Below are positions 1-64,000 of a DNA stretch of 64,000 nt, in pieces. The DNA is taken from positions 558,001 to 622,000 of the forward strand of contig NZ_VHKL01000001.1 of the NCBI RefSeq assembly GCF_007474605.1. The letters run 5' to 3'. The notes under the pieces are model-generated. The model ran no database searches, was not told the DNA's origin, and saw only the letters and a list, made by a program, of their open reading frames with translations. Each line of letters opens with the position of its first letter. Within the stretch, counting starts at the first letter, position 1. A program made the position numbers and the translations under genes. Source of the DNA: Rhodoligotrophos appendicifer (lineage in GTDB: Bacteria; Pseudomonadota; Alphaproteobacteria; Rhizobiales; Im1).

Positions 1-267
1 TCCCGCCCGAAGCGCCGCGGCCACGAAAACCGTCTCCGCCAGCTCCTCGTCGCTCGCACCGGCCGCTTTGGCTGCTTTCTTATGCACCTCCAGGCAATAG
101 GGGCATTGCGTGGTGAGTGCCACAGCCAGCGCCATCAGCTCCTTGTATTTCTTCGGAATGACACCGTCCGCCAGTGCTGCTTTGTCGAACTCCTGGAATC
201 CCGACATCGCCGACGGTGCGAGTTTGCGAAACTGCGGAAGCCTCGTCAGGTTCTTGACATCGTACAT
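1..267 (-). CDS. AhpD/carboxymuconolactone decarboxylase-like protein, cut by left edge
   Basis: The visible 89 residues match the carboxymuconolactone decarboxylase/AhpD fold: a Glu near residue 43 followed by CPYC (Cys55 and Cys58) and His62, the redox-active CxxC and proton-relay His of AhpD-like peroxidases. The ATG at 267 follows AGGAG on the minus strand. The gene continues beyond position 1. It lies downstream of and in the same direction as the liv-type importer genes, so it may share their transcript and act on the same organic acid. A true decarboxylase lacks the CxxC pair, so an AhpD-like hydroperoxidase or disulfide reductase is more likely. The substrate cannot be told. Confidence 0.75.
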   Translation of the reverse strand, partial: MYDVKNLTRLPQFRKLAPSAMSGFQEFDKAALADGVIPKKYKELMALAVALTTQCPYCLEVHKKAAKAAGASDEELAETVFVAAALRAG

Positions 268-323
268 AGTTTCTCACTCCTATCCTTTGTGAAGAGCGGG
301 GGGGTATCCTCGGCGACTGTTGA

Positions 324-1160
324 TCACAGCCACCTTTTCCTGCGCTTGAAGGATTTGAGATTCTTGAAGGATCGGCGCTCTTCTCCACCGCCCTGACCAA
401 GATAGAACTCCTTCACATCCTCATTTGATCGAAGCGCCTCGGCGGACCCGTCGAGGACGATCTTCCCCTGTTCCATGATGTAACCGTAGTCAGCGACTGA
501 GAGCGCCACGCGCGCATTTTGCTCGACCAAAAGGATCGTGACTCCCAGATCGCGGTTAAGCTGCTTGATGATTTGGAAGACCTCCTTCACCAGCAGAGGG
601 GACAAACCCATGGATGGTTCGTCCATCAGGATAAGCCTTGGCTTTGCCATAATGGCTCGCCCGATGGCGAGCATCTGCTGCTCGCCCCCTGACAGATATC
701 CGGCAAGGCCGGTCCTTTCCTTCAGTCGTGGGAAATACTCGTAGACACGCTCGATATCGCCTTTCACCCCATTGTCGCGGCGCGTAAACGCGCCCAGGCG
801 CAGATTTTCGAGAACCGTCATGTCTGAGATGATGCGACGGCCCTCCATGACCTGGAAGATCCCCTTCCGAACGATCCGGTCGGGTTCGATACCGTTGATC
901 TTCTCGCCAAGAAAGGTGACGTCACCGCGGGTAATCTGACCGTCTTCAGACTTCAACAGGCCGGAGATCGCCTTGAGGGTCGTCGATTTCCCCGCTCCAT
1001 TGGAGCCCAGAAGCGCAATGATTTCTCCTTTTGGCACCTTAAGCGAGAGACCGCGCAGAACCAAGATGACGTCGCTATAGACGACCTCGATATTGTTGAC
1101 GGACAGCATGAGGTCGGCCGTGTCGAAGGATGGCACGGAGCTCGCTGAAATATCTGCCAT
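324..1160 (-). CDS. livF: LivF-type ABC transporter ATP-binding protein
   Basis: ATPase of a branched-chain amino acid/aromatic acid-type ABC importer, powering the membrane pair encoded upstream. Walker A GSNGAGKST is at residues 52-60, the signature LSGGE at 156-160 and Walker B LILMDE at 177-181. At 278 residues it is longer than the usual 235-250: there is an extra N-terminal stretch of about 20 residues and a lysine/arginine-rich tail ending KRRKRWL. The start is supported by GAGG upstream. It is last of the transporter genes in the order livG, acyl-CoA synthetase, livH, livM, livK, livF, all on the minus strand. The symbol denotes the family, not a proven amino acid substrate. Confidence 0.85.
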   Translation of the reverse strand: MADISASSVPSFDTADLMLSVNNIEVVYSDVILVLRGLSLKVPKGEIIALLGSNGAGKSTTLKAISGLLKSEDGQITRGDVTFLGEKINGIEPDRIVRKGIFQVMEGRRIISDMTVLENLRLGAFTRRDNGVKGDIERVYEYFPRLKERTGLAGYLSGGEQQMLAIGRAIMAKPRLILMDEPSMGLSPLLVKEVFQIIKQLNRDLGVTILLVEQNARVALSVADYGYIMEQGKIVLDGSAEALRSNEDVKEFYLGQGGGEERRSFKNLKSFKRRKRWL

Positions 1161-1236
1161 GACAACCTCGACGCTCTTCCCGCGTCTCCCTTCCGTCGCA
1201 TGGAAGGGAGACCGATGGGCTCACCAAAGGAGACGA

Positions 1237-2520
1237 CTACCAGCCCTGCAGCTCAGTTTTCCTCGGCAATTCGATAGTGGTGACCTTCTCAAGCTTGATG
1301 GTGCCGTTCTTCACCAGGTCCGCCAAGGCACCATCGGTTGCTCCGGTAACGACGGAGCGATAGAGATCGACTTTCGTCGTGGGTCGGTGATCCGTCTTAG
1401 TCCAGGTCGAGGGATTGCAAACGCCTTCGGTCCCGGCTGGCACCCAGTCTGCCTTCTGATACATGCCATCTCGGATCTTGACGCCGGTGACCCCACCGTT
1501 TTTCTCGGCCCAGTCCATGGCTTCCTTCATGTACATGACAGTACAGACGGCAGCCAAGTAGTGGACGGAGCGGTAGGCCTCACCACTCGGGTCAGACATT
1601 TTGGAGACGTCCTTGAACATGGCTAGGCCCGGCGCATCGCCGGTCCACGTCACCGCTGTGCGCACCGGAAACACCACGCCATTGGCAGCCGAACCGGCAG
1701 CCTTCATGGCATCCTCACCCATGCCCCACACGTTGCCTAGAAACTGCACATCGACGCCTGCCGTTTCACAAGCCTTCAGCACCGATATGTTGGAACCGGC
1801 CGTATTGCCAAGATAGGCATAATTTGCACCGGACTGCTTCAGCGTAAGGCACTGAGCCGTATAATCCCCTGGGGTGAGAGCAAAGGTGATGGGCTCAAGA
1901 ACCTCGAAGCCGAGGTCCTTCGCATAGGCCTCTGCCGCTGCCTTGGGCGAATTCGGATAGGGATGATTTGCGCCCATATGCACCCATTTCGGCTTACCCT
2001 CTTTGCCTTTGGCCTTCCAGTCATCGGCTGCCCATTGCACCATGGCGCGCGCTGCATCTGAGTAGGATGGACCGTAGAAGAAGTTGAAGGGCGCCGCCCG
2101 CTCGCTGTGCTCGTTCACCTTGCCCACCGGATCCGTCAGTGAGGCGGAATAGGAGCCGGAATAGTAAGGAATTTCCTCCTTTGTCACCATGGCGACCAGT
2201 GCCTCAGTGTCGGCTGTACCCCAGCCCTGGATGGCCACGACCTTATCGCCCCCGACCCACTTCTTGAACGCTGCGAGAGCTCGAGGAACTTGATAGCCAT
2301 ACTCATTGAAGTCCGAATTGATCGGCTTGCCGTTCACTCCACCGTTTTTGTTGATCCAGGCGACTGTATCTTGAACACCCTGCCCATAAGGCTTGCCCAC
2401 ATCCGAGGTTCCCCCCGAATAGTCGGCGAGATGCCCAATATTGATCGCGTCTTGAGCCTGGGCGGAGACTGACAGCGACAGCGAAAGAGTCGAAGCCAGG
2501 AGTAATGCAACGTTCCTCAT
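1237..2520 (-). CDS. livK: LivK-type periplasmic substrate-binding protein
   Basis: Periplasmic binding protein of the importer. The ATG at 2520, preceded by CGGAGG, gives a clear signal peptide: MRN, a leucine/serine-rich core, then a probable cleavage after SVSAQA near residue 22. The mature protein opens with INIGHLADYSG, typical of type I (leucine/amide/aromatic-binding) fold proteins. About 427 residues is at the long end of the family, as in binding proteins for aromatic or other organic acids. The open frame extends to 2628, but that extension lacks a signal sequence and overlaps livM. The ligand is unknown; the neighbouring acyl-CoA synthetase suggests a carboxylic acid. Confidence 0.85.
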   Translation of the reverse strand: MRNVALLLASTLSLSLSVSAQAQDAINIGHLADYSGGTSDVGKPYGQGVQDTVAWINKNGGVNGKPINSDFNEYGYQVPRALAAFKKWVGGDKVVAIQGWGTADTEALVAMVTKEEIPYYSGSYSASLTDPVGKVNEHSERAAPFNFFYGPSYSDAARAMVQWAADDWKAKGKEGKPKWVHMGANHPYPNSPKAAAEAYAKDLGFEVLEPITFALTPGDYTAQCLTLKQSGANYAYLGNTAGSNISVLKACETAGVDVQFLGNVWGMGEDAMKAAGSAANGVVFPVRTAVTWTGDAPGLAMFKDVSKMSDPSGEAYRSVHYLAAVCTVMYMKEAMDWAEKNGGVTGVKIRDGMYQKADWVPAGTEGVCNPSTWTKTDHRPTTKVDLYRSVVTGATDGALADLVKNGTIKLEKVTTIELPRKTELQGW

Positions 2521-2579
2521 GTTTCCTCCGTGTTTAACATTTAAATTTTCGAACGGTCGAGCGCCGTCCTTCGACCAGC

Positions 2580-3650
2580 TTAGTAAGAAAACGGATAGAG
2601 CTTCCAGTATGCCTTGATCTGCCTCCAACGATGAGCAAGACCATCGGGCTCGAATATCAAGAAGAGAATAATGACTGCGCCGATCATCATCTCACGCAAA
2701 TAAGTAATCCCGTCTTTCAGATGAAGGGCATTATCGATTGCACTTCCCTGAAGAGCACTTGCCATCGCGCCGGTTAGCTCCGGCAGCAAGACAATAAAGA
2801 TCGTCCCAAGGAGCGAGCCCATGATCGACCCAAGCCCACCGATAATGATCATGGCCAGGAACTGGATGGAGAACAGGATGTCTATGCCCTCGACGGACAT
2901 ATAGCCGATGTAATGAGCGTACAGAGCTCCGCCGATCCCCGCATAGAACGAAGAGATTCCGAACGCCATCGTTCGATATTTTGTGAGATTGATCCCCATC
3001 ATCTCAGCTGAGAGATAATGATCGCGCACTGCGATCAGGGCTCGGCCATCTCGTGTCCGCATGAGATTGGCCGCCAAGACGTACAGCACGACGACAAACA
3101 CCAGAACCACATAGAAATAGCGCTCGTCACCGGAAAGGTCGAAACCGAAAATTTCGAACGGCGCCACAACCGATCCTGCTGTTCCTCCGGTGAACCAAGT
3201 GGCCCGGACGAAGAAATCTTGGAGGATGAACTGGGCGGCCAGAGTCGCAATCGCGAGATAGAGCCCCTTCACGCGGGCTGCGGGAATACCGAAAAGCAGG
3301 CCCACAGCTGTCGTCCACAGACCAGCAAGAACGATTGCGATCGGCACGGGTACGCCGTGCTCGGCAAGAAAGGCAGATGAGAAACCGCCAAAGCCGAAGA
3401 AGACAGCATGACCAATGGAGATCTGGCCAGAGAAACCCACTAGGAGGTTCAACCCGAGCGCCGCGATTCCGAGATACCCAATCTGGATCAAGAGACTGAG
3501 CAGATAATTGCTGAGGAACAACGGCGCCAGCGAGAGGATAACAACTCCTCCAATCAGGAAGGCCAGCGTAAGCCGGGTAGAAAAAATAGACTGATCGCTG
3601 CGGTAAGTGGTCCGGAAATCGCCACATGGCCGCATGATGTCGATCGCCAT
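2580..3650 (-). CDS. livM: LivM-type ABC permease
   Basis: Second transmembrane subunit of the importer. The 356-residue protein has an extended N-terminus, then many hydrophobic segments and the LivM hallmark GLNLLVGFSGQISIGHA around residues 66-82, followed by the EAA-like loop region containing GLGSIMGSLLGT near residue 280. It begins 3 bases after livH ends, so the two permeases are probably translationally coupled. The start ATG has a weak GAGAA Shine-Dalgarno. Inner-membrane location is clear. Confidence 0.87.
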   Translation of the reverse strand: MAIDIMRPCGDFRTTYRSDQSIFSTRLTLAFLIGGVVILSLAPLFLSNYLLSLLIQIGYLGIAALGLNLLVGFSGQISIGHAVFFGFGGFSSAFLAEHGVPVPIAIVLAGLWTTAVGLLFGIPAARVKGLYLAIATLAAQFILQDFFVRATWFTGGTAGSVVAPFEIFGFDLSGDERYFYVVLVFVVVLYVLAANLMRTRDGRALIAVRDHYLSAEMMGINLTKYRTMAFGISSFYAGIGGALYAHYIGYMSVEGIDILFSIQFLAMIIIGGLGSIMGSLLGTIFIVLLPELTGAMASALQGSAIDNALHLKDGITYLREMMIGAVIILFLIFEPDGLAHRWRQIKAYWKLYPFSY

Positions 3651-3653
3651 TTC

Positions 3654-4547
3654 TCAGACCCTCTCGATGTCGCGGGTTCCAAACAAACCGTAGGGCCTGA
3701 TCATGAGAATGATGATCAGAACATAGAAGGGGACGATCTCATAGAGGTTGCCCCAATGTAGAAACTGGCTGTCGACATAATGCGCCAGGTTTTCCAGCAG
3801 CCCCATAATGAGGCCTCCCACCACAGCGCCCAGGATTGAATCCAGCCCCCCGAGGATAACCGCTGGAAACACTTTGATGCCGAAATAAGACAGCGCGGAC
3901 GAGACGCCATTCACCATGCCCACGACCACGCCGGCCACTGCAGAGACTGCCGCAGAAATTCCCCACGACAAGGCGAAGACCTGTCGAACCGAGATGCCGA
4001 GTGATTGTGCCACTTGCTGAGAGAAGGCCGTGGCTCTCATGGCCAGGCCCATTCTTGAGAATTTAAAGAACCATGCAAATCCGGCCATGATGACCAGGCT
4101 GACGCTCGTGGACATGATGTAGGCGGTCTTGACCTCGAGTCCCCCGATATTCACTTGCTGGACCGAAAAGGTCTGAGGAAACGGCTGAGCAAATGTGCCA
4201 AACATCCACTTCATCAGCGCTTGGAAGAAGATCGACAAGCCGATTGTGACCATGATCACGGAGATGATCGGTTCCCCGATCAAGGGCCGCAGGACGATCA
4301 TCTGTACGGCAAGCCCAAAGATCATCATGAAGGCCAGCGAGATGAGAAAGCCCCAGAAGAAGGGGATCTGCCAGTAGGTGAGTAACCACCAGCACACCCA
4401 GGCGCCGATGAGCAGGAACTCACCCTGAGCGAAGTTCACGACCTGCGAGGCCTTGTAGATCAGCACAAAGCACATGCCGACGACCCCGTAGAGCGTGCCT
4501 ATGATCAGGCCGTTGATCACCAGTTGGAGCAGGAGTTGGGTATCCAT
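3654..4547 (-). CDS. livH: LivH-type ABC permease
   Basis: First transmembrane subunit of the importer, 297 residues. It has the family opening LLQLVINGLIIGTLYGVVG and the motif ASQVVNFAQGEFLLIGAWV, then about eight hydrophobic helices. The C-terminal half contains GGLDSILGAVVGGLIMG, the conserved LivH loop. Its ATG overlaps the stop codon region of the upstream acyl-CoA synthetase (both touch 4547), which ties synthetase and transporter into one transcript. Confidence 0.87.
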   Translation of the reverse strand: MDTQLLLQLVINGLIIGTLYGVVGMCFVLIYKASQVVNFAQGEFLLIGAWVCWWLLTYWQIPFFWGFLISLAFMMIFGLAVQMIVLRPLIGEPIISVIMVTIGLSIFFQALMKWMFGTFAQPFPQTFSVQQVNIGGLEVKTAYIMSTSVSLVIMAGFAWFFKFSRMGLAMRATAFSQQVAQSLGISVRQVFALSWGISAAVSAVAGVVVGMVNGVSSALSYFGIKVFPAVILGGLDSILGAVVGGLIMGLLENLAHYVDSQFLHWGNLYEIVPFYVLIIILMIRPYGLFGTRDIERV

Positions 4548-6511
4548 CAGGCCGCCCTTCGATTACCTGCAGCCGCCGGGGAAGCAGTGCGTTTGAGGTC
4601 GATGACCTTGATTTGCGTCTTGATCCGCTGCTTGGTTCCATCCTGGAAGGCGATGGTGGTGTCGATATCGATCTTTTCCTCGCCCCGATACATGGCCTCG
4701 ATGATCTCACGATAACGTTCGTTGATCACTCCGCGTCTGACCTTGCGGGTTCGCGTCAGTTCTCCGTCATCCGCATCCAACTCCTTGTAAAGGAGGATGA
4801 ATTTTTCGATCCTGTGCTTCTCGGGTAGCGTTTTATTGACAGCCTCGATTTCACTCGTCAGCAGCGTGGTGACTTCCGGGCGGGACGAAAGATCGGTGTA
4901 GGTGGTGAATGATATTCGCTTCTTCTCTGCCCACTTCGCCACAATGGGGAACCGTATGCAGATGATGGCCGACAAGTGCTCGCGCCCATCTCCCAAAACG
5001 ACCGCCTCGGCAACATAGGGTGAGAATTTCATCTTGTTTTCGATGTATTGCGGCGAGAAGCGGTGACCCTGGGAGGTCGTGGCCAAGTCTCTGATCCGGT
5101 CGATGACGACCAAATGCCCGCGATCATTGACGAAGCCAGCGTCGCCCGTATGCAACCACCCGTCAGTGCCCATCGCTTTCGCTGTTTCGTCTGTGTCTCG
5201 GTAGTACCCAACATACATGTTATCGTGCCGCGTCGAGATTTCGCCGAGCCCGCTCGGATCGGGATCGTCAATCCTGATCTCCACACCCGTCATCGGCACA
5301 CCCACCGTATCGAAGTCGACGTCGGTTGCTGTGTGAATGGTGTAGGCGCCAAGCAGCTCCGTCTGGCCATAAAGCTGACGCAAGGGTACGCCGAGGGCGA
5401 GAAAGAACCGGAAGGTTTCCGGGCCAAGCGCGGCGCCACCCGTTGCTGCAGACTTGAGGCGCGAGAAACCAAGGCGATCCCGCAGCCCCTTGAACAGAAT
5501 GAGATCAGCCAAAGCGGAGCGCTGGCCTTTTTCGAGAGCCTTCAATCCCAGCTTCATCCCGATGTCGAACATCAGCCGCTTGAAGCGCGACGCATCCATC
5601 ATGCGCGCTCTCACATCTGCTGCAGTCTGCTCCCAGACGCGGGGCGCGAAAAGAACGAAGGTGGGTCCGATCTCTCGCATGTCCGATATCATGGTGTCGG
5701 GCTCCTCCACGAAATTCACCTTCATTCGTGAAAGAAGCGCCTGCCCGAACGCGTAGATCTGCTCCATGATCCACGGCATTTGCAGGACGCTGACATATTC
5801 GTCTTCTGCCGTTCGCATATCGGCTTCGAGATAGGCTGCACAATGCCGCAACAGCGCGCCGCCGGTAAGCATTGCCAGTTTGGGATGCGACGTCGTTCCT
5901 GAAGTGGTGCAGAGAATTGCCACATCGGCACCGCGACCAGCGGCGACCATTTCCGCGTAGCGGCCCGGCTTTTCTTCCTCTCGTTTTCTCCCCCTGTGCT
6001 CGATGTCGGCCAAAGAGATGAGGCGTGGATCCTCGTATTTTCGGATTCCCCTCGCATCCTCATAAATGATGTGGAAGACGGTGGGGATGCGATCCTCGAG
6101 TTGAAGCAGTTTATCGACCTGCTCCTCATCCTCCGCAAATACAACCCTCACGCCTGAATAGTCGATGAGATAGGCAACCTCCTCCGCCAGCGCATCGCGA
6201 TAGATCCCCAGCGACAGGCCGCCTATGGCATGTGTGGCGATCTCGCCCATGAGCCACTCCGGCCGATTGTCCCCGATAAGTCCGACAACGTCTCCTCGCT
6301 TGACGCCGATGTCCTCAAGGCCAAGCGCGATGCATTTCACGCGCTCATGAACCTCTCGCCAGCTGAAAGCCCGCCAGATGCCGAATTGTTTCTCCCGTAG
6401 CCAGACGTCATCGCCGTGCTCTGACGCATGCAAGGCGAGCAGCTTTGGCAGGGTGTCATGCACCTTTGTATCCGGCAGCATCTCTCTGCCACTTGAGGCG
6501 GGAGTCGTCAT
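4547..6511 (-). CDS. AMP-forming acyl-CoA synthetase (long-chain/aryl acid CoA ligase family)
   Basis: Member of the ANL superfamily: it adenylates a carboxylic acid with ATP and transfers it to CoA. The P-loop TTSGTTSHPK is at about residues 202-211, the YGQTE acyl-adenylate motif follows in the middle, and GWLHTGDAG with the DRIRDLATTSQG hinge is in the C-terminal third. The canonical catalytic hinge lysine (usually DRxKD.I...G) reads RIRDLA here, so the hinge differs from the consensus. At 654 residues it has the length of long-chain FadD-like enzymes. GAGGG precedes the ATG. Lying between livG and livH, it probably activates what the importer brings in. The exact acid is not deducible. 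Confidence 0.82.
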   Translation of the reverse strand: MTTPASSGREMLPDTKVHDTLPKLLALHASEHGDDVWLREKQFGIWRAFSWREVHERVKCIALGLEDIGVKRGDVVGLIGDNRPEWLMGEIATHAIGGLSLGIYRDALAEEVAYLIDYSGVRVVFAEDEEQVDKLLQLEDRIPTVFHIIYEDARGIRKYEDPRLISLADIEHRGRKREEEKPGRYAEMVAAGRGADVAILCTTSGTTSHPKLAMLTGGALLRHCAAYLEADMRTAEDEYVSVLQMPWIMEQIYAFGQALLSRMKVNFVEEPDTMISDMREIGPTFVLFAPRVWEQTAADVRARMMDASRFKRLMFDIGMKLGLKALEKGQRSALADLILFKGLRDRLGFSRLKSAATGGAALGPETFRFFLALGVPLRQLYGQTELLGAYTIHTATDVDFDTVGVPMTGVEIRIDDPDPSGLGEISTRHDNMYVGYYRDTDETAKAMGTDGWLHTGDAGFVNDRGHLVVIDRIRDLATTSQGHRFSPQYIENKMKFSPYVAEAVVLGDGREHLSAIICIRFPIVAKWAEKKRISFTTYTDLSSRPEVTTLLTSEIEAVNKTLPEKHRIEKFILLYKELDADDGELTRTRKVRRGVINERYREIIEAMYRGEEKIDIDTTIAFQDGTKQRIKTQIKVIDLKRTASPAAAGNRRAA

Positions 6512-6518
6512 TCGGCCC

Positions 6519-7382
6519 TCACGACGCGGACCGGTCCTGAGGCTGTCTCAAGTCATCCTCAGGCTCGTCTTCACCAAGATAAGCCTTCCGCACCTCTTCG
6601 TTCTTGAGAACTTCCGATGGCAGGCCTTCCGCTATCTTCTTCCCGAAATCGAGCACCATGACACGTTGAGAGATATCCATGACGACGCTCATGTCGTGTT
6701 CGATCATGATGATGGTCATGCCCCATTCCTCGTTTAGGTCGACGATGTATCGGGCCATATCCTCCTTTTCTTCGAGGTTCATGCCTGCCATCGGCTCATC
6801 GAGAAGGATCAGTCTCGGCTCCAACGCCACGGCTCGGGCAAGTTCCACCCGCTTTCGCAGTCCATAGGAAAGTGTGCCGGCCACAGCCTTTCGAACATGC
6901 TGGATCTCGAGAAAATCGATGATGTCTTCCACCTTTCGGCGGTGCTCGAGTTCCTCTTTCTGCGCGCCTCCAATCCAATAGAACGCCCCATTGAAGAGGT
7001 TGTTCTTCAGCAGATGGTGCCGGCCGACCATGATGTTGTCGAGCACGCTCATGTGATTGAAGAGCGCCAGATTTTGAAAGGTCCGGCCGATACCCAGAGC
7101 GGCACGCTTGTTTGGCCTTATTCGAGTGATATCGCGGCCTTCGAAAAAGACCCGCCCCTCGCTCGGCGAATATCTCCCGGAGATGCAGTTCAAGAGCGAA
7201 GTTTTACCTGCGCCATTGGGCCCGATAATGGAGAAGAGCTCTCCTCGGCGCACCTCGAAACCCACAGCGCTGAGTGCTTTCAGACCCCCAAACCGCAGCG
7301 AGATGTCACGCATCTCGAGCAGCACCGTGGCCGCCGCAGTCCCTGCCGCAGCAATATTTCTGTCGACTTGCGTGATGTGCAA
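6519..7382 (-). CDS. livG: LivG-type ABC transporter ATP-binding protein
   Basis: First gene of the importer cluster. It contains Walker A GPNGAGKTS, an atypical signature region GTLSYGLRKRVELARA, Walker B LILLDEP and the LivG C-terminal AYLGEDE. The LSYGLRKRVE form, in place of LSGGQ, is the usual LivG variant. The start is uncertain: the frame is open to a TTG at 7460; I prefer the TTG at 7382, which sits just after GGAGGGG, although the spacing is short. An ATG exists at 7313, directly at the ABC domain. It ends 7 bases before the acyl-CoA synthetase start. Confidence 0.82.
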   Translation of the reverse strand: MHITQVDRNIAAAGTAAATVLLEMRDISLRFGGLKALSAVGFEVRRGELFSIIGPNGAGKTSLLNCISGRYSPSEGRVFFEGRDITRIRPNKRAALGIGRTFQNLALFNHMSVLDNIMVGRHHLLKNNLFNGAFYWIGGAQKEELEHRRKVEDIIDFLEIQHVRKAVAGTLSYGLRKRVELARAVALEPRLILLDEPMAGMNLEEKEDMARYIVDLNEEWGMTIIMIEHDMSVVMDISQRVMVLDFGKKIAEGLPSEVLKNEEVRKAYLGEDEPEDDLRQPQDRSAS

Positions 7383-7489
7383 GCCCCTCCTCGTCTCCTG
7401 GAGACGCGGCAATGCCGGCGCCTCCTTCCCATAATGTCCGACCGGTCGAAGCCGAGACAACCTGCTCGATCACCGCCGAGCTTAGGCCT

Positions 7490-7518
7490 ACTCAATCGAC
7501 CTTTAGATCGAGGGTCAA
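7490..7518 (-). promoter_or_regulatory. Candidate promoter/operator of the importer operon
   Basis: On the minus strand there is a TTGACC -35-like hexamer (7513-7518) with a weak TTGAGT -10 17 bases further (7490-7495). The spacer holds an imperfect inverted repeat, TCGACCTTTAGATCGA on the plus strand (7496-7511; 12 of 16 positions self-complementary). A repeat in the spacer is a common operator placement. Both parts are weak and this is inference from position. Confidence 0.28.
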
Positions 7519-7715
7519 GTTAGCCTTTGGCTTAAGGATGAAGGAGTGATCAGCAGAGGGGCTAGAGAAACCACCGGAGCCAGGGTGGCCGTCGAGGATG
7601 AACCTGGAGCCCGGCGAGGTCTCGCCAAGACTGCCCCCCTCGGCACATCAACCTCTAGAGCGGGCTGTAGGTGTCAAAATGGCGGGGATTCAAGGAACGA
7701 TATTCTGTCTGGTTC

Positions 7716-7805
7716 TGGCGGAGGGAGAGGGATTCGAACCCTCGATACGGTTTCCCGTATACACACTTTCCAGGCGTGCGCCTTCAACCACTCGGCCACC
7801 CCTCC
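7716..7805 (-). tRNA. tRNA-Ser (anticodon GGA)
   Basis: The minus strand folds as a class II tRNA. A 7-bp acceptor (GGAGGGG with TCCCTCC) ends in discriminator G and an encoded CCA (7716-7718). The D-arm region is GCCGAGTGG, the anticodon loop is CTGGAAA with GGA, the long variable arm is TACGG-GAAA-CCGTA and the T-loop is GGTTCGAATCC. The long variable arm and anticodon GGA identify serine (codons UCC/UCU). Confidence 0.97.
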
Positions 7806-7836
7806 GTGCCGACGCAATTCCGTCCGGCGCGCCGGC

Positions 7837-7864
7837 AATATACGCAACATGGGGGGTCATGCAA
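7837..7864 (-). promoter_or_regulatory. Probable promoter of tRNA-Ser
   Basis: On the minus strand, TTGCAT (7859-7864) and TATATT (7837-7842) are separated by 16 bases, with the -10 ending 31 bases before the tRNA 5' end. The rest of the 303-bp gap between the tRNA and recR (7806-8108) shows no gene; it has one 7-bp inverted repeat (CCAGTGG...CCACTGG near 7968-8000) without a T-run. Confidence 0.5.
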
Positions 7865-8108
7865 GCAGTCGTCGCTGCAAATCTTGACATTCCCCGGTTG
7901 CTTGCATCGCTTCTGAGCGTAGCCATGGTGTTTTCATCAGCGGAGAGAGGCCATCATGCTCGATGGACCAGTGGGAAGTCTCAAGTCCCCTGGCCACTGG
8001 GAGGTACGCTAGTTAGGTGCTAACTGTTGAGAGATGCTTCTGAGATTGACCAAAAGTCCGATTGTGTCCGTGCGAAGAGCTGACACCATGGCTCCCTTTG
8101 TTTTTGGC

Positions 8109-8714
8109 CTACAAGGCTCGTCGCGCCTTGATGGCGGCAGTCAAAGTCCCCTCGTCCAGATAGTCCAGCTCGCCTCCAACCGGAACGCCGTGCGCAAGTC
8201 TTGAGACCGTCACCTCCAGCCCCTTCAGCCGATCCATGATGTAATAGGCTGTGGTTTGGCCATCGACCGTTGCATTGACGGCCAGTATGACCTCCTTGAC
8301 GTCTGCTGCGGCACTGCGACGGATCAAAGCGTCGATGGAGAGATCATTGGGACCCACGCCTTCGATCGCAGACATGACGCCCCCGAGCACGTGGTAAAGG
8401 CCGCTATTGGCCCTTGCGCGCTCCAATGCCCAAAGATCACTCACATCCTCCACGACGCAAAGGATTGAGCGATCCCGCCGCGGATCGGAGCAGATGCCAC
8501 AAGGATCCGTTGTGTCTACATTTCCGCAGTTTCCACAGATCCTCACCGCCTCATCAACCTTCCGCAGGGCAGTAGCGATGGGATCCAGGAGTCGTGCACG
8601 ATTTTTTATGAGGTGGAGAACAACCCGCCGGGCCGACCGAGGGCCAAGGCCTGGTAGTTTCGCCAAGAGGTGAATAAGGCCTTCGATCTCTTCGCCGACA
8701 ACTTGTCTGGTCAT
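8109..8714 (-). CDS. recR: Recombination mediator RecR
   Basis: RecR works with RecO/RecF to load RecA at single-stranded gaps. The 201-residue protein has the N-terminal helix-hairpin-helix ([11 protein letters not shown], residues 20-30), a C4 zinc finger (Cys60, Cys63, Cys72, Cys75), a Toprim domain ([15 protein letters not shown] onward) and the C-terminal [16 protein letters not shown] motif. Length and order are standard. It is the third gene of dnaX-ybaB-recR, an arrangement shared by many bacteria, with a 4-base gap from ybaB. Confidence 0.97.
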
Positions 8715-8718
8715 ACCC

Positions 8719-9039
8719 TCAAAAGCCGAGATTGAGGCCCGGTGGTAAAGCGATACCTCCCGTCAACTCCTTCATCTGCTCGGCGACGACTCCCTCCATC
8801 TTCTGCCGGGCATCCGCGTGCGCTGCAATAATCAGATCTTCCAGGATCTCGGGATCGTCGCTGAGAACGGTCGGGTCGAGCTTGATACCTTTCATCGCAC
8901 CCTTCCCGTTGAGAGTCACGGTCACCAGGCCGGCCCCCGAACTCCCTTCGATGTCCAAGGATTCGAGACGAGACTGCATATCCTGCATACGCGACTGCAT
9001 GTCTTGGAATTGTTTCATCATGTCGCCGATGTTCTTCAT
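8719..9039 (-). CDS. ybaB: YbaB/EbfC family nucleoid-associated protein
   Basis: Small DNA-binding protein of the EbfC family, 106 residues, normal length. It begins [22 protein letters not shown], an amphipathic dimerisation helix, then [20 protein letters not shown] and a helix containing [14 protein letters not shown], the tweezer-like fold. It sits 3 bases after dnaX and 4 before recR, the conserved context that links it to replication and repair genes. Its exact cellular role is not settled in the family. Confidence 0.95.
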
Positions 9040-9042
9040 CTC

Positions 9043-10854
9043 TCAGGAGTCTCCTCTACGAATTTCGTCATCGACGGCATCTTCCGCCAATCTCTGGTCA
9101 ATGGCCGACAAGTCCTTCACGTCAACGATTTCGGCTCCCTTGAACCGCTCGAGGAACGCCTGCACCGACGGGTGGCTGCGAGCCTCCTCGAAGAGGCTCT
9201 CCCTTCGATAACGATCTTGTTCGGCGATAGGTTTCTCACCCCCCGCCTTAGTGACCGATACCATCCATCTTTGACCCGTCCATTGCTCGAGCTTCCTCGA
9301 CAACTCATTCGCCAGACCCTGTGGGGCTCCGGGTTCGAGGGCGATGTCGAGTTGGCGCGCGCGCATCTGGACGGGTCTCACATACCGTTCCAGGGAATCC
9401 TTCAGCTTGAGATCCCGTTTATCTCCCGCCAGCGTGGCGATATCGCGAAACGATGTGAGCCGAACCCCATCATCAACTGTTGTCGGTTGAGAAACCGGCT
9501 CTGCGACGGCCAGTATCGTCTGCGAATGTGCTGCAGCTCTCGAAGCGAGAGTGTTCGGGGGCGTTGATTGCCGGGTCTCGATGCTCTGCGGAGGTTGAGA
9601 AATGTGTCCAGTCGGCTCCGATTTCTGTTCCGGGCGGCGCGCCACACTACCTTCTGCTATTTCCCGAGGCGTCGGGAGATCAGCGACGTAGGCCATCCTG
9701 ATGATAACCATTTCGGCCGCAGCCAGGGCATGGCTCGCCTGACTGACCTCCTCCGTTCCCTTGAGCAGCATCTGCCAAGCCCGAGTGAGGACGGGAATAG
9801 ACAGGCGGTCAGCGAGCGAGGCGCCTTGGAGACGCTCCACTTCTGATCGGGATGGGTCCTGCGCAGAACTTGGCACGACTTTAAGACGAGTGACCCAATG
9901 CGTCAGCTCGGCGAGGTCGCCCAGAATTGTCACCGGTTCGGCGCCTAACTCGTAGAGATGCTTGAGTTGACCCAGGGCCGCTGGAACATCGCCCCGCATG
10001 ACAGTCTCGAACAAGGAGAGCGTTTGCCCACGATCTGCCAAACCCAACATGGAGCGCACCGTGTCGGCGCTCACATGATCGAGCCCGTACGCGATTGCTT
10101 GGTCCAGGAGCGAAAGACCATCTCGGACGGAGCCTTCCGACGCCCTTGAGATCAAGGCGAGTGCCTCGTCGTCGGCTGTTACGCCTTCGCTCTCACTGAC
10201 CCTTCGGAAGTGCTTGATCAGGAGTTCGACATCGAGCCTTTTGAGATCAAACCGCTGACATCGCGAAAGAACCGTCACCGGAACTTTTCTGACTTCTGTC
10301 GTGGCAAAGATGAACTTTACGTGCTCCGGTGGCTCTTCGAGCGTCTTGAGCAGCGCATTGAACGCTGCCTTGGAGAGCATGTGAACTTCATCGATGATGT
10401 AAACTTTATAGCGGGCATCGATCGGGCGGTAACGCACGCCTTCGATCAACTCTCGAATGTCGTCCACTCCGGTGCGGGACGCAGCATCCATTTCGATGAC
10501 ATCGGGGTGGCGCGACTCCAGAATCGCCGCGCAATGATCGCCGACCTTTTCCATGTGGACAGTCGGGGCGCCTGGGCCGGAATAGTTGAGAGCCCGAGCG
10601 ATGAGGCGCGCTGTGGTTGTCTTCCCGATCCCGCGGACACCGGTCAGCATGTAGGCCTGAGCGATTCGACCGGTCGCAAACGCATTATCAAGCGTATGCA
10701 CCATAGCATCTTGGCCGATCAGGTGCTCAAAGGTGGTAGGCCGATACTTCCGAGCCAGGACTCTGTAAGGCGATCCGGGAGCGGCGCTGGCTGAGTTTCC
10801 CAAAAGATCCGGCAGCGACGTACCCGGGCGGTCACTGTCGTTTGGAATGGTCAA
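9043..10854 (-). CDS. dnaX: DNA polymerase III subunit tau/gamma (DnaX)
   Basis: Clamp-loader ATPase of the replicase. From the chosen start, the core opens YRVLARKYRPTTFEHLIGQ (residues 30-48), with Walker A TGVRGIGKTT (71-80), IIDEVHMLS (Walker B) and the sensor region IFATTEVRKVP; the C-terminal tau part is long. The four-cysteine zinc module that normally follows Walker A is gone: that stretch (about residues 88-115) keeps one Cys, in GDHC. The frame is open upstream to 11061, but that extension runs through the SRP RNA gene, so I start at TTG 10854, giving about 603 residues. The TTG has only a weak Shine-Dalgarno, so the exact start is uncertain. Confidence 0.93.
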   Translation of the reverse strand: MTIPNDSDRPGTSLPDLLGNSASAAPGSPYRVLARKYRPTTFEHLIGQDAMVHTLDNAFATGRIAQAYMLTGVRGIGKTTTARLIARALNYSGPGAPTVHMEKVGDHCAAILESRHPDVIEMDAASRTGVDDIRELIEGVRYRPIDARYKVYIIDEVHMLSKAAFNALLKTLEEPPEHVKFIFATTEVRKVPVTVLSRCQRFDLKRLDVELLIKHFRRVSESEGVTADDEALALISRASEGSVRDGLSLLDQAIAYGLDHVSADTVRSMLGLADRGQTLSLFETVMRGDVPAALGQLKHLYELGAEPVTILGDLAELTHWVTRLKVVPSSAQDPSRSEVERLQGASLADRLSIPVLTRAWQMLLKGTEEVSQASHALAAAEMVIIRMAYVADLPTPREIAEGSVARRPEQKSEPTGHISQPPQSIETRQSTPPNTLASRAAAHSQTILAVAEPVSQPTTVDDGVRLTSFRDIATLAGDKRDLKLKDSLERYVRPVQMRARQLDIALEPGAPQGLANELSRKLEQWTGQRWMVSVTKAGGEKPIAEQDRYRRESLFEEARSHPSVQAFLERFKGAEIVDVKDLSAIDQRLAEDAVDDEIRRGDS

Positions 10855-10930
10855 GATCCGACGATCCGTGCACGAAATATGTTGGTCGGCACAATCCGAC
10901 TGCGAAAATCCTGCAGTTTTAACGGCAGGC

Positions 10931-11028
10931 GAGAGGCTGGGCAAACGACCCGTGCCGGATTCGTTAGGGCTGCTTCCTTCCGGACCTGACCCAGTTGGCG
11001 AGCGGCACGCCCGCCGCCAGCCTCTCAA
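10931..11028 (-). ncRNA. ffs: Small signal recognition particle RNA (4.5S, ffs)
   Basis: Minus strand GAGAGGCTGG at one end pairs with CCAGCCTCTC at the other. The apical part carries the SRP domain IV signature GGTCAGGTCCGGAAGGAAGC with the GGAA-type tetraloop and asymmetric loop that bind Ffh. At about 97 nt it has the size of the bacterial small SRP RNA, and location directly upstream of dnaX is common in alphaproteobacteria. Confidence 0.96.
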
Positions 11029-11034
11029 GGGGAC

Positions 11035-11063
11035 TATATCAGTATTTTGGGGTGAACGCACAA
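11035..11063 (-). promoter_or_regulatory. Probable promoter of the SRP RNA gene
   Basis: On the minus strand TTGTGC (11058-11063) and GATATA (11035-11040) are 17 bases apart, and the RNA 5' end (about 11027) falls 7-8 bases after the -10, the right distance for transcription start. dnaX may be served by read-through. Confidence 0.55.
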
Positions 11064-11176
11064 GCCCTTGCGTGGTATCTTCATTTTTCCAGCAAAGGCA
11101 TTCGCATTTAATGATTGCCGTCCCGAAGGTCGCCCTCGTAAGCTCCGCTACCTGTCATCCGGGTATCTTGTTTCAC

Positions 11177-12103
11177 ATGAAAAATGAAGATTTGCTGGCC
11201 TTTACGGGCAATCCGCTCGATCGCATGGCTGTCCGTCGTGTCGATGAGCACTGGCTCCAAGAACAAGTGGGGGCGACAGGCACCATCCACTTGGGTTTTC
11301 TGGCCGACCGCCCTCTCCTCTTGGTCGATGATCCCTTGGGGACCAGACCATATTCGATCTCGATGGATTGGGTCAGGGAGCCGGTTTTCCTGGGCAGGAA
11401 CGACCAAGATGATCTGATGTTCGCCTCGCTCATCACCGAAGGCACGCCAGAGACTGATTTCGGACCCAATGTGAAGGCAATCGACCTCCGCAGCCTGGCC
11501 ATCCAGGGGATATTGCCGCCGCCGGTCCTCGGCATCTTGGCTCAGGCTCGGACCCTCCTCCATTGGCACGCCACCCATCGCTTCTGTTCGAAATGCGGGA
11601 ATCGAAGCGAGATCCGCGAGGGGGGGTACAAGCGGGTCTGTCGAACTTGCCAGAGCGAGCATTTCCCTCGGACCGACCCGGTATCGATCATGCTGGTGAC
11701 CCGGGGTGACTTGTGCCTTCTTGGACGGCAGTCGAGATTTGCTCCGGGAATGTATTCGGCGCTGGCAGGCTTCATCGAACCCGGGGAGACCATAGAAGAC
11801 GCGGCACGGCGGGAAGTATTCGAAGAAGCGGGGATCCGCATCGGCTCGGTACACTATCACTCGAGCCAACCCTGGCCATTCCCTGCTAATCTGATGATCG
11901 GTGTCATTGCCGAGGCGCTCACTGAGGAAATTGTCGTCGATTACACCGAACTCGAAGACGCTCGCTGGTTTCATCGCGAGGAGGTGAGATCAATGATCCG
12001 TGGCACCCATCCGCAGGGTCTGGCCGCACCAGGACCCTTTGCAATCGCCAGTCGCCTGCTCAAGTCTTTTGTCGACCAAGATGTCGCGGCAACGGTGTCC
12101 TGA
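11177..12103 (+). CDS. nudC: NAD(+) diphosphatase NudC (decaps NAD-RNA)
   Basis: Nudix hydrolase that splits NADH/NAD+ to NMN(H) and AMP and, in characterised homologues, removes NAD caps from RNA. A zinc ribbon (Cys137, Cys140, Cys155, Cys158) is followed by the Nudix box GFIEPGETIEDAARREVFEEAG (near 198-219; Glu-rich metal site) and the SQPWPFP motif (230-236) diagnostic of NudC. I use ATG 11177 (308 residues); an in-frame ATG at 11111 would add 22 residues and neither has a strong Shine-Dalgarno. The ATG 11177 lies inside TGTTTCACATGAAAAA, which resembles a parS site at 14 of 16 positions. It diverges from the SRP RNA gene. Confidence 0.93.
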   Translation: MKNEDLLAFTGNPLDRMAVRRVDEHWLQEQVGATGTIHLGFLADRPLLLVDDPLGTRPYSISMDWVREPVFLGRNDQDDLMFASLITEGTPETDFGPNVKAIDLRSLAIQGILPPPVLGILAQARTLLHWHATHRFCSKCGNRSEIREGGYKRVCRTCQSEHFPRTDPVSIMLVTRGDLCLLGRQSRFAPGMYSALAGFIEPGETIEDAARREVFEEAGIRIGSVHYHSSQPWPFPANLMIGVIAEALTEEIVVDYTELEDARWFHREEVRSMIRGTHPQGLAAPGPFAIASRLLKSFVDQDVAATVS

Positions 12104-12159
12104 TTCTCAGAGTTGATGTAATCTTGGGCGAGCTGACTCGATGCAATTGGAGGTGACTG

Positions 12160-13752
12160 ATGCGGTATACCGGAATCGTAAAGAATCAACGGCGCATTCT
12201 TTGTGTTTTTCCGGGCTACACGCCATCCTTCGGCACATTCCAGCACGCTTTCAAACTCATGGGGAATGTGAAGGCATTCATGCCTCCGCAGGGGCTCCTG
12301 GTCATCGCAGCCTATCTTCCGGCGAGTTGGGAAGTTCGATTTGTCGATGAGAACATAAAGTCCGCGACCACAGATGATTTTACATGGGCCGATGTCGTCT
12401 TCGCCAGCGGGATGCACATCCAGGCTCCTCAGATAAATGACATCCGAGCCCGGGCTCAGGCTGCGGGGAAAGTCACCGTCCTGGGCGGTCCATCCGTTTC
12501 CGGGGCCCCGGAAATGTATCCAGAATTCGATTACCTCCATGTAGGCGAGCTAGGAGATTCGACGGATAAACTCATCGCCATCTTGGATGAGAGCATCGTC
12601 CCGCCGGCGACGCAGATGCGCCTGGAGACCATCGAACGGACCCCGCTCCACGACTTTCCCCTACCGGCCTATGACAAGATCGGCCTTGGAAAATATCTTA
12701 TTGGAAGCTTGCAGTTCTCCAGCGGATGCCCCTATCGCTGCGAATTCTGCGATATTCCTCAGCTCTATGGCCGGCAACCGCGATTGAAGACACCCGAGCA
12801 GTTGACGGCTGAGTTAGATGGCATGATGTCCCAGACGTTCCGTCCTTCCGCTGTCTACTTCGTCGATGACAACTTCATCGGGAACCGTAAGGCCACCAAG
12901 GACATGCTGCCCCACCTGATCGAGTGGCAGAAGCGGCACGGATATCCGCTTCAGTTCGCATGTGAGGCAACCCTCAACATCGCCAAGCAGCCCGAAATCC
13001 TTCAGATGATGCGTGAGGCCGGCTTCATCACGATCTTCGTGGGCATCGAAACCCCCGAAGCCGGAGCGTTGAAGGATATGCGGAAGGAGCACAACACCAC
13101 GCTTCCCATGTTCGAAGCCATCAACATCATCAACAGTTACGGCCTCGAGGTCACCTCAGGAATGATCCTGGGACTGGATTCCGACACGGACAACACCGAG
13201 GCAGCGCTCACCACGTTCATTGACGCGTCCAATATTCCTGTACTGACCATCAACTTGTTGCAGGCCCTGCCGAAGACACCATTATGGGACCGGCTTCATA
13301 AGGCAGGCCGCTTGGTGGAAAGTGATGGACTTGAGTCCAATGTACGCTTTCTGCGGCCCTATGAAGAGGTTATCGGATCATGGCAAAGGTGCATCGAACA
13401 CGCTTATGCGCCTGAACGATTGTTCGAACGGTTCCGCTATCAGGTCGACGCGACGTACTCGAACCGCATCAAGACACCGCTTCGAGGCAAGCTGTCACTG
13501 GCAAATTTGGTCCGGGGCTTAGCGCTCACCTGGAATACCTTGATATATCTAGGAATTAAGCCGAAATACCGGGGCATCTTCTGGAGGGCTGCACTGCATG
13601 CGCTCAAACGCGGACAAATAGATACGGTGTTCAACATGGCCTTTGTAGGCCATCACCTCATTACGTTCACCAAAGAGGCTCTCGAAGGCGAGCAGAATGC
13701 ATCCTTCTATTCAAAGCACACGAAGGCTCCCAGCAAGCGTATGGCTGCATGA
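12160..13752 (+). CDS. B12-binding radical SAM protein (DUF4070 type)
   Basis: 530 residues. The N-terminal third resembles a cobalamin-binding Rossmann domain (VLGGPSVSGAPEMYPEFDYLHVGE, about 107-130, without a clear DxHxxG). The radical SAM core has CPYRCEFC (Cys190, Cys194, Cys197; CX3CX2C), then YFVDDNFIGN and FVGIETPE, and a C-terminal DUF4070-like region. GGAGGTGACTG precedes the ATG. Class B radical SAM enzymes of this layout methylate or rearrange unactivated carbons (hopanoid, bacteriochlorophyll or natural-product enzymes). No other pathway gene is adjacent, so the substrate is unknown. Downstream, after 28 bases, is a small TM2 membrane protein in the same direction. Confidence 0.85.
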   Translation: MRYTGIVKNQRRILCVFPGYTPSFGTFQHAFKLMGNVKAFMPPQGLLVIAAYLPASWEVRFVDENIKSATTDDFTWADVVFASGMHIQAPQINDIRARAQAAGKVTVLGGPSVSGAPEMYPEFDYLHVGELGDSTDKLIAILDESIVPPATQMRLETIERTPLHDFPLPAYDKIGLGKYLIGSLQFSSGCPYRCEFCDIPQLYGRQPRLKTPEQLTAELDGMMSQTFRPSAVYFVDDNFIGNRKATKDMLPHLIEWQKRHGYPLQFACEATLNIAKQPEILQMMREAGFITIFVGIETPEAGALKDMRKEHNTTLPMFEAINIINSYGLEVTSGMILGLDSDTDNTEAALTTFIDASNIPVLTINLLQALPKTPLWDRLHKAGRLVESDGLESNVRFLRPYEEVIGSWQRCIEHAYAPERLFERFRYQVDATYSNRIKTPLRGKLSLANLVRGLALTWNTLIYLGIKPKYRGIFWRAALHALKRGQIDTVFNMAFVGHHLITFTKEALEGEQNASFYSKHTKAPSKRMAA

Positions 13753-13780
13753 GATGCATCGCCAAGAGCGGAGTTAAGCC

Positions 13781-14068
13781 ATGAGCATCAGTACTGAAAA
13801 TCAAATTCTCATTGAGACCCGCGTGGCCAATGAAGGCCCCAGCATCGTCGTTGCTTATCTGCTATGGCTGTTTCTGTGGTTTGTGTCTGCTCATCGCTTT
13901 TATCTCGGCCGGCCAGGATCTGCGATCCTACAAATTCTCAGCTTTTTAATCGTAATCGGTTTTATCTGGGTTGTGATCGACGCCTTCTTGATGCCCGGGA
14001 TGGTTCGCGAGAAGCAAGATGAGATCCGGCGTCGATTGAGCACGCAACTCCCGAGTGGGATCAGGTGA
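13781..14068 (+). CDS. TM2 domain-containing small membrane protein
   Basis: 95 residues. A short polar N-terminus is followed by two hydrophobic helices separated by a turn: AYLLWLFLWFVSAHRFYLGRPG and SAILQILSFLIVIGFIWVVIDAF, the TM2 pattern with its conserved HRFYLG. The C-terminus is charged and ends near GIR. The function of TM2 proteins is generally unknown. It follows the radical SAM gene by 28 bases, so co-transcription is likely. Confidence 0.82.
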   Translation: MSISTENQILIETRVANEGPSIVVAYLLWLFLWFVSAHRFYLGRPGSAILQILSFLIVIGFIWVVIDAFLMPGMVREKQDEIRRRLSTQLPSGIR

Positions 14069-14088
14069 GGCCCCTGGCGTCACCTCCA

Positions 14089-14117
14089 TTGACGGCCTTT
14101 GTTAAGAGACCTAATTT
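14089..14117 (+). promoter_or_regulatory. Probable sigma-70-type promoter of hrcA-grpE
   Basis: TTGACG (14089-14094) and TAATTT (14112-14117) are 17 bases apart, giving transcription start near 14124, about 50 bases before hrcA. No CIRCE inverted repeat (TTAGCACTC-N9-GAGTGCTAA) is present here or before dnaK. Confidence 0.5.
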
Positions 14118-14173
14118 ATGTCGACCTACGCCGCGATAATGGTCGCTGAGAGGCTGGCGACAGCCAATTGAGC

Positions 14174-15235
14174 ATGGATGAACGCCTTTCCGGCTTAGCC
14201 GGTTTAGACAAGCGCTCTCGAGAAATCTTCCGTCGGCTTGTCGAAACGTATCTTTCGACAGGCGGCCCGGTCGGATCCCGAACCATATCCAAATCCCTTC
14301 CGATGAGCTTGTCTCCGGCATCAATCCGCAATGTGATGACCGATCTGGAAGCTATCGGGTTGATCACCTCGCCACATACGAGTGCGGGTCGACTGCCGAC
14401 GGAGCTCGGCTTACGGTTTTTTGTCGATGCCTTGCTGGAAATCGGAAACATCAACGAGGATGAGCGCTCCCAGATCGAAGCACGGGTGAGCGGTGCGAAC
14501 CGCCACCGCATTGACGACGTTCTGACATCCGCGACGAACATGCTGTCGGGGTTGAGCCAATGTGCCGGTGTGCTGATGGCGCCGAAAATCAATATGAGGC
14601 TGAAGCATATTGAATTCGTGAAGCTTGATGCGGAGCGAGGGTTGGTCATCCTGGTGGGCGATGACGGGACCGTCGAGAACCGCATCATGGCGCTGCCCCC
14701 GGGGCTGCTTCCGTCCTCTCTCGTTGCCGCCTCCAATTATCTGGGTACGCGCTTCATCGGTAAGACGCTCAGCGAAATCCAGCGATCGATGAAGAGCGAG
14801 ATCCAGCTCTTGAGGCGCGAGATCGACGAGTTGACCGCCACAGTCGTCGAGGAGGGATTGGTCAATTGGTCGTCCGATGCCCCTGAGAGTGAGAAAACCC
14901 TGATCGTACGCGGCCGCGCCAATCTCATTGATGATATCGATGCTCTCCAAGATCTGGAGCGCGTCCGGAGCTTGTTGGACGATCTCGAGACGAAGAAGGA
15001 TCTCATTCGTCTTCTGGGCATGGCTGAAGAGGGAGAGGGTGTTCGGATATTTATCGGCTCGGAGAACAAGCTGTTTTCATTATCCGGCTCCTCTATCATC
15101 ATCGCGCCCTATCGAGACGCGGAAGAGCGCGTCGTGGGCGTGCTGGGCGTGATCGGTCCCACGCGGATCAATTACGCTCGGATTATTCCCATGGTCGATT
15201 ACACGGCGAAGATGGTCAGTCGGCTCTTGTCTTGA
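14174..15235 (+). CDS. hrcA: Heat-inducible transcription repressor HrcA
   Basis: HrcA represses groESL-type heat-shock operons by binding CIRCE; GroEL promotes its folding. About 353 residues. An N-terminal winged helix (YLSTGGPVGSRTISK, then LSPASIRNVMTDLEAIGLI and SPHTSAGRLPTELGLRFFVD) is followed by the GAF-like ligand domain ending in VIGPTRINYARIIPMVDYTA. All regions are intact. I start at ATG 14174; a TTG two codons upstream (14168) is nearer to a possible GAGAGG. hrcA-grpE-dnaK-dnaJ order is widespread in proteobacteria. Its operator is not visible in this window, so the target is probably groESL elsewhere. Confidence 0.95.
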   Translation: MDERLSGLAGLDKRSREIFRRLVETYLSTGGPVGSRTISKSLPMSLSPASIRNVMTDLEAIGLITSPHTSAGRLPTELGLRFFVDALLEIGNINEDERSQIEARVSGANRHRIDDVLTSATNMLSGLSQCAGVLMAPKINMRLKHIEFVKLDAERGLVILVGDDGTVENRIMALPPGLLPSSLVAASNYLGTRFIGKTLSEIQRSMKSEIQLLRREIDELTATVVEEGLVNWSSDAPESEKTLIVRGRANLIDDIDALQDLERVRSLLDDLETKKDLIRLLGMAEEGEGVRIFIGSENKLFSLSGSSIIIAPYRDAEERVVGVLGVIGPTRINYARIIPMVDYTAKMVSRLLS

Positions 15236-15291
15236 TTTTTCGACCCTTACCGTCGATATCCGGTTCGCGCTTTGCGCGAGACTGAGGATGA

Positions 15292-15921
15292 ATGATGAGC
15301 GATAAGAACAAGCCCGAAACGTCCCTCCACGATCAGCCGACGAACGAGTCTCATGACCCGTACGCGGAATCGGGGAGCGGTGTCGGTTCTTCCGACACGG
15401 ACAGAGAGAATTTGAGTTCCGAAACCATGGTTGCAGCCATTGAGGCCCTTCAAGCTGAGAATGACGGCCTCAAGGACCGGGTTCTCAGAACCATGGCTGA
15501 CATGGAGAATCTGCGACGCCGAGCGGAGCGGGAAAAGACGGAAACTGCGCAATATGCCACAACGTCCTTCGCGCGCGACATGGTCACCGTCGCCGACAAC
15601 TTCAGCCGGGCTCTGGCCGCAATGCCTTCAGAGGCGCTGGACAGCGCCGACGAGGCCACCAGAAATCTGGTTGCCGGCATCGAGATGACCGAGCGGGAGA
15701 TGCAAAACGTCCTTGAGCGGCATGGCGTGAAGAGATTTGATCCATCTGGCGAACGCTTCGACCCCAATCTGCATCAGGCCATGTTTGAGGTGGATGATCC
15801 AAACACGCCCTCTGGGACTGTGGTGCAGGTCATGCAGACAGGCTACAAAATCGGCGAACGTGTGTTACGGCCGGCCTTGGTGGGGGTCTCTAAGGGTGGG
15901 CCAAGACTGACGAATTCCTAG
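15292..15921 (+). CDS. grpE: Nucleotide exchange factor GrpE
   Basis: Co-chaperone that releases ADP from DnaK. The 209 residues comprise a disordered acidic N-terminus, a long helix (AAIEALQAENDGLKDRVLRT, then MADMENLRRRAEREK) and a C-terminal beta domain with GVKRFDPSGERFDPNLHQAMF and GYKIGERVLRPALVGVSKG, the GrpE signature. GAGGATGA precedes a double ATG (15292 and 15295). It lies 56 bases after hrcA and is probably co-transcribed. Confidence 0.96.
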   Translation: MMSDKNKPETSLHDQPTNESHDPYAESGSGVGSSDTDRENLSSETMVAAIEALQAENDGLKDRVLRTMADMENLRRRAEREKTETAQYATTSFARDMVTVADNFSRALAAMPSEALDSADEATRNLVAGIEMTEREMQNVLERHGVKRFDPSGERFDPNLHQAMFEVDDPNTPSGTVVQVMQTGYKIGERVLRPALVGVSKGGPRLTNS

Positions 15922-15996
15922 AACTCGGCTTTCGGCGACGTTGCCGCTGCAGGCTTGATGAGCTTGAAAAGCGTAGAGAATTGCGGCGCAACCCGC

Positions 15997-16023
15997 CTTG
16001 CAGCCTTGTAAAGACGCACATAT
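15997..16023 (+). promoter_or_regulatory. Probable RpoH (sigma-32) heat-shock promoter of dnaK
   Basis: CTTGCAG (15997-16003), 13 bases, then CACATAT (16017-16023) fits the heat-shock consensus CTTGAAA-N13-15-CCCATNT with few mismatches. It lies about 135 bases before the dnaK start, giving a leader of about 130 nt. In alphaproteobacteria dnaK is known to be RpoH-controlled. Confidence 0.6.
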
Positions 16024-16158
16024 ATAGACCGCAACTTCCAGGTCGAGTTTCTGATCGAGTTGGAGGAGGCCGGCCACCGCGGAGGCGGAGCTTCTTCGGA
16101 CATAAAGGTGCTTGCGATAAGGCCTTTGAGCCGGCCTGCCGCAAAGGAGGTAGAGAGA

Positions 16159-18084
<1,926 letters not shown>

Positions 18085-18151
18085 GTCCTGGTTGTTAGGT
18101 AATGCTGACTGAACCTGCCTGTCTGAAGGACGGCTTTGAATAGACATGTTG

Positions 18152-18194
18152 GACCTCGCTGCTTCGATCGAAACGGGAAGCAGCGGGGTCTTTT
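18152..18194 (+). terminator. Rho-independent terminator/attenuator between dnaK and dnaJ
   Basis: A 14-bp stem, GACCTCGCTGCTTC (18152-18165) with GAAGCAGCGGGGTC (18177-18190), paired throughout apart from one G-T wobble, is closed by an 11-base loop and followed by TTTTA. It lies 67 bases after the dnaK stop and 20 before dnaJ, so it should lower dnaJ transcription relative to dnaK. Confidence 0.8.
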
Positions 18195-18214
18195 ACATGT
18201 ATGAGTTTTGAACC

Positions 18215-19363
18215 ATGGCGAAACGCGATTTCTACGAAGTCCTTGGGGTGGAGCGCAGCGCTGACGAGAAGCAGCTGAAAGCCGCCTATCGGAGCATGGC
18301 GAAGAAGTATCATCCTGACGCCAATCCGGGTAACGCTGAAGCCGAGCACCGCTTTAAAGAAATAAATGAAGCTTATGAGACCCTGAAGGACCCGCAGAAG
18401 CGGGCCGCATACGATCAGTTCGGGCACGCAGCTTTCGAAGCGGGTGGTTTCGGACGCGGTGGCGCAGGGTTCGGGCCCGATTTCTCAAGCTCCATGTCTG
18501 ACATGTTTGACGATCTCTTTGGCGAGTTCATGGGAGGACGTCGCGCCGGTGGTGGACGTCGCCAGAACGCTGCCAGCCGAGGATCCGATCTCCGCTACAA
18601 TATGGAAATCACGCTGCAGGATGCCTATGAGGGTAAGGCCGCCCAGATCAGGGTACCGACCAGCATCACCTGCGAAGTCTGCGATGGGTCAGGGGCTAAG
18701 CCGGGCACGTCACCGAAAGCTTGTTCCACATGCGGCGGTGCGGGGCGCGTTCGCGCGACGCAGGGCTTCTTTACGGTCGAGAGAACCTGTCCGACCTGCC
18801 AGGGACGGGGCGAGGTGATCGCTGAGCCTTGCTCGGCCTGTAGTGGAAACGGCCGTGTCATGCGTGAGCGGACGCTTTCCGTGAATATCCCGGCAGGGGT
18901 TGAAGACGGGACCCGGATTCGACTTGCCGCCGAGGGAGAAGCGGGGCTGCGAGGCGGTCCCCCAGGCGATCTTTATATTTTTCTATCGCTCAAACCGCAC
19001 GAGTTCTTTCAGCGGGATGGCGCGGATCTGTTCTCCCGCGTACCGATATCGCTGACCACTGCAGCCCTAGGGGGCGAAATCGAGGTCCCTTGTCTCGACG
19101 GCAAGAAGGCTCGCCTTCGAATCCCGGAAGGAACTCAAGCGGGTAAGCAGTTCAGGCTGAAAGCAAAGGGAATGCCGGTTCTTCGCTCCCACCAGCATGG
19201 TGACCTGTATATTCAGGTGGCAGTCGAAACACCGGTAAATCTTTCCCGGCGGCAGAGAGAGATTTTAGAGGAGTTCGACCGGGAGTCTCACAATAAGAAC
19301 AATCCCGAGTCGGAAGGATTCTTTGCTAAGGCGAAGGCCTTTTGGGATGGCTTCAACGAGTAG
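18215..19363 (+). CDS. dnaJ: Chaperone protein DnaJ (Hsp40)
   Basis: Co-chaperone that delivers substrates to DnaK and stimulates its ATPase. The 382 residues have a J domain with HPD at 33-35, a Gly/Phe-rich region ([11 protein letters not shown]), four CXXCXGXG zinc repeats ([32 protein letters not shown]) and the C-terminal peptide-binding domains. All zinc cysteines are present. A weak upstream Shine-Dalgarno and the terminator just before it suggest lower expression than dnaK or its own promoter. Confidence 0.97.
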
Positions 19364-19376
19364 TTTTGTCAGCCAG

Positions 19377-19793
19377 TCACGAGTTGAACTGCTTCCGCAA
19401 GGCGTCTAGGCCCGTGCTGTAAATCGAATCCACGACTTGGATGGCCTTGTCTTCCGTCGCGTCCTTCGCTGAGAATTTGCCGACCCATTCGACAATGCAC
19501 CCCTCCGCCTGAGGTTTCACTGTGATCGTCGAGACGTAATCTTGGACAGGGAGAGGCCCCTCGATGATGCTGTAGGTATAAGTCATGCCTTGGTCGTCAC
19601 GGCTCTCAAGTCGTTCGGTCAGAGTCCCGCCTCCCGCAATGGTGAGAACTCTGAACACCTTCCCGTCCTTTTCTTCGATTTGCCCAGCATCCACGACGGG
19701 GTGCCACTGAGGAAGGCTATCGAAGCGACCAATCTTGGACCAGACTTCCGCGGCTTCTGCTTGTAGATCGGCCGACCTAGATACCTCAGCCAT
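19377..19793 (-). CDS. SRPBCC (START-like) family protein
   Basis: 138 residues from the ATG at 19793, which is preceded at good spacing by GAGGGGA; a second ATG two codons upstream is too close to that site. The sequence has the polyketide cyclase/START pattern: AAEVWSKIGRFDSLPQWHPVV, then RVLTIAGGGTLTERLESRDD, YTYSIIEGPLPVQDYVSTIT and a long C-terminal helix (VVDSIYSTGLDALRKQF). Such proteins bind small hydrophobic ligands; the function here is unknown. It ends 13 bases from the convergent dnaJ and diverges from dapB. Confidence 0.8.
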   Translation of the reverse strand: MAEVSRSADLQAEAAEVWSKIGRFDSLPQWHPVVDAGQIEEKDGKVFRVLTIAGGGTLTERLESRDDQGMTYTYSIIEGPLPVQDYVSTITVKPQAEGCIVEWVGKFSAKDATEDKAIQVVDSIYSTGLDALRKQFNS

Positions 19794-19924
19794 GTCCATC
19801 TCCCCTCTTATTTCTATCCGCACCATATGGCGCGGAATCGCCAGCAGCAAGCGGACCCTTCTTTTCATTCGGCGCCCTCGCTGGTATAGGCCGCTCTCAT
19901 GTTTGGTAAAGGAACCTGATTGGG

Positions 19925-20728
19925 ATGAAGCTTGCCATCGCCGGCGCGGGTGGGCGCATGGGTCGCGCATTGGCGCGCATAATCCACCAGACCGAGGGTT
20001 GCGAGGTCGCGGGTGGTCTCGAAGCCCCTGGGTCCCCTCACATCGGCGCTGATCTTGGTGAGTTGGCCGGGATCGGTCCGATCGGAGCAACGGTCAATGA
20101 CGATCCATTGGCGCTGATCACCCATATTGACGGGATCGTGGACTTTACAGCGCCAGCCGCATCCGTGGCCCTTGTTGAACTTTCTGCGCAGGCTCGGATT
20201 GTCCATGTAATTGGCACAACGGGACTTTCGCCCGACGATGACACAAAGATCCTCGCAGCGGCGCGGCATGCCACGATCGTAAAATCTGGCAACATGAGCC
20301 TGGGTGTTAATGTGCTTGCCGCAGTTGTTCGGAAGGTTGCGGCAGCGCTCGACGAGAGCTTTGACATAGAGATCGTGGAGATGCATCACCGACATAAGAT
20401 CGATGCGCCATCGGGAACCGCTCTGCTGTTGGGCCAGGCTGCCGCGGATGGCCGCGGAGTTTCTCTAGCGGAATGCTCTGTCCGCGGACGCGATGGCATC
20501 ACCGGACCGAGACCAAAAGGGACGATCGGGTTTGCCTCGCTTCGCGGCGGCAGCGTGATTGGTGAGCATTCTGTCATCTTTGCGGGAGACGCCGAGCGGA
20601 TAGAGTTGGCTCATCGCGCGGAATCGCGCGACGTCTTTGCCCAAGGCGCTGTGAAAGCAGCGTTGTGGGCGAAAGGCCGCAAGCCCGGCTTATATTCTAT
20701 GATCGATGTCCTTGGCTTGACGAATTAA
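19925..20728 (+). CDS. dapB: 4-hydroxy-tetrahydrodipicolinate reductase
   Basis: NAD(P)H-dependent step of lysine and meso-diaminopimelate synthesis. The 267 residues have an N-terminal Rossmann motif ([16 protein letters not shown]), the linker GTTGLSPDD, the active-site [19 protein letters not shown] (catalytic His and Lys; DapB signature) and a C-terminal [11 protein letters not shown]. The length is standard. It is followed 16 bases later by gpmA on the same strand. Confidence 0.97.
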
Positions 20729-20744
20729 TCGATAGGGGAATTGT

Positions 20745-21371
20745 ATGGATCACCTTCTGGTACTGGTGCGTCACGGCCAAAGCGAATGGAACCTTAAGAA
20801 CCTCTTTACCGGATGGGCTGATCCGGATCTTACGGACCTCGGCAGAAGCGAGGCGGAAGACGCGGGCAAACGTCTGAAAGCGCTTGGCCTGTCCTTTGAC
20901 GTCGCCTTCACCAGCATGCTCAAGAGAGCACAGAACACTTGCCAGTACATTCTCGCCGCTCTCGGACAAGAACATCTTCAGACGGTCCGGGAACAGGCTC
21001 TGAACGAACGCGACTACGGAGATCTCACAGGGCTCAACAAGGATCAAGCGCGCGAGAAATGGGGCAAGGAGCAAGTGTTCAAATGGCGCCGCTCTTTCGA
21101 CATCCCCCCGCCAGGAGGGGAAAGTCTTAAGGACACAGCCGCTCGCGTTATTCCGTACTATGAAAGCGCAATCGTACCCAGGCTGAGGAATGGCGAGCGG
21201 GTGTTGGTCGTCGCGCACGGAAATTCGTTGCGTGCACTGATCATGCATCTCGAAAACTTGCCGGGGGAAGAGATTGCCCAGCGCGAGCTGGCAACCGGGA
21301 TTCCGATAATTTACCGTCTCGACGGCGAGTTGAAGGTCAAGACGCGTGAAGAGGTGTCCGGGCAGTTATAG
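20745..21371 (+). CDS. gpmA: 2,3-bisphosphoglycerate-dependent phosphoglycerate mutase
   Basis: Glycolytic interconversion of 3- and 2-phosphoglycerate through a phosphohistidine. The 208 residues contain [20 protein letters not shown] (catalytic His and the RHG triad, near 10-12), [15 protein letters not shown] (catalytic Glu) and [14 protein letters not shown] (second His). It is shorter than the 250-residue enterobacterial form but of the usual alphaproteobacterial length. Its last 6 bases overlap the 3' end of the convergent alkyltransferase gene. Confidence 0.95.
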
Positions 21372-21950
21372 GGAGCCTCTCGAAGCGATCTGTCGCTCCC
21401 AGGCTAAGATGGATTGCTTCCTCTCAAGCCCCCAGTGATAGCCGCAGAGATTTCCTGATCTGCCAAGGACCCTGTGACAGGGGACGAGCATCGATATTGG
21501 ATTCCGTCCGACTGCCGTTCCCACCGCCCGCGTTGCCGTAGGCGAGCTGAGCTCATGGGCGATACTGCTATATGTCGTCGTCCGCCCGAATGGGATTGCG
21601 AGGAGCCGCTGCCAGACCTTGAGCTGAAAACCCGTGCCTATCAGCAATAAGGAAAGAGGCTCGTCCGCCGTCCAGCTCCCCGGTTCAAAAATCCGATCGA
21701 TGAAGCCTGCAGTGTACTCCGAATCCTCAACGAAGTCCGCTGCCGGCCACCGCCGCGTCATATCAAGAAGAGCATCCGCTCGCTGCTCCGAGTCTGCAAA
21801 GCCCAATCCTGTGATAGACGAGCCGGCAGTCATGAGCAGAACGTCCCCGAACGGCGACGGATGATATCCATATTGCATCGCCAGCGTGGCCCCGCGCTCG
21901 CGCCTATCCTCTGAGACAAAGCTCTCTGAGACGACGAAAACACCTGTCAC
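21366..21950 (-). CDS. ogt: Methylated-DNA--[protein]-cysteine S-methyltransferase
   Basis: Suicide DNA-repair protein that moves an alkyl group from O6-alkylguanine to its own cysteine. The active-site [17 protein letters not shown] has Cys158 (counting from 21950), with the upstream helix-turn-helix [19 protein letters not shown] and C-terminal [12 protein letters not shown]. The frame begins at 21950, but the first about 24 residues are not family-like; an internal ATG giving [11 protein letters not shown] may be the real start. It stands alone, without an Ada regulatory domain. Confidence 0.9.
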
Positions 21951-21972
21951 CTGAGACCCCGGATCCGTTTCC

Positions 21973-22464
21973 TCAGGGGACCTTTATCGCAGCAGTGATC
22001 GCGGAGGCAAGACCCCGGCGCTCTCCGGGGGAAAGGAACGATCCGATTTCCAACTGCGTACCGTGGGATCGCATGAAGAGCGGGCCGCATGTTTCTAGGG
22101 TTTCGTTCTCCTCGAGATCAACCCGGACCCAATAGCGAATGAACCGCCATTCCTTTACCGGTCGCCGAGCACCGCCCTTGCGAACGATGACGGCATCCTT
22201 CGTGACGTCGACACTCTCGAAGATCTGAGCGTCCCCATAGCTCCTCCGGAACGCCCAGTAGAGCAGGGCGACATCCAAGCCAAAGTATCCAAAGACCGGC
22301 CACGCGCCCATCATTACGAACGCCACGCCGGCTGCAAAACTGACGATCCCGAAGGCGCTCATCAGAATAAGGAACCCGCGGGGACCCAGCGACCGATGTG
22401 GTGTGAGGACGACGGAGAAGAGCCTCTCGTTGTCATCGTTTGCATGTTCGTCGATGTTTTTCAT
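21973..22464 (-). CDS. DUF2244 membrane protein
   Basis: 163 residues from ATG 22464, preceded by GGGAAA. The sequence FSVVLTPHRSLGPRGFLILM is followed by two adjacent hydrophobic helices (LILMSAFGIVSFAAGVAFVM and AWPVFGYFGLDVALLYWAF), then a soluble half with RYWVRVDLEE and FMRSHGTQLEIGSFLSPGER, the DUF2244 pattern found across alphaproteobacteria. The function is unknown. It diverges from nth, as is common for this family, with 78 bases between starts. Confidence 0.8.
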   Translation of the reverse strand: MKNIDEHANDDNERLFSVVLTPHRSLGPRGFLILMSAFGIVSFAAGVAFVMMGAWPVFGYFGLDVALLYWAFRRSYGDAQIFESVDVTKDAVIVRKGGARRPVKEWRFIRYWVRVDLEENETLETCGPLFMRSHGTQLEIGSFLSPGERRGLASAITAAIKVP

Positions 22465-22542
22465 CGTGCGTTTCCCGGCACCGTTGACCAAATAGAGCAA
22501 TCGGCTGCATAAGACGGGCCAGTCAGCCTGGAGATGGTCTCT

Positions 22543-23205
22543 ATGCCTGCCCATTCCAGGCTCAACACTAGCCTCATCAAAGAAATATTTGCTCGATTCC
22601 AACGGTCAGAACCAGAACCGAAAGGCGAGCTCGAATATGTCAATGACTTCACTCTGCTCGTTGCCGTGGTTCTATCCGCGCAAGCGACCGACGTCAGCGT
22701 TAACAAGGCAACCCGCCCCCTCTTCAAAGTCGCAGACTCTCCCCAGAAAATGCTCGATTTGGGCGAAGAACGGCTTAGCCAATATATCAGGACGATAGGC
22801 CTGTATCGCACCAAGGCGAAGAACGTCATCGCTCTGTCTCAGCTTATCTTGGCCAACCATGATGGCCGAGTGCCGCGCCATCGAGACGCCTTGGAGGCCC
22901 TGCCCGGGGTTGGGAGAAAGACCGCTAACGTGGTTCTTAACATTGCCTTTGGGGAGCCGACGATCGCTGTCGATACGCACCTCTTTCGGGTTTCGAATCG
23001 AACGGGACTTGCTCCTGGAAAAACTCCTTTGGAGGTGGAGGAAACGCTGAACTCTGTCGTTCCCTCTGAGTACAAGCAGTATGCACATCACTGGTTGATC
23101 CTGCATGGCAGGTACATCTGCAAGGCCCGGGTCCCGGATTGCCCGCAGTGTCTGATCAACGATATCTGCCTTTTTCCGGAGAAGACACCTCCAAAAACCC
23201 TCTGA
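22543..23205 (+). CDS. nth: Endonuclease III (DNA glycosylase/AP lyase)
   Basis: Base-excision repair enzyme for oxidised pyrimidines. The helix-hairpin-helix LPGVGRKTANVVLNIAFG carries the catalytic Lys, the catalytic Asp follows in AVDTHLFRVSNR, and four C-terminal cysteines spaced CX6CX2CX5C (CKARVPDCPQCLINDIC) hold the [4Fe-4S] cluster. I choose ATG 22543 because GGAG lies 7 bases upstream; ATG 22534 is also possible. Length about 220 residues, standard. Confidence 0.96.
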   Translation: MPAHSRLNTSLIKEIFARFQRSEPEPKGELEYVNDFTLLVAVVLSAQATDVSVNKATRPLFKVADSPQKMLDLGEERLSQYIRTIGLYRTKAKNVIALSQLILANHDGRVPRHRDALEALPGVGRKTANVVLNIAFGEPTIAVDTHLFRVSNRTGLAPGKTPLEVEETLNSVVPSEYKQYAHHWLILHGRYICKARVPDCPQCLINDICLFPEKTPPKTL

Positions 23206-23207
23206 CA

Positions 23208-23870
23208 TCACCGAGAGCGCGCGCTGATCTGCTTGTAGATGTGAACCATGTAAGCCGTGGCAAAAAGTGGCACCAGAAGGTTCACGATCGGAACAAGGGC
23301 GAGAAGGGCAGGCACGAAACCTGCGGCAAGGACCCGCGGACTGTTCTCCAGTCTGAGTTGCTTGGCCTCCGGGGGCGGCATATGTCTCATGGCGATCATT
23401 TCAAAATACTCGCGCCCCAGCAAATACGCATTTGCGAGAATTATAGCAAAAATTCCAACGCCTAGAAAAACCACCGGCAGAAGCAGTATATTGATTGCTA
23501 AAACCAAAAGTCCGAACTGAATACCGGTAAACAATGCCTGCCTGAACGGTAGATCTTGTCCGGTTCGATCCATCGGGTAATGCTTAACCTCGACCATCGC
23601 GGCAATACCGTCCAAAAACAACCCTGCGAAAATAGCGGTGACTGGCGAGATCATTAAAACCGCAAGAGCAAAGAGACCGAGCCCCGCAGCGACGGTTATC
23701 AATGTGTTTGCCCATTCCCAGGGTGCAAGAGCCAATCCACTGATGACAACTTCCAGCACGATCCAGAGCCCTGCCAGAAGCAGAACGGTCAGTCCGAGGG
23801 ACTTCCACAACACCGCACGAAAAGGGGGTGATAGGACATCCGATAGCGCCTTGAGCGCTGCGCTAATCAT
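23208..23870 (-). CDS. EI24/CysZ-like integral membrane protein
   Basis: 220 residues with four to six hydrophobic segments (LGLTVLLLAGLWIVLEVVI; LITVAAGLGLFALAVLMI; FGLLVLAINILLLPVVFLGV; AAGFVPALLALVPIVNLLVP) and the family stretch NAYLLGREYFEMIAMRHMPP, conserved in EI24 proteins. CysZ of Escherichia coli is a sulfate transporter of this family, but no sulfur genes are adjacent, so the substrate is not assigned. It converges with nth, with 2 bases between stops. Confidence 0.8.
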   Translation of the reverse strand: MISAALKALSDVLSPPFRAVLWKSLGLTVLLLAGLWIVLEVVISGLALAPWEWANTLITVAAGLGLFALAVLMISPVTAIFAGLFLDGIAAMVEVKHYPMDRTGQDLPFRQALFTGIQFGLLVLAINILLLPVVFLGVGIFAIILANAYLLGREYFEMIAMRHMPPPEAKQLRLENSPRVLAAGFVPALLALVPIVNLLVPLFATAYMVHIYKQISARSR

Positions 23871-23971
23871 GTCAAGATTCTGCCGCTCGTAGAGGAAGGG
23901 GGTTCAGAATTTGATGAGGTGCCTTTATAGATCGCGAGTCCAAGTCATTTCCTCCTGAATCCGGTATTTTG

Positions 23972-24967
23972 ATGGCCCATAACAAGATCGACGTTTTAGG
24001 TATCGGCAATGCAATCGTCGATGTCCTCAGCCGCACAGACGATGCGTTCCTCACGAAGCACTCCATGGTCAAGGGATCGATGAGACTCATCGATGAAGAG
24101 ACCGCCCATTCTCTTTATGAGGATATGGGGCCAGCCGTTGAAATTTCAGGAGGATCTGCCGCGAATACGATAGCCGGTGTCGCGGCTTTGGGGTCTTCTG
24201 CAGCATTCATCGGAAAAGTCCGCAACGATCAGCTGGGAGAAGTCTTCGGTCACGACATTCGCGCAGTGGGGGTGGAATTCAACTCGCCGCCATCGGCTGA
24301 GGGTCCCGCCACCGCGCGCTGTTTGATATTGGTGACGGCGGATGGCGAAAGGACCATGAATACATTTCTCGGGGCGAGTACAGCGCTTACCCCTGAAGAT
24401 ATTGACGACGAGCTGGTCGCACGCTCTGCGATAACCTATCTGGAGGGCTATCTGTGGGATCCAGAGCAGGCCAAGCAGGCCTTCTTAAAGGCTGCCAGGA
24501 CCGCACGACGCTCCGGAAATAAGGTTGCTCTCAGTCTTTCGGACGCGTTCTGCGTTGATCGCCATCGAGATTCCTTTTTGGAGCTCGTCAATTCCGACGT
24601 TGATATCCTCTTTGCGAATGAATCGGAGATCACATCGCTGTATCAGACACGAACCTTCGATGAGGCTCTCGGCAGGGCAAAGGCTAGCGGAAAGCTCATC
24701 GTGCTGACCCGGAGCGAGAAAGGATGCGTTGTTGTGGAGGGTGAACGCGCGACCGCGGTCGCTGCGCATCCAGTTGGCGATGTCGTTGACACAACGGGAG
24801 CAGGCGACCTCTTTGCGGCGGGCTTTCTCTTCGGATTGACGAAAGGGAGGGCGCTCGAAAACTGTGCCGCAATCGGGGCACTCGCTGCCGCCGAAATCAT
24901 CAGCCACATCGGAGCTCGGCCTGAGAAGAACCTGATCGAACTTGCGAGGCAGAATAAGCTGCTCTGA
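23972..24967 (+). CDS. PfkB family carbohydrate/adenosine kinase
   Basis: 331-residue ribokinase-fold enzyme. The N-terminal IDVLGIGNAIVDVLSRTDD, the middle SGGSAANTIAGVAALGS and the C-terminal PfkB signature DTTGAGDLFAAGFLFG (anion hole and catalytic Asp) are all intact. Alphaproteobacterial proteins of this subtype are usually called adenosine kinase or sugar kinase; the substrate is not certain from sequence. A TTG one codon upstream could also start it. It is convergent with coaA. Confidence 0.88.
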   Translation: MAHNKIDVLGIGNAIVDVLSRTDDAFLTKHSMVKGSMRLIDEETAHSLYEDMGPAVEISGGSAANTIAGVAALGSSAAFIGKVRNDQLGEVFGHDIRAVGVEFNSPPSAEGPATARCLILVTADGERTMNTFLGASTALTPEDIDDELVARSAITYLEGYLWDPEQAKQAFLKAARTARRSGNKVALSLSDAFCVDRHRDSFLELVNSDVDILFANESEITSLYQTRTFDEALGRAKASGKLIVLTRSEKGCVVVEGERATAVAAHPVGDVVDTTGAGDLFAAGFLFGLTKGRALENCAAIGALAAAEIISHIGARPEKNLIELARQNKLL

Positions 24968-24970
24968 GGC

Positions 24971-25918
24971 TCACAGCCGACGGAGCTGCACCTCGTGAAT
25001 GCGATGGTCCGGTCCCTTCGTCAGGATGAGGTCGGCCCGTTGCCGCGTAGGTAAGATATTCTCTCGAAGATTGACGAGATTGATGGTGTCCCAGAGTTTG
25101 ATTGCCACGGCGCGCGTTTCTTCATCGCTGAACGTCGAGTAGCGATGGAAGTAAGAGCGCGGATCTCGGAAAGCCGTCTCCCGAAGCCGGAAAAATCGCT
25201 CGATATACCAGTCTTTGAGCATGTGCTCGTCGGCATCGAGGTAAATGGAGAAATCAAAATAGTCGGACACGAAAGGGATGGACTTGCCGTCTCGGGAGTG
25301 TTTCGCAGGCTGCAGAACGTTGAGCCCCTCGACGATCAGAATGTCCGGCTGGTCGATGGAGATCCACTCGGTTCCCAAGACGTCGTAAGAGAGATGCGAG
25401 TAGATCGGAGCCCGGACATGCCGCTTCCCCGACTTCACGTCATGCATGAAACGAAGCAGCATCGAGACGTCGTAGCTTTCCGGAAAGCCTTTCCGGGACA
25501 TCAGGCCTTCACGTTCAAGGACGGAATTGGAGAAGAGAAAGCCGTCGGTCGGCAACAGCGCAACGTGAGGATGGCCTGGAGCACGTGACAACAGCGCCTG
25601 TAGAATACGCGCCATGGTGCTCTTGCCCACAGCCACGCTTCCACCCATTCCGATGATGAAAGGGACCTTCGTGCCATTGCGGCCGAGAAACTTCTGTGTT
25701 TCCAGGAAGAGATCGTAGGTATTCTCAACATAGAGATTGAGCAGCCGGGCAACAGGCAGATAGATCTCGACGACTTCGTCGATCTGGATGCGTTCGTTGA
25801 GACCCCGCAGCGTGCGCACTTCGGCTTCGGTGAGGGTCAGGGGCGTATCGGCACGCAGCTTCGCCCATTCTTGCCGTGAAAACACGAGGTAGGGCGAGAA
25901 TTTGACTTGCGTAGTCAT
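24971..25918 (-). CDS. coaA: Type I pantothenate kinase
   Basis: First step of CoA synthesis (pantothenate to 4'-phosphopantothenate), feedback-inhibited by CoA in the family. The 315 residues have the P-loop [15 protein letters not shown], then [28 protein letters not shown] and [13 protein letters not shown], all diagnostic of bacterial CoaA. Its start overlaps the hisE stop by 4 bases (ATGA), so it is the last gene of the his-containing operon. Confidence 0.97.
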
Positions 25919-26256
25919 GGGTTGGATCGCTGTGCCTTTTCAACGATGCCGCTGGTGCCTTCGCGGCGCTCCAGCTCGTTCATGACGCTCTCCAGGGAGA
26001 CGTCTGTGATCTCGAGCAGAGCGAGAAAATGAAACAGAAGGTCGGCCGCCTCTGCTGCAACGGCCGCCTTGTCTTGGGAGACCGCTGCTATGACCAATTC
26101 CACAGCCTCTTCACCCAACTTCTTGGCGCAGGTCGTGCTTCCTTGGGCGAAGAGCTTGGACGTATATGAGCCGTCTGGCATTGCCTGCCGGCGCTGCTGA
26201 ATCGTCTGATACAAACGTGCTAGCACCTCGAGACGATTTTCGACCGCGACTTTCAT
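25915..26256 (-). CDS. hisE: Phosphoribosyl-ATP pyrophosphatase
   Basis: Second step of histidine synthesis (PR-ATP to PR-AMP). The 113 residues from ATG 26256 carry the all-alpha NTP-pyrophosphatase motif: [28 protein letters not shown] (metal-binding Glu residues) and [20 protein letters not shown]. It is a stand-alone hisE; the hisI domain is not fused. It lies 59 bases after hisF and overlaps coaA by 4 bases. Confidence 0.95.
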
Positions 26257-26315
26257 TGATGAGTGCCCTGCCCCAGACGACGCCCGATTATCAGCATAGG
26301 GCCGCCTTGTCACCG

Positions 26316-27089
26316 TCAGATCGGTCGGATGGGTATACCGGCATCCTTTAGAGATTGCTTGGCCTGAGCAATCGTAAACGTGCCGAAGTGGAAAATGGAG
26401 GCGGCGAGCACTGCGCTGGCATGGCCCTGGGTAACCCCTTCGACCAGATGCTCCAGCGTGCCCACCCCTCCGCTCGCAATAACGGGGACCGAGACCGCAT
26501 CTGCAATGGTTCGCGTCAGCTGCAGATCGAAACCCGATTTCGTCCCGTCCTGATCCATGGATGTCAGTAAGATCTCGCCTGCACCGAGGGACACGACTTC
26601 TCGTGCAAATTCAACGGCATCGATTCCCGTCTGGTTGCGGCCGCCATGGGTGAAGATCTCCCAGCGATCTCCTTCACCGGGTTTCGACACCCGCCGCGCA
26701 TCGATGGCGACGACGATGCACTGACTGCCAAACTTCTCGGCTGCCTTTGCCACAAACGGCCGATCGTTGACCGCAGCGGTGTTGATCGAGACTTTGTCGG
26801 CCCCGGCGAGCAACAGCTTTCTAATATCTTCAATGGTCCGGATGCCGCCCCCTACGGTAAGCGGCATGAAGCAGTGTTCTGCCGTCTGCGCCACGATGTC
26901 GAATAGGATCCCCCTATTCTCATGGCTGGCGGTGATGTCAAGGAAGCAAAGCTCATCGGCGCCGGCAGCATCATAGCCTATGGCAGCGGCCACGGGGTCG
27001 CCGGCATCACGCAGTTCCAAGAATTGCACGCCCTTCACAACCCGACCGTCCTTGACGTCCAGGCAAGGGATGACTCGAGCTTTAAGCAT
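26316..27089 (-). CDS. hisF: Imidazole glycerol phosphate synthase subunit HisF
   Basis: Cyclase subunit that, with ammonia from HisH, makes imidazole glycerol phosphate and AICAR. The 257-residue TIM barrel starts [20 protein letters not shown] with the catalytic Asp in CLDV; the second Asp is in [15 protein letters not shown] and the phosphate-binding loop is [19 protein letters not shown] 27089 overlaps the hisA stop by 8 bases, indicating coupled translation. Confidence 0.97.
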
Positions 27090-27825
27090 TGGTGACCCTT
27101 GCTTCAGCAATGAGTTTCAAGGCCAGTTGGGGATCGAGGCGGCCATCATAGAGGGCTCTGCCGGAAATCGCGCCCTCCAAGACAGCGCAGTCCGGCTGTA
27201 GCAGCCGCTTCACATCGTCGATCGAGGCCAGCCCCCCCGATGCGATGACCGGAATGGAAACGGATCGGGCGAGCTCGAGTGTCGCTGCAATGTTCAATCC
27301 TGTGAGCACGCCGTCCCGGTCAATGTCGGTGTAGATAATCGCCGCAACCCCTGCATCCTCGAACTGCTTGGCGAGATCGACAGCCTGTACGTCGGAAGTT
27401 TCCGCCCAACCTTCGACGGCCACTCGGCCTCCGCGCGCATCGATGCCGACGGCGACTTGGCCAGGAAAGGTGACGCAGGCCTGTTTGACAAGCTGAGGAT
27501 CTCGCAACGCGGCGGTTCCCAGGATGACCCGCGAAATCCCTTTCTCGAGCCACTGCTCGATGCTTTGGAGGTCACGAAGACCGCCCCCGAGCTGAATGGG
27601 AATATCAATGGCGGCGATGATGGCCTCGACCGCTGCAGCATTTCTGCTCTTGCCATCGAAGGCACCGTTCAGATCAACGACGTGCAGCCACTCGAAACCG
27701 AGCCGTGCGAAATCTGCCGCTTGCGCCGCCGGATCATCATTGTAGACGGTGGCCTGCTGCATCTCACCTCGTTTGAGGCGGACACAGGTTCCGTCCTTGA
27801 GATCGATAGCCGGAAACAGGATCAT
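27082..27825 (-). CDS. hisA: ProFAR isomerase HisA
   Basis: Amadori isomerase of histidine synthesis (1-(5-phosphoribosyl)-5-[(phosphoribosylamino)methylideneamino]imidazole-4-carboxamide). The 247-residue TIM barrel opens [20 protein letters not shown] (catalytic Asp), with [15 protein letters not shown] (second Asp) and [17 protein letters not shown] use ATG 27825, whose ATGA overlaps the hisH stop by 4 bases; an ATG three codons upstream is also open. Confidence 0.97.
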
Positions 27826-28475
27826 GGCCGCCATTTCAAGAAGTTGCCGATGAGGGCCAATCCGAGTGTCTGGCTCTTTTCAGGGTGAAACTGAGTACCA
27901 ACGACCGAACCGTCAGCAACGATTGCAGTGACCGCTCCACCATACTCCGTCTCGGCGACCACCTGCGACCGATCCGCGGCCTTGAGGCGGTAGGAATGGA
28001 CAAAATAGGCGTGGAGACCCTCTTCTCCGAGCTGCAGACCCTGCACCACTGGATGATCTGTGACGAGGGTGAGGCTGTTCCACCCCATGTGGGGAACCTT
28101 GAGCTCTGGCTCTACGGGATCGATCTTGACGACATCACCCTTGATCCAGCCGAAACCCTCCCACGTTCCAAACTCGAGTCCGCGCTCCGCCATCAGCTGC
28201 ATGCCGACGCAGATTCCAAAGAACGGTCGCGCCTTGGTCCGCGCCACGTCTTCGAGCGTCTCCCACATCCCCTCAATTGCAAGAATCCCCGCACGGCAGT
28301 CGGCAAAGGCGCCGACGCCGGGAAGGACCACGCGATCGGCCTCGGCAACGTCACGGGGATTGCTGGTGACCTCGATCTTGGCATCCACTTCAGCTTCCCG
28401 AGCGGCGCGTTCGAACGCCTTGTGGGCTGAGCGAAGATTGCCCGAACCATAATCGACAATGGCCACTCGCATCAC
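27822..28475 (-). CDS. hisH: Imidazole glycerol phosphate synthase glutaminase subunit HisH
   Basis: Class I glutamine amidotransferase that feeds ammonia to HisF. The 217 residues begin [35 protein letters not shown] contains the nucleophile Cys, and [13 protein letters not shown] provides the catalytic His and Glu. The start, at a double ATG (28475/28472), overlaps the DUF2628 gene's stop. Confidence 0.96.
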
Positions 28476-28954
28476 GTCCGCCCTGGTTCGGGTAGAATGC
28501 TGTATTGGACCGGGACGATCCCCGGAAGTGGAGGTGCAACCCTGCTGACGGGCGGTGTCACCGCACTCAAACCGGAAGCAAGCAAGCTGAAGAACCGATG
28601 CTCGGCGGCCAGGAGATCGTCGCCCATCACCACCCCCACCTCTGCTTTTCCACGCCGGGCAAGTGTCCAGCGGCGAAGGTCATTTCCCTGCAGTCCCATG
28701 AACAGATTGACGGCAAGGGCAACGAAAGTTTCCGCAGCGCCCGGCATCGGCCAAAGAACACCGATGACGGCCAAGGCTGCATTGACGACGAGGAAGAGCA
28801 CCAGCACCAACCACATGCGCTTGTAGATGAGCCAGAGCAGCGGAATGAAGAAGGCTGGCCAGGAGAAACCTTCCTTCACCACCTCGAGACCGTCAGGATC
28901 GGCCAGAATGGCTTCTGGATTTCTCTCGCGATGATGGACCGTAAAAGTTTTCAT
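28472..28954 (-). CDS. DUF2628 membrane protein inside the his operon
   Basis: 160 residues. A short N-terminal stretch ([20 protein letters not shown]) is followed by a hydrophobic pair ([20 protein letters not shown] and [19 protein letters not shown]) and a soluble tail with [10 protein letters not shown], a pattern common in DUF2628 proteins. The function is unknown. It sits between hisB (14-base gap) and hisH (overlapping), so it is translated with the histidine genes, though nothing in its sequence suggests a role in that pathway. Confidence 0.78.
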
Positions 28955-28968
28955 GAAGATCGTCTCGC

Positions 28969-29565
28969 TCAGCTGTCGCCGAGTCGTCCCTTGGTCGAAG
29001 GAATGACACCCACTGTCCGTGGATCAAGTTCCACGGCACTTCTCAGGGCACGCGCTAGGCCCTTGAAACAGGTCTCCGCAATGTGATGACTGTTGAGGCC
29101 ATAGAGATTGTCGACATGCAGCGTGATCCCGGAATTGAACGCGAAGGCCTGAAACCATTCACGGAAGAGCTCCGTGTCGAAGTCACCGATCTTTTGGGTT
29201 GGGAACTCGACCCGCCACACGAGGTAGGGGCGACCTGAAACATCGAGAGCGACACGAGTCAATGTCTCGTCCATAGGCAGATCGATGCAGGCATAGCGCC
29301 GGATGCCGGCCTTATCGCCGAGCGCCTTCACGATGGCCTGTCCGAGCGCAATAGCACTGTCTTCTGTCGTGTGGTGCATGTCGATGTGAAGATCACCGCG
29401 GGCCTCGATTGTCACATCGATCAGTGAATGACGCGAAAGCTGCTCGAGCATATGGTCCAGAAAACCAATTCCCGTCGAGATCTCGTGACGCCCGCTGCCA
29501 TCGAGATCGATGGATACGGATATGGTCGTCTCTGTGGTCTTGCGTTCGATTTTTGCAGTTCGCAC
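28969..29565 (-). CDS. hisB: Imidazoleglycerol-phosphate dehydratase
   Basis: Dehydrates imidazole glycerol phosphate. The 198 residues carry both metal-binding motifs, [15 protein letters not shown] and [17 protein letters not shown], plus [16 protein letters not shown]. It is the monofunctional form without a phosphatase domain. It is the first gene of the minus-strand cluster and diverges from hslV; the 166-bp gap holds a 10-bp palindrome, CGAGATCTCG (29621-29630), and no clear promoter. Confidence 0.97.
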
Positions 29566-29731
29566 GTGCAGGGCTCCGTCGCCTGGGCTTTCTCAGCCGC
29601 GGGCGACTTGTAACAGCTGGCGAGATCTCGGCAAAGATTTCTGTCCAGGCGACTCGTGAATTGTCTAGGCTTTTATTTATGGCCATGACTGCATAAGTGT
29701 TGCGGCGCTGACCAAGATTTAAGAGGGCTGT

Positions 29732-30295
29732 GTGTCCGAGCGTGAACAGATGCCGCAATGGCATGGAACGACCATTCTGACCGTCCGCAAGCAGGGAAAG
29801 GTCGTCATCGCTGGCGACGGCCAGGTGAGTTTCGGCAATACGGTCATGAAATCAAATGCACGCAAAGTGCGGCCATTGGGAACCGGCAAGGTGATCTCGG
29901 GCTTCGCGGGGGCCACAGCGGACGCGATGACGCTCTTCGAGAGGCTCGAGACCAAGCTTGAGAAGCATCCGGGCCAGTTGACACGCGCCTGCGTTGAGCT
30001 CGCGAAAGACTGGCGCACCGACCGGTACCTTCGCCGCCTGGAAGCCATGATGATTGTGGCGGACCCGCAGGTGACCTTGGTCCTGACCGGAAACGGCGAT
30101 GTTCTGGAGCCCGAGAACGGGTTGATGGGCATCGGATCAGGGGGTCAGTTCGCATTGGCGGCTGCGCGCGCGCTCATCGACAGTGAGCACGACCCGGAGG
30201 AAATCGCCCGGCGTGCCATGCGCATCGCCGCCGACATCTGTATCTACACGAACAACAACATTGTCGTCGAAACACTCGAAGACGCCGACACTTGA
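29732..30295 (+). CDS. hslV: ATP-dependent protease peptidase subunit HslV (ClpQ)
   Basis: Threonine protease forming the HslVU complex. GTG 29732 is preceded by AAGAGGG; the mature N-terminus is probably the Thr in [20 protein letters not shown], about residue 13-14, and [14 protein letters not shown] lies in the C-terminal half. The 187 residues are standard for alphaproteobacteria. It is followed after 22 bases by hslU. I saw no confident RpoH promoter in the gap. Confidence 0.96.
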
Positions 30296-30317
30296 GCCCT
30301 TTTCTAGCGAGACGTAA

Positions 30318-31625
30318 ATGACCGACTTCTCACCCCGTGAGATCGTATCCGAACTTGACCGCTACATCGTCGGGCAACGTGATGCCAAACGCGCGGTGGC
30401 CATCGCCTTGCGCAACCGCTGGCGGCGCCAGCAGTTGGAAGATGGCCTTCGCGAGGAGGTTCTGCCGAAGAACATTCTCATGATCGGGCCCACCGGCGTC
30501 GGCAAGACCGAGATCGCACGCCGCTTGGCCAAGCTCGCCAACGCCCCCTTCATCAAGGTGGAGGCCACGAAATTCACCGAGGTTGGCTATGTCGGCCGCG
30601 ACGTTGAGCAGATCATTCGTGACTTGATGGAGGTTTCTCTCGGTCTCGTTCGGCAGCGACGGCGCAAGGAAGTTGAGGCTTCCGCCCAGCTTCACGCGGA
30701 AGAGCGAGTGCTCGACGCCCTCGTCGGAAAGAATGCAGCCGCCAGCACTCGTGAAAGCTTCCGGCGCAGACTGCGCACCGGAGAGCTTGACGAAAAGGAA
30801 ATCGAGATTCAGGTCGCCGATACCGGCGGAATGCCAGCCTTCGACATTCCCGGGATGCCCGGTGCCCAGGTCGGCATGGTCAATCTCAGTGACATGCTGG
30901 GCAAGGCTTTCGGTCAGCGGATGAAGGCGCGCAGGACGAGTGTCCGCGCCAGCTATGAGGTGCTTATCGCCGAAGAATCCGACAAGCTCCTCGACCAGGA
31001 TCAAATCACCCAGGAGGCCATTCATCTCGTTGAAAACAATGGCATTGTCTTCCTGGATGAGCTGGACAAGGTCTGTGCCCGCTCCGGCGAGAGATCTGGC
31101 GGCGACGTCAGCCGCGAAGGCGTGCAGCGCGATTTGCTCCCCCTGCTCGAGGGCACCACGGTCGCGACGAAATATGGGCCGGTGAAGACCGACCACGTCT
31201 TGTTTATCGCTTCGGGCGCTTTCCATATCGCCAAGCCATCCGACCTGCTGCCCGAACTGCAGGGAAGATTGCCGATACGGGTCGAATTGAACCCCCTGAC
31301 CCGCAGTGATTTCCGCCGGATCCTGACCGAGCCAGAGGCCAGTTTGATCAAGCAATACAAAGCCTTGCTGGCGACCGAAGGGGTCACCGTCGAGTTCGAA
31401 GACGATGGTATCGATGCTCTGGCGGACTTCGCGGCCGAGATCAACTCGACGGTCGAGAACATCGGTGCGCGCCGGCTTCAGACAGTGATGGAGCGGGTGT
31501 TGGACGAGATCAGCTTCGAGGCCTCCGACCGGCCGGGATCGAGCCTCACCATCAATGCGGCCTATGTCCAGGACAGGATCGGCGACTTGGCAAAGAACAC
31601 GGATCTATCGAAGTTCATCCTGTGA
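30318..31625 (+). CDS. hslU: ATP-dependent protease ATPase subunit HslU (ClpY)
   Basis: AAA+ unfoldase that feeds HslV. The 435 residues have Walker [11 protein letters not shown] (about 56-65), the I-domain insertion, Walker [14 protein letters not shown] and the C-terminal sensor-2 region [15 protein letters not shown]. The last residues, LSKFIL, match the HslU tail that docks in HslV. The last 21 bases overlap the 3' end of the convergent XRE-type gene. Confidence 0.97.
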
Positions 31626-31970
31626 TCTCAGTATAGTCGCAATATTCTCTAATTGTTCCTCGGACAGTTTAGCTATTCGCTCGGACATCAGGTTGGCCGT
31701 CTCTGTCGCTCGTGCCGTGAGATGTGATGTGTCGATGACGACCCGGGGATGAGATCTTTGTGCCAGAGCCGCCAAGTCTTCGGCTTCATCCCAGATGACG
31801 TTGAAATAGGTGATGATCCTTTGCAACAGCGTCCAGCTTGGCCGCCCGCGGCGGCCGTGCTCCAGAGCTGAGAGATAGGCGCTGGACACCCCGACAGAGG
31901 CGGCCATTTCCTTGAGGGAGATGCCCCTTAATTCCCGCAACTCCCGCATTTTTTGTCCGAACGGGGTCAT
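31605..31970 (-). CDS. XRE-family helix-turn-helix protein
   Basis: 121 residues with a Cro/CI-type helix-turn-helix at the N-terminus: [20 protein letters not shown] and [19 protein letters not shown], then a helical tail ([37 protein letters not shown]). Homologues occur after the Tim44-like-mltA-smr block in rhizobia as I recall it. Its ATG overlaps the smr stop by 4 bases, so it belongs to that operon. The target is unknown. Confidence 0.85.
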
Positions 31971-32590
31971 GCGGCGAGGCTGGGATTGCGCCGCAGCCGG
32001 ACATAGAGCGCGCCGCCGCCGCCATGCTTGGGATGTGCCGGTTGAAACCCCGACACTATGTTCCGAAAATGCGACTCATTCAGCCATTCCGGCACGGCTC
32101 GGCGCAGCCTCCCCCCGCGCTCCGGCGTGTCATAAGAATTGAGACCATGGAGCATATGTCTGGAGATCGGTCCCGAGCCCTTTCCGGTGATCACGATGAC
32201 AAAGCGCTGACCTCTCTCGAAAGAGGCTGAAAGATAAGAGAAAAGTTTTACACGCGCCGTTTCCAGGGTTTCCCCGTGAAGGTCGATGCGGGCCTCGATG
32301 GAGATTTGGCCGCGTAATAACTTCTGCCCCGTCCGCCGATCGATGCCCGAGAGAGGCGGCGTCAGGCGCTTTACAGGCGTTTTGAGAACAGGAATGGGAA
32401 CGGCGTGTTTCGGTATGTTTTTGCGCCGTTCCGGGGGAGAAATCGCCTGTTCCGCGATCGGTACGACAAGGGTCGTGTCTTTCGCCTCCTCGGCAATCTT
32501 TTTAGTCGGCTTGCTGATGGGGGTGACCGTCTCGATCACCCGGTCCCAAAGCTCCATATCGGGGATAAGTCGCTTGCGTCGCCCGGCCAT
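31967..32590 (-). CDS. Smr domain protein
   Basis: 207 residues. The first about 100 are basic and proline-rich; the C-terminal Smr domain has RIDLHGETLETARVKLFSYL, VIVITGKGSG and HPKHGGGGALYVRLRR, the LDLHG, TGKG and HGG..ALYV.L motifs of small MutS-related nucleases. Such domains nick DNA or cleave RNA in some homologues. ATG 32590 is preferred; a TTG at 32599 that overlaps the mltA stop is possible. Confidence 0.9.
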   Translation of the reverse strand: MAGRRKRLIPDMELWDRVIETVTPISKPTKKIAEEAKDTTLVVPIAEQAISPPERRKNIPKHAVPIPVLKTPVKRLTPPLSGIDRRTGQKLLRGQISIEARIDLHGETLETARVKLFSYLSASFERGQRFVIVITGKGSGPISRHMLHGLNSYDTPERGGRLRRAVPEWLNESHFRNIVSGFQPAHPKHGGGGALYVRLRRNPSLAA

Positions 32591-32595
32591 GATCG

Positions 32596-33768
32596 TCAAT
32601 TTGCAAGACGGCTTGCAACCGATGGAGGTACGAGGATGATCATGCGACCTTCGCTTTGCATGAGCCCGGCAATGTGACCGGCGCGCGCTCCGGCCCCCCA
32701 GAACACATCACCCCTCACCTGCCCTTTTATGGCGGTCCCCGTGTCCTGAGCAACCATCAAGCGGTTCATCGGCACGAGGCTGTCATTGGGTCCTGCGGGA
32801 ACGGCGCTGCTCAACCAGATAGGAGTGCCATAGGCATAGAAGCGCCGGTCGACCGCAAGGCTGCGCTCCGGGGTCAGCTGCACATGCTGCGCGCCGGGAG
32901 GACCCAGATCGGCACGATCAAGTTCGATGCGCCGGAAGAACACGAAGGATTCGTTCTTCCACATCAGCGCGCGGGCCTGACCGGGATGCCGCGCCAACCA
33001 GTCGAGGATGGTCTGCATCGAGACCTTGTCGCGGGCCAACTCGCCCCGCTCGACGAGAATCCGTCCGATCGGTGTATAGGGAAGCCCGCTTTTGCCGGCA
33101 AAACCGACTCGCAAGATGCGGCCATCGGCCAGCCGCACCCGACCCGAGCCCTGGATCTGCAGGAAGAAGGCGTCCTCCCACCGTTTGAGCCAGACAAGCT
33201 CGAGGCCCCGCCCGGCAAGCTTGCCCTGTTCGATCTCCTGCCTCGTCCAGTAGGGCTGCGGTCGGCCGGCGACCGTCCGGCCGTACCGAACGCCGATCCG
33301 CTTTTCCGTTGCGGCATCGAATGCCACGAGGTCGGAAGGTTTCCCATAGAGCGGCACGACATACTCGCCGCCCCGCTTCAGGGCACCCTCCACTTCTGGC
33401 TCGTAATACCCCGTGAACAACCCGGCATCAGGGCCGGAGGAGACGTTCAACGGACGCAAACTCTTCTCGAAGAAGGCGCGCGCCTGGGTGTCGGACACTT
33501 CCTCGGGCATCGTCAGTGCAGAGTTGCAGACGGGAAGCCACTCGGCCCGCTTTCCCGTAAACTGGGGCGAGCCGGCGAAGCCGCGGCCCGTCGCCACCAC
33601 TTCCCGGCAGGACCGGTGAAAGGTGGCAAAGGCGGCGGCATGTGCATCCTGTGCCCAGCCCGGGATGGCCGCGAAGCTCATGGCGGTCACCGACCGGGCA
33701 TCGGCAGCGCTCATCATGGACCACCAGAGAAAGAGTGGCAGCAGGGCCGCCAGTCGGAAAGCGCTCAT
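32596..33768 (-). CDS. mltA: Membrane-bound lytic murein transglycosylase A
   Basis: Peptidoglycan-cleaving enzyme that leaves 1,6-anhydromuramic ends. The 390 residues have a signal peptide (about 1-25, FRLAALLPLFLWWSMMSAADA), the MltA domain (FTGYYEPEVEGALKRGG; FFLQIQGSGRVRLADG) and the C-terminal 3D domain (VAQDTGTAIKGQVRGDVFWG, with the catalytic Asp). There is no lipobox Cys at the cleavage site, so it is probably soluble in the periplasm. It overlaps smr. Confidence 0.95.
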   Translation of the reverse strand: MSAFRLAALLPLFLWWSMMSAADARSVTAMSFAAIPGWAQDAHAAAFATFHRSCREVVATGRGFAGSPQFTGKRAEWLPVCNSALTMPEEVSDTQARAFFEKSLRPLNVSSGPDAGLFTGYYEPEVEGALKRGGEYVVPLYGKPSDLVAFDAATEKRIGVRYGRTVAGRPQPYWTRQEIEQGKLAGRGLELVWLKRWEDAFFLQIQGSGRVRLADGRILRVGFAGKSGLPYTPIGRILVERGELARDKVSMQTILDWLARHPGQARALMWKNESFVFFRRIELDRADLGPPGAQHVQLTPERSLAVDRRFYAYGTPIWLSSAVPAGPNDSLVPMNRLMVAQDTGTAIKGQVRGDVFWGAGARAGHIAGLMQSEGRMIILVPPSVASRLAN

Positions 33769-33846
33769 GGTGAATGAATCTCTTATCGCTTCGGGACGAT
33801 TGTCCTTAACGCGACTTGTTGATCATTCCCTTAACAAGGCGGCTGA

Positions 33847-34584
33847 TCAATTCGGCGCTTCGGTGCCCACGAGTTTCCAGTTCGGATCGCGCGACGAGGT
33901 ATCGCGGGCGAACGTCCAGATGTCCTTCACCTCACGAACCTTCTTCGGATCGCCGTCGACGATGTTGCCTTCGCGATCCTTTGTCGATGTGATCAACTCG
34001 CTCGTAAAGCGGATCGTGACATTCGCCTGTCGCCGGTCAAGCCGGGCGTCGATGATCGTGGCATCATCAATGCCCACAAAGGTCGTCTCGTTGACCTGGC
34101 CTTCCTGCTCCCGCTCATCCAGAGCGGCGGAGAAACCCTCGAACACCTCGGCGCTCAACAGATTGTTGAGCGTCTGCCGGTCGCCCTCCGCAAAAGCGGT
34201 CACGACCATCTCATAGGCCGCCTTCGCGCCCTCGAGGAAGGATTTCGGTGCAAAGCTCGGATCTGCTGCGGCAATCGCTTCGATCCCGGCTGCGACGGAA
34301 GAGCCTTCCGTAGCGTAGCCTTTCCAGATCGGCGGACGATCATCCTCCACATTGGCATTGGCGGCTGACCCCGGAGCTCTTACATCGCGCTCCGGAAGGC
34401 TGACGACTTTTCCGTCCTGGCTGACGGTCGCAGGCTGAGTCCGCTCCCGCTCGTTGCGGGCAAACGGATCAACCGGGGGACGCTCGTGTCCGGTGCGACG
34501 TCCAAGCACACTACGCAGGCGCAAGAACACCACGACGGCGATCCCCAGAAGGAGAAGATTGAGTGGGTCGAATGCTTCATTCAT
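33847..34584 (-). CDS. Tim44-like (TimA) protein
   Basis: 245 residues with an N-terminal membrane anchor ([20 protein letters not shown], residues 7-26), a charged linker, and a C-terminal Tim44 domain (APKSFLEGAKAAYEMVVTAF, then TLNNLLSAEVFEGFSAAL and TIRFTSELITS). Alphaproteobacterial Tim44-like proteins are regarded as relatives of the mitochondrial import motor anchor; the bacterial role is not established. ATG 34584 is chosen, since upstream in-frame codons extend through the promoter. Confidence 0.88.
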   Translation of the reverse strand: MNEAFDPLNLLLLGIAVVVFLRLRSVLGRRTGHERPPVDPFARNERERTQPATVSQDGKVVSLPERDVRAPGSAANANVEDDRPPIWKGYATEGSSVAAGIEAIAAADPSFAPKSFLEGAKAAYEMVVTAFAEGDRQTLNNLLSAEVFEGFSAALDEREQEGQVNETTFVGIDDATIIDARLDRRQANVTIRFTSELITSTKDREGNIVDGDPKKVREVKDIWTFARDTSSRDPNWKLVGTEAPN

Positions 34585-34678
34585 GATGCTGGCTCGGCCG
34601 CTTTCCGTGTGGTCGGTCACAGTCACGGCAAGGTGACCACGATAAAGGCGGCCCGTTGCGTGCTCCTGCTCTCGACAA

Positions 34679-34706
34679 GATATAAGACATCTTGGAGACC
34701 GTCCAA
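34679..34706 (-). promoter_or_regulatory. Probable promoter of the Tim44-like-mltA-smr-xre operon
   Basis: Minus-strand TTGGAC (34701-34706) and TATATC (34679-34684) are 16 bases apart, about 95 bases before the Tim44-like gene start. It lies in the divergent gap with fxsA. Confidence 0.45.
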
Positions 34707-34796
34707 CGGCTCCGGTGGTCTATCACTAACATTTTGCCGCGTCGAAGGCCCAATTCTTTGTGTAAAATAGCGGCAATGGTTGCAAGGTAAGGTTCC

Positions 34797-35345
34797 GTGC
34801 CCCTCTTTCTTTTACTCGCGGCACTCGCGCTGCCGCTACTGGAAATTGCCGTCTTCATCCTGGTGGGCGAGGAGATCGGCGCTTTTGCGACCATTGGCTT
34901 GATCATTCTCTCCGCGGTTGCCGGACTTTTGATCATCCGCTGGCAGGGTGTGTCGATCCTCATGGAGACGCAGCGTTCCCTGGGACAAAATGGCATACCG
35001 GTCGCCCCGGCGATTCATGGCGCTTTTTTGGCAATCGCGGGATTCCTGCTTCTCATACCCGGCTTCATCACGGATGCCGTGGCCTTTGCGCTGCTCATCC
35101 CGCCGGTCCGGCTGGCACTCGGCCGAACGATCCTGGAGCGGATCAGACGCTCGAAACGCTTTTCAGTTCATGTCTCCGGCGGGCCACCCTTCGGTCAGGG
35201 CCGCGAGGGCTTCAGAGCCGGTCCGAGTACCGGCCCGGTCATCGAAGGTGAGGTCATCGAAGATCTCACGCCAGCAGACGACGATCCCCCGAATTCCAGG
35301 ATCCCGGGGGCGACGGGCAGTGATCAATCGCCGTGGCGGAGATAG
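34797..35345 (+). CDS. fxsA: FxsA family membrane protein
   Basis: 182 residues from GTG 34797, which is preceded by AAGGTAAGG. It has three to four hydrophobic helices (LLLAALALPLLEIAVFILVG; FATIGLIILSAVAGLLIIRW; GAFLAIAGFLLLIPGFITDA) and the FxsA stretch RWQGVSILMETQRSLGQNG. The C-terminus is a soluble, acidic tail. FxsA of Escherichia coli influences F-plasmid exclusion of phage T7; the role here is unknown. It stands between the divergent Tim44-like operon and secB. Confidence 0.88.
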   Translation: MPLFLLLAALALPLLEIAVFILVGEEIGAFATIGLIILSAVAGLLIIRWQGVSILMETQRSLGQNGIPVAPAIHGAFLAIAGFLLLIPGFITDAVAFALLIPPVRLALGRTILERIRRSKRFSVHVSGGPPFGQGREGFRAGPSTGPVIEGEVIEDLTPADDDPPNSRIPGATGSDQSPWRR

Positions 35346-35436
35346 AGGGCGAGCCTCCGCTTCGCCTTGCGAGCGCCATTGAACCGTGTTAGCCCACGAG
35401 CCGAGCGGCTCGCTGAGCCAGAAATACCCTCAGGAT

Positions 35437-35985
35437 ATGGACCGTCCCGCAATGGCCGACGACAACACGAACTTCAATCGGAACGGCGCTGGAAACGGCA
35501 TTCCCGGCGCGCCGAATCCGAACGCTGCCCAGGGCCAAAAGCCTTCGATGCGGGTTCTGGCTCAGTATCTGAAGGATCTGTCCTTTGAGAATCCCAATGC
35601 GCCGCAATCCCTGAGCGGCCAGGCGACGCAGCCGAAAATCGACATCTCGGTGAATGTGAACGCGAAGAACCTCACACCGACGGATTACGAGGTCGAGATT
35701 CATATCGAAGTGAAGGCATCCGGCGCCGATGCGATCGTGTTCCAGGCGGAGATGCTGTATGCGGGCGTGTTCCGGCTGGAGAACATCCCCCAGGAGATGC
35801 TGCATCCGGTGGTCCTGATCGAATGCCCCCGCATGCTCTTCCCCTTTGCCCGTCAGATCCTCTCCGACGCCACGCGCAATGGCGGTTTCCCGCCCCTCAT
35901 GCTCGATCCCATCGATTTCGCCGCCATGTATCAGCAGCGCTCTGAGCAGATGCGCCCCGCCGAGGGCAATTTTCAGCAGGCCTGA
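35437..35985 (+). CDS. secB: Protein-export chaperone SecB
   Basis: Cytosolic tetrameric chaperone that holds preproteins for SecA. The family stretches are present: RVLAQYLKDLSFENPNAP, then ISVNVNAKNLTPTDYEVEIH and VLIECPRMLFPFARQILSDA, ending NGGFPPLMLDPIDFAAMYQQ. About 182 residues from ATG 35437; another in-frame ATG at 35452 is also plausible, and the frame is open from 35386. A disordered Asn-rich N-terminus of about 35 residues precedes the core. Confidence 0.96.
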   Translation: MDRPAMADDNTNFNRNGAGNGIPGAPNPNAAQGQKPSMRVLAQYLKDLSFENPNAPQSLSGQATQPKIDISVNVNAKNLTPTDYEVEIHIEVKASGADAIVFQAEMLYAGVFRLENIPQEMLHPVVLIECPRMLFPFARQILSDATRNGGFPPLMLDPIDFAAMYQQRSEQMRPAEGNFQQA

Positions 35986-35992
35986 TCCTGCA

Positions 35993-36697
35993 TCACTCTC
36001 CGAGGCGGACGTAATCCAGCCAAACCGCCTCGGCTCCCAAGGTACCGACGAAAGCAAGGTGGGCCTGTTCCTCCTCCGCCGTAAGCCGCGGCGTCAACGG
36101 CCTCGGCCGAACCGGCAGAGACATGCCGCGGCTGCCTCTGTCATAGGCCGCCGCCTGGGCCACGGTGACCAAAGTGAGGTTTGGCTGGCGCGCACCGATG
36201 AGCTCGACATAGACGTCGGCGAGCAGTTCCGCATCCAGCAACGCGCCATGCTTCGTCCGCTTGGTATTGTCCACATTGTAGCGCCGGCACAGGGCATCCA
36301 GGCTGTTCTGGCTCATGGGATGGCGTTGGCGGGCGATGACGAGCGTGTCGATCAGCTGGTCTTCGACGATGAGCGGCATCGACAGCCGCTTCAGCTCTGA
36401 ATTCAGAAAACCTGCATCGAAGGCTGCATTGTGGATGACCAGCGCGGCCCCCTCGATGAAAGCCAGGAATTCCTCGGCGATCTCCGCAAATCTCGGCTTG
36501 TCCTGCAGGAAGTCCAGGGTGATGCCGTGGACGGCGATCGCATCAGGGTGAATGTCCCGGTCGGGATTGAGATATTTATGAAAGATCCGGCCGGTTGGGA
36601 TGTGGTTGATCATCTCGATGCCGCCGATCTCGATCAGCCGGTCGCCCATTTCGTGGGACAAGCCGGTCGTTTCGGTATCGAGGACGATATACTTCAT
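35993..36697 (-). CDS. dnaQ: DNA polymerase III epsilon subunit (3'-5' exonuclease)
   Basis: Proofreading exonuclease of the replicase. The 234 residues have the DEDDh motifs: VLDTETTGLSHEMGDRLIEI (Exo I, Asp7 and Glu9), VIHNAAFDAGFLNSEL (Exo II) and RTKHGALLDAELLADVYVEL (Exo III His and Asp). The C-terminus should bind the polymerase alpha subunit. Its ATG overlaps the coaE stop by 4 bases. It is the last gene of the leftward ppsR-maf-aroE-coaE-dnaQ operon. Confidence 0.96.
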   Translation of the reverse strand: MKYIVLDTETTGLSHEMGDRLIEIGGIEMINHIPTGRIFHKYLNPDRDIHPDAIAVHGITLDFLQDKPRFAEIAEEFLAFIEGAALVIHNAAFDAGFLNSELKRLSMPLIVEDQLIDTLVIARQRHPMSQNSLDALCRRYNVDNTKRTKHGALLDAELLADVYVELIGARQPNLTLVTVAQAAAYDRGSRGMSLPVRPRPLTPRLTAEEEQAHLAFVGTLGAEAVWLDYVRLGE

Positions 36698-37305
36698 CGG
36701 GACTGCTCTGTGCCGTCGGTGGATCTCAGAGTCTGTACGATTCGGCGCACCTGTTCAAAGGCATCCTCCAATCCCCTGGAGCTGTCCACAATGAAGTCGG
36801 CCCGCGTCCGCTTCTCCTGATCCGGCACTTGACGGCTCAGGATCGAGTCGAGCTTCTCTTCGGTCATTCCAGGTCGCGATAATGCCCGTTTCCGTTGGAT
36901 ATCGCTGGGTGCGCTGACCACCACGACCGCATCGACGCTGTCGCCCCGCCGGGTCTCGTAAAACAGGGGGATGTCGAGCACCACCAGGGGTTCGCCCTCT
37001 GCCTTGGCTCGTTCAAGAAAGAGAAGCTGCTCCTCGCGCACCAAGGGATGCACGATCGCCTCGAGGGCCTTGAGCCGGGCGCTGTCCCCCAGCACGAGCT
37101 TTCCGAGGCTGTCACGGTCCACCGCCCCATCCCGGATGACCGTGGGAAACAGCGCCCCCACAGGCTCCACGGCGCGTCCCCCCCTCGCATAGAGCGCGTG
37201 GACGCAGGAATCGGCATCGAAGACGGGCACGTCGAGCCGTCGGAACATATCGGCCGTTGCCGATTTTCCCATGGCGATCGAACCGGTGAGAGCAACGACC
37301 TTCAT
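36694..37305 (-). CDS. coaE: Dephospho-CoA kinase
   Basis: Last step of CoA synthesis. The 203 residues have the P-loop ALTGSIAMGKSATADMFRRL (residues 5-24), the CoA-binding DADSCVHALYARGG, then VHPLVREEQL and VVLDIPLFYE (acidic catalytic region) and the lid with RALSRPGMTEEKLDSILSRQ. It sits 3 bases after aroE and overlaps dnaQ by 4. With coaA at 25 kb, the window has both kinases of CoA synthesis. Confidence 0.96.
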   Translation of the reverse strand: MKVVALTGSIAMGKSATADMFRRLDVPVFDADSCVHALYARGGRAVEPVGALFPTVIRDGAVDRDSLGKLVLGDSARLKALEAIVHPLVREEQLLFLERAKAEGEPLVVLDIPLFYETRRGDSVDAVVVVSAPSDIQRKRALSRPGMTEEKLDSILSRQVPDQEKRTRADFIVDSSRGLEDAFEQVRRIVQTLRSTDGTEQSR

Positions 37306-37308
37306 GCT

Positions 37309-38145
37309 CTACCCCTGCAGATCAGCAATCACGAGCGCCCGCAGCGCCGGCGTCACCTGTGGCCGCACGCCGAACCAGCGCTCGAAGGCGGGAACAGCCT
37401 GGTGGAGGAGCATTCCCAACCCATCCACGATGCGCAAGCCGCGTGTGGCGGCCTCGGTAAGCAGGGGCGTCATGAGCGGCACATAGACGATATCACAGAC
37501 AACCAGGGCCTCGGTGGCACCCTCGAAGCTGAACGCGAGCGGGTCCTTGCCCGTCATGCCGAGGGATGTCGTATTCACCAGCAGATCACAGCCATCCAGC
37601 ATGTCCTCTCGGCTGTCCCAAGGCACTACTCTGACAGTAGTGCCGAACTGCGATGCAACATCCTCGGCCCGCTGCATCGATCGATTCGCCAGCGCAATGG
37701 ATTTGACCCCCTCCTCCAGGAGGGCTCCGACGACGGCACGCGCTGCACCGCCAGCACCGAGTATGGCGACATTCGCCCCGTGTAGGGACAGATCCGGAAC
37801 CGCCTGCTTCAGGTTCGCCAGGAAGCCATAGCCATCGGTATTCGTGCCCATCAGCCGCCCATCCTGGAGATAGAGCGTGTTCACCGCCTGGAGGCTGTTG
37901 CTGAACCTGTCTTCGACCGTGACGCTGCGAAACACGGTCTCCTTGTGCGGGATCGTGACATTGGCGCCGATGAGCCCTTGCTCGGCGAAGCGCGCCAGGA
38001 ATTCGGGCAGGTCCTCCGGCGCGACGGCCCGCTTCTCGTAACGGGCATCGATGCCGTACTGCCGGAGCCAGTAATTGTGGATGAGCGGCGAGCGCGAATG
38101 GTGGATGGGCCATCCGATGACGCAGACTTGAGCAGGCTCGTTCAT
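37309..38145 (-). CDS. aroE: Shikimate dehydrogenase
   Basis: NADP-dependent reduction of 3-dehydroshikimate in aromatic amino acid synthesis. The 278 residues have the substrate loop GWPIHHSRSPLIHNYWLRQY, the catalytic GANVTIPHKETVF (Lys) and GTNTDGYGFLANLKQA (Asp), and the NADP site ILGAGGAARAVVGALLEEG with NRS next. It overlaps maf by 4 bases. Confidence 0.97.
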   Translation of the reverse strand: MNEPAQVCVIGWPIHHSRSPLIHNYWLRQYGIDARYEKRAVAPEDLPEFLARFAEQGLIGANVTIPHKETVFRSVTVEDRFSNSLQAVNTLYLQDGRLMGTNTDGYGFLANLKQAVPDLSLHGANVAILGAGGAARAVVGALLEEGVKSIALANRSMQRAEDVASQFGTTVRVVPWDSREDMLDGCDLLVNTTSLGMTGKDPLAFSFEGATEALVVCDIVYVPLMTPLLTEAATRGLRIVDGLGMLLHQAVPAFERWFGVRPQVTPALRALVIADLQG

Positions 38146-38744
38146 GTCAACAGGATGTGCTCTGACCGCAGAAATCCGAGGAGGGGAAGGAGAGGCAGCC
38201 CGAGAATGGTGAAGTAATCGCCCTCGATATGCTCGAACAATTGGGCCCCGAAGCCCTCCAGCTGATAGCCACCGGCGCTCTCCATGACCTTGTCATCGAG
38301 GGCGGCCAGATAGGCACCAAGAAAATCCGTGCTGAAGGCGCGCATTGTGAGTTGCGCTTCGGAATCCTGGCTCCAGACCACGGCGCCGCCTGTCGCGCAG
38401 GCCACCGCGCTGATCAGCGTATGCCGTTGCCCACGAAGGTCGAGGAGTTGCTCCCTCGCCTCTTCGCGCGAGGCTGGTTTATTGAAGATCCGTCCATCCA
38501 GGGAAAGAACCTGGTCGGCCCCGACAACCAGAGCCGATGGATTCGCCTCCGAAACCGAAAGGGCTTTCGCATGGGCGAGGATCATGGCGAGATCAGCCGG
38601 GTCGCTGTCACCCACGGCTTCCTTGACCGTGCCCTCGTCCACCGTATGGGGAGTGACGACCACCTTTAATCCGGCAGCCTCGAGCAGACGACGGCGGGCC
38701 GGACTGGCAGAGGCAAGGACGACCTGGCTGCGGCTGAGCGTCAT
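38142..38744 (-). CDS. maf: Maf-like nucleotide pyrophosphatase
   Basis: Nucleoside triphosphate pyrophosphatase of the Maf/YceF family, which removes dTTP/UTP-like or modified nucleotides. The 200 residues begin VVLASASPARRRLLEAAGLK (substrate Arg residues), contain VVGADQVLSLDGRIFNKPAS and end with GGYQLEGFGAQLFEHIEGDY, all motif positions intact. It overlaps ppsR by 4 bases at one end and aroE by 4 at the other. Confidence 0.94.
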   Translation of the reverse strand: MTLSRSQVVLASASPARRRLLEAAGLKVVVTPHTVDEGTVKEAVGDSDPADLAMILAHAKALSVSEANPSALVVGADQVLSLDGRIFNKPASREEAREQLLDLRGQRHTLISAVACATGGAVVWSQDSEAQLTMRAFSTDFLGAYLAALDDKVMESAGGYQLEGFGAQLFEHIEGDYFTILGLPLLPLLGFLRSEHILLT

Positions 38745-39568
38745 GGACGGGCCCTCGCATGTTGGCGTTGAGAATACAGATTCATGACTGCGGCCGCGGT
38801 CTCCTCGATCGATCGGCGGGTCACGTCGATGATGGGCCAGTTATGGCGCGCGCAGAGCTTCCTCGTAAAGACGAGTTCCTCGGCGATGGCCTCCCGGTCG
38901 ACATAGCGGGTATTGCCCGTGTCGTTCAGAGACAGGAGCCGGTTGCGCCGGATCTGCGCGATCCGCTCTGCCGTTGCCACCAGTGCGACGACCAGAGGCC
39001 GGCCCAGCTTGTCCATATCCGAGGGCAGCGGGGCGCCGGGAACGATGGGAACATTCGCAGCTTTGATCCCGCGATTGGCAAGATAGATGCTGGTCGGCGT
39101 CTTCGACGTCCGGCTGACCCCGAGCAGGATGACATCGGCTCCGGCCAGATCGTGGCTTTGCTGCCCGTCATCATGGGCCATGGTGTAGTTCAGCGCCTCG
39201 ATCCGCTTGAAATACTCGGCATCGAGCGTGTGCTGGCCGCCGATGCGCGGATGGGATTCTGCATTGAGATAAGATGCGAGAGCCGCCACCACCGGATCAA
39301 GGATCGAGATGTAGGGCAGTTCGAGGCGCCGGCAATGGCTTTCGAGGGCTGTGCGCAGCTCAGCATCCACCAGAGTGAACAGCACGATGCCCGGCGTATC
39401 CTCGATGTCCTGCAGCACCCGGTTCAGCTGTTTTGCGGTGCGCACGAGAGCGTAGGTATGCTCGATCGGGCGAAATTCATCATAATGTGCAACCGCAGCC
39501 CGGGCCACGGTGTTTAAGGTTTCTCCGGTCGAATCCGAGATGAGATGCAGATGGAAATAGGTCTTCAA
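38741..39568 (-). CDS. ppsR: PEP synthase/pyruvate phosphate dikinase regulatory protein (DUF299)
   Basis: Bifunctional kinase/phosphorylase that switches PEP synthase or PPDK off and on in characterised homologues. Key parts are HLHLISDSTGETLNTVARA near the N-terminus, the nucleotide-binding ILLGVSRTSKTPTSIYLANR (P-loop-like) and the C-terminal RLCARHNWPIIDVTRRSIEE. I place the start at TTG 39568 (family-like MKTYFHL); GTG 39589 is also open and would cover a DnaA box. This gene flanks the candidate origin, as its homologue RP001 does in Rickettsia, and opens the leftward maf-aroE-coaE-dnaQ operon. Confidence 0.93.
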   Translation of the reverse strand: MKTYFHLHLISDSTGETLNTVARAAVAHYDEFRPIEHTYALVRTAKQLNRVLQDIEDTPGIVLFTLVDAELRTALESHCRRLELPYISILDPVVAALASYLNAESHPRIGGQHTLDAEYFKRIEALNYTMAHDDGQQSHDLAGADVILLGVSRTSKTPTSIYLANRGIKAANVPIVPGAPLPSDMDKLGRPLVVALVATAERIAQIRRNRLLSLNDTGNTRYVDREAIAEELVFTRKLCARHNWPIIDVTRRSIEETAAAVMNLYSQRQHARARP

Positions 39569-39572
39569 TTGA

Positions 39573-39581
39573 TTATCCACA
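39573..39581 (+). promoter_or_regulatory. DnaA box (perfect TTATCCACA)
   Basis: Exact match to the strong consensus TTATCCACA, immediately upstream of the preferred ppsR start. It faces a second perfect box 27 bases on. Confidence 0.75.
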
Positions 39582-39608
39582 CCGGGCACTGGAGACCGCA
39601 GGACACTA

Positions 39609-39617
39609 TGTGGATAA
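39609..39617 (-). promoter_or_regulatory. DnaA box (perfect TTATCCACA, minus strand)
   Basis: TGTGGATAA on the plus strand is an exact consensus DnaA box on the minus strand. The convergent pair with 39573-39581 is unlikely by chance in a 400-bp gap. Confidence 0.75.
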
Positions 39618-39710
39618 CCCCGGCCGGCTGCTAGACATTGGCAATCTTGTCGTCCCTGTCCAGATTTTAATTAACAATCCGGACGCAGAGCAGCGCTCCT
39701 GGACTCGAAT

Positions 39711-39719
39711 CGTGGATAA
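39711..39719 (-). promoter_or_regulatory. DnaA box (TTATCCACG, one mismatch)
   Basis: CGTGGATAA on the plus strand, 8 of 9 to consensus. It overlaps by one base the GAATC methylation site at 39707-39711. Confidence 0.6.
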
Positions 39720-39753
39720 TCTGCAAAAGCTTGGTCAGTCCGTGCACGACCTG

Positions 39754-39768
39754 TTAATAAAATATTAA
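39754..39768 (+). promoter_or_regulatory. CtrA-type site TTAA-N7-TTAA
   Basis: TTAATAAAATATTAA reads as TTAA, seven bases (TAAAATA), TTAA: the full CtrA consensus of alphaproteobacteria. In Caulobacter, CtrA binds such sites in the origin and blocks initiation. It also forms an AT-rich tract that could assist unwinding. Confidence 0.6.
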
Positions 39769-39951
39769 GCATGCGGACGACCCATCGAACGCATCCGCAC
39801 GGTTCCGGTCCTTTTTTGACCGTACCGGAAACAAGTGGAATGCGAGAAGGTGAACAGGGATAAATGCGGGAGCCTGTGGGCAACTCCAACCACGTCTTGA
39901 AGCACCGATTCCCACCGTCCACTATCAAGAACAATCCTATTAGAAGATTCT

Positions 39952-39966
39952 TTAAGATTTGGTAAA
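39952..39966 (+). promoter_or_regulatory. Near-match CtrA site before hemE
   Basis: TTAA-GATTTGG-TAAA is one base off the TTAA-N7-TTAA consensus and ends 8 bases before the hemE ATG, where the Caulobacter origin/hemE promoter region also has CtrA control. Weaker than the perfect site. Confidence 0.35.
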
Positions 39967-39974
39967 AGCCCTTC

Positions 39975-41036
39975 ATGTCCATCTCTCCCGCGACGCCCCA
40001 GGCGCCCTCCTCGAAAGCGTTGCTCGCGGTTCTGAGCAGCACTCCTGCCCGTCGTCGCCCCATTTGGATGATGCGGCAAGCCGGCCGCTATCTTCCCGAA
40101 TATCGGGCGTTGAGAGAGCAGGCCGGCTCCTTTCTCAATCTCTGCTATAATCCGCCCTTGGCCGCCGAGGTGACGCTGCAGCCTTTGCAGCGTTTCGATC
40201 TCGATGCAGCCATCCTGTTTGCGGATATTCTCCTCATACCTCAGGCTCTCGGCGTCGACTTGACCTTTGCCGAGGGTGAAGGCCCCGTTCTGTCGACGGT
40301 GACCGATGCTGCTGGTGTCGCGGCTTTGAAGTCAGACGGAGCAGCGAGCCGGCTGTCTCCGGTCTATGAGACTGTGGAGCGCGTGGCCGCCGCCAAGGCC
40401 GACCACGTGACCCTCATTGGCTTCTGTGGCGCACCGTGGACGGTCGCGAGCTACATGATCGAGGGCCGCGGGTCGAACCGGCAGAAGGCCAGGCTGGCCG
40501 CGATCCGCGGGGAAGACTGGTTTGCTCACCTCATGGACATCGTGACGGAGGCCTCGATCGACTATCTCGTTGCCCAGCTGAAGGCCGGTGCCGAAGCTGT
40601 GCAGATCTTCGACAGTTGGGCCGGAGACCTTCCCGCCCGGCAGTTTGAGCGATGGTCCATTCAGCCGATCCAGCGCATGGTTGACGGCATTCGCGCAGCC
40701 GTTCCCGATGCCAGGATCATCGGCTTTCCCAAGGGCGTTGGCAGTGCGGCACTCTCCTTCGCGAAGGCGACGAATGTCGATGCGGTCGGCGTCGATTCCG
40801 CCGTGGCCCTGGACACCATGAAGGATCTATCCCGCCATTGCGCCGTTCAGGGGAACATCGACCCCCTCACCCTCGTCGCCGGAGGAGCCGCCCTCGACGA
40901 AGCCGTGGATGATCTGGTGGGTGCCTTGCCGCAGGACCGGCACATCGTCAATCTCGGCCATGGCATCGTGCCGGAGACCCCGATCCAGCATGTGGCGCAA
41001 TTCGTCGATCGGGTGCGGCGGGGCGACCGGAGCTGA
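39975..41036 (+). CDS. hemE: Uroporphyrinogen decarboxylase
   Basis: Converts uroporphyrinogen III to coproporphyrinogen III in haem synthesis. The 353 residues begin with the family signature RRPIWMMRQAGRYLPEYRAL (substrate Arg residues), have the catalytic Asp in LFADILLIPQALG, and contain HVTLIGFCGAPWTVASYMIE and NLGHGIVPETP. The start ATG is 8 bases after a near-match CtrA site. It is the first rightward gene from the candidate origin and is followed after 3 bases by hemJ; hemH, often found between them, is absent. Confidence 0.97.
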   Translation: MSISPATPQAPSSKALLAVLSSTPARRRPIWMMRQAGRYLPEYRALREQAGSFLNLCYNPPLAAEVTLQPLQRFDLDAAILFADILLIPQALGVDLTFAEGEGPVLSTVTDAAGVAALKSDGAASRLSPVYETVERVAAAKADHVTLIGFCGAPWTVASYMIEGRGSNRQKARLAAIRGEDWFAHLMDIVTEASIDYLVAQLKAGAEAVQIFDSWAGDLPARQFERWSIQPIQRMVDGIRAAVPDARIIGFPKGVGSAALSFAKATNVDAVGVDSAVALDTMKDLSRHCAVQGNIDPLTLVAGGAALDEAVDDLVGALPQDRHIVNLGHGIVPETPIQHVAQFVDRVRRGDRS

Positions 41037-41039
41037 TCC

Positions 41040-41477
41040 GTGGCAGAATGGTATCCCTGGCTCAAGGCCTTCCACATCATCTTCATGGTCAGCTGGATGG
41101 CCGGCCTGCTCTACCTCCCCCGGCTCTTCGTCTATCACTGCGGCGCGGTTGCCGGCAGCGATCAGAGCGAGACCTTCAAGATCATGGAGCGGCGCCTCTA
41201 CCGGGGCATCATGGGTCCGTCGTTCATCGGGACCTGGCTTTTCGGCCTCTCCCTCGCCTATACCCTCAGTCCCGGCATCTGGTCCGATGGTTGGTTTCAC
41301 ATGAAGCTGACGCTCGTCATCATCATGAGCGGCGTCCATGGTTTTCTGGGCGGGCAGGTCAAGACTTTCGCCGCCGACGGAAATCGTCGCTCCGCGCGTT
41401 TCTTCAGGATTATCAACGAGGTGCCCGCCGTGATCCTCGTTATCGTGGTCATCCTGGTGGTTGTTAAGCCATTTTAA
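41040..41477 (+). CDS. hemJ: Protoporphyrinogen oxidase HemJ
   Basis: Membrane enzyme that oxidises protoporphyrinogen IX to protoporphyrin IX in bacteria lacking HemG/HemY. The 145 residues start with GTG 41040 and have four hydrophobic helices with the conserved His residues in WLKAFHIIFMVSWMAGLLYL and GWFHMKLTLVIIMSGVHGFL, plus LYLPRLFVYH. The position directly after hemE supports the assignment. Confidence 0.93.
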   Translation: MAEWYPWLKAFHIIFMVSWMAGLLYLPRLFVYHCGAVAGSDQSETFKIMERRLYRGIMGPSFIGTWLFGLSLAYTLSPGIWSDGWFHMKLTLVIIMSGVHGFLGGQVKTFAADGNRRSARFFRIINEVPAVILVIVVILVVVKPF

Positions 41478-41706
41478 GGGGCCGACGCGTGAAACCTATT
41501 TAAATTCAGTTTGCAATTTGCTACATTGCGCAAAACCGTAAGGCAAATCACTTGCCCATGAAGCGGTGACGGTACGTAATTTCGGTACCCACTCAGCGTC
41601 TCTCCTTCCATTCGCCGAGTTCTGTAAAAGGGCGCAAACAGCGCGTTTTTCACCTTTCCGCAGTTCCTCGGACGATCCCCACTCTCTCTTTTGTTACCGG
41701 TGCACC
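41478..41706 (+). promoter_or_regulatory. Long leader region of rho
   Basis: 229 bases between hemJ and rho with no gene. It holds an inverted repeat GGTAC (41571-41575)/GTACC (41585-41589) and, in its last about 115 bases, a pyrimidine-rich, G-poor stretch. In Escherichia coli, rho expression is controlled by Rho-dependent attenuation in its leader; this C/T-rich leader could do the same, but that is inference. Confidence 0.35.
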
Positions 41707-42990
41707 ATGACCGACCTCTCTGGACTCAAAGAAACCAAGCTTCACGAATTGAAGATGAAGCCGCCGGCAGAATTATTGACGCTCGCCGAAGAGCTCGAGA
41801 TCGAGAATGCCAGTGCCCTGCGCAAGCAGGAACTGATGTTCGCGATCCTCAAGAGCCTGGCGACGCGCGATGTGGAAATCATCGGCGAAGGCGTCGTCGA
41901 AGTTCTCCAGGACGGCTTTGGGTTTCTGAGATCCCCCGATGCCAACTACCTTCCCGGACCTGACGACATCTATGTCAGTCCCAGCCAGATCCGCCGGTTC
42001 AACCTGCGCACCGGAGACACCGTCGAAGGCCAGATCAGAAGTCCGAAGGATGGCGAGCGCTATTTCGCGCTGCTGAAGGTCAACACGATCAATTTCGAAG
42101 ATCCCGACCAGACCCGGCACAAGATCCATTTCGACAATCTGACGCCTCTCTATCCCGATGAGCGGCTGGAGATGGAGATCGGCGATCCCACCGTGAGGGA
42201 CATGAGCTCGCGGGTCATCGGACTGGTCGCTCCTCTCGGCAAAGGCCAGCGCGGTCTCATCGTCGCTCCGCCCCGCACCGGTAAGACCGTTCTGCTGCAG
42301 AACATCGCCCATTCCATCACGACGAACCATCCCGAGGCCTACCTGATCGTGCTGCTCATCGACGAGCGGCCGGAGGAAGTCACGGACATGAAGCGCTCGG
42401 TCAAAGGCGAGGTCGTCAGCTCCACCTTCGACGAACCCGCCTCGCGGCACGTCCAGGTGGCGGAAATGGTCATCGAGAAGGCCAAGCGCCTGGTCGAGCA
42501 CCGCCGTGATGTCGTCATCCTGCTGGATTCCATCACCCGGCTGGGCCGAGCCTACAACACGGTAGTGCCGTCATCGGGCAAGGTGCTGACCGGCGGTGTC
42601 GACGCCAATGCTCTCCAGCGCCCCAAGCGCTTCTTCGGCGCCGCGCGCAATATCGAAGAGGGGGGATCGCTCACCATCATCGCGACCGCACTCATCGATA
42701 CCGGCAGCCGCATGGACGAGGTGATCTTCGAGGAATTCAAGGGCACTGGCAATTCGGAGCTCATCCTGGACCGCAAGGTTGCCGACAAGCGCGTGTTCCC
42801 GGCCATCGATATCGTCCGTTCCGGGACCCGGAAGGAAGAGCTTCTGGTTCGTCCCGACGAACTCAAGAGGATGTACGTCTTGCGCCGGATCCTGTCGCAG
42901 ATGGGCACCGTGGATGCCATCGAGTTCCTGCTCGACAAGATCAAGCAGACCAAGAGCAATGCCGATCTGTTCTCCATGATGAACAACTAG
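41707..42990 (+). CDS. rho: Transcription termination factor Rho
   Basis: Hexameric RNA helicase that ends transcription. 427 residues from ATG 41707; the upstream open frame runs through the leader and is rejected. N-terminal helices are followed by the cold-shock RNA-binding domain ([20 protein letters not shown], about 67-86), P-loop [15 protein letters not shown] (about 187-200), Walker [17 protein letters not shown] and the C-terminal loop. The usual alphaproteobacterial context downstream of hemE and hemJ is present; mnmE and mnmG follow beyond one inserted leftward gene. Confidence 0.97.
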
Positions 42991-43005
42991 ACGGCCTCGG
43001 CTGCC

Positions 43006-43039
43006 CCGGGAATTGGGTGTTTATGAACCCGATCCCCGG
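43006..43039. terminator. Hairpin between convergent rho and DUF255 genes
   Basis: CCGGGAATTGGGT (43006-43018) pairs with ACCCGATCCCCGG (43027-43039) with two non-Watson-Crick positions and an 8-base loop. No T-run follows, so it may be a weak bidirectional terminator or an RNA 3'-end stabiliser. Confidence 0.35.
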
Positions 43040-43090
43040 TGGGCTGGCCGGCAGGTTATTTCGAGATGCAGGACGTCATAGCCCTCTCGC

Positions 43091-45112
43091 TCAGCTGTGA
43101 GGGCGCTTGATCAACGCTGCAACCTCCTCCGTTTCGGTGACCGGGAGCGAACAGGTCGTACCCCTGCAGAGATACAGGGTAGGGCGACCATCCACCATGG
43201 TCTTACCCGCGGCGGGGTGGTCCCGACCGAGCTGGCTCGTCGTCTTCAGCGTGAGGATCATACGGCTGGGGATCGACTGCGCCAACACCGCGCGTCGCAG
43301 GGAGCTCGCCTCATCAAAGTCAGAGGCGACGATGATGACCTGGGTGAGCGCCACGAGGTCTTCGAAGCCGTTCAGCATCCCGGCATGGGAGAAGATGTTG
43401 CCCACGGCGTCACCGCTGAAGGTGGCGAGAATGGCCTCGGCACGCCGGGTATGCTCGGTATGGCCGGTCGCTAGAGCAAGACGGGCCAGATTGCCGACCA
43501 TCGTGGCGTTTGCATTGGGTGTGGCATCGTCGAGGGAGAGCTTCTGTCGCGTGATGAGCGCCTCCGCATCGCTGGCCGTGTAGAAATATCCGCCGTCTCG
43601 GACATCCCAATAATATGTGTTGAAGGGCTCAATCAGGTCTTCGGCATCAGCGATGAACCGGTCCTCGCCCGTCGCCTCGTAGAGCGAGAGTGCTGCCTTG
43701 ATGAGGTTCGCGTAATCATCGGCGATCGCGGTATGGCGGGCATGGCCCTCCCGTAAGGAATGACGGAGTCTGCCCTCGATCCTCATCTGCGTCAGGATGA
43801 CGTCGAACGCGTCGCGAGCTGCCTGGATCCAGGATGGGTTTTCGAAAGCCGCCCCGGCTTCCGCCAGAGTTGCGATCATGAGACCATTCCAATCCGCTAG
43901 AACCTTGTCGTCCCAACCGGGCCGAATACGGCCCTCCCGGGCTTTGAGGAGCACGGATCGGGCGTCCCTCAGTTGCGACTCCCGTGCGTCATCAAGGAGG
44001 GCCGGGTGATTCAGGCGATTGAGGATGGTATGTCCATCCCAATTCCCCCGTTCCGTGACATCATAGACGGAACAGAAGAGCGCGCTCATCTCAGGCGGCA
44101 GAATGGCTTCGATCTCTGCGCGCGACCAGACATAGAACTTGCCTTCGACGCCTTCGGAATCCGCATCAAGGCTGGCGGCGAACCCGCCGGAGGGTGCGAT
44201 CATCTCTGAGAGCAGCCACGTCACGGTCTCCTCGATTCGGGTCCGGAACAGGTCATTGCCGGTGTCCTGCCATACCAGGATCATGAGGTCGAGGATCTGG
44301 GCATTGTCGTAGAGCATCTTTTCGAAATGCGGGACCAGCCAGGCCGCATCGACGGAGTAGCGGGAGAAGCCGCCTGCCAGATGATCATAGATCCCGCCTT
44401 GGCCCATATGGGTGAGGGTGGTGACGACGCTGTCGCGGAACCTGTCCTCCCCCCTGCGCAGATAGGCGCGCCACAGCAGGCTGAACAGCGGCACTTGTGG
44501 AAACTTCGGGGCGCCGCGCAAGCCTCCCTGGATGGGATCGGTGATGTCGACGATCTGGCTCGCCGCCTGATCGAGCAGATCCAGCGACAGGGGTGCCGGC
44601 TGTGACCGTGGCGGCGCGCGGAGGGCTGCTGCGAGCGCCTCGCTGTTATGGCGAACCTTGTCGGGCTCGGTGTGGTAGATCCGCGAGATCTCGGTCAAGA
44701 CATGAGGGAAGCCCGGCCGGCCATAGCCCGACTCCGGTGGAAAATAGGTGCCGCCCCAGAATGGCTCCCCCTGCGGAGTCAGGAACATGGTGAGGGGCCA
44801 TCCGCCCTGCTCGCCAAGTCGGTGCAGGGCATCCATATAGATCTTGTCGATGTCGGGCCGTTCCTCGCGATCGACCTTGATATTGACGAACCGCTCGTTC
44901 ATGAGTGCCGCGATTTCTGGGTTTTCGAAGCTCTCATGGGCCATGACATGGCACCAGTGGCAGGCGGCATAGCCCACGGAGAGCAGGATCGGCCGGTCCA
45001 GCGACTGGGCAAGCGCCAAGGCGTCAGGCCCCCAGGGCATCCAATGCACCGGGTTGTCCTTGTGCTGGAGGAGATAGGGACTGGTTTCCCGGGCGAGGAG
45101 GTTGGATGACAT
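43091..45112 (-). CDS. Thioredoxin-domain (DUF255/YyaL-like) protein
   Basis: 673 residues from ATG 45112 with GGAAAG upstream. The N-terminal DUF255 thioredoxin-like domain has LLSVGYAACHWCHVMAHESF (Cys51 and Cys54), followed by FVNIKVDREERPDIDKIYM. The long C-terminal part is a six-hairpin (alpha/alpha toroid) glycosidase-like domain with YDHLAGGFSRYSVDAAWLVP. Human SSP411 and bacterial YyaL share this layout; the enzymatic role is not established. It diverges from mnmE, with 53 bases between starts. Confidence 0.88.
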   Translation of the reverse strand: MSSNLLARETSPYLLQHKDNPVHWMPWGPDALALAQSLDRPILLSVGYAACHWCHVMAHESFENPEIAALMNERFVNIKVDREERPDIDKIYMDALHRLGEQGGWPLTMFLTPQGEPFWGGTYFPPESGYGRPGFPHVLTEISRIYHTEPDKVRHNSEALAAALRAPPRSQPAPLSLDLLDQAASQIVDITDPIQGGLRGAPKFPQVPLFSLLWRAYLRRGEDRFRDSVVTTLTHMGQGGIYDHLAGGFSRYSVDAAWLVPHFEKMLYDNAQILDLMILVWQDTGNDLFRTRIEETVTWLLSEMIAPSGGFAASLDADSEGVEGKFYVWSRAEIEAILPPEMSALFCSVYDVTERGNWDGHTILNRLNHPALLDDARESQLRDARSVLLKAREGRIRPGWDDKVLADWNGLMIATLAEAGAAFENPSWIQAARDAFDVILTQMRIEGRLRHSLREGHARHTAIADDYANLIKAALSLYEATGEDRFIADAEDLIEPFNTYYWDVRDGGYFYTASDAEALITRQKLSLDDATPNANATMVGNLARLALATGHTEHTRRAEAILATFSGDAVGNIFSHAGMLNGFEDLVALTQVIIVASDFDEASSLRRAVLAQSIPSRMILTLKTTSQLGRDHPAAGKTMVDGRPTLYLCRGTTCSLPVTETEEVAALIKRPHS

Positions 45113-45165
45113 TGGACTTTCCTGGGCTTCGTCGGAACACCCGATGGTAACGGCGAAATGCGCAC

Positions 45166-46527
45166 ATGGTGCCGGAGCTTTTGTTTCACGTGAATCCTGA
45201 TCGCGCAGTGAATCGAACGGTCGACACGATCTTTGCCCCCTCTTCCGGTGCCGGACGGGCCGCAATTGCGGTTGTCCGGTTGACCGGACCTGAATGCAAG
45301 ACCGTCTGTATAAGGATCTGCGGTGACGTCCCGCCCCCGCGTCGTGCGTCGCTGCGCAGAATCCGCAACCCCGATACGAGTGTCGTTATCGACCAGGCAC
45401 TCGTGCTCTGGCTGCCTGGCCCCTCGACCTTTTCGGGCGAGGATATGCTTGAGCTTCACCTCCATGGCGGCCCTGCCGTCGTCGCAGCGGTGCTCCGCAC
45501 TCTGACCAGTCAGCCGGGACTGAGGCCTGCGGAGGCCGGGGAGTTCAGCCGCCGCGCCTTGGACAATGGTCGGATGAGCCTCGTCGACCTTGAAGGACTG
45601 AGCGATTTGATCGCGGCAGAGACCGAGGGTCAGCGCCTTCAGGCACTGCGTCAGTCCAGTGGCGAACTCGACCGGGTCTTCGAGGGCTGGCGCGCGAGGG
45701 CCCTGGGCCTTCTGGGTCATCTGGAAGCCCATATCGATTTCGTGGACGAAGAGGGCGTGCCGGACGAGGTTGCTGCGGAAGTGCGCCGGCGCGCAGGAGA
45801 GCTTGCCCGCGACATCACCGGCTATCTCGGCGATGGCCGTGGGGGAGAGCGTTTGCGCGAGGGCTTCACCATCGTGCTTGCCGGACCGCCCAACGTCGGC
45901 AAGTCCAGCCTGATGAACCGTATCGCCAAGAGAGATGTGGCGATCGTCGCCAATCGCCCGGGAACCACCCGTGATGTCCTCGAAGTGCACCTCGATCTCA
46001 ACGGTTATCCCGTCATCCTCATCGACACCGCTGGAATCCGGGACGCCGAGACGGACGAGGTTGAGGCGGAAGGAATGCGCCGGGCGAGGGACCGTATGGC
46101 TCGGGCCGATCTGACCCTCTGGGTCGAAAGTCCGGACGTGGCCCTACCCCCGCTGCCCCCGTTCGATTCGCCCGTGATCCGATTGGCAAACAAGGCCGAT
46201 CTCTTTGGCCATACCGTGGATGACACGGTGATTCCTGTGTCCGCGCGGACGGGTGAGGGGCTTGATCGCCTGCTGGAGGTCATGGGCGCCTGGGTGTCCG
46301 ACAGCCTGAGCCGAGCGCTTCAAGAGCCCCTGGTCACGCGCGAACGCCATCGCCATGCCTTGCAGGCTTGCATCGCCGCCCTCGCTCGTGCAGAGCAGGG
46401 GATGGTGCCGGAACTGATCGGCGAGGATCTTCGCGCAGCCTGCCTGTCTCTTGGACGGGTGGTGGGTCGCATCGATGTCGAAGATGTCCTGGGGGCGATC
46501 TTCGCCGAATTCTGCATTGGGAAGTAG
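45166..46527 (+). CDS. mnmE: tRNA modification GTPase MnmE
   Basis: With MnmG it adds the carboxymethylaminomethyl group to wobble uridine of tRNA. 453 residues: an N-terminal folate-binding domain (DTIFAPSSGAGRAAIAVVRL), the helical domain, a G domain with G1 GPPNVGKSSLMNRI, G2 PGTTRD, G3 DTAGI and NKAD, and the terminal FCIGK. The frame is open from ATG 45166; GTG codons at 45190 and 45208 are also possible starts, the first lying inside a parS-like site. No strong Shine-Dalgarno decides. The parS-like site encodes FHVNP. Confidence 0.95.
   Translation: MVPELLFHVNPDRAVNRTVDTIFAPSSGAGRAAIAVVRLTGPECKTVCIRICGDVPPPRRASLRRIRNPDTSVVIDQALVLWLPGPSTFSGEDMLELHLHGGPAVVAAVLRTLTSQPGLRPAEAGEFSRRALDNGRMSLVDLEGLSDLIAAETEGQRLQALRQSSGELDRVFEGWRARALGLLGHLEAHIDFVDEEGVPDEVAAEVRRRAGELARDITGYLGDGRGGERLREGFTIVLAGPPNVGKSSLMNRIAKRDVAIVANRPGTTRDVLEVHLDLNGYPVILIDTAGIRDAETDEVEAEGMRRARDRMARADLTLWVESPDVALPPLPPFDSPVIRLANKADLFGHTVDDTVIPVSARTGEGLDRLLEVMGAWVSDSLSRALQEPLVTRERHRHALQACIAALARAEQGMVPELIGEDLRAACLSLGRVVGRIDVEDVLGAIFAEFCIGK
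45182..45197 (+). other. parS-like ParB-binding site (mnmE 5' end)
   Basis: TGTTTCACGTGAATCC matches the bacterial parS consensus TGTTTCACGTGAAACA at 13 of 16 positions, including the whole TGTTTCACGTGAA core. It is about 5.5 kb from the candidate origin and about 4 kb from parAB. Confidence 0.7.
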
Positions 46528-46541
46528 TTTCACGTGAAACA
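46526..46541 (+). other. parS site (mnmE-mnmG junction)
   Basis: AGTTTCACGTGAAACA matches the consensus at 15 of 16 positions with a perfect 14-bp palindrome (GTTTCACGTGAAAC), the best parS in the window. It covers the last bases of the mnmE stop and the GTG start of mnmG. Confidence 0.9.
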
Positions 46542-48441
46542 CGTAGAGATTGAAGACGCGACGCTGCCGAACCAGGAGAGCCTGGCCTTCGACGTCCTGG
46601 TGATCGGCGGAGGTCACGCCGGATGCGAAGCCGCCGCTGCCTCGGCACGCTTCGGCGCGCGCACCGCCTTGGTCACCCATAAACGGGCCACCATCGGCGA
46701 GATGTCCTGCAACCCGGCCATCGGAGGGCTGGGCAAGGGCCATCTGGTGCGCGAGGTCGATGCTCTCGATGGCCTCATGGGAAGAGTGGCGGATCAGGCC
46801 GGCATCCAGTACCGGCTGCTCAACCGCAGCAAGGGCCCGGCGGTTCGCGGGCCTCGGGCCCAGGCCGATCGCCGCCTCTACCGTCAGGCCATGCAGGACG
46901 AACTCGCCCAGACCCCGGGGCTCTCAATCGTCGAGGGCGCGGTAGCCGATCTCCGGATGACCGGGGACCTCGTGACGGGCGTAATTCTGGAGGATGGCCG
47001 GCAGATCGCTGCCAAGGCCGTCGTGCTGACCACCGGAACCTTCCTGCGCGGCGTCATTCACATCGGTGAGCAGCGCGTCCCCGCAGGCCGCGTTGGAGAG
47101 GCGCCGGCAGCCCTGCTGGGCGAGCGGCTCTATGCCTCGGGATTGGCCATGGGCCGCCTGAAGACCGGGACGCCTGCCCGTCTCGATGGCCGCACCATCG
47201 CCTGGGAGCGGCTCGAGGAGCAGCCCGGAGACGCGGAGCCCGTCCCGTTCTCATTCCTGACCACGGTCCTCCCGCAGCGTCAGGTCTCCTGCCATATCAC
47301 CCACACAACGGCGGCGACTCACCGCGTCATCGAGGAGAATTTGGGCCGCTCGGCCCTGTTCGCAGGGGCGATCACCGGGACCGGACCGCGCTATTGCCCG
47401 TCGATCGAAGACAAGATCACCCGCTTTCGCGAGAAGGGCTCGCATCAAATCTTCCTCGAGCCCGAAGGCTTGGACGACCCCACGATCTATCCTAACGGTA
47501 TTTCCACGTCGCTGCCGGCGGATGTGCAGGAGGAATTCCTCCGCACCATTCCGGGCCTTGAAGCGGTCGCCATCATCCGCCCGGGTTATGCCATCGAGTA
47601 TGACTATGTCGATCCGCGCGAACTCCAGCCGACCCTGGAAGCCAAACGCTTTCCCGGTCTTTTCCTGGCGGGCCAGGTCAACGGCACGACCGGGTACGAA
47701 GAGGCTGCCGCACAAGGCCTGCTCGCGGGACTGAATGCGGCTCGCCGGGCGGGGGACGGCGACGCCGTCGTTATCGACCGCGCTGAGGCCTATCTCGGGG
47801 TCATGGTCGACGACCTCGTCACCAAAGGTGTCACCGAGCCCTACCGGATGTTCACCTCGCGGGCCGAGTATCGCCTGAGTCTGCGCGCGGACAATGCCGA
47901 TCAGCGCCTGACCCCGCGCGGCATTGCCTGGGGGATCGTCGGGCGCCCGCGTGCCACCGCCTACGCCGAGAAGTTGAACAATCTCGATGTTTCACGTGAA
48001 ATGGCCCGCCAGCGAAGCTTGACCCCTGACGAGGCGGCGCGCCACGGGATCAAGGTCAATCACGATGGGATCAGACGCAACGCCCTGGAGCTTCTGGCCT
48101 TCCCCGGAATTACCTATGAGGACCTCGGCCGCGTCTGGCCCGAGCTGCTGGAGCTGCCCCGCTTCGCCCGGGAGGAGTTGGAAGCGACGGCGCTCTATGC
48201 CGGCTATCTCGATCGCCAGCGCCAGGACGTCTTGGCCTTCCGGCGCGATGAGGGAAAGCCCATCCCGCTTGATCTCGATTACGAGGCCATCCCGGGCCTG
48301 TCCACAGAGATCCGGCAGAAGCTGCTGCGGATCCGCCCGGCAACGCTGGGTCAGGCGGGACGGATCGACGGGGTGACGCCGGCCGCCCTCACTTTGCTGC
48401 TCGCGCACCTCAAACGGGAGACGGCCCGGCGGTCGGCATGA
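46534..48441 (+). CDS. mnmG: tRNA modification enzyme MnmG (GidA)
   Basis: FAD protein that partners MnmE. 635 residues: [20 protein letters not shown] (FAD site), then [20 protein letters not shown] and [13 protein letters not shown] (with nearby FAD-binding motifs), and the C-terminal helical domain. The first plausible start is GTG 46534, which lies inside the parS site, about 6 residues after the mnmE stop; there is no in-frame ATG before the FAD motif. Another parS lies within the gene near residue 485-490. It overlaps rsmG by 4 bases. Confidence 0.96.
47988..48003 (+). other. parS-like site inside mnmG
   Basis: TGTTTCACGTGAAATG matches the consensus at 14 of 16 positions with a perfect TGTTTCACGTGAAA core. 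It lies within the mnmG coding sequence, read there as DVSREM. Confidence 0.8.
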
Positions 48442-49088
48442 CGTCCTCTGATCTCAGCACTCCGGAAGGCGTGGCCGATGCCTTCGATGTTTCACGTGAA
48501 TCTCTTGGCCGTCTGCAGATCTATGTGGACCTCCTCGGCAAGTGGAACGCCTCCATCAATCTGGTGGCGGATGCGTCTCCCGAGATTGTTTGGCGCCGCC
48601 ATATCGCCGACAGTCTGCAAATCCGCCGCTTCATCCCCCATGGGATATCGGTCATCGACCTCGGCTCCGGTGCTGGCTTCCCCGGACTTCCACTCGCCAT
48701 CCTCTTCGGACCGAATCCCAGTCAGATCTGCCATCTGGTCGAGAGCAACCGCAAAAAATGCGCCTTCCTCTTGAATGCGATCCGACTGACCGACGCAGCT
48801 GCAGTCGTGCATGCCACACGTATCGAATCAGTTGCCACACAAGAACTTAACCCACCGCCTGGGGTGATAACCGCTCGTGCAGTGGCACCCCTCACGAAGC
48901 TGCTGGAATTATCGGAGGTTTTCCTCAGGAAAGGCGCCATTGCCGTCTTCCTCAAGGGTCAAGATGTGGGCAGCGAGTTGACGGAAGCCGCTAAATCTTG
49001 GAGAATCGAGGCTGATATTCATCCAAGCGTGGTCGACCCCTCTGGGCGCGTCGTGGTGGTCCACCAAGCAAGATTTATTGGCCAATAG
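48438..49088 (+). CDS. rsmG: 16S rRNA (guanine-N7) methyltransferase RsmG (GidB)
   Basis: Methylates N7 of G527 in 16S rRNA using SAM. 216 residues with [20 protein letters not shown], the SAM-binding [20 protein letters not shown] (about 72-91) and [16 protein letters not shown]. Its ATG overlaps the mnmG stop by 4 bases. A parS-like site lies near codons 17-22. It is the last gene before parA, 2 bases apart. Confidence 0.95.
48488..48503 (+). other. parS-like site inside rsmG
   Basis: TGTTTCACGTGAATCT matches the consensus at 13 of 16 with an intact TGTTTCACGTGAA core. It is read as DVSRES in RsmG, the same frame and peptide as the mnmG site. Confidence 0.7.
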
Positions 49089-49090
49089 AC

Positions 49091-49909
49091 ATGACGTTCC
49101 CTCAGACGCCTTCGCCCAAGCCGCGTATTCTGGCCATTGCAAATCAGAAAGGCGGGGTCGGCAAGACGACGACCGCCATCAATCTGGGAACCGCACTCGC
49201 CGCCGTTGGCGAGCAGGTTCTCATCGTCGACCTGGATCCGCAGGGGAATGCCAGCACCGGTCTCGGCGTCACCCGCACCTCGCAAATGCGCTCGACCTAC
49301 CACGTGCTGGTAGGCGAAGCGCAGCTGCATCATGTTGTCGTAGAAACCGGCATTCCGCGCCTGGATTGCGCTCCCTCGACCATGGATTTGCTCGGGGCTG
49401 AGATCGAGCTCTCCGACATGGAGCGGAAGACATATCGGCTTGCCGACGCCATCGGCATTTTGTCCGGCCAGACCGGACTCGGTTATACTTATATTCTGAT
49501 CGACTGCCCTCCCTCGCTGAACCTGTTGACGATTAACTCCTTCTGCGCCGCCGACGCCATTCTGGTGCCCCTGCAATGCGAATTTTTCGCCTTGGAGGGT
49601 CTGAGCCAACTGCTGAAGACCGTCGAACGCGTCCGTGCGAGCCTCAATCCCCGCCTGGTCATCCAGGGCGTCGTTCTCACGATGTTCGATCGCCGTAACA
49701 GTCTGTCGGAACAGGTTGCCCAAGACGTGCGCGGCGTCCTCGGTGAAAAGGTCTACGAGACGGTCATACCGCGAAATGTTCGGGTGTCCGAGGCGCCGTC
49801 TTACGGAAAACCGGTGCTATTATACGATAATACCTGTATAGGCAGCCAAGCCTATATTCGTCTCGCATCCGAAATAATCCGCCGGGAAAAGGAACTTCGG
49901 GCAGCATGA
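49091..49909 (+). CDS. parA: Chromosome-partitioning ATPase ParA
   Basis: Walker-type ATPase that moves ParB-bound origins. 272 residues with the deviant Walker A IANQKGGVGKTTTAINLGTA (about 17-36), VDLDPQGNASTGLG (A') and YILIDCPPSLNLLTINSFCA (Walker B). It follows rsmG by 2 bases and overlaps parB by 4, the conserved rsmG-parA-parB order next to the origin. The ATP-binding residues are intact. Confidence 0.97.
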   Translation: MTFPQTPSPKPRILAIANQKGGVGKTTTAINLGTALAAVGEQVLIVDLDPQGNASTGLGVTRTSQMRSTYHVLVGEAQLHHVVVETGIPRLDCAPSTMDLLGAEIELSDMERKTYRLADAIGILSGQTGLGYTYILIDCPPSLNLLTINSFCAADAILVPLQCEFFALEGLSQLLKTVERVRASLNPRLVIQGVVLTMFDRRNSLSEQVAQDVRGVLGEKVYETVIPRNVRVSEAPSYGKPVLLYDNTCIGSQAYIRLASEIIRREKELRAA

Positions 49910-50814
49910 CCAGGCTCGACGAGGTTCAGGTGGCGGGGAGCACGACTATGATACCATCGAAGAAGCGCCTCGGCCGAGGCCTTGCCGCATTGATCGGCGA
50001 CGACGCGAGCGAGGAGGGGTTCGTCCAGGACGCCCGCAGCCTGCGCCATTTGCCGATTGAATTCCTGAACCGCAGCGACCGCAATCCTCGACGGGTGTTC
50101 AACGAGCAGGACATTGCCGACCTCTCGCAATCCATCGCCAAGCGCGGCTTGCTGCAGCCGCTGGTGGTGCGGCCGCGAGGCGAGGATAGCTACGAGATCG
50201 TTGCCGGCGAACGCCGCTGGCGCGCCGCGCAGATGGCGGGCCTGCACGAAGTCCCCGTCATTATCCGACAGCTCACCGACGCGGAAGCCCTCGAAGTTGC
50301 GCTGATCGAGAACATCCAGCGGGCGGACCTCAACCCGATCGAGGAGGCCGAGGGCTATCGCCAGCTGATGGAAGGCTACTCCTACACCCAACAGCAGCTC
50401 GCCGATGCCGTCGGCAAGAGCCGTAGCCACATCGCGAACACGTTGCGACTCCTCACCCTGCCCCGCAGGGTCCTGACCATGGTGGAGCAGGGTGACCTCA
50501 CGGCAGGACATGCCCGCGCCCTCATCGCGACCGACAGGTCCGAAGCTCTGGCGGACCGCATCGTCAGCAAGGGCCTCACGGTTCGCGACGCTGAAGCGTT
50601 GGCAAGAGAGGCTCAGGACAAGCCAGCAAAGCCGTCATCGAAACGTGCTCCGGCCAAGGATGCCGACACCGCAGCGCTGGAACGGCAGCTCTCCGATCAT
50701 CTCGGGCTGGTCGTCGAGATAACGTTCCAAGGAGCCAAAGGCGGAGCAATTTCAATTCGCTACAGCGATCTCGACCAGCTCGACGACGTCTGCCGCCGGC
50801 TGACGCGGGCCTGA
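49906..50814 (+). CDS. parB: Chromosome-partitioning protein ParB
   Basis: parS-binding CTPase that spreads on DNA as a clamp. 302 residues: an N-terminal ParA-interacting stretch with [16 protein letters not shown], a ParB/Srx domain with [18 protein letters not shown] (CTP-binding GERRxRA) and [20 protein letters not shown] (ENxQR), a helix-turn-helix ([20 protein letters not shown]) and a C-terminal dimerisation domain. All motifs are present. Five parS-like sites occur in this window. The ATG overlaps the parA stop; another ATG at about residue 15 is also open. Confidence 0.97.
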
Positions 50815-50823
50815 GGACGGACC

Positions 50824-51864
50824 CTAGCGGAGGCGGGCCTTGCGGCTCGCCGCTGCTCTGGACAATGTCAGAAAGAGCCGCCCGACGAGATCCTCTGCGA
50901 GACGGGCGTGCTGCCGGGTTTTCAGCTCGCACTCCGCCACCGAAGCGCCGGCCGAGAGGAGCGAGGCAAGATCCCAAAGGCTGAGCTGGCGGGCAAGCCC
51001 CGCCTTCCGCTGGTAGAAGATGGGTGGACGGGCATTGTTCACGACCGTCGAGGCGTCGGATCCCGAATGCATCTGCGATCGAAGCCGTCGCAGCAGGGCG
51101 AGATGATTGGCGGCACTGATCACCAGCATGGCCGGGGCCGTGCCGCCCGCCAGAAGCCGCCACAGCCTGAGATCGGCACCGGGCATGTCGCCCTCGAACA
51201 CGCAATCCATGAAATCATCCACCGCCAGACCCGAAGCATCGCCACTGATGAGCCCGATATCGGCAACGGTGATCTCGCCGCGTCCCCGGCCATAGAGGCA
51301 GAGCTTCTCAATCTCCATCCGCGACAGGGATCTGTCACCCCCGAGCAGGGTAACGAAATGCTCCAAGGCGTCCGGGCTGATCCGCACATTCTCTCGGGCC
51401 AGGGACTGCTCCACCAGATCCCGCAGATTGGCTTGGCTATCGGCATAGCAGGCGATGGAGACGACGTTGTCGGCGCGCTCAGCAAGCTGCCGCAGCTTGT
51501 CGCTCTTCTTCAGATTGCCACTTTCGATGACGGTCAGCGTATCGCCGGAGGCATGGGGCAGATAGGCCGCCAAAGCCTTCGCCGTGCCACTGCCACCGTC
51601 CCGGATCCAAACCACGCGTCTGCCGCCGCCAAGCGAAATGGCTTGGCTCTCGTCTGCAAGCTGGCCGGGATCGGAGTTGAGAACGTCGTCGTCAAGCCGT
51701 GCCACCGTGAAGGGATCATCCAGGCTGCCGGCGACAGCCTGTACAACGGTTTTCGCGCGCTCGCGAACGAGACCTTCATCGCTGCCATGGATCAGCACAG
51801 CTCGGATCTCGACCCCGGGGAGGCGAAGGAACGACTGGGCGCGCGGGTCCTTCAACTCGACCAT
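50824..51864 (-). CDS. holA: DNA polymerase III delta subunit HolA
   Basis: Clamp-loader subunit that opens the beta ring. 346 residues in the HolA pattern: IRAVLIHGSDEGLVRERAKT, then LGGGRRVVWIRDGG and GGDRSLSRMEIEKLCLYGRG, with a C-terminal helical domain. It converges with parB (9 bases between stops). In many relatives it follows lptE/leuS; here it follows a cyclic-nucleotide-binding gene by 2 bases, so the neighbourhood has been rearranged or differs. Confidence 0.92.
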   Translation of the reverse strand: MVELKDPRAQSFLRLPGVEIRAVLIHGSDEGLVRERAKTVVQAVAGSLDDPFTVARLDDDVLNSDPGQLADESQAISLGGGRRVVWIRDGGSGTAKALAAYLPHASGDTLTVIESGNLKKSDKLRQLAERADNVVSIACYADSQANLRDLVEQSLARENVRISPDALEHFVTLLGGDRSLSRMEIEKLCLYGRGRGEITVADIGLISGDASGLAVDDFMDCVFEGDMPGADLRLWRLLAGGTAPAMLVISAANHLALLRRLRSQMHSGSDASTVVNNARPPIFYQRKAGLARQLSLWDLASLLSAGASVAECELKTRQHARLAEDLVGRLFLTLSRAAASRKARLR

Positions 51865-51866
51865 GG

Positions 51867-52343
51867 CTATGGCCGGGTGAAGGGACGTGCCTGGCGGAAC
51901 ATGCGCTCGACCGAACGAAGCTCGTCGAGAGACTGGTCGACGCGACTGGTCACGGCTCCCAGAATGATCTCGGCAAAATCTGGGAACTCTTCAGCCACCC
52001 GGTAGAACAGTTGGCGCGACAGCCTCAGCGAGCGGACCGGGGTGACGGCTGTAACCGAGACATTGTAGGGCAGATTGGCCACCATCGAGAGCTCACCGAT
52101 GCAGGCTCCCCGTTCGGCGACGCCGATGACGCGCTCTTCGCCATCCTTGGTCTGAGTGATCTCCGCGGTGCCGTCCTCGAGCAGGAAGGCATTCTGCCCC
52201 AACTCGCCCTCGCGAATGAGGGTCTCTCCCGTTTCGATCTCGATCGATTCCATGGCGAAGGCGAGGAGTTGCAGATGCGCGTCTGCAGCATCCGCAAAAA
52301 GCGGAATGTGCCTCAGCAGCTCCACCCTGGATCGAACGCTCAT
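51867..52343 (-). CDS. Stand-alone cyclic-nucleotide-binding (Crp-like sensor) protein
   Basis: 158 residues forming one cNMP-binding domain: LLRHIPLFADAADAHLQLLA, GETLIREGELGQNAFLLEDG and the phosphate-binding-cassette-like GACIGELSMVANLPYNVSVT, where an Arg normally binding the nucleotide phosphate is not present. There is no helix-turn-helix, so it is not a Crp-type regulator. It could sense a nucleotide or act as a partner. Its ATG overlaps the response regulator stop by 4 bases, so both are co-translated; holA follows 2 bases on. Confidence 0.82.
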   Translation of the reverse strand: MSVRSRVELLRHIPLFADAADAHLQLLAFAMESIEIETGETLIREGELGQNAFLLEDGTAEITQTKDGEERVIGVAERGACIGELSMVANLPYNVSVTAVTPVRSLRLSRQLFYRVAEEFPDFAEIILGAVTSRVDQSLDELRSVERMFRQARPFTRP

Positions 52344-53026
52344 GGAACGAGCTTGTACCCGCCGGCTTCGGTCACCAACAGCGCTGCGTTCGAAGGATCG
52401 TTCTCGATCTTCTGGCGCAGGCGATAGATGTGGGTCTCGAGCGTATGGGTGGTCACTCCGGCATTATAGCCCCAGACCTCGTGCAGCAGCACGTCGCGGC
52501 CGACCACCTGCTGTCCTGCTCGATAGAGATATTTGAGGATCGAGGCTTCCTTTTCGGTCAGGCGGATCTTCGACTTGTCGTCGCGGAGCAACAGCTTGGC
52601 GCTGGGGCGAAAGCTGTATTGCCCGATCGAAAACACCGCATCCTCGCTCTGCTCGTGTTGCCGGAGCTGAGCCCGGATGCGTGCCAATAATTCGCCGAAC
52701 CGAAACGGCTTGGTGACATAGTCGTTCGCCCCGGACTCGAGGCCCTGGATCGTGTCCGCCTCGCTGTCCTGCCCCGTGAGCATGATGACCGGGCCCTTAT
52801 AGCCGCCCTCCCGCATCTCCCGGCAGGCCTCGCGGCCATCCTGGTCGGGCAGATTGACGTCCAGCAGCACGAGATCGATATGTTCCTTGCGGACGGCAGC
52901 CTTCGCACCGGCGGCGTCTTCGCAATCGCGGACGTCGAATTCTTGATGGAGGGAAAACTGCTCCGCGAGGGATTCGCGCAGGGCGCCGTCATCATCGACG
53001 ACGAGGATTTTCGTTATGGTGGCCAT
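52340..53026 (-). CDS. OmpR-family response regulator
   Basis: 228 residues from ATG 53026. The receiver domain has acidic DDD at 11-13, phospho-acceptor Asp56 (LVLLDVNLPDQDG), Thr84 and Lys106 (YVTKPFRFGELLARI); the winged-helix output domain has LTEKEASILKYLYRAGQQVV, then VWGYNAGVTTHTLETHIYRL and GGYKLVP. No histidine kinase is nearby, so the partner is elsewhere. A perfect 7-bp inverted repeat (53151-53169) upstream might be an operator. It is not CtrA by sequence as I read it. Confidence 0.92.
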   Translation of the reverse strand: MATITKILVVDDDGALRESLAEQFSLHQEFDVRDCEDAAGAKAAVRKEHIDLVLLDVNLPDQDGREACREMREGGYKGPVIMLTGQDSEADTIQGLESGANDYVTKPFRFGELLARIRAQLRQHEQSEDAVFSIGQYSFRPSAKLLLRDDKSKIRLTEKEASILKYLYRAGQQVVGRDVLLHEVWGYNAGVTTHTLETHIYRLRQKIENDPSNAALLVTEAGGYKLVP

Positions 53027-53150
53027 TTTTTGCCGTTTCGTAAGAGCCTCAGTGATGCGCTGTACTAAAGCGCTCGCCCAGCCTTGTTCAAGGAACCGCA
53101 TATTCGCGGCAAGATCAACATTTCGCTCATTCCCAAACACAGAAACCCAC

Positions 53151-53169
53151 GATAATCTAAGGGATTATC
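53151..53169. promoter_or_regulatory. Inverted repeat GATAATC-N5-GATTATC in the divergent gap
   Basis: Perfect 7-bp arms (53151-53157 and 53163-53169) with a 5-base spacer. It lies 125 bases before the response regulator start and 29 bases before the L,D-transpeptidase-like start, so it may be an operator for either. The binder is unknown. Confidence 0.45.
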
Positions 53170-53197
53170 AATATGCCGTCGGCAAGCTGACCAGTTC

Positions 53198-53725
53198 ATG
53201 GCAAATTCGGTCCCCCATCTTCGCCTCATTACCGTGCGACCGCGCGAATCACGTGCGTCTCTACAGGTCGGGACGGCGACCTTTCCTTGCGCCATCGGCC
53301 GCAGCGGCATCCGCCGCCGCAAGCGGGAAGGCGACGGCGCGACGCCCATCGGGTCCTGGCCGATCCGCAGGGTTCTCTATCGGGCCGACAAGCTGTCCTT
53401 GCCGGCAACCGGGCTGGAGAACTGGGCCATCGATCGGCATGATGGCTGGTGTGATGCGCCGGCCGACCGCAGGTATAACCTGCCGGTGCGACTGCCCTAT
53501 GGCGCGAGCACGGAGAGCTTGTGGCGCGACGACGACCTCTATGATGTGGTGGTCGTGCTGGGCCAGAATGACGACCCCGTCATACCGGGATTGGGGAGCG
53601 CCATCTTCATGCATGTGGCCCGGCCGGACTACGGCCCGACCGAGGGCTGCGTGGCGCTGAAGCGGGAGGACCTGCTCCAGGTGCTCTCCCGCGTCACGCC
53701 TGACACCCGGCTTCTCGTCGGCTAG
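53198..53725 (+). CDS. L,D-transpeptidase family (YkuD) protein
   Basis: 175 residues with the YkuD catalytic pattern: AIGRSGIRRRKREGDGATPI early (typical substrate loop), then IFMHVARPDYGPTEGCVALK with His139 and Cys151 in the H...GC order. No signal peptide is evident. Such short alphaproteobacterial YkuD proteins are usually annotated as L,D-transpeptidase catalytic domain proteins (peptidoglycan cross-linking or tailoring); the cellular location is uncertain. It diverges from the response regulator. Confidence 0.85.
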   Translation: MANSVPHLRLITVRPRESRASLQVGTATFPCAIGRSGIRRRKREGDGATPIGSWPIRRVLYRADKLSLPATGLENWAIDRHDGWCDAPADRRYNLPVRLPYGASTESLWRDDDLYDVVVVLGQNDDPVIPGLGSAIFMHVARPDYGPTEGCVALKREDLLQVLSRVTPDTRLLVG

Positions 53726-53728
53726 AAC

Positions 53729-54907
53729 TCACACCACGTTCAGCTCGAAGATCGGCTCGTGCTTGGTCACGCGCTGATAGCCGAGACGGGTCAAGTCGAT
53801 CGTCTGGTAGGCCCCGTGGACGATAAGTTCGGCGATCGCGCGCCCTGAAGCCGGGCCGTGTTGGAAGCCGTGGCCGGACGAGCCGTTCATGAGATAGAGG
53901 TTCGCGAAGTCTGGATGGCGGCCGATGATGGCGTTCTGATCGAGCGTATTATAGTCGTAGTAACCGGCCCAGGCACCCGTGACCTTGATCGTCTCGAAGG
54001 CGGGCACGCGTGCCGCCAGCTTCGGCCACATATCCGTGTCGAACCAGTCATGGTCGATGTCGAAATTGTCCGTATCCCACTCGCTGCCATCCGCCGGCGA
54101 GAGACCGGAGATGAACTGGTGTCCTTCGGGCCGGAAATAGATGCCGGTGGGATCGAAGGTCAACGGGCAGCGCGGCGGCGGATCCTTGCAATCGAAGACG
54201 AAGACCAGGCGTTTGCGGCGCTCCACCGGCAGCGGGAAGCCCAGGACCGCAGCCAGCCTCCCGGCATCGGGCCCGGCTGCATTGACCAGCGATTCGCATC
54301 CGTAACGACGCCCATCCGCCAGGATGACGTCGGTAATACTCTCGCCATCCCTCTCGAAACCGGTGACCGTGCCATGGATCAGGGTCACACCCTTCGCCTG
54401 AGCGGCCTTCCGCATCAGGGTCATCATGGTCACCGGATCCATCCAGCCTTCGCCGCTTCGGCCATAGGCTCCCACTGCGATGCCCTCGGTGGAGAGCCAG
54501 GGAAACGCCGTCTCGAGTTCGCTGGCGTCATGGAGAACGATGTCGGCGCCATGGGCCCGCTGCATCTCGACGCAGGAGGCAAGGATGTCGGCACCGGTGG
54601 GGGAGGCGAGGCTCAGATAGCCCTGTTCGCGGAACGAGACATCCGCCTCCGGCCCGAAGCGGTTCTTGAGGGTGCGGACGAAATCGAGCCCGAACATGGA
54701 CATCTGAATGTTTTCGAGCGTCGAGAACTGCTGTCGCAATCCGCCACAGGACCGCGCAGTCGAACAATCGGCATAGCTCGTATCCCGCTCAATGATCGCG
54801 ATTCGGCCGGAAAACTGCGGGTCCTGCGTCAGGAAATAAGCGGTGGCGCTGCCCATGATGGCGCCGCCGACGATCACCACGTCGAAACTATCCGTCTTGA
54901 GTGTCAT
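53729..54907 (-). CDS. FAD-dependent oxidoreductase (DAO/sarcosine-oxidase type)
   Basis: 392 residues. The N-terminal FAD site is FDVVIVGGAIMGSATAYFLT (about 8-27); SCGGLRQQFSTLENIQMSM follows, and NGSSGHGFQHGPASGRAIAE is near the C-terminus. The DAO family oxidises amines, D-amino acids or glycerol phosphate. Without an adjacent pathway gene the substrate is open. It converges with the YkuD-like gene and diverges from the CoA lyase. Confidence 0.85.
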   Translation of the reverse strand: MTLKTDSFDVVIVGGAIMGSATAYFLTQDPQFSGRIAIIERDTSYADCSTARSCGGLRQQFSTLENIQMSMFGLDFVRTLKNRFGPEADVSFREQGYLSLASPTGADILASCVEMQRAHGADIVLHDASELETAFPWLSTEGIAVGAYGRSGEGWMDPVTMMTLMRKAAQAKGVTLIHGTVTGFERDGESITDVILADGRRYGCESLVNAAGPDAGRLAAVLGFPLPVERRKRLVFVFDCKDPPPRCPLTFDPTGIYFRPEGHQFISGLSPADGSEWDTDNFDIDHDWFDTDMWPKLAARVPAFETIKVTGAWAGYYDYNTLDQNAIIGRHPDFANLYLMNGSSGHGFQHGPASGRAIAELIVHGAYQTIDLTRLGYQRVTKHEPIFELNVV

Positions 54908-54998
54908 GAAGCCCTCGATAACGCGACCGCAGCATAGTGCTGGAACCGGATCCGATCATCTAATACGGTCTCGCGCGACCGAAAAGAGTGGGGAGCCG

Positions 54999-55889
54999 AT
55001 GCTGATCAGACCACGCCGCAGCGTATTGTACATGCCGGGGTCGAATGCCCGGGCGCTGGAGAAGGCCAAGACCATCGATGCCGATGCCCTGATCCTGGAT
55101 CTTGAGGATGCCGTTGCACCAGATGCCAAGCAGCAGGCGCGCGAACAAGTCGCAGCTGCCGTGAAGGGCAGGGGCTATGGCCGCCGGGAATTGGTGATCC
55201 GCCTCAACGGGGCTGGAACGCCATGGGCCCGGGATGATCTGAAGGCGGCGATCGACGCTGGGCCGGATGGCATTTTGATCCCCAAGGTCAATCGTCCCGA
55301 GGACATCGCCGACGTCGCTCATGAGGTGAACGCGGCCGGTGCGCCCGCAACTGTGCGGCTTTGGGCGATGATGGAGACGCCGCTCGCCATGCTGAATGCG
55401 CGAGACATCGCCGGCGCCGCGGCCGACCCGCAGTCCCGTCTGGCCGTTCTCGTCATGGGCACCAACGACCTCGCCAAGGAGACCCGCGCCAGCCTTGCCC
55501 AGGATCGCCAAGCCATGGTGCCCTGGCTGATGACGTGTGTTGCCGCCGCCCGCGCCTTCGGCCTCGACATCGTCGACGGCGTCTACAATGACTTCCGCAA
55601 CGAGGCAGGCTTCAGGGCGGAATGCGCACAGGGGCGCCTCTTCGGCTTCGACGGCAAGACGCTGATCCATCCCGGCCAGGTCGCCCCCTGCAATGACGCC
55701 TTCCGGCCATCCGACCAGGAGATCGCCTCCGCCCGCACCATCATCGATGCTTTCGACCGGCCGGAAAACGCAGCCAAGGGCGCAATCGAGCTGGACGGCC
55801 GCATGGTCGAGCGCCTCCATCTCGACGTCGCCCGGCGCACCGTGGCGATCGCCGAAGCCATCATCGCAAGCGAGACGATCCTGACATGA
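54999..55889 (+). CDS. CitE-like CoA ester lyase (malyl-/methylmalyl-/citramalyl-CoA lyase family)
   Basis: 296 residues from ATG 54999 after GGGAG. HpcH/HpaI aldolase pattern: RRSVLYMPGSNARALEKAKT, LILDLEDAVAPDAK (metal-binding Asp/Glu), LVIRLNGAGTPWARDDLKAA and WAMMETPLAMLNARDIAGA (Glu), ending FDGKTLIHPGQVAPCNDAF. It may cleave or form L-malyl-CoA or beta-methylmalyl-CoA, or act as a malyl-CoA thioesterase; the sequence alone does not separate these. It overlaps the following MaoC gene by 4 bases, a strong functional link. Confidence 0.85.
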   Translation: MLIRPRRSVLYMPGSNARALEKAKTIDADALILDLEDAVAPDAKQQAREQVAAAVKGRGYGRRELVIRLNGAGTPWARDDLKAAIDAGPDGILIPKVNRPEDIADVAHEVNAAGAPATVRLWAMMETPLAMLNARDIAGAAADPQSRLAVLVMGTNDLAKETRASLAQDRQAMVPWLMTCVAAARAFGLDIVDGVYNDFRNEAGFRAECAQGRLFGFDGKTLIHPGQVAPCNDAFRPSDQEIASARTIIDAFDRPENAAKGAIELDGRMVERLHLDVARRTVAIAEAIIASETILT

Positions 55890-56935
55890 GCAAGACAAAT
55901 CCCGGCAATTTCTTCGAGGACTTTCGGATCGGCCAGGAGATCCGCCACGCGACGCCGCGCACCGTGACCGTGGGCGACGTGGCGCTTTATACGGCGCTGT
56001 ACGGGTCGCGATTTGCCCTCCAATCCTCCGATGCCTTCGCTGAGGCCGTGGGCTATCCGCGCGCGCCCATCGACGACCTGCTCGTGTTCCACATCGTGTT
56101 CGGCAAGACGGTGCCCGACATCTCGCTCAATGCGGTCGCCAATTTGGGGTACGCCGACTGCCGGTTTCTTCAGCCCGTCTTTCCCGGTGACACCTTGTCG
56201 GCCCGGTCACAGGTTCTGGGGGTGAAGGAGAACTCCAACGGCAAGACCGGCGTGGTCTATGTGCGGTCGGAGGGTTTCAACCAGACCGGTGATTTGGTCC
56301 TGAGCTATGCCCGCTGGGTCATGGTGAAGAAGCGCGACGATGCGTCGCAAGCGCCGGAGGCTCAGATCCCCGCTCTCCCCGACAGGGTCGCGCCCGAGCA
56401 CTTCGCCCATGTGTGCCCGCCGTTAGAGGCCGGCTCGTGGAACGATGACTTGGCGGGGTCGAGCTTCCGCTGGCATGACTATGAGGTGGGCGAGCGGATC
56501 GATCACGTGGATGGCGTGACCGTGGAAGAAGCCGAGCACATGCTCGCAGCCCGGCTCTACCAGAATACGGCCAAGGGTCACTTCAATCAGTTTTCGGAAT
56601 CCAAGGGCCGCTTCGGACGGCGTCTCGTCTATGGCGGACATGTCATCAGTCTGGCCCGGGCGCTGTCGTTCAACGGCTTTGCCAATGCAGCGCGCATCGG
56701 CGCGATCAATGGCGGACGTCACATTGCCCCCCTCTTCGCAGGTGCAACCGTCTTTGCCTGGTCGCAGGTTCAAGACCGTCAGCCGGTGCCGGGACGCGAG
56801 GATGTCGGTGCCTTGCGTCTTCTGACATATGCGACCTCCGACCGCCCCTGTGACGACTTCCCCGGACGAAACGAGACCGGCTTTGCCGAGGCGGTCATCC
56901 TTGAACTCGATTATTGGGTTCTGATTCCTCGGTAA
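55886..56935 (+). CDS. mch: Double-MaoC dehydratase, probably mesaconyl-CoA hydratase
   Basis: 349 residues with two hot-dog (MaoC) domains. The N-terminal NFFEDFRIGQEIRHATPRTV and LGYADCRFLQPVFPGDTLSA are followed by a second domain with FRWHDYEVGERIDHVDGVTV. It resembles the beta-methylmalyl-CoA dehydratase (mesaconyl-CoA hydratase) of the ethylmalonyl-CoA pathway, which interconverts mesaconyl-CoA and beta-methylmalyl-CoA. The 4-base overlap with the CitE-like lyase fits that pathway, where the lyase splits methylmalyl-CoA. No Ccr or Ecm is in the window. Confidence 0.8.
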   Translation: MSKTNPGNFFEDFRIGQEIRHATPRTVTVGDVALYTALYGSRFALQSSDAFAEAVGYPRAPIDDLLVFHIVFGKTVPDISLNAVANLGYADCRFLQPVFPGDTLSARSQVLGVKENSNGKTGVVYVRSEGFNQTGDLVLSYARWVMVKKRDDASQAPEAQIPALPDRVAPEHFAHVCPPLEAGSWNDDLAGSSFRWHDYEVGERIDHVDGVTVEEAEHMLAARLYQNTAKGHFNQFSESKGRFGRRLVYGGHVISLARALSFNGFANAARIGAINGGRHIAPLFAGATVFAWSQVQDRQPVPGREDVGALRLLTYATSDRPCDDFPGRNETGFAEAVILELDYWVLIPR

Positions 56936-56985
56936 GATCGGCCACATGCCGGAAATGCGCCAAATGCATGGCTCGGCTGGATTAT

Positions 56986-57014
56986 TTGACTTGAGTTGAG
57001 AGCAGTTCTAAATC
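56986..57014 (+). promoter_or_regulatory. Candidate promoter of sdhCDAB
   Basis: TTGACT (56986-56991) and TAAATC (57009-57014) are 17 bases apart, about 50 bases before sdhC. The -10 is a weak match. A CGCC-TTTC-GGCG hairpin lies further in the leader. Confidence 0.4.
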
Positions 57015-57067
57015 AGGAACATGGACGTCGCCTTTCGGCGTGAGCCCGCCCTCCGATCCGGATGATT

Positions 57068-57457
57068 ATGAGACCAGTCGACCGCCCCTTATCGCCGCAT
57101 CTGCAAATTTTCCGGCCGTGGATCACGATGACCATGTCGATCGTGCACCGGATCACCGGATGCGCGAATTATTTCGGCATGGCGCTTCTCGCCTGGTGGC
57201 TGATCGCAGCCGTCTCTGGCCCGGAGGCCTTCGCGACCGCACAATGGTTTCTCGGATCCTGGATCGGTCTTCTGCTCATGTTCGGCTACACCTGGAGCGT
57301 GCTTCACCACATGGTCGGCGGTGTGCGCCATCTGGTCTGGGACACGGGCCGCGGGCTCAACCGCCAATCCGCCAACATGATTGCTTGGTTGACCCTTGCC
57401 GCTTCGATCCTGTTGACCCTCGCCGTGTGGGTCATCGGCTTTGCCTTGAGGGGATGA
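57068..57457 (+). CDS. sdhC: Succinate dehydrogenase cytochrome b556 subunit
   Basis: Membrane anchor of complex II that binds haem b and ubiquinone. 129 residues with three helices; RPLSPHLQIFRPWITMTMSI and SIVHRITGCANYFGM carry the conserved quinone-site Ser/Arg region, and YTWSVLHHMVGGVRHLVWDT holds the haem-ligand His. I use ATG 57068; another ATG at 57062 is open. The first gene of sdhCDAB. Confidence 0.95.
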   Translation: MRPVDRPLSPHLQIFRPWITMTMSIVHRITGCANYFGMALLAWWLIAAVSGPEAFATAQWFLGSWIGLLLMFGYTWSVLHHMVGGVRHLVWDTGRGLNRQSANMIAWLTLAASILLTLAVWVIGFALRG

Positions 57458-57461
57458 GCAT

Positions 57462-57890
57462 ATGGCAACCATAAAAACACCTCTCGCCCGGGCTCGCGGA
57501 CTGGGCGCGGCCCATGGCGGCACCGGCCACTGGATCCGTCAGCGCGTTACGGCGGTCTCGAACATTCCCCTGGTCCTGTTCCTGATCCTGACGATCGCCA
57601 TGAATATCGGCGCCACTCATGCCGAGATGATCGCTTGGATCAGCCAGCCTCTTGTCGCGCTTTTGTTGATCGCTTGCGTTTTGTCCATCACCTACCACAT
57701 GCGTTTGGGCATGCAGGTGGTGATCGAGGATTACGTTCACGGCGAAGGTTGGAAAATATCCCTTCTGTTAGCCAATACGTTTTACACGCTCGCCATCGCG
57801 CTCATCTGCTCCTACGCCATCATCGGCATGGCTTTCACGGCGCCGCTGCAGCCTGCAGCCACAGTCGCGCCATCGACACTGACGAACTGA
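57462..57890 (+). CDS. sdhD: Succinate dehydrogenase membrane anchor subunit SdhD
   Basis: 142 residues with three hydrophobic helices. GTGHWIRQRVTAVSNIPLVL and YHMRLGMQVVIEDYVHGEGW (haem-ligand His, Asp-Tyr for quinone) are the SdhD hallmarks. AGGGGATG precedes the ATG, and the gene is 4 bases after sdhC. Confidence 0.95.
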   Translation: MATIKTPLARARGLGAAHGGTGHWIRQRVTAVSNIPLVLFLILTIAMNIGATHAEMIAWISQPLVALLLIACVLSITYHMRLGMQVVIEDYVHGEGWKISLLLANTFYTLAIALICSYAIIGMAFTAPLQPAATVAPSTLTN

Positions 57891-57905
57891 ACCTGGGAAA
57901 TCGCT

Positions 57906-59759
57906 ATGGCCTCCAACGGCACCAACGGTCATGCGTCCGGACCCGCCCCTAAGGAATTTACCATCGGCGGTCGCGCCTATCCGATTATCGACCATTCCTT
58001 CGACGTGGTCGTGGTCGGTGCGGGAGGCGCTGGGCTCCGGGCTGCATTGGGCTGCTCCCAGGCGGGCCTGCGCACCGCCTGCATCAGCAAGGTCTTCCCG
58101 ACGCGGTCGCACACGGTCGCGGCTCAGGGCGGCGTGGCCGCCTCTCTGGGCAATATGGGCCCGGATGACTGGCGCTGGCACATGTATGACACGGTGAAGG
58201 GCTCGGACTGGCTCGGAGATCAGGATTCGATCGAGTATCTCTGCCGCGAGGCCCCGAAGGCCGTCTATGAGCTGGAACATTTCGGCCTGCCGTTCAGCCG
58301 GACCGAGGATGGCCGCATCTATCAGCGCCCCTTTGGCGGTATGACCACCCAGTATGGCGAGGGGCCGCCGGCACAGCGCACCTGCGCGGCGGCCGACCGC
58401 ACGGGCCATGCGATGCTGCATACGCTCTATGGTCAGTCCCTGCGCTACTCCACGGAATTCTTCATCGAGTATTTCGCCCTCGACCTGATCATGGAGGACG
58501 GCGCCTGCCGCGGCGTCATGGCCCTCTGTCTGGCCGATGGCGCCATCCACCGCTTCCGCGCGCACAAGACCATCCTCGCCACCGGTGGGTATGGCCGTGC
58601 CTATTTCTCCTGCACCTCGGCGCATACCTGCACCGGCGACGGCAATGCCATGGTGCTCCGGGCCGGGCTGCCGCTCCAGGACATGGAGTTCGTGCAGTTC
58701 CACCCCACAGGCATCTACGGAGCCGGCGTCCTGATCACCGAGGGAGTGCGCGGTGAGGGTGGCTATCTCACCAATTCGGAGGGTGAGCGCTTCATGGAGC
58801 GTTATGCCCCCCACGCCAAGGATCTCGCCTCGCGCGACGTCGTTTCACGCTCCATGACCGTCGAGATCCGCGAAGGCCGCGGTGTCGGCCCGGAGAAGGA
58901 TCACATCTACCTCCATCTTGAGCATCTGGATCCCAAGATCATCCATGCGCGGCTTCCCGGCATTACCGAAAGCGCGAAGGTGTTCTCCGGCGTCGACGTG
59001 ACGAAGGAGCCGATCCCCGTCTTGCCGACGGTTCATTACAACATGGGCGGCATCCCCACGAACTATCATGGCGAGGTGGTGGCACCCCGTCCGGGCGATC
59101 CCGACGCCATCGTTCCGGGTCTCATGGCGATTGGTGAGGCGGCCTGCGTCTCCGTCCATGGCGCCAACCGCCTGGGTTCCAACTCTCTGATCGATCTCGT
59201 CGTCTTCGGCCGGGCGGCCGGCCTGCGCTGCGCCGAGCTGGTGGAGGCCAATTCCAGCCATGCGGATTTGCCTCGCAATGCCGGGGAATCGGCGATCGCC
59301 CGCCTCGACCGCTTCCGTCATGCGCAGGGCAGCACGTCGACAGCCACGTTGCGCGGCAAGATGCAGCGCATCATGCAGAACAATTGCGCCGTCTTCCGGA
59401 CCGGCGACGTGCTCGAGGAAGGCCGCCATCTGATCAATGGCCTGTGGAAGGAGACCGGGGACATCCGCGTCACCGACCGGTCACTGATCTGGAACACCGA
59501 CCTCGTCGAGACGTTGGAATACGACAATCTGATTGGTCAGGCCGTGGTCACCGTCGAAGGGGCTGCGAACCGGGAGGAAAGCCGGGGCGCTCATGCCCGC
59601 GAAGACCACCCCGACCGGGACGATGTGAACTGGATGAAGCATACGCTGGCCTGGGCGGACGATGCCCGCCATGAGATCCGCTTGGATTACCGGCCGGTGC
59701 ATACTTACACCATGACCAACGAGGTCCAGTACATCGAGCCGAAGGCACGGGTGTACTGA
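57906..59759 (+). CDS. sdhA: Succinate dehydrogenase flavoprotein subunit
   Basis: Catalytic subunit oxidising succinate to fumarate with covalently bound FAD. 617 residues: [20 protein letters not shown] (34-53), [20 protein letters not shown] with FAD-linking His69, [20 protein letters not shown], and [20 protein letters not shown]. Standard length and all catalytic Arg/His stretches are present. It is followed by a 51-base gap that contains a parS-like site. Confidence 0.98.
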
Positions 59760-59773
59760 GCCTTTCATACGAT

Positions 59774-59789
59774 TGTTTCACGTGAACCA
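59774..59789 (+). other. parS-like site in the sdhA-sdhB gap
   Basis: TGTTTCACGTGAACCA matches the consensus at 15 of 16 positions with an intact TGTTTCACGTGAA core. It lies about 11 kb from the nearest other parS and about 20 kb from the candidate origin, between the sdhA stop and the sdhB Shine-Dalgarno. Confidence 0.85.
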
Positions 59790-59810
59790 AGCTTGCGGGC
59801 GGAAGACCAC

Positions 59811-60590
59811 ATGGTCCAGCTGACATTGCCGAAGAAATCCAAGGTCGTTAAGGGCAAGACCTGGCCAAAACCCGCCGCCGCCAAGCGGGTGAGGGAGTTC
59901 CAGGTCTATCGCTACAACCCCGATTCGGGGGAAAACCCGCGACTGGACAGCTACTACGTCGACCTCGACACATGCGGTCCTATGGTTCTCGACGCCATCA
60001 TCAAGATCAAGAACGAGATCGATCCGACCCTGTCCTTCCGCCGCTCCTGCCGCGAGGGCATCTGCGGGTCCTGCTCGATGAACATCGACGGCATCAACAC
60101 GCTGGCCTGCCTGCAGGCCATTGACGAGATCAAGGGCGTCGTAAAGATCTACCCCCTGCCGCATATGGCGGTCGTGCGGGACCTCGTGCCCGACATGACC
60201 AATTTCTATGCTCAGCACCAGCTGATCGAACCCTGGCTCCAGACCTCGACGCCGGCACCGGAAAAGGAATGGCGCCAGACCAGCGATGACCGCGAGAAGC
60301 TGGATGGGCTTTACGAGTGCATCCTCTGTGCCTGCTGCTCGACCTCCTGCCCGAGCTACTGGTGGAACAGCGACCGCTTCCTCGGACCGGCCGCCCTGCT
60401 TCAGGCCTATCGCTGGGTCAATGACAGCCGCGACGAGGCGACCGGCGACCGGCTGGACCAGCTTCAGGATCCGTTCCGGCTCTATCGGTGCCATACGATC
60501 ATGAACTGCACCCAGACCTGTCCGAAGCATCTGAGCCCGGCCAAGGCCATTGCCGAGCTGAAGAAGCTGCTGGTCGAACGCGAGGTCTAG
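59811..60590 (+). CDS. sdhB: Succinate dehydrogenase iron-sulfur subunit
   Basis: Electron-transfer subunit with three clusters. 259 residues: the [2Fe-2S] cysteines at about 80, 85, 88 and 100 ([18 protein letters not shown]), the [4Fe-4S] group [16 protein letters not shown] and the [3Fe-4S] group with [20 protein letters not shown]. The ATG 59811 follows GCGGAAG; the frame is open from a TTG at 59793, next to the parS-like site. Confidence 0.98.
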
Positions 60591-60601
60591 GGTCGATCGG
60601 G

Positions 60602-61153
60602 ATGACTGGACCGGCCGCCACCGTTCTCTTGGTCAGTCTCGCCCGCGGACACCACTTCACCAAGCCGGCAGCGCTTCAGATCGAGCTCAAGGCCGATCAT
60701 GGCGTCATCGGCGATGCCCATGCGGGAACGACCGTCAAGCACCGCTCTCGCGTCATGCGCGACCCCACGGCGCCCAATCTGCGCCAGATCCACCTGCTGC
60801 ATTCGGAGCTTCTGGACGAGCTGCAGGCCGCAGGATTCGACGTCGGCTGGGGAACGCTCGGCGAAAACGTCACGACCCGGGGCGTCGACCTGCTGGGACT
60901 GCCTCAAGGGGCCCGGCTGCGGCTCGGCGCGGAGGCTCTCGTGGAGGTGACGGGGCTGCGCAATCCCTGCATCCAGCTCGACCGCTACCAGGACGGGCTG
61001 ATGCAGGCGACCCTGGGCCGCGATGAGCAGGGTCGCCTGATCCGGAAAGCAGGGATCATGGGGATCGTCCTGGCCGGCGGCAGCGTCTATCCGGGGGACG
61101 CGATCACGATCACGCTTCCCCCGCTGCCGCATCGGCCCCTGGTGCCGGTCTAG
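60602..61153 (+). CDS. MOSC domain-containing protein
   Basis: 183 residues from ATG 60602. The MOSC fold pattern is visible: LELKADHGVIGDAHAGTTVK-like beta strands (ELKADHGVIGDAHAG), LHSELLDELQAAGFDVGWGT and LGENVTTRGVDLLGLPQGAR, then the conserved Cys in TGLRNPCIQLDRYQ. MOSC domains bind molybdenum cofactor or sulfur-carrier intermediates. No molybdenum genes are adjacent. It shares a CTAG palindrome with the convergent racemase-like gene: both stop codons lie in it. Confidence 0.85.
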   Translation: MTGPAATVLLVSLARGHHFTKPAALQIELKADHGVIGDAHAGTTVKHRSRVMRDPTAPNLRQIHLLHSELLDELQAAGFDVGWGTLGENVTTRGVDLLGLPQGARLRLGAEALVEVTGLRNPCIQLDRYQDGLMQATLGRDEQGRLIRKAGIMGIVLAGGSVYPGDAITITLPPLPHRPLVPV

Positions 61154-61953
61154 AGGCCCCTTTCGAACAACATGCCTTTGCCGGGGACCACGTCGTTCAC
61201 CCCGCCGAGGCGCAGGCTGTGCCAGGCCAGAGCGTGGTCGCTGGAGGTGACGGGAATGCCGATCTCCGCCTCGATGGCCGCCACTTGTTCACAGAGCCTC
61301 AGGCTGGTGCAGGACACGAAGACCGCGTCGAGCTTGGCCTGGGTCGCGAGGGTCTTGATCCCCGCCGCAATGGACGCCGGCGAAATCCGGGCGGCGTCGC
61401 GGTCGTCGATCTTGTCGAAAGTGGCGAAGGCGGCCACATGGGCACCCTTGGACGTCATGTAGGAGCGGACCGTCTCGTTCACCTCGGCCGAATAAGGCGT
61501 CAGCACGCCGATCCGCTCGGCACCGAAGGTCTTGAAGGCGGCGAAGGCCGCCGTGATCGGGGTGGTGCAGGCGATGCCCGGCCGCGCCTTGCGGATCTCC
61601 TCGAAGATCACCTCCTCGCCCATGGCCATGCTCGCCGAGGTGCAGCCGAAGGCCACCACGTCGAGCGGCAGCCCGGGCAGGATCAGCTCGGTTGCGGGCG
61701 CGATCTTGTCGCGCATGGCCCGCAGCGTCTCGTTGGTGATCATGACGTCGTTGTAGAGGCGGCTGGCGAAGAGGCCGACGCCCTCGATCCCCATCACCTG
61801 AGCGAATTCGTGCTCCATGGTCTGGTCCGTGCAGAGCACCAGCAGGCCGAGGGCGGCGCGATGGGCGAGCCCCTTGTCCATGGTACAGTCAAGGACGCCG
61901 AGATCGGTGAAGTCGGGATCGGAAAAGAGCGGTTTTTTCTGCGGGCTTGCCAT
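61150..61953 (-). CDS. Asp/Glu racemase superfamily protein (maleate isomerase/arylmalonate decarboxylase-like)
   Basis: 267 residues with two cysteine motifs of the superfamily: VVAFGCTSASMAMGEEVIFE and DAVFVSCTSLRLCEQVAAIE. The GCTSAS/SCTSLR spacing is the maleate cis-trans isomerase and Asp/Glu racemase arrangement, so the active-site pair is present. Candidate activities are racemisation of an amino acid, isomerisation of maleate or decarboxylation. It ends 12 bases after dadA-like gene starts upstream, so both are likely co-transcribed and may process the same D-amino acid. Confidence 0.82.
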   Translation of the reverse strand: MASPQKKPLFSDPDFTDLGVLDCTMDKGLAHRAALGLLVLCTDQTMEHEFAQVMGIEGVGLFASRLYNDVMITNETLRAMRDKIAPATELILPGLPLDVVAFGCTSASMAMGEEVIFEEIRKARPGIACTTPITAAFAAFKTFGAERIGVLTPYSAEVNETVRSYMTSKGAHVAAFATFDKIDDRDAARISPASIAAGIKTLATQAKLDAVFVSCTSLRLCEQVAAIEAEIGIPVTSSDHALAWHSLRLGGVNDVVPGKGMLFERGL

Positions 61954-61965
61954 AAGGGTCTCCTG

Positions 61966-63207
61966 TCAGGCGGCGAGGCCATCCAAAGGGATCGCGGGGG
62001 TGCGGCCGGCGATCATGTCGGCGGCGAGACGCGCAGAGCCGTGCGACATCGTCCATCCGATATGGCCGTGACCGGTGTTCATGAACAGATTGCGGTACTT
62101 GCTGGGACCGATGATGGGCATGTTGGTCGGCGTCATGGGGCGCAGGCCGGCCCACATATGCGCCCGGTCGTAATCGGCGCCGTCCGGGAACAGGTCCTGC
62201 ACGACCCCCTTCATGAAGGTGAAGTCGCTGGGCTTGTGGCTCGTATTGTAGCCCGCGAACTCGGCCGTGGCGGTGACCCGCACCCGGTCGCCCATGCGCG
62301 TGATGGCCACGAGATTGTTCTCGTCCACCGCGCCGATCGTCGGGGCTGCCCCATGATTGCCGATGGGAATGGTGAGCGAATAGCCCTTCACCGGATAGAT
62401 CGGCAGGTTGATCCCCACGGTGCGCGCGATGATCGGGCTGTAATTGCCCATGGACAGCACATAGAGGTCGCCCTTGACGTCGCCCTTGTTCGTCTTCACC
62501 GCGGTGATGCCGGACGGGCCCGTCTCCAATCCGGTGACGGTGGTGTTGACCATGAACTTCGCGCCACGCTGTTCGCAGATCTTGGCCAGGCCCTGGGTGA
62601 ACTTGTTGCAATCGCCGGTCTCGTCCGTCGGACAATAGATGCCGCCGGCGATCTTGTGCGCGGAATGGGCAAGCGAAGGGTCGAGCTTGACGATCTCCTC
62701 GCGGGTGACGGTGCGCATCTCCTGGCCGTCATCGGCAAGGATCTTCATATGCGCGATGCCGCGTTCGAGAGAGGCCTGATCACGGTAGAAATAGAGAACG
62801 CCCTTGGCATTGTTGTCGAAGGCCACGTTCTCCTTGGCGATGGTCTCATGCAGCACGCCTTGCGAATAGAGCGCCAGCCGATGCTTGCGCAACGTGTTCA
62901 GCGACGCCCGGGCGGAGGTGCATTGCGCCAGGAACAGCGCCGACCACGTCCAAAGCCGGAGATCGGCTGAAGGCGTGAACCGCAGAGCCTGATTCTTCTG
63001 AAACAGCGATTTCAACAGGATCATGGGCGCCTGGGGTGACGACCAGGCAAAGGAATGGCCTGGTGCGACCATACCGGCATTGCCCCAGCTGGTTTCCTCA
63101 GCCACCGCCTCGCGTTGCTCGATCAGAGTGACTTCATGCCCATCACGTTGCATCTCATAGGCGGTGGTGACGCCCACAACCCCACCCCCCAACACCACGA
63201 CCTTCAT
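61966..63207 (-). CDS. dadA: D-amino acid dehydrogenase (DadA-like)
   Basis: FAD enzyme that oxidises D-amino acids to keto acids and passes electrons to the respiratory chain. 413 residues from ATG 63207 with GGGAG upstream. The FAD site VVVLGGGVVGVTTAYEMQRD is at the N-terminus; ETSWGNAGMVAPGHSFAWSS and SKYRNLFMNTGHGHIGWTM near the C-terminus are DadA features. The 12-base gap to the racemase-like gene suggests one operon. The amino acid range is not deducible. Confidence 0.9.
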   Translation of the reverse strand: MKVVVLGGGVVGVTTAYEMQRDGHEVTLIEQREAVAEETSWGNAGMVAPGHSFAWSSPQAPMILLKSLFQKNQALRFTPSADLRLWTWSALFLAQCTSARASLNTLRKHRLALYSQGVLHETIAKENVAFDNNAKGVLYFYRDQASLERGIAHMKILADDGQEMRTVTREEIVKLDPSLAHSAHKIAGGIYCPTDETGDCNKFTQGLAKICEQRGAKFMVNTTVTGLETGPSGITAVKTNKGDVKGDLYVLSMGNYSPIIARTVGINLPIYPVKGYSLTIPIGNHGAAPTIGAVDENNLVAITRMGDRVRVTATAEFAGYNTSHKPSDFTFMKGVVQDLFPDGADYDRAHMWAGLRPMTPTNMPIIGPSKYRNLFMNTGHGHIGWTMSHGSARLAADMIAGRTPAIPLDGLAA

Positions 63208-63377
63208 TCCGTAGATCTCCCTGTCGCCCTGCCTGGAAAGAGCGGATGGCATCGCGCCCAACGGCAGAATTGAGGTTATGGTGAGGCCGGCAAGGCGTCA
63301 ATCTCTTCCCCCCAATTGACTGCGCAAGAGAGGAGTGCAAGGACACGCGTCGCCATAGCGATGTTAGGACGATTGAC

Positions 63378-63713
63378 ATGGGTGGAAATGCGCTGGCCTG
63401 GGCCACATTGTTCCTGGCGGGCCTGCTGGAGATCGGCTGGGCCGTCGGATTGAAATACACCGAGGGCTTCACGCGCCTGTGGCCGACCGTGCTGACTGCA
63501 GCCAGCATGATCATAAGCCTTCTCCTTCTGGGCATCGCGGTGCGCAGTTTGCCGATCGGGACGGCCTACGCGGTCTGGACCGGCATCGGCACGGTCGGCA
63601 CGGCGATCTTGGGGCTCTACCTCTTCGGCGAGCCGGCGACGGTCGTGCGATTGGGCTGCATCGGCCTGATCATTGCGGGGATCGTCGGCTTGAAGTTTCT
63701 ATCGCCGCACTGA
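63378..63713 (+). CDS. sugE: SugE-type small multidrug resistance (SMR) transporter
   Basis: 111 residues with four transmembrane helices: [20 protein letters not shown] has the essential Glu18, [16 protein letters not shown] is SugE-specific, and [20 protein letters not shown] follows. This is the SugE/Gdx branch, which exports quaternary ammonium or guanidinium in characterised members. AGGACG precedes the ATG. No guanidine riboswitch was recognised in the 170 bases before it. Confidence 0.9.
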
Positions 63714-63719
63714 CGGCCG

Positions 63720-64000
63720 TCACTCTGCGGCATCCGCCATCTCGCCGCGGCCGGCATCGGCAAGCCAATGATCCATGAAGCGGGTGAGCCAGACCCTCAC
63801 GGCTGCATCATGAAGACGGCGGCCCTCGAAATGGGCGTCGCGAGGCTGGGCGCCCGGCAGCGACGTCCGCGCCACCCCTCGCGTGGTCCAGCGATGGAGC
63901 ATCTGCAGGGTGATTTCCGGGTGAAACTGGATGCCATAGGCATTCTTGCCGTAGCGGAACGCCTGGTTCTCGAAATCCGTGCCCTGGGCCAGCAGCGTGG
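63720..64000 (-). CDS. Class I glutamine amidotransferase, cut by right edge
   Basis: The C-terminal about 93 residues are seen. GKNAYGIQFHPEITLQML contains the catalytic His and Glu of class I glutamine amidotransferases; the nucleophile Cys domain is outside the window. It looks like the stand-alone GMP-synthase-like amidotransferase family found in many proteobacteria; the substrate is unknown. It converges with sugE, 6 bases between stops. Confidence 0.82.
   Translation of the reverse strand, partial: TLLAQGTDFENQAFRYGKNAYGIQFHPEITLQMLHRWTTRGVARTSLPGAQPRDAHFEGRRLHDAAVRVWLTRFMDHWLADAGRGEMADAAE

Follow-up and report, generated by a model that had tools for sequence, protein, structure and literature searches.

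The chromosomal origin of Caulobacter crescentus, Cori, is described as lying between hemE and a COG1806 (ppsR-type) gene and as carrying DnaA boxes, an AT-rich stretch and CtrA sites of the form TTAA-N7-TTAA, and the origin region of Rickettsia prowazekii is placed in the 384 bp between RP885 (hemE) and RP001 (PMC1914354). The first-pass annotation of the DNA studied here had taken initiation next to hemE in Caulobacter and the predicted Rickettsia origin as its precedents, and both agree with that account. Elsewhere, the chromosomal origin of Sinorhizobium meliloti is reported to lack both CtrA motifs and binding by CtrA (PMC4433202), and a CtrA ChIP signal adjoining the origin is reported for Hyphomonas neptunium (PMC7200025).

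The ppsR-hemE gap and its DnaA boxes

The window is the whole 64,000-nucleotide stretch that was analysed, C1:558001-622000, on an 862-kb contig; the genome totals 5.59 Mb in 33 contigs. Positions below are those of the window unless C1 is given.

38741..39568, minus strand: ppsR-type gene (COG1806/DUF299), left flank; NF003742, 340.9 bits, cut-off 225
39569..39974, no strand: putative oriC, the 406 bp between ppsR and hemE; best DnaA-box cluster on the contig, nearby KOPS switch, conserved gap
39975..41036, plus strand: hemE, right flank; TIGR01464, 385.7 bits, cut-off 302.95

As previously annotated, the ORFs left of the gap (read by us as maf, aroE, coaE and dnaQ) point left and hemE, hemJ and rho point right, according to the ORF listing and profile matches, and the gap separates divergent hemE and COG1806/ppsR-type genes, as expected of a Cori-type origin. 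The description of the gap as gene-free stood insofar as no gene was recognised in it from the ORF list, but two antisense ORFs, outside the family search, overlap the gap and the start of hemE (39671-40063, 130 aa; 39765-40079, 104 aa). No Rfam family was matched in 38000-42000. By comparison with relatives we favour TTG at 39568 as the ppsR start; the alternatives, GTG at 39589 or 39580, would place the box at 39573-39581 inside ppsR. The AT content of the gap was 49.5% over 400 bp, matched by 1.2% of the 400-bp windows of the contig. The G+C content was 57-58% over some 80-100 kb to the left of the gap (C1:500-580 kb) and about 62% to the right, and the low-G+C left part of the window still carries the core genes dnaX, dnaK and dnaJ (by Pfam).

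The DnaA boxes and AT-rich tracts, with the aligned places in the relatives G001, G002 and G003, were as follows.

39573..39581, plus strand: DnaA box I, perfect TTATCCACA; aligned 9-mer has two mismatches each in G001, G002 and G003
39609..39617, minus strand: DnaA box II, perfect TTATCCACA; aligned 9-mer identical in G001, one mismatch in G003, two in G002
39664..39677, no strand: AT-rich tract, weakly DnaA-box-like; aligned place TTATTAACA in G001, TTATCAACA in G002
39711..39719, minus strand: DnaA box III, 8 of 9 (TTATCCACG)
39752..39760, minus strand: weak DnaA box (TTATTAACA, 7 of 9), sharing bases with the CtrA-type site
39754..39768, no strand: CtrA-type site TTAA-N7-TTAA; one of three on the 862-kb contig
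39875..39883, minus strand: weak DnaA box (TTGCCCACA, 7 of 9); TGTGG core invariant across four aligned gaps

All the boxes named in the first-pass annotation (two perfect in opposite orientation, one 8-of-9 and two weaker, 7-of-9) were re-found. Of the AT-rich tracts, that at 39754-39768 is a full CtrA-type site. The CtrA-type site and a hemE-side melting element with GANTC sites were features absent from that annotation. The perfect box was not enriched genome-wide, with 11 copies of TTATCCACA in 5.59 Mb compared to 19 for the reversed control; two of the 11 sit 36 bp apart in the gap (chance about 7e-4), and these are both perfect boxes of the 862-kb contig. Contig matches with at most one mismatch numbered 61 (reversed control 75), three of them, including both perfect boxes, in the gap. 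Counting box matches, a check that had been proposed earlier, returned the gap as the top cluster in a scan of the 862-kb contig, and the cluster exceeds chance. No IHF site matching WATCAANNNNTTR or WATCAN5WTR was found in the gap, these being two consensus forms that degenerate sites could escape; we treat the IHF site as accessory and keep the gap among Cori-type origins. The gaps of G002 and G003 hold no perfect DnaA box, and relatives were therefore scored by boxes with at most one mismatch.

Strand polarity, dnaA and parABS

Cumulative GC skew along C1 fell to about 480 kb, stayed flat to about 710 kb and then rose, with its minimum at C1:618,804, 21 kb from the gap and inside a flat zone of about 470-720 kb. 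The proposal that the skew minimum would fall at the gap therefore held loosely on this single 862-kb contig, yet the minimum is broad and 21 kb off and neither pins nor refutes the site; GC skew alone was dropped as a means of placing the origin because it is too flat around the gap. The octamer GGGNAGGG, which we take to be the E. coli KOPS consensus, was used purely as a polar word. Its forward and reverse copies on the 862-kb contig numbered 11 and 64 left of the gap and 24 and 13 right of it (Fisher 1.7e-7). The best switch is at 609-613 kb, with all positions from 469 to 622 kb inside 2 log units, which leaves the gap unpinned by polarity.

Two relatives assembled as single contigs were each sampled at 20 places (20 kb per about 240 kb): G001, of the same genus, with 4.81 Mb, and G003, of the same family, with 4.63 Mb. 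Positive skew gave way to negative within 260-480 kb in both, the points opposite hemE being 0.438 and 0.289 Mb, respectively. The sampled skew minimum was the hemE-containing stretch in G003 and lay at 3.08 Mb in G001, where four of the seven samples after hemE were negative and two near zero; KOPS after hemE in G001 were mostly forward, though GC skew was poor on that side.

The dnaA gene is on the same contig as the gap, at 102 kb, 495 kb away and within a uniformly polar stretch. An origin near dnaA, as in many other bacteria, would be compatible with the shared 862-kb contig, but skew is negative and KOPS are mostly reverse on both sides of C1:102 kb and no box cluster was found there, for which reasons dnaA was rejected as a neighbour of the origin and this placement is given almost no credence. 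Beside dnaA, at C1:60-100 kb, GC skew was unusually strong (-0.12 to -0.13). Two Bac_DnaA-domain matches in G000 (C7:102841-103131 and C11:445-735) have equal scores and frame lengths and are probably copies of one mobile ATPase gene, at a guess IstB-like.

A parABS system had been placed to the right of the gap, and its components were searched for with profiles and with TGTTTCACGTGAAACA, taken as the parS sequence.

45182, 46526, 47988 and 48488 (span 45182..48503), no strand: four parS-like sites, at most two mismatches to TGTTTCACGTGAAACA
49091..49909, plus strand: parA-like gene; best match NF041546, 100 bits, under its cut-off of 180
49906..50814, plus strand: parB-like gene; TIGR00180, 183.4 bits, cut-off 58.45
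59774, no strand: fifth parS-like site right of the gap, at most two mismatches to TGTTTCACGTGAAACA

The genome holds seven parS-like sites (reversed control 0), six of them in the window and five right of the gap by 5-20 kb, so that a parS-like cluster, a parB-like gene over its cut-off and a parA-like gene under its cut-off do lie on that side.

Conservation of the gap and its motifs among relatives

The gap DNA gave no significant match in the three nearest genomes (best E 0.145), so it was compared through flanking genes and motifs. The 109 related loci, selected on HemE similarity, are not an independent sample; they comprise 80 named-record loci (the best 80 of 566 confirmed, the closest being mostly Hyphomicrobiales records with 49-57% HemE identity) and 29 others, for which 59 matched genomes gave 30 loci and the window's own (L130) was left out. 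On the strength of these closest records we place the window's genome in the Hyphomicrobiales. The genes ppsR and hemE were kept divergent, about 330-800 bp apart, in 87 of the 109 loci, and the 22 without ppsR beside hemE were left out of the gap counts. The resulting 88 gaps (87 relatives and the window), compared to dinucleotide shuffles, held 148 boxes with at most one mismatch (7.2 shuffled), 18 perfect boxes (0.15 shuffled) and 370 GANTC (183 shuffled). Within the 59 named-record loci that keep the gap, boxes with at most one mismatch were 26 times denser in the gaps than elsewhere; perfect boxes numbered 13 in the gaps (26.8 kb) compared to 5 in the rest (704.8 kb), and GANTC 281 compared to 1586. 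A dereplicated set of 75 gaps held 122 boxes, 32 CtrA-type sites in 29 gaps and 272 GANTC. Two records group away from their names: L036 (JAHREI010000001.1), titled Bacillus subtilis SK6B4, whose hemE and ppsR group with Brucellaceae/Phyllobacteriaceae and which is a mislabelled or mixed assembly, and L028 (CAMBQQ010000077.1), a MAG named Rhizobium sp. Q54, which groups with Pseudolabrys (Xanthobacteraceae), not Rhizobiaceae.

Such motifs might also be collected by a mere divergent ppsR/hemE promoter on whose transcription DnaA, CtrA and GcrA/CcrM act, with the origin elsewhere. The divergence of the two genes, a GC skew that leaves the site unpinned and the reported action of GcrA at promoters bearing methylated GANTC in Caulobacter (PMC8116508) are in keeping with this. 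Genomes in which the two genes are apart speak against it. Among the 22 loci without adjacent ppsR, the gene is elsewhere in 10 genomes and had no match in 12. In the split genomes 40 GANTC occurred in 5.4 kb upstream of ppsR (nine stretches, L212 being dropped with only 20 bp upstream) compared to 11 in 6.0 kb upstream of hemE (ten stretches; Fisher 7e-6), the hemE-side density equalling background level. Boxes with at most one mismatch were present on the ppsR side in five of nine and on the hemE side in one of ten, and a strict CtrA-type site in one of nine and none of ten, respectively.

One split genome, G037, has the order ppsR-gap-hemJ-rho-mnmE-mnmG (genes named by our reading), in which hemE alone departed and the GANTC-bearing gap stayed by ppsR (L226, L240). 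Its ppsR is at 0.957 Mb (opposite point 4.96 Mb) and its hemE at 7.09 Mb, and forward/reverse KOPS in 20 samples were 19/2 over 0.95-4.5 Mb and 1/14 over 5.5-7.8 Mb. This polarity fits an origin at ppsR rather than at hemE; the samples at 1 and 400 kb (KOPS 1/0 each) go against an origin by ppsR, and GC skew was uninformative. Since hemJ and rho remain by the G037 gap, a retained promoter could also explain its GANTC. With GANTC and boxes staying by ppsR, the G037 polarity fitting an origin at ppsR though with two of 20 samples against, and no sigma70-type promoter matched in 39500-40050 by a scan covering that type, we regard the promoter-only account as very unlikely. Seven of the 12 genomes with no ppsR match keep a box with at most one mismatch upstream of hemE; L049 and L010, both of this group, retain boxes and a strict CtrA-type site there. 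The retention of motifs on the ppsR side, the G037 arrangement and the hemE-side boxes in these seven together indicate that hemE is a marker of the origin, not a part of it.

One strict CtrA-type site, an accessory feature of Cori-type origins that is lacking in S. meliloti, was found in the gap of the window, and the gaps of G001, G002 and G003 (L132, L131, L133) each have one, at the aligned position in G001 and G002. A CtrA-model match in the window's genome scored 423.8 bits (cut-off 350, passed by one of 14 control genomes). The 88 gaps held 44 CtrA-type sites, in 35 gaps, compared to 0.55 in shuffles; 31 were in the 59 named-record gaps, with none in the other 704.8 kb of those loci, and half-site spacers other than 7 (range 2-13) yielded 0-11 sites. 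On a quick maximum-likelihood tree of HemE and PpsR (88 rows) the strict site was present in each of the four genomes belonging to the window's family, in 35 of 65 rows outside the Rhizobiaceae/Brucellaceae/Phyllobacteriaceae/Notoacmeibacteraceae clade and in none of its 23 rows (Fisher 8e-7, kinship ignored). The label required 15 changes on the tree compared to 28 in shuffles, none of 500 shuffles being as low, from which the site was gained or lost several times. A relaxed motif (TTWW-N7-TTWW) showed no excess in the 23 rhizobial-clade gaps (12 sites in 8 gaps; 6.6 shuffled, maximum 14). The complete lack in this clade agrees with the report of an origin without CtrA motifs in S. meliloti, which we take to be a member of the same order as the window's genome. 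This suggests that a CtrA switch site may be kept at the origin in many families of the order and absent from rhizobia, and direct CtrA control of the origin is likely. Among open PMC articles judged by title and abstract, no published CtrA or CcrM site map of Hyphomicrobiales origins was recognised, which is no proof of absence.

Melting was predicted from nearest-neighbour energies of 30-mers, and the GANTC sites lie partly in the element so predicted.

39702..39711, no strand: two tandem GANTC (CcrM-type) sites (starts 39702 and 39707), touching DnaA box III
39907..39911, no strand: GANTC site bordering the melting element
39917..39970, no strand: putative DNA unwinding element adjoining hemE; the 30-mers of lowest stability in the gap begin at 39917-39941
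39946..39950, no strand: GANTC site within the melting element; same place enriched in relatives

The AT-rich, easily melted stretch of a Cori-type origin is thus predicted at 39917-39970. From left to right the gap comprises the perfect boxes at the ppsR end, the AT tract, two GANTC with the third box, the CtrA-type site with its weak box, the weak box with the TGTGG core that does not vary across four genomes, and, beside hemE, the GANTC-bearing stretch of lowest stability. Across the 88 gaps, the hemE alignment starts less than 100 bp from the start of the least stable 30-mer in 58, and 14 of the 18 perfect boxes start at least 350 bp from hemE; perfect boxes at the ppsR end and a predicted melting element at the hemE end are a layout common to many gaps.

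In the 150 bp nearest hemE the GANTC density was 15.8 per kb, a seven-fold enrichment, compared to 6.1 for the remainder of the gap, 2.25 beyond the gaps and 2.89 in AT-matched windows, and eleven other palindromes with one free base gave 1.5-6.9 per kb in these 150 bp. At least one GANTC was present in 82 of 88 gaps and two or more in 62. The window's genome has GcrA and one RAMA domain, the type of domain that forms the C terminus of CcrM. The Caulobacter origin is reported to hold several GANTC, with extra chromosomes when CcrM is in excess (PMC3973325); at Agrobacterium ori1, CcrM depletion or excess is reported to be without significant effect (PMC11514494), and a review calls CcrM dispensable for initiation (PMC6090056). 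A role of CcrM at the origin is put forward weakly; GANTC in Caulobacter-type origins has already been reported, and Agrobacterium ori1 was not changed significantly by loss or excess of CcrM.

The gap could be oriC and its CtrA-type and GANTC sites still have no replication role, arising by chance or serving a hemE/hemJ promoter. Neither motif is unusual genome-wide (TTAA-N7-TTAAC occurs 19 times, reversed control 16), no strict CtrA site is present in 30 of the 65 gaps that fall outside the rhizobial clade, and the cited Agrobacterium data and review point the same way. Against this stand the excess of CtrA-type sites over shuffles and other spacers and the GANTC density beside hemE compared to outside, AT-matched and other-palindrome values, and we consider the absence of a role possible but unlikely.

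The putative origin and its likeness to known systems

The box cluster, the KOPS switch, the parS-like cluster with parAB, the skew change opposite hemE in two relatives and the conserved gap and motifs lead us to read the 406-bp ppsR-hemE gap as, very probably, the chromosomal replication origin, upholding the oriC assignment of the first-pass annotation. In the mechanism proposed from these motifs, DnaA would first bind both perfect boxes near ppsR (39573, 39609), then spread onto the weaker boxes (39711, 39752, 39875) and open the AT-rich element by hemE (39917-39970), where helicase would be loaded and from which forks would depart in both directions; ParB on the parS-like sites 5-20 kb rightward would move the copies apart. 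Phosphorylated CtrA at 39754-39768 plausibly competes with DnaA at the overlapping weak box, keeping the origin silent in non-replicating cells. It is doubtful, though conceivable, that firing changes the CcrM methylation state of the four GANTC sites, of which two are inside or adjoin the melting element, and that this might label origins that have just fired.

A broader, tentative reading, which we think improbable as a whole, would have two origin regimes within one order: CtrA would silence oriC directly through one or two central sites in the window's family and many others, and the Rhizobiaceae-Brucellaceae-Phyllobacteriaceae clade would do so without CtrA sites. In nearly all gaps, CcrM sites in the melting region could in addition tune opening by hemimethylation after firing, much as Dam/SeqA do at E. 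coli oriC; the reading is rated lower because the Agrobacterium ori1 data speak against its CcrM half. Placing the origin on a chromosome in 33 contigs orients work on replication, segregation and gene dosage in the genus. The single published contrast, CtrA binding the Caulobacter origin and not that of S. meliloti, becomes a testable map across the order that predicts which families show CtrA at oriC and which do not; GANTC in the melting region is a second, riskier lead.

Compared to the systems described, the CtrA motif in the gap is a likeness to H. neptunium, presumably outside the order of this genome, where ChIP placed CtrA next to the origin; the likeness here is one of sequence motif. 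The strict site sets the gap apart from the S. meliloti origin, reported without CtrA motifs. The R. prowazekii origin (RP885 hemE / RP001) shares the gene pair and, at 384 bp, a similar gap size, but is reported as 82.6% AT compared to 50% here (PMC1914354). With C. crescentus Cori the gap shares the gene pair, DnaA boxes, AT-rich stretch, CtrA motif and GANTC described there. Differences are that Cori is described with five CtrA sites and the gap has one strict site, that the IHF-type match was not found in the gap with two consensus forms, and that the Caulobacter G-boxes read TGATCCACA (PMC4285127) whereas the gap has two perfect E. coli-type boxes. The origin is ordinary in kind, of the Cori type with the hemE-COG1806 arrangement as described for Caulobacter (PMC1914354).
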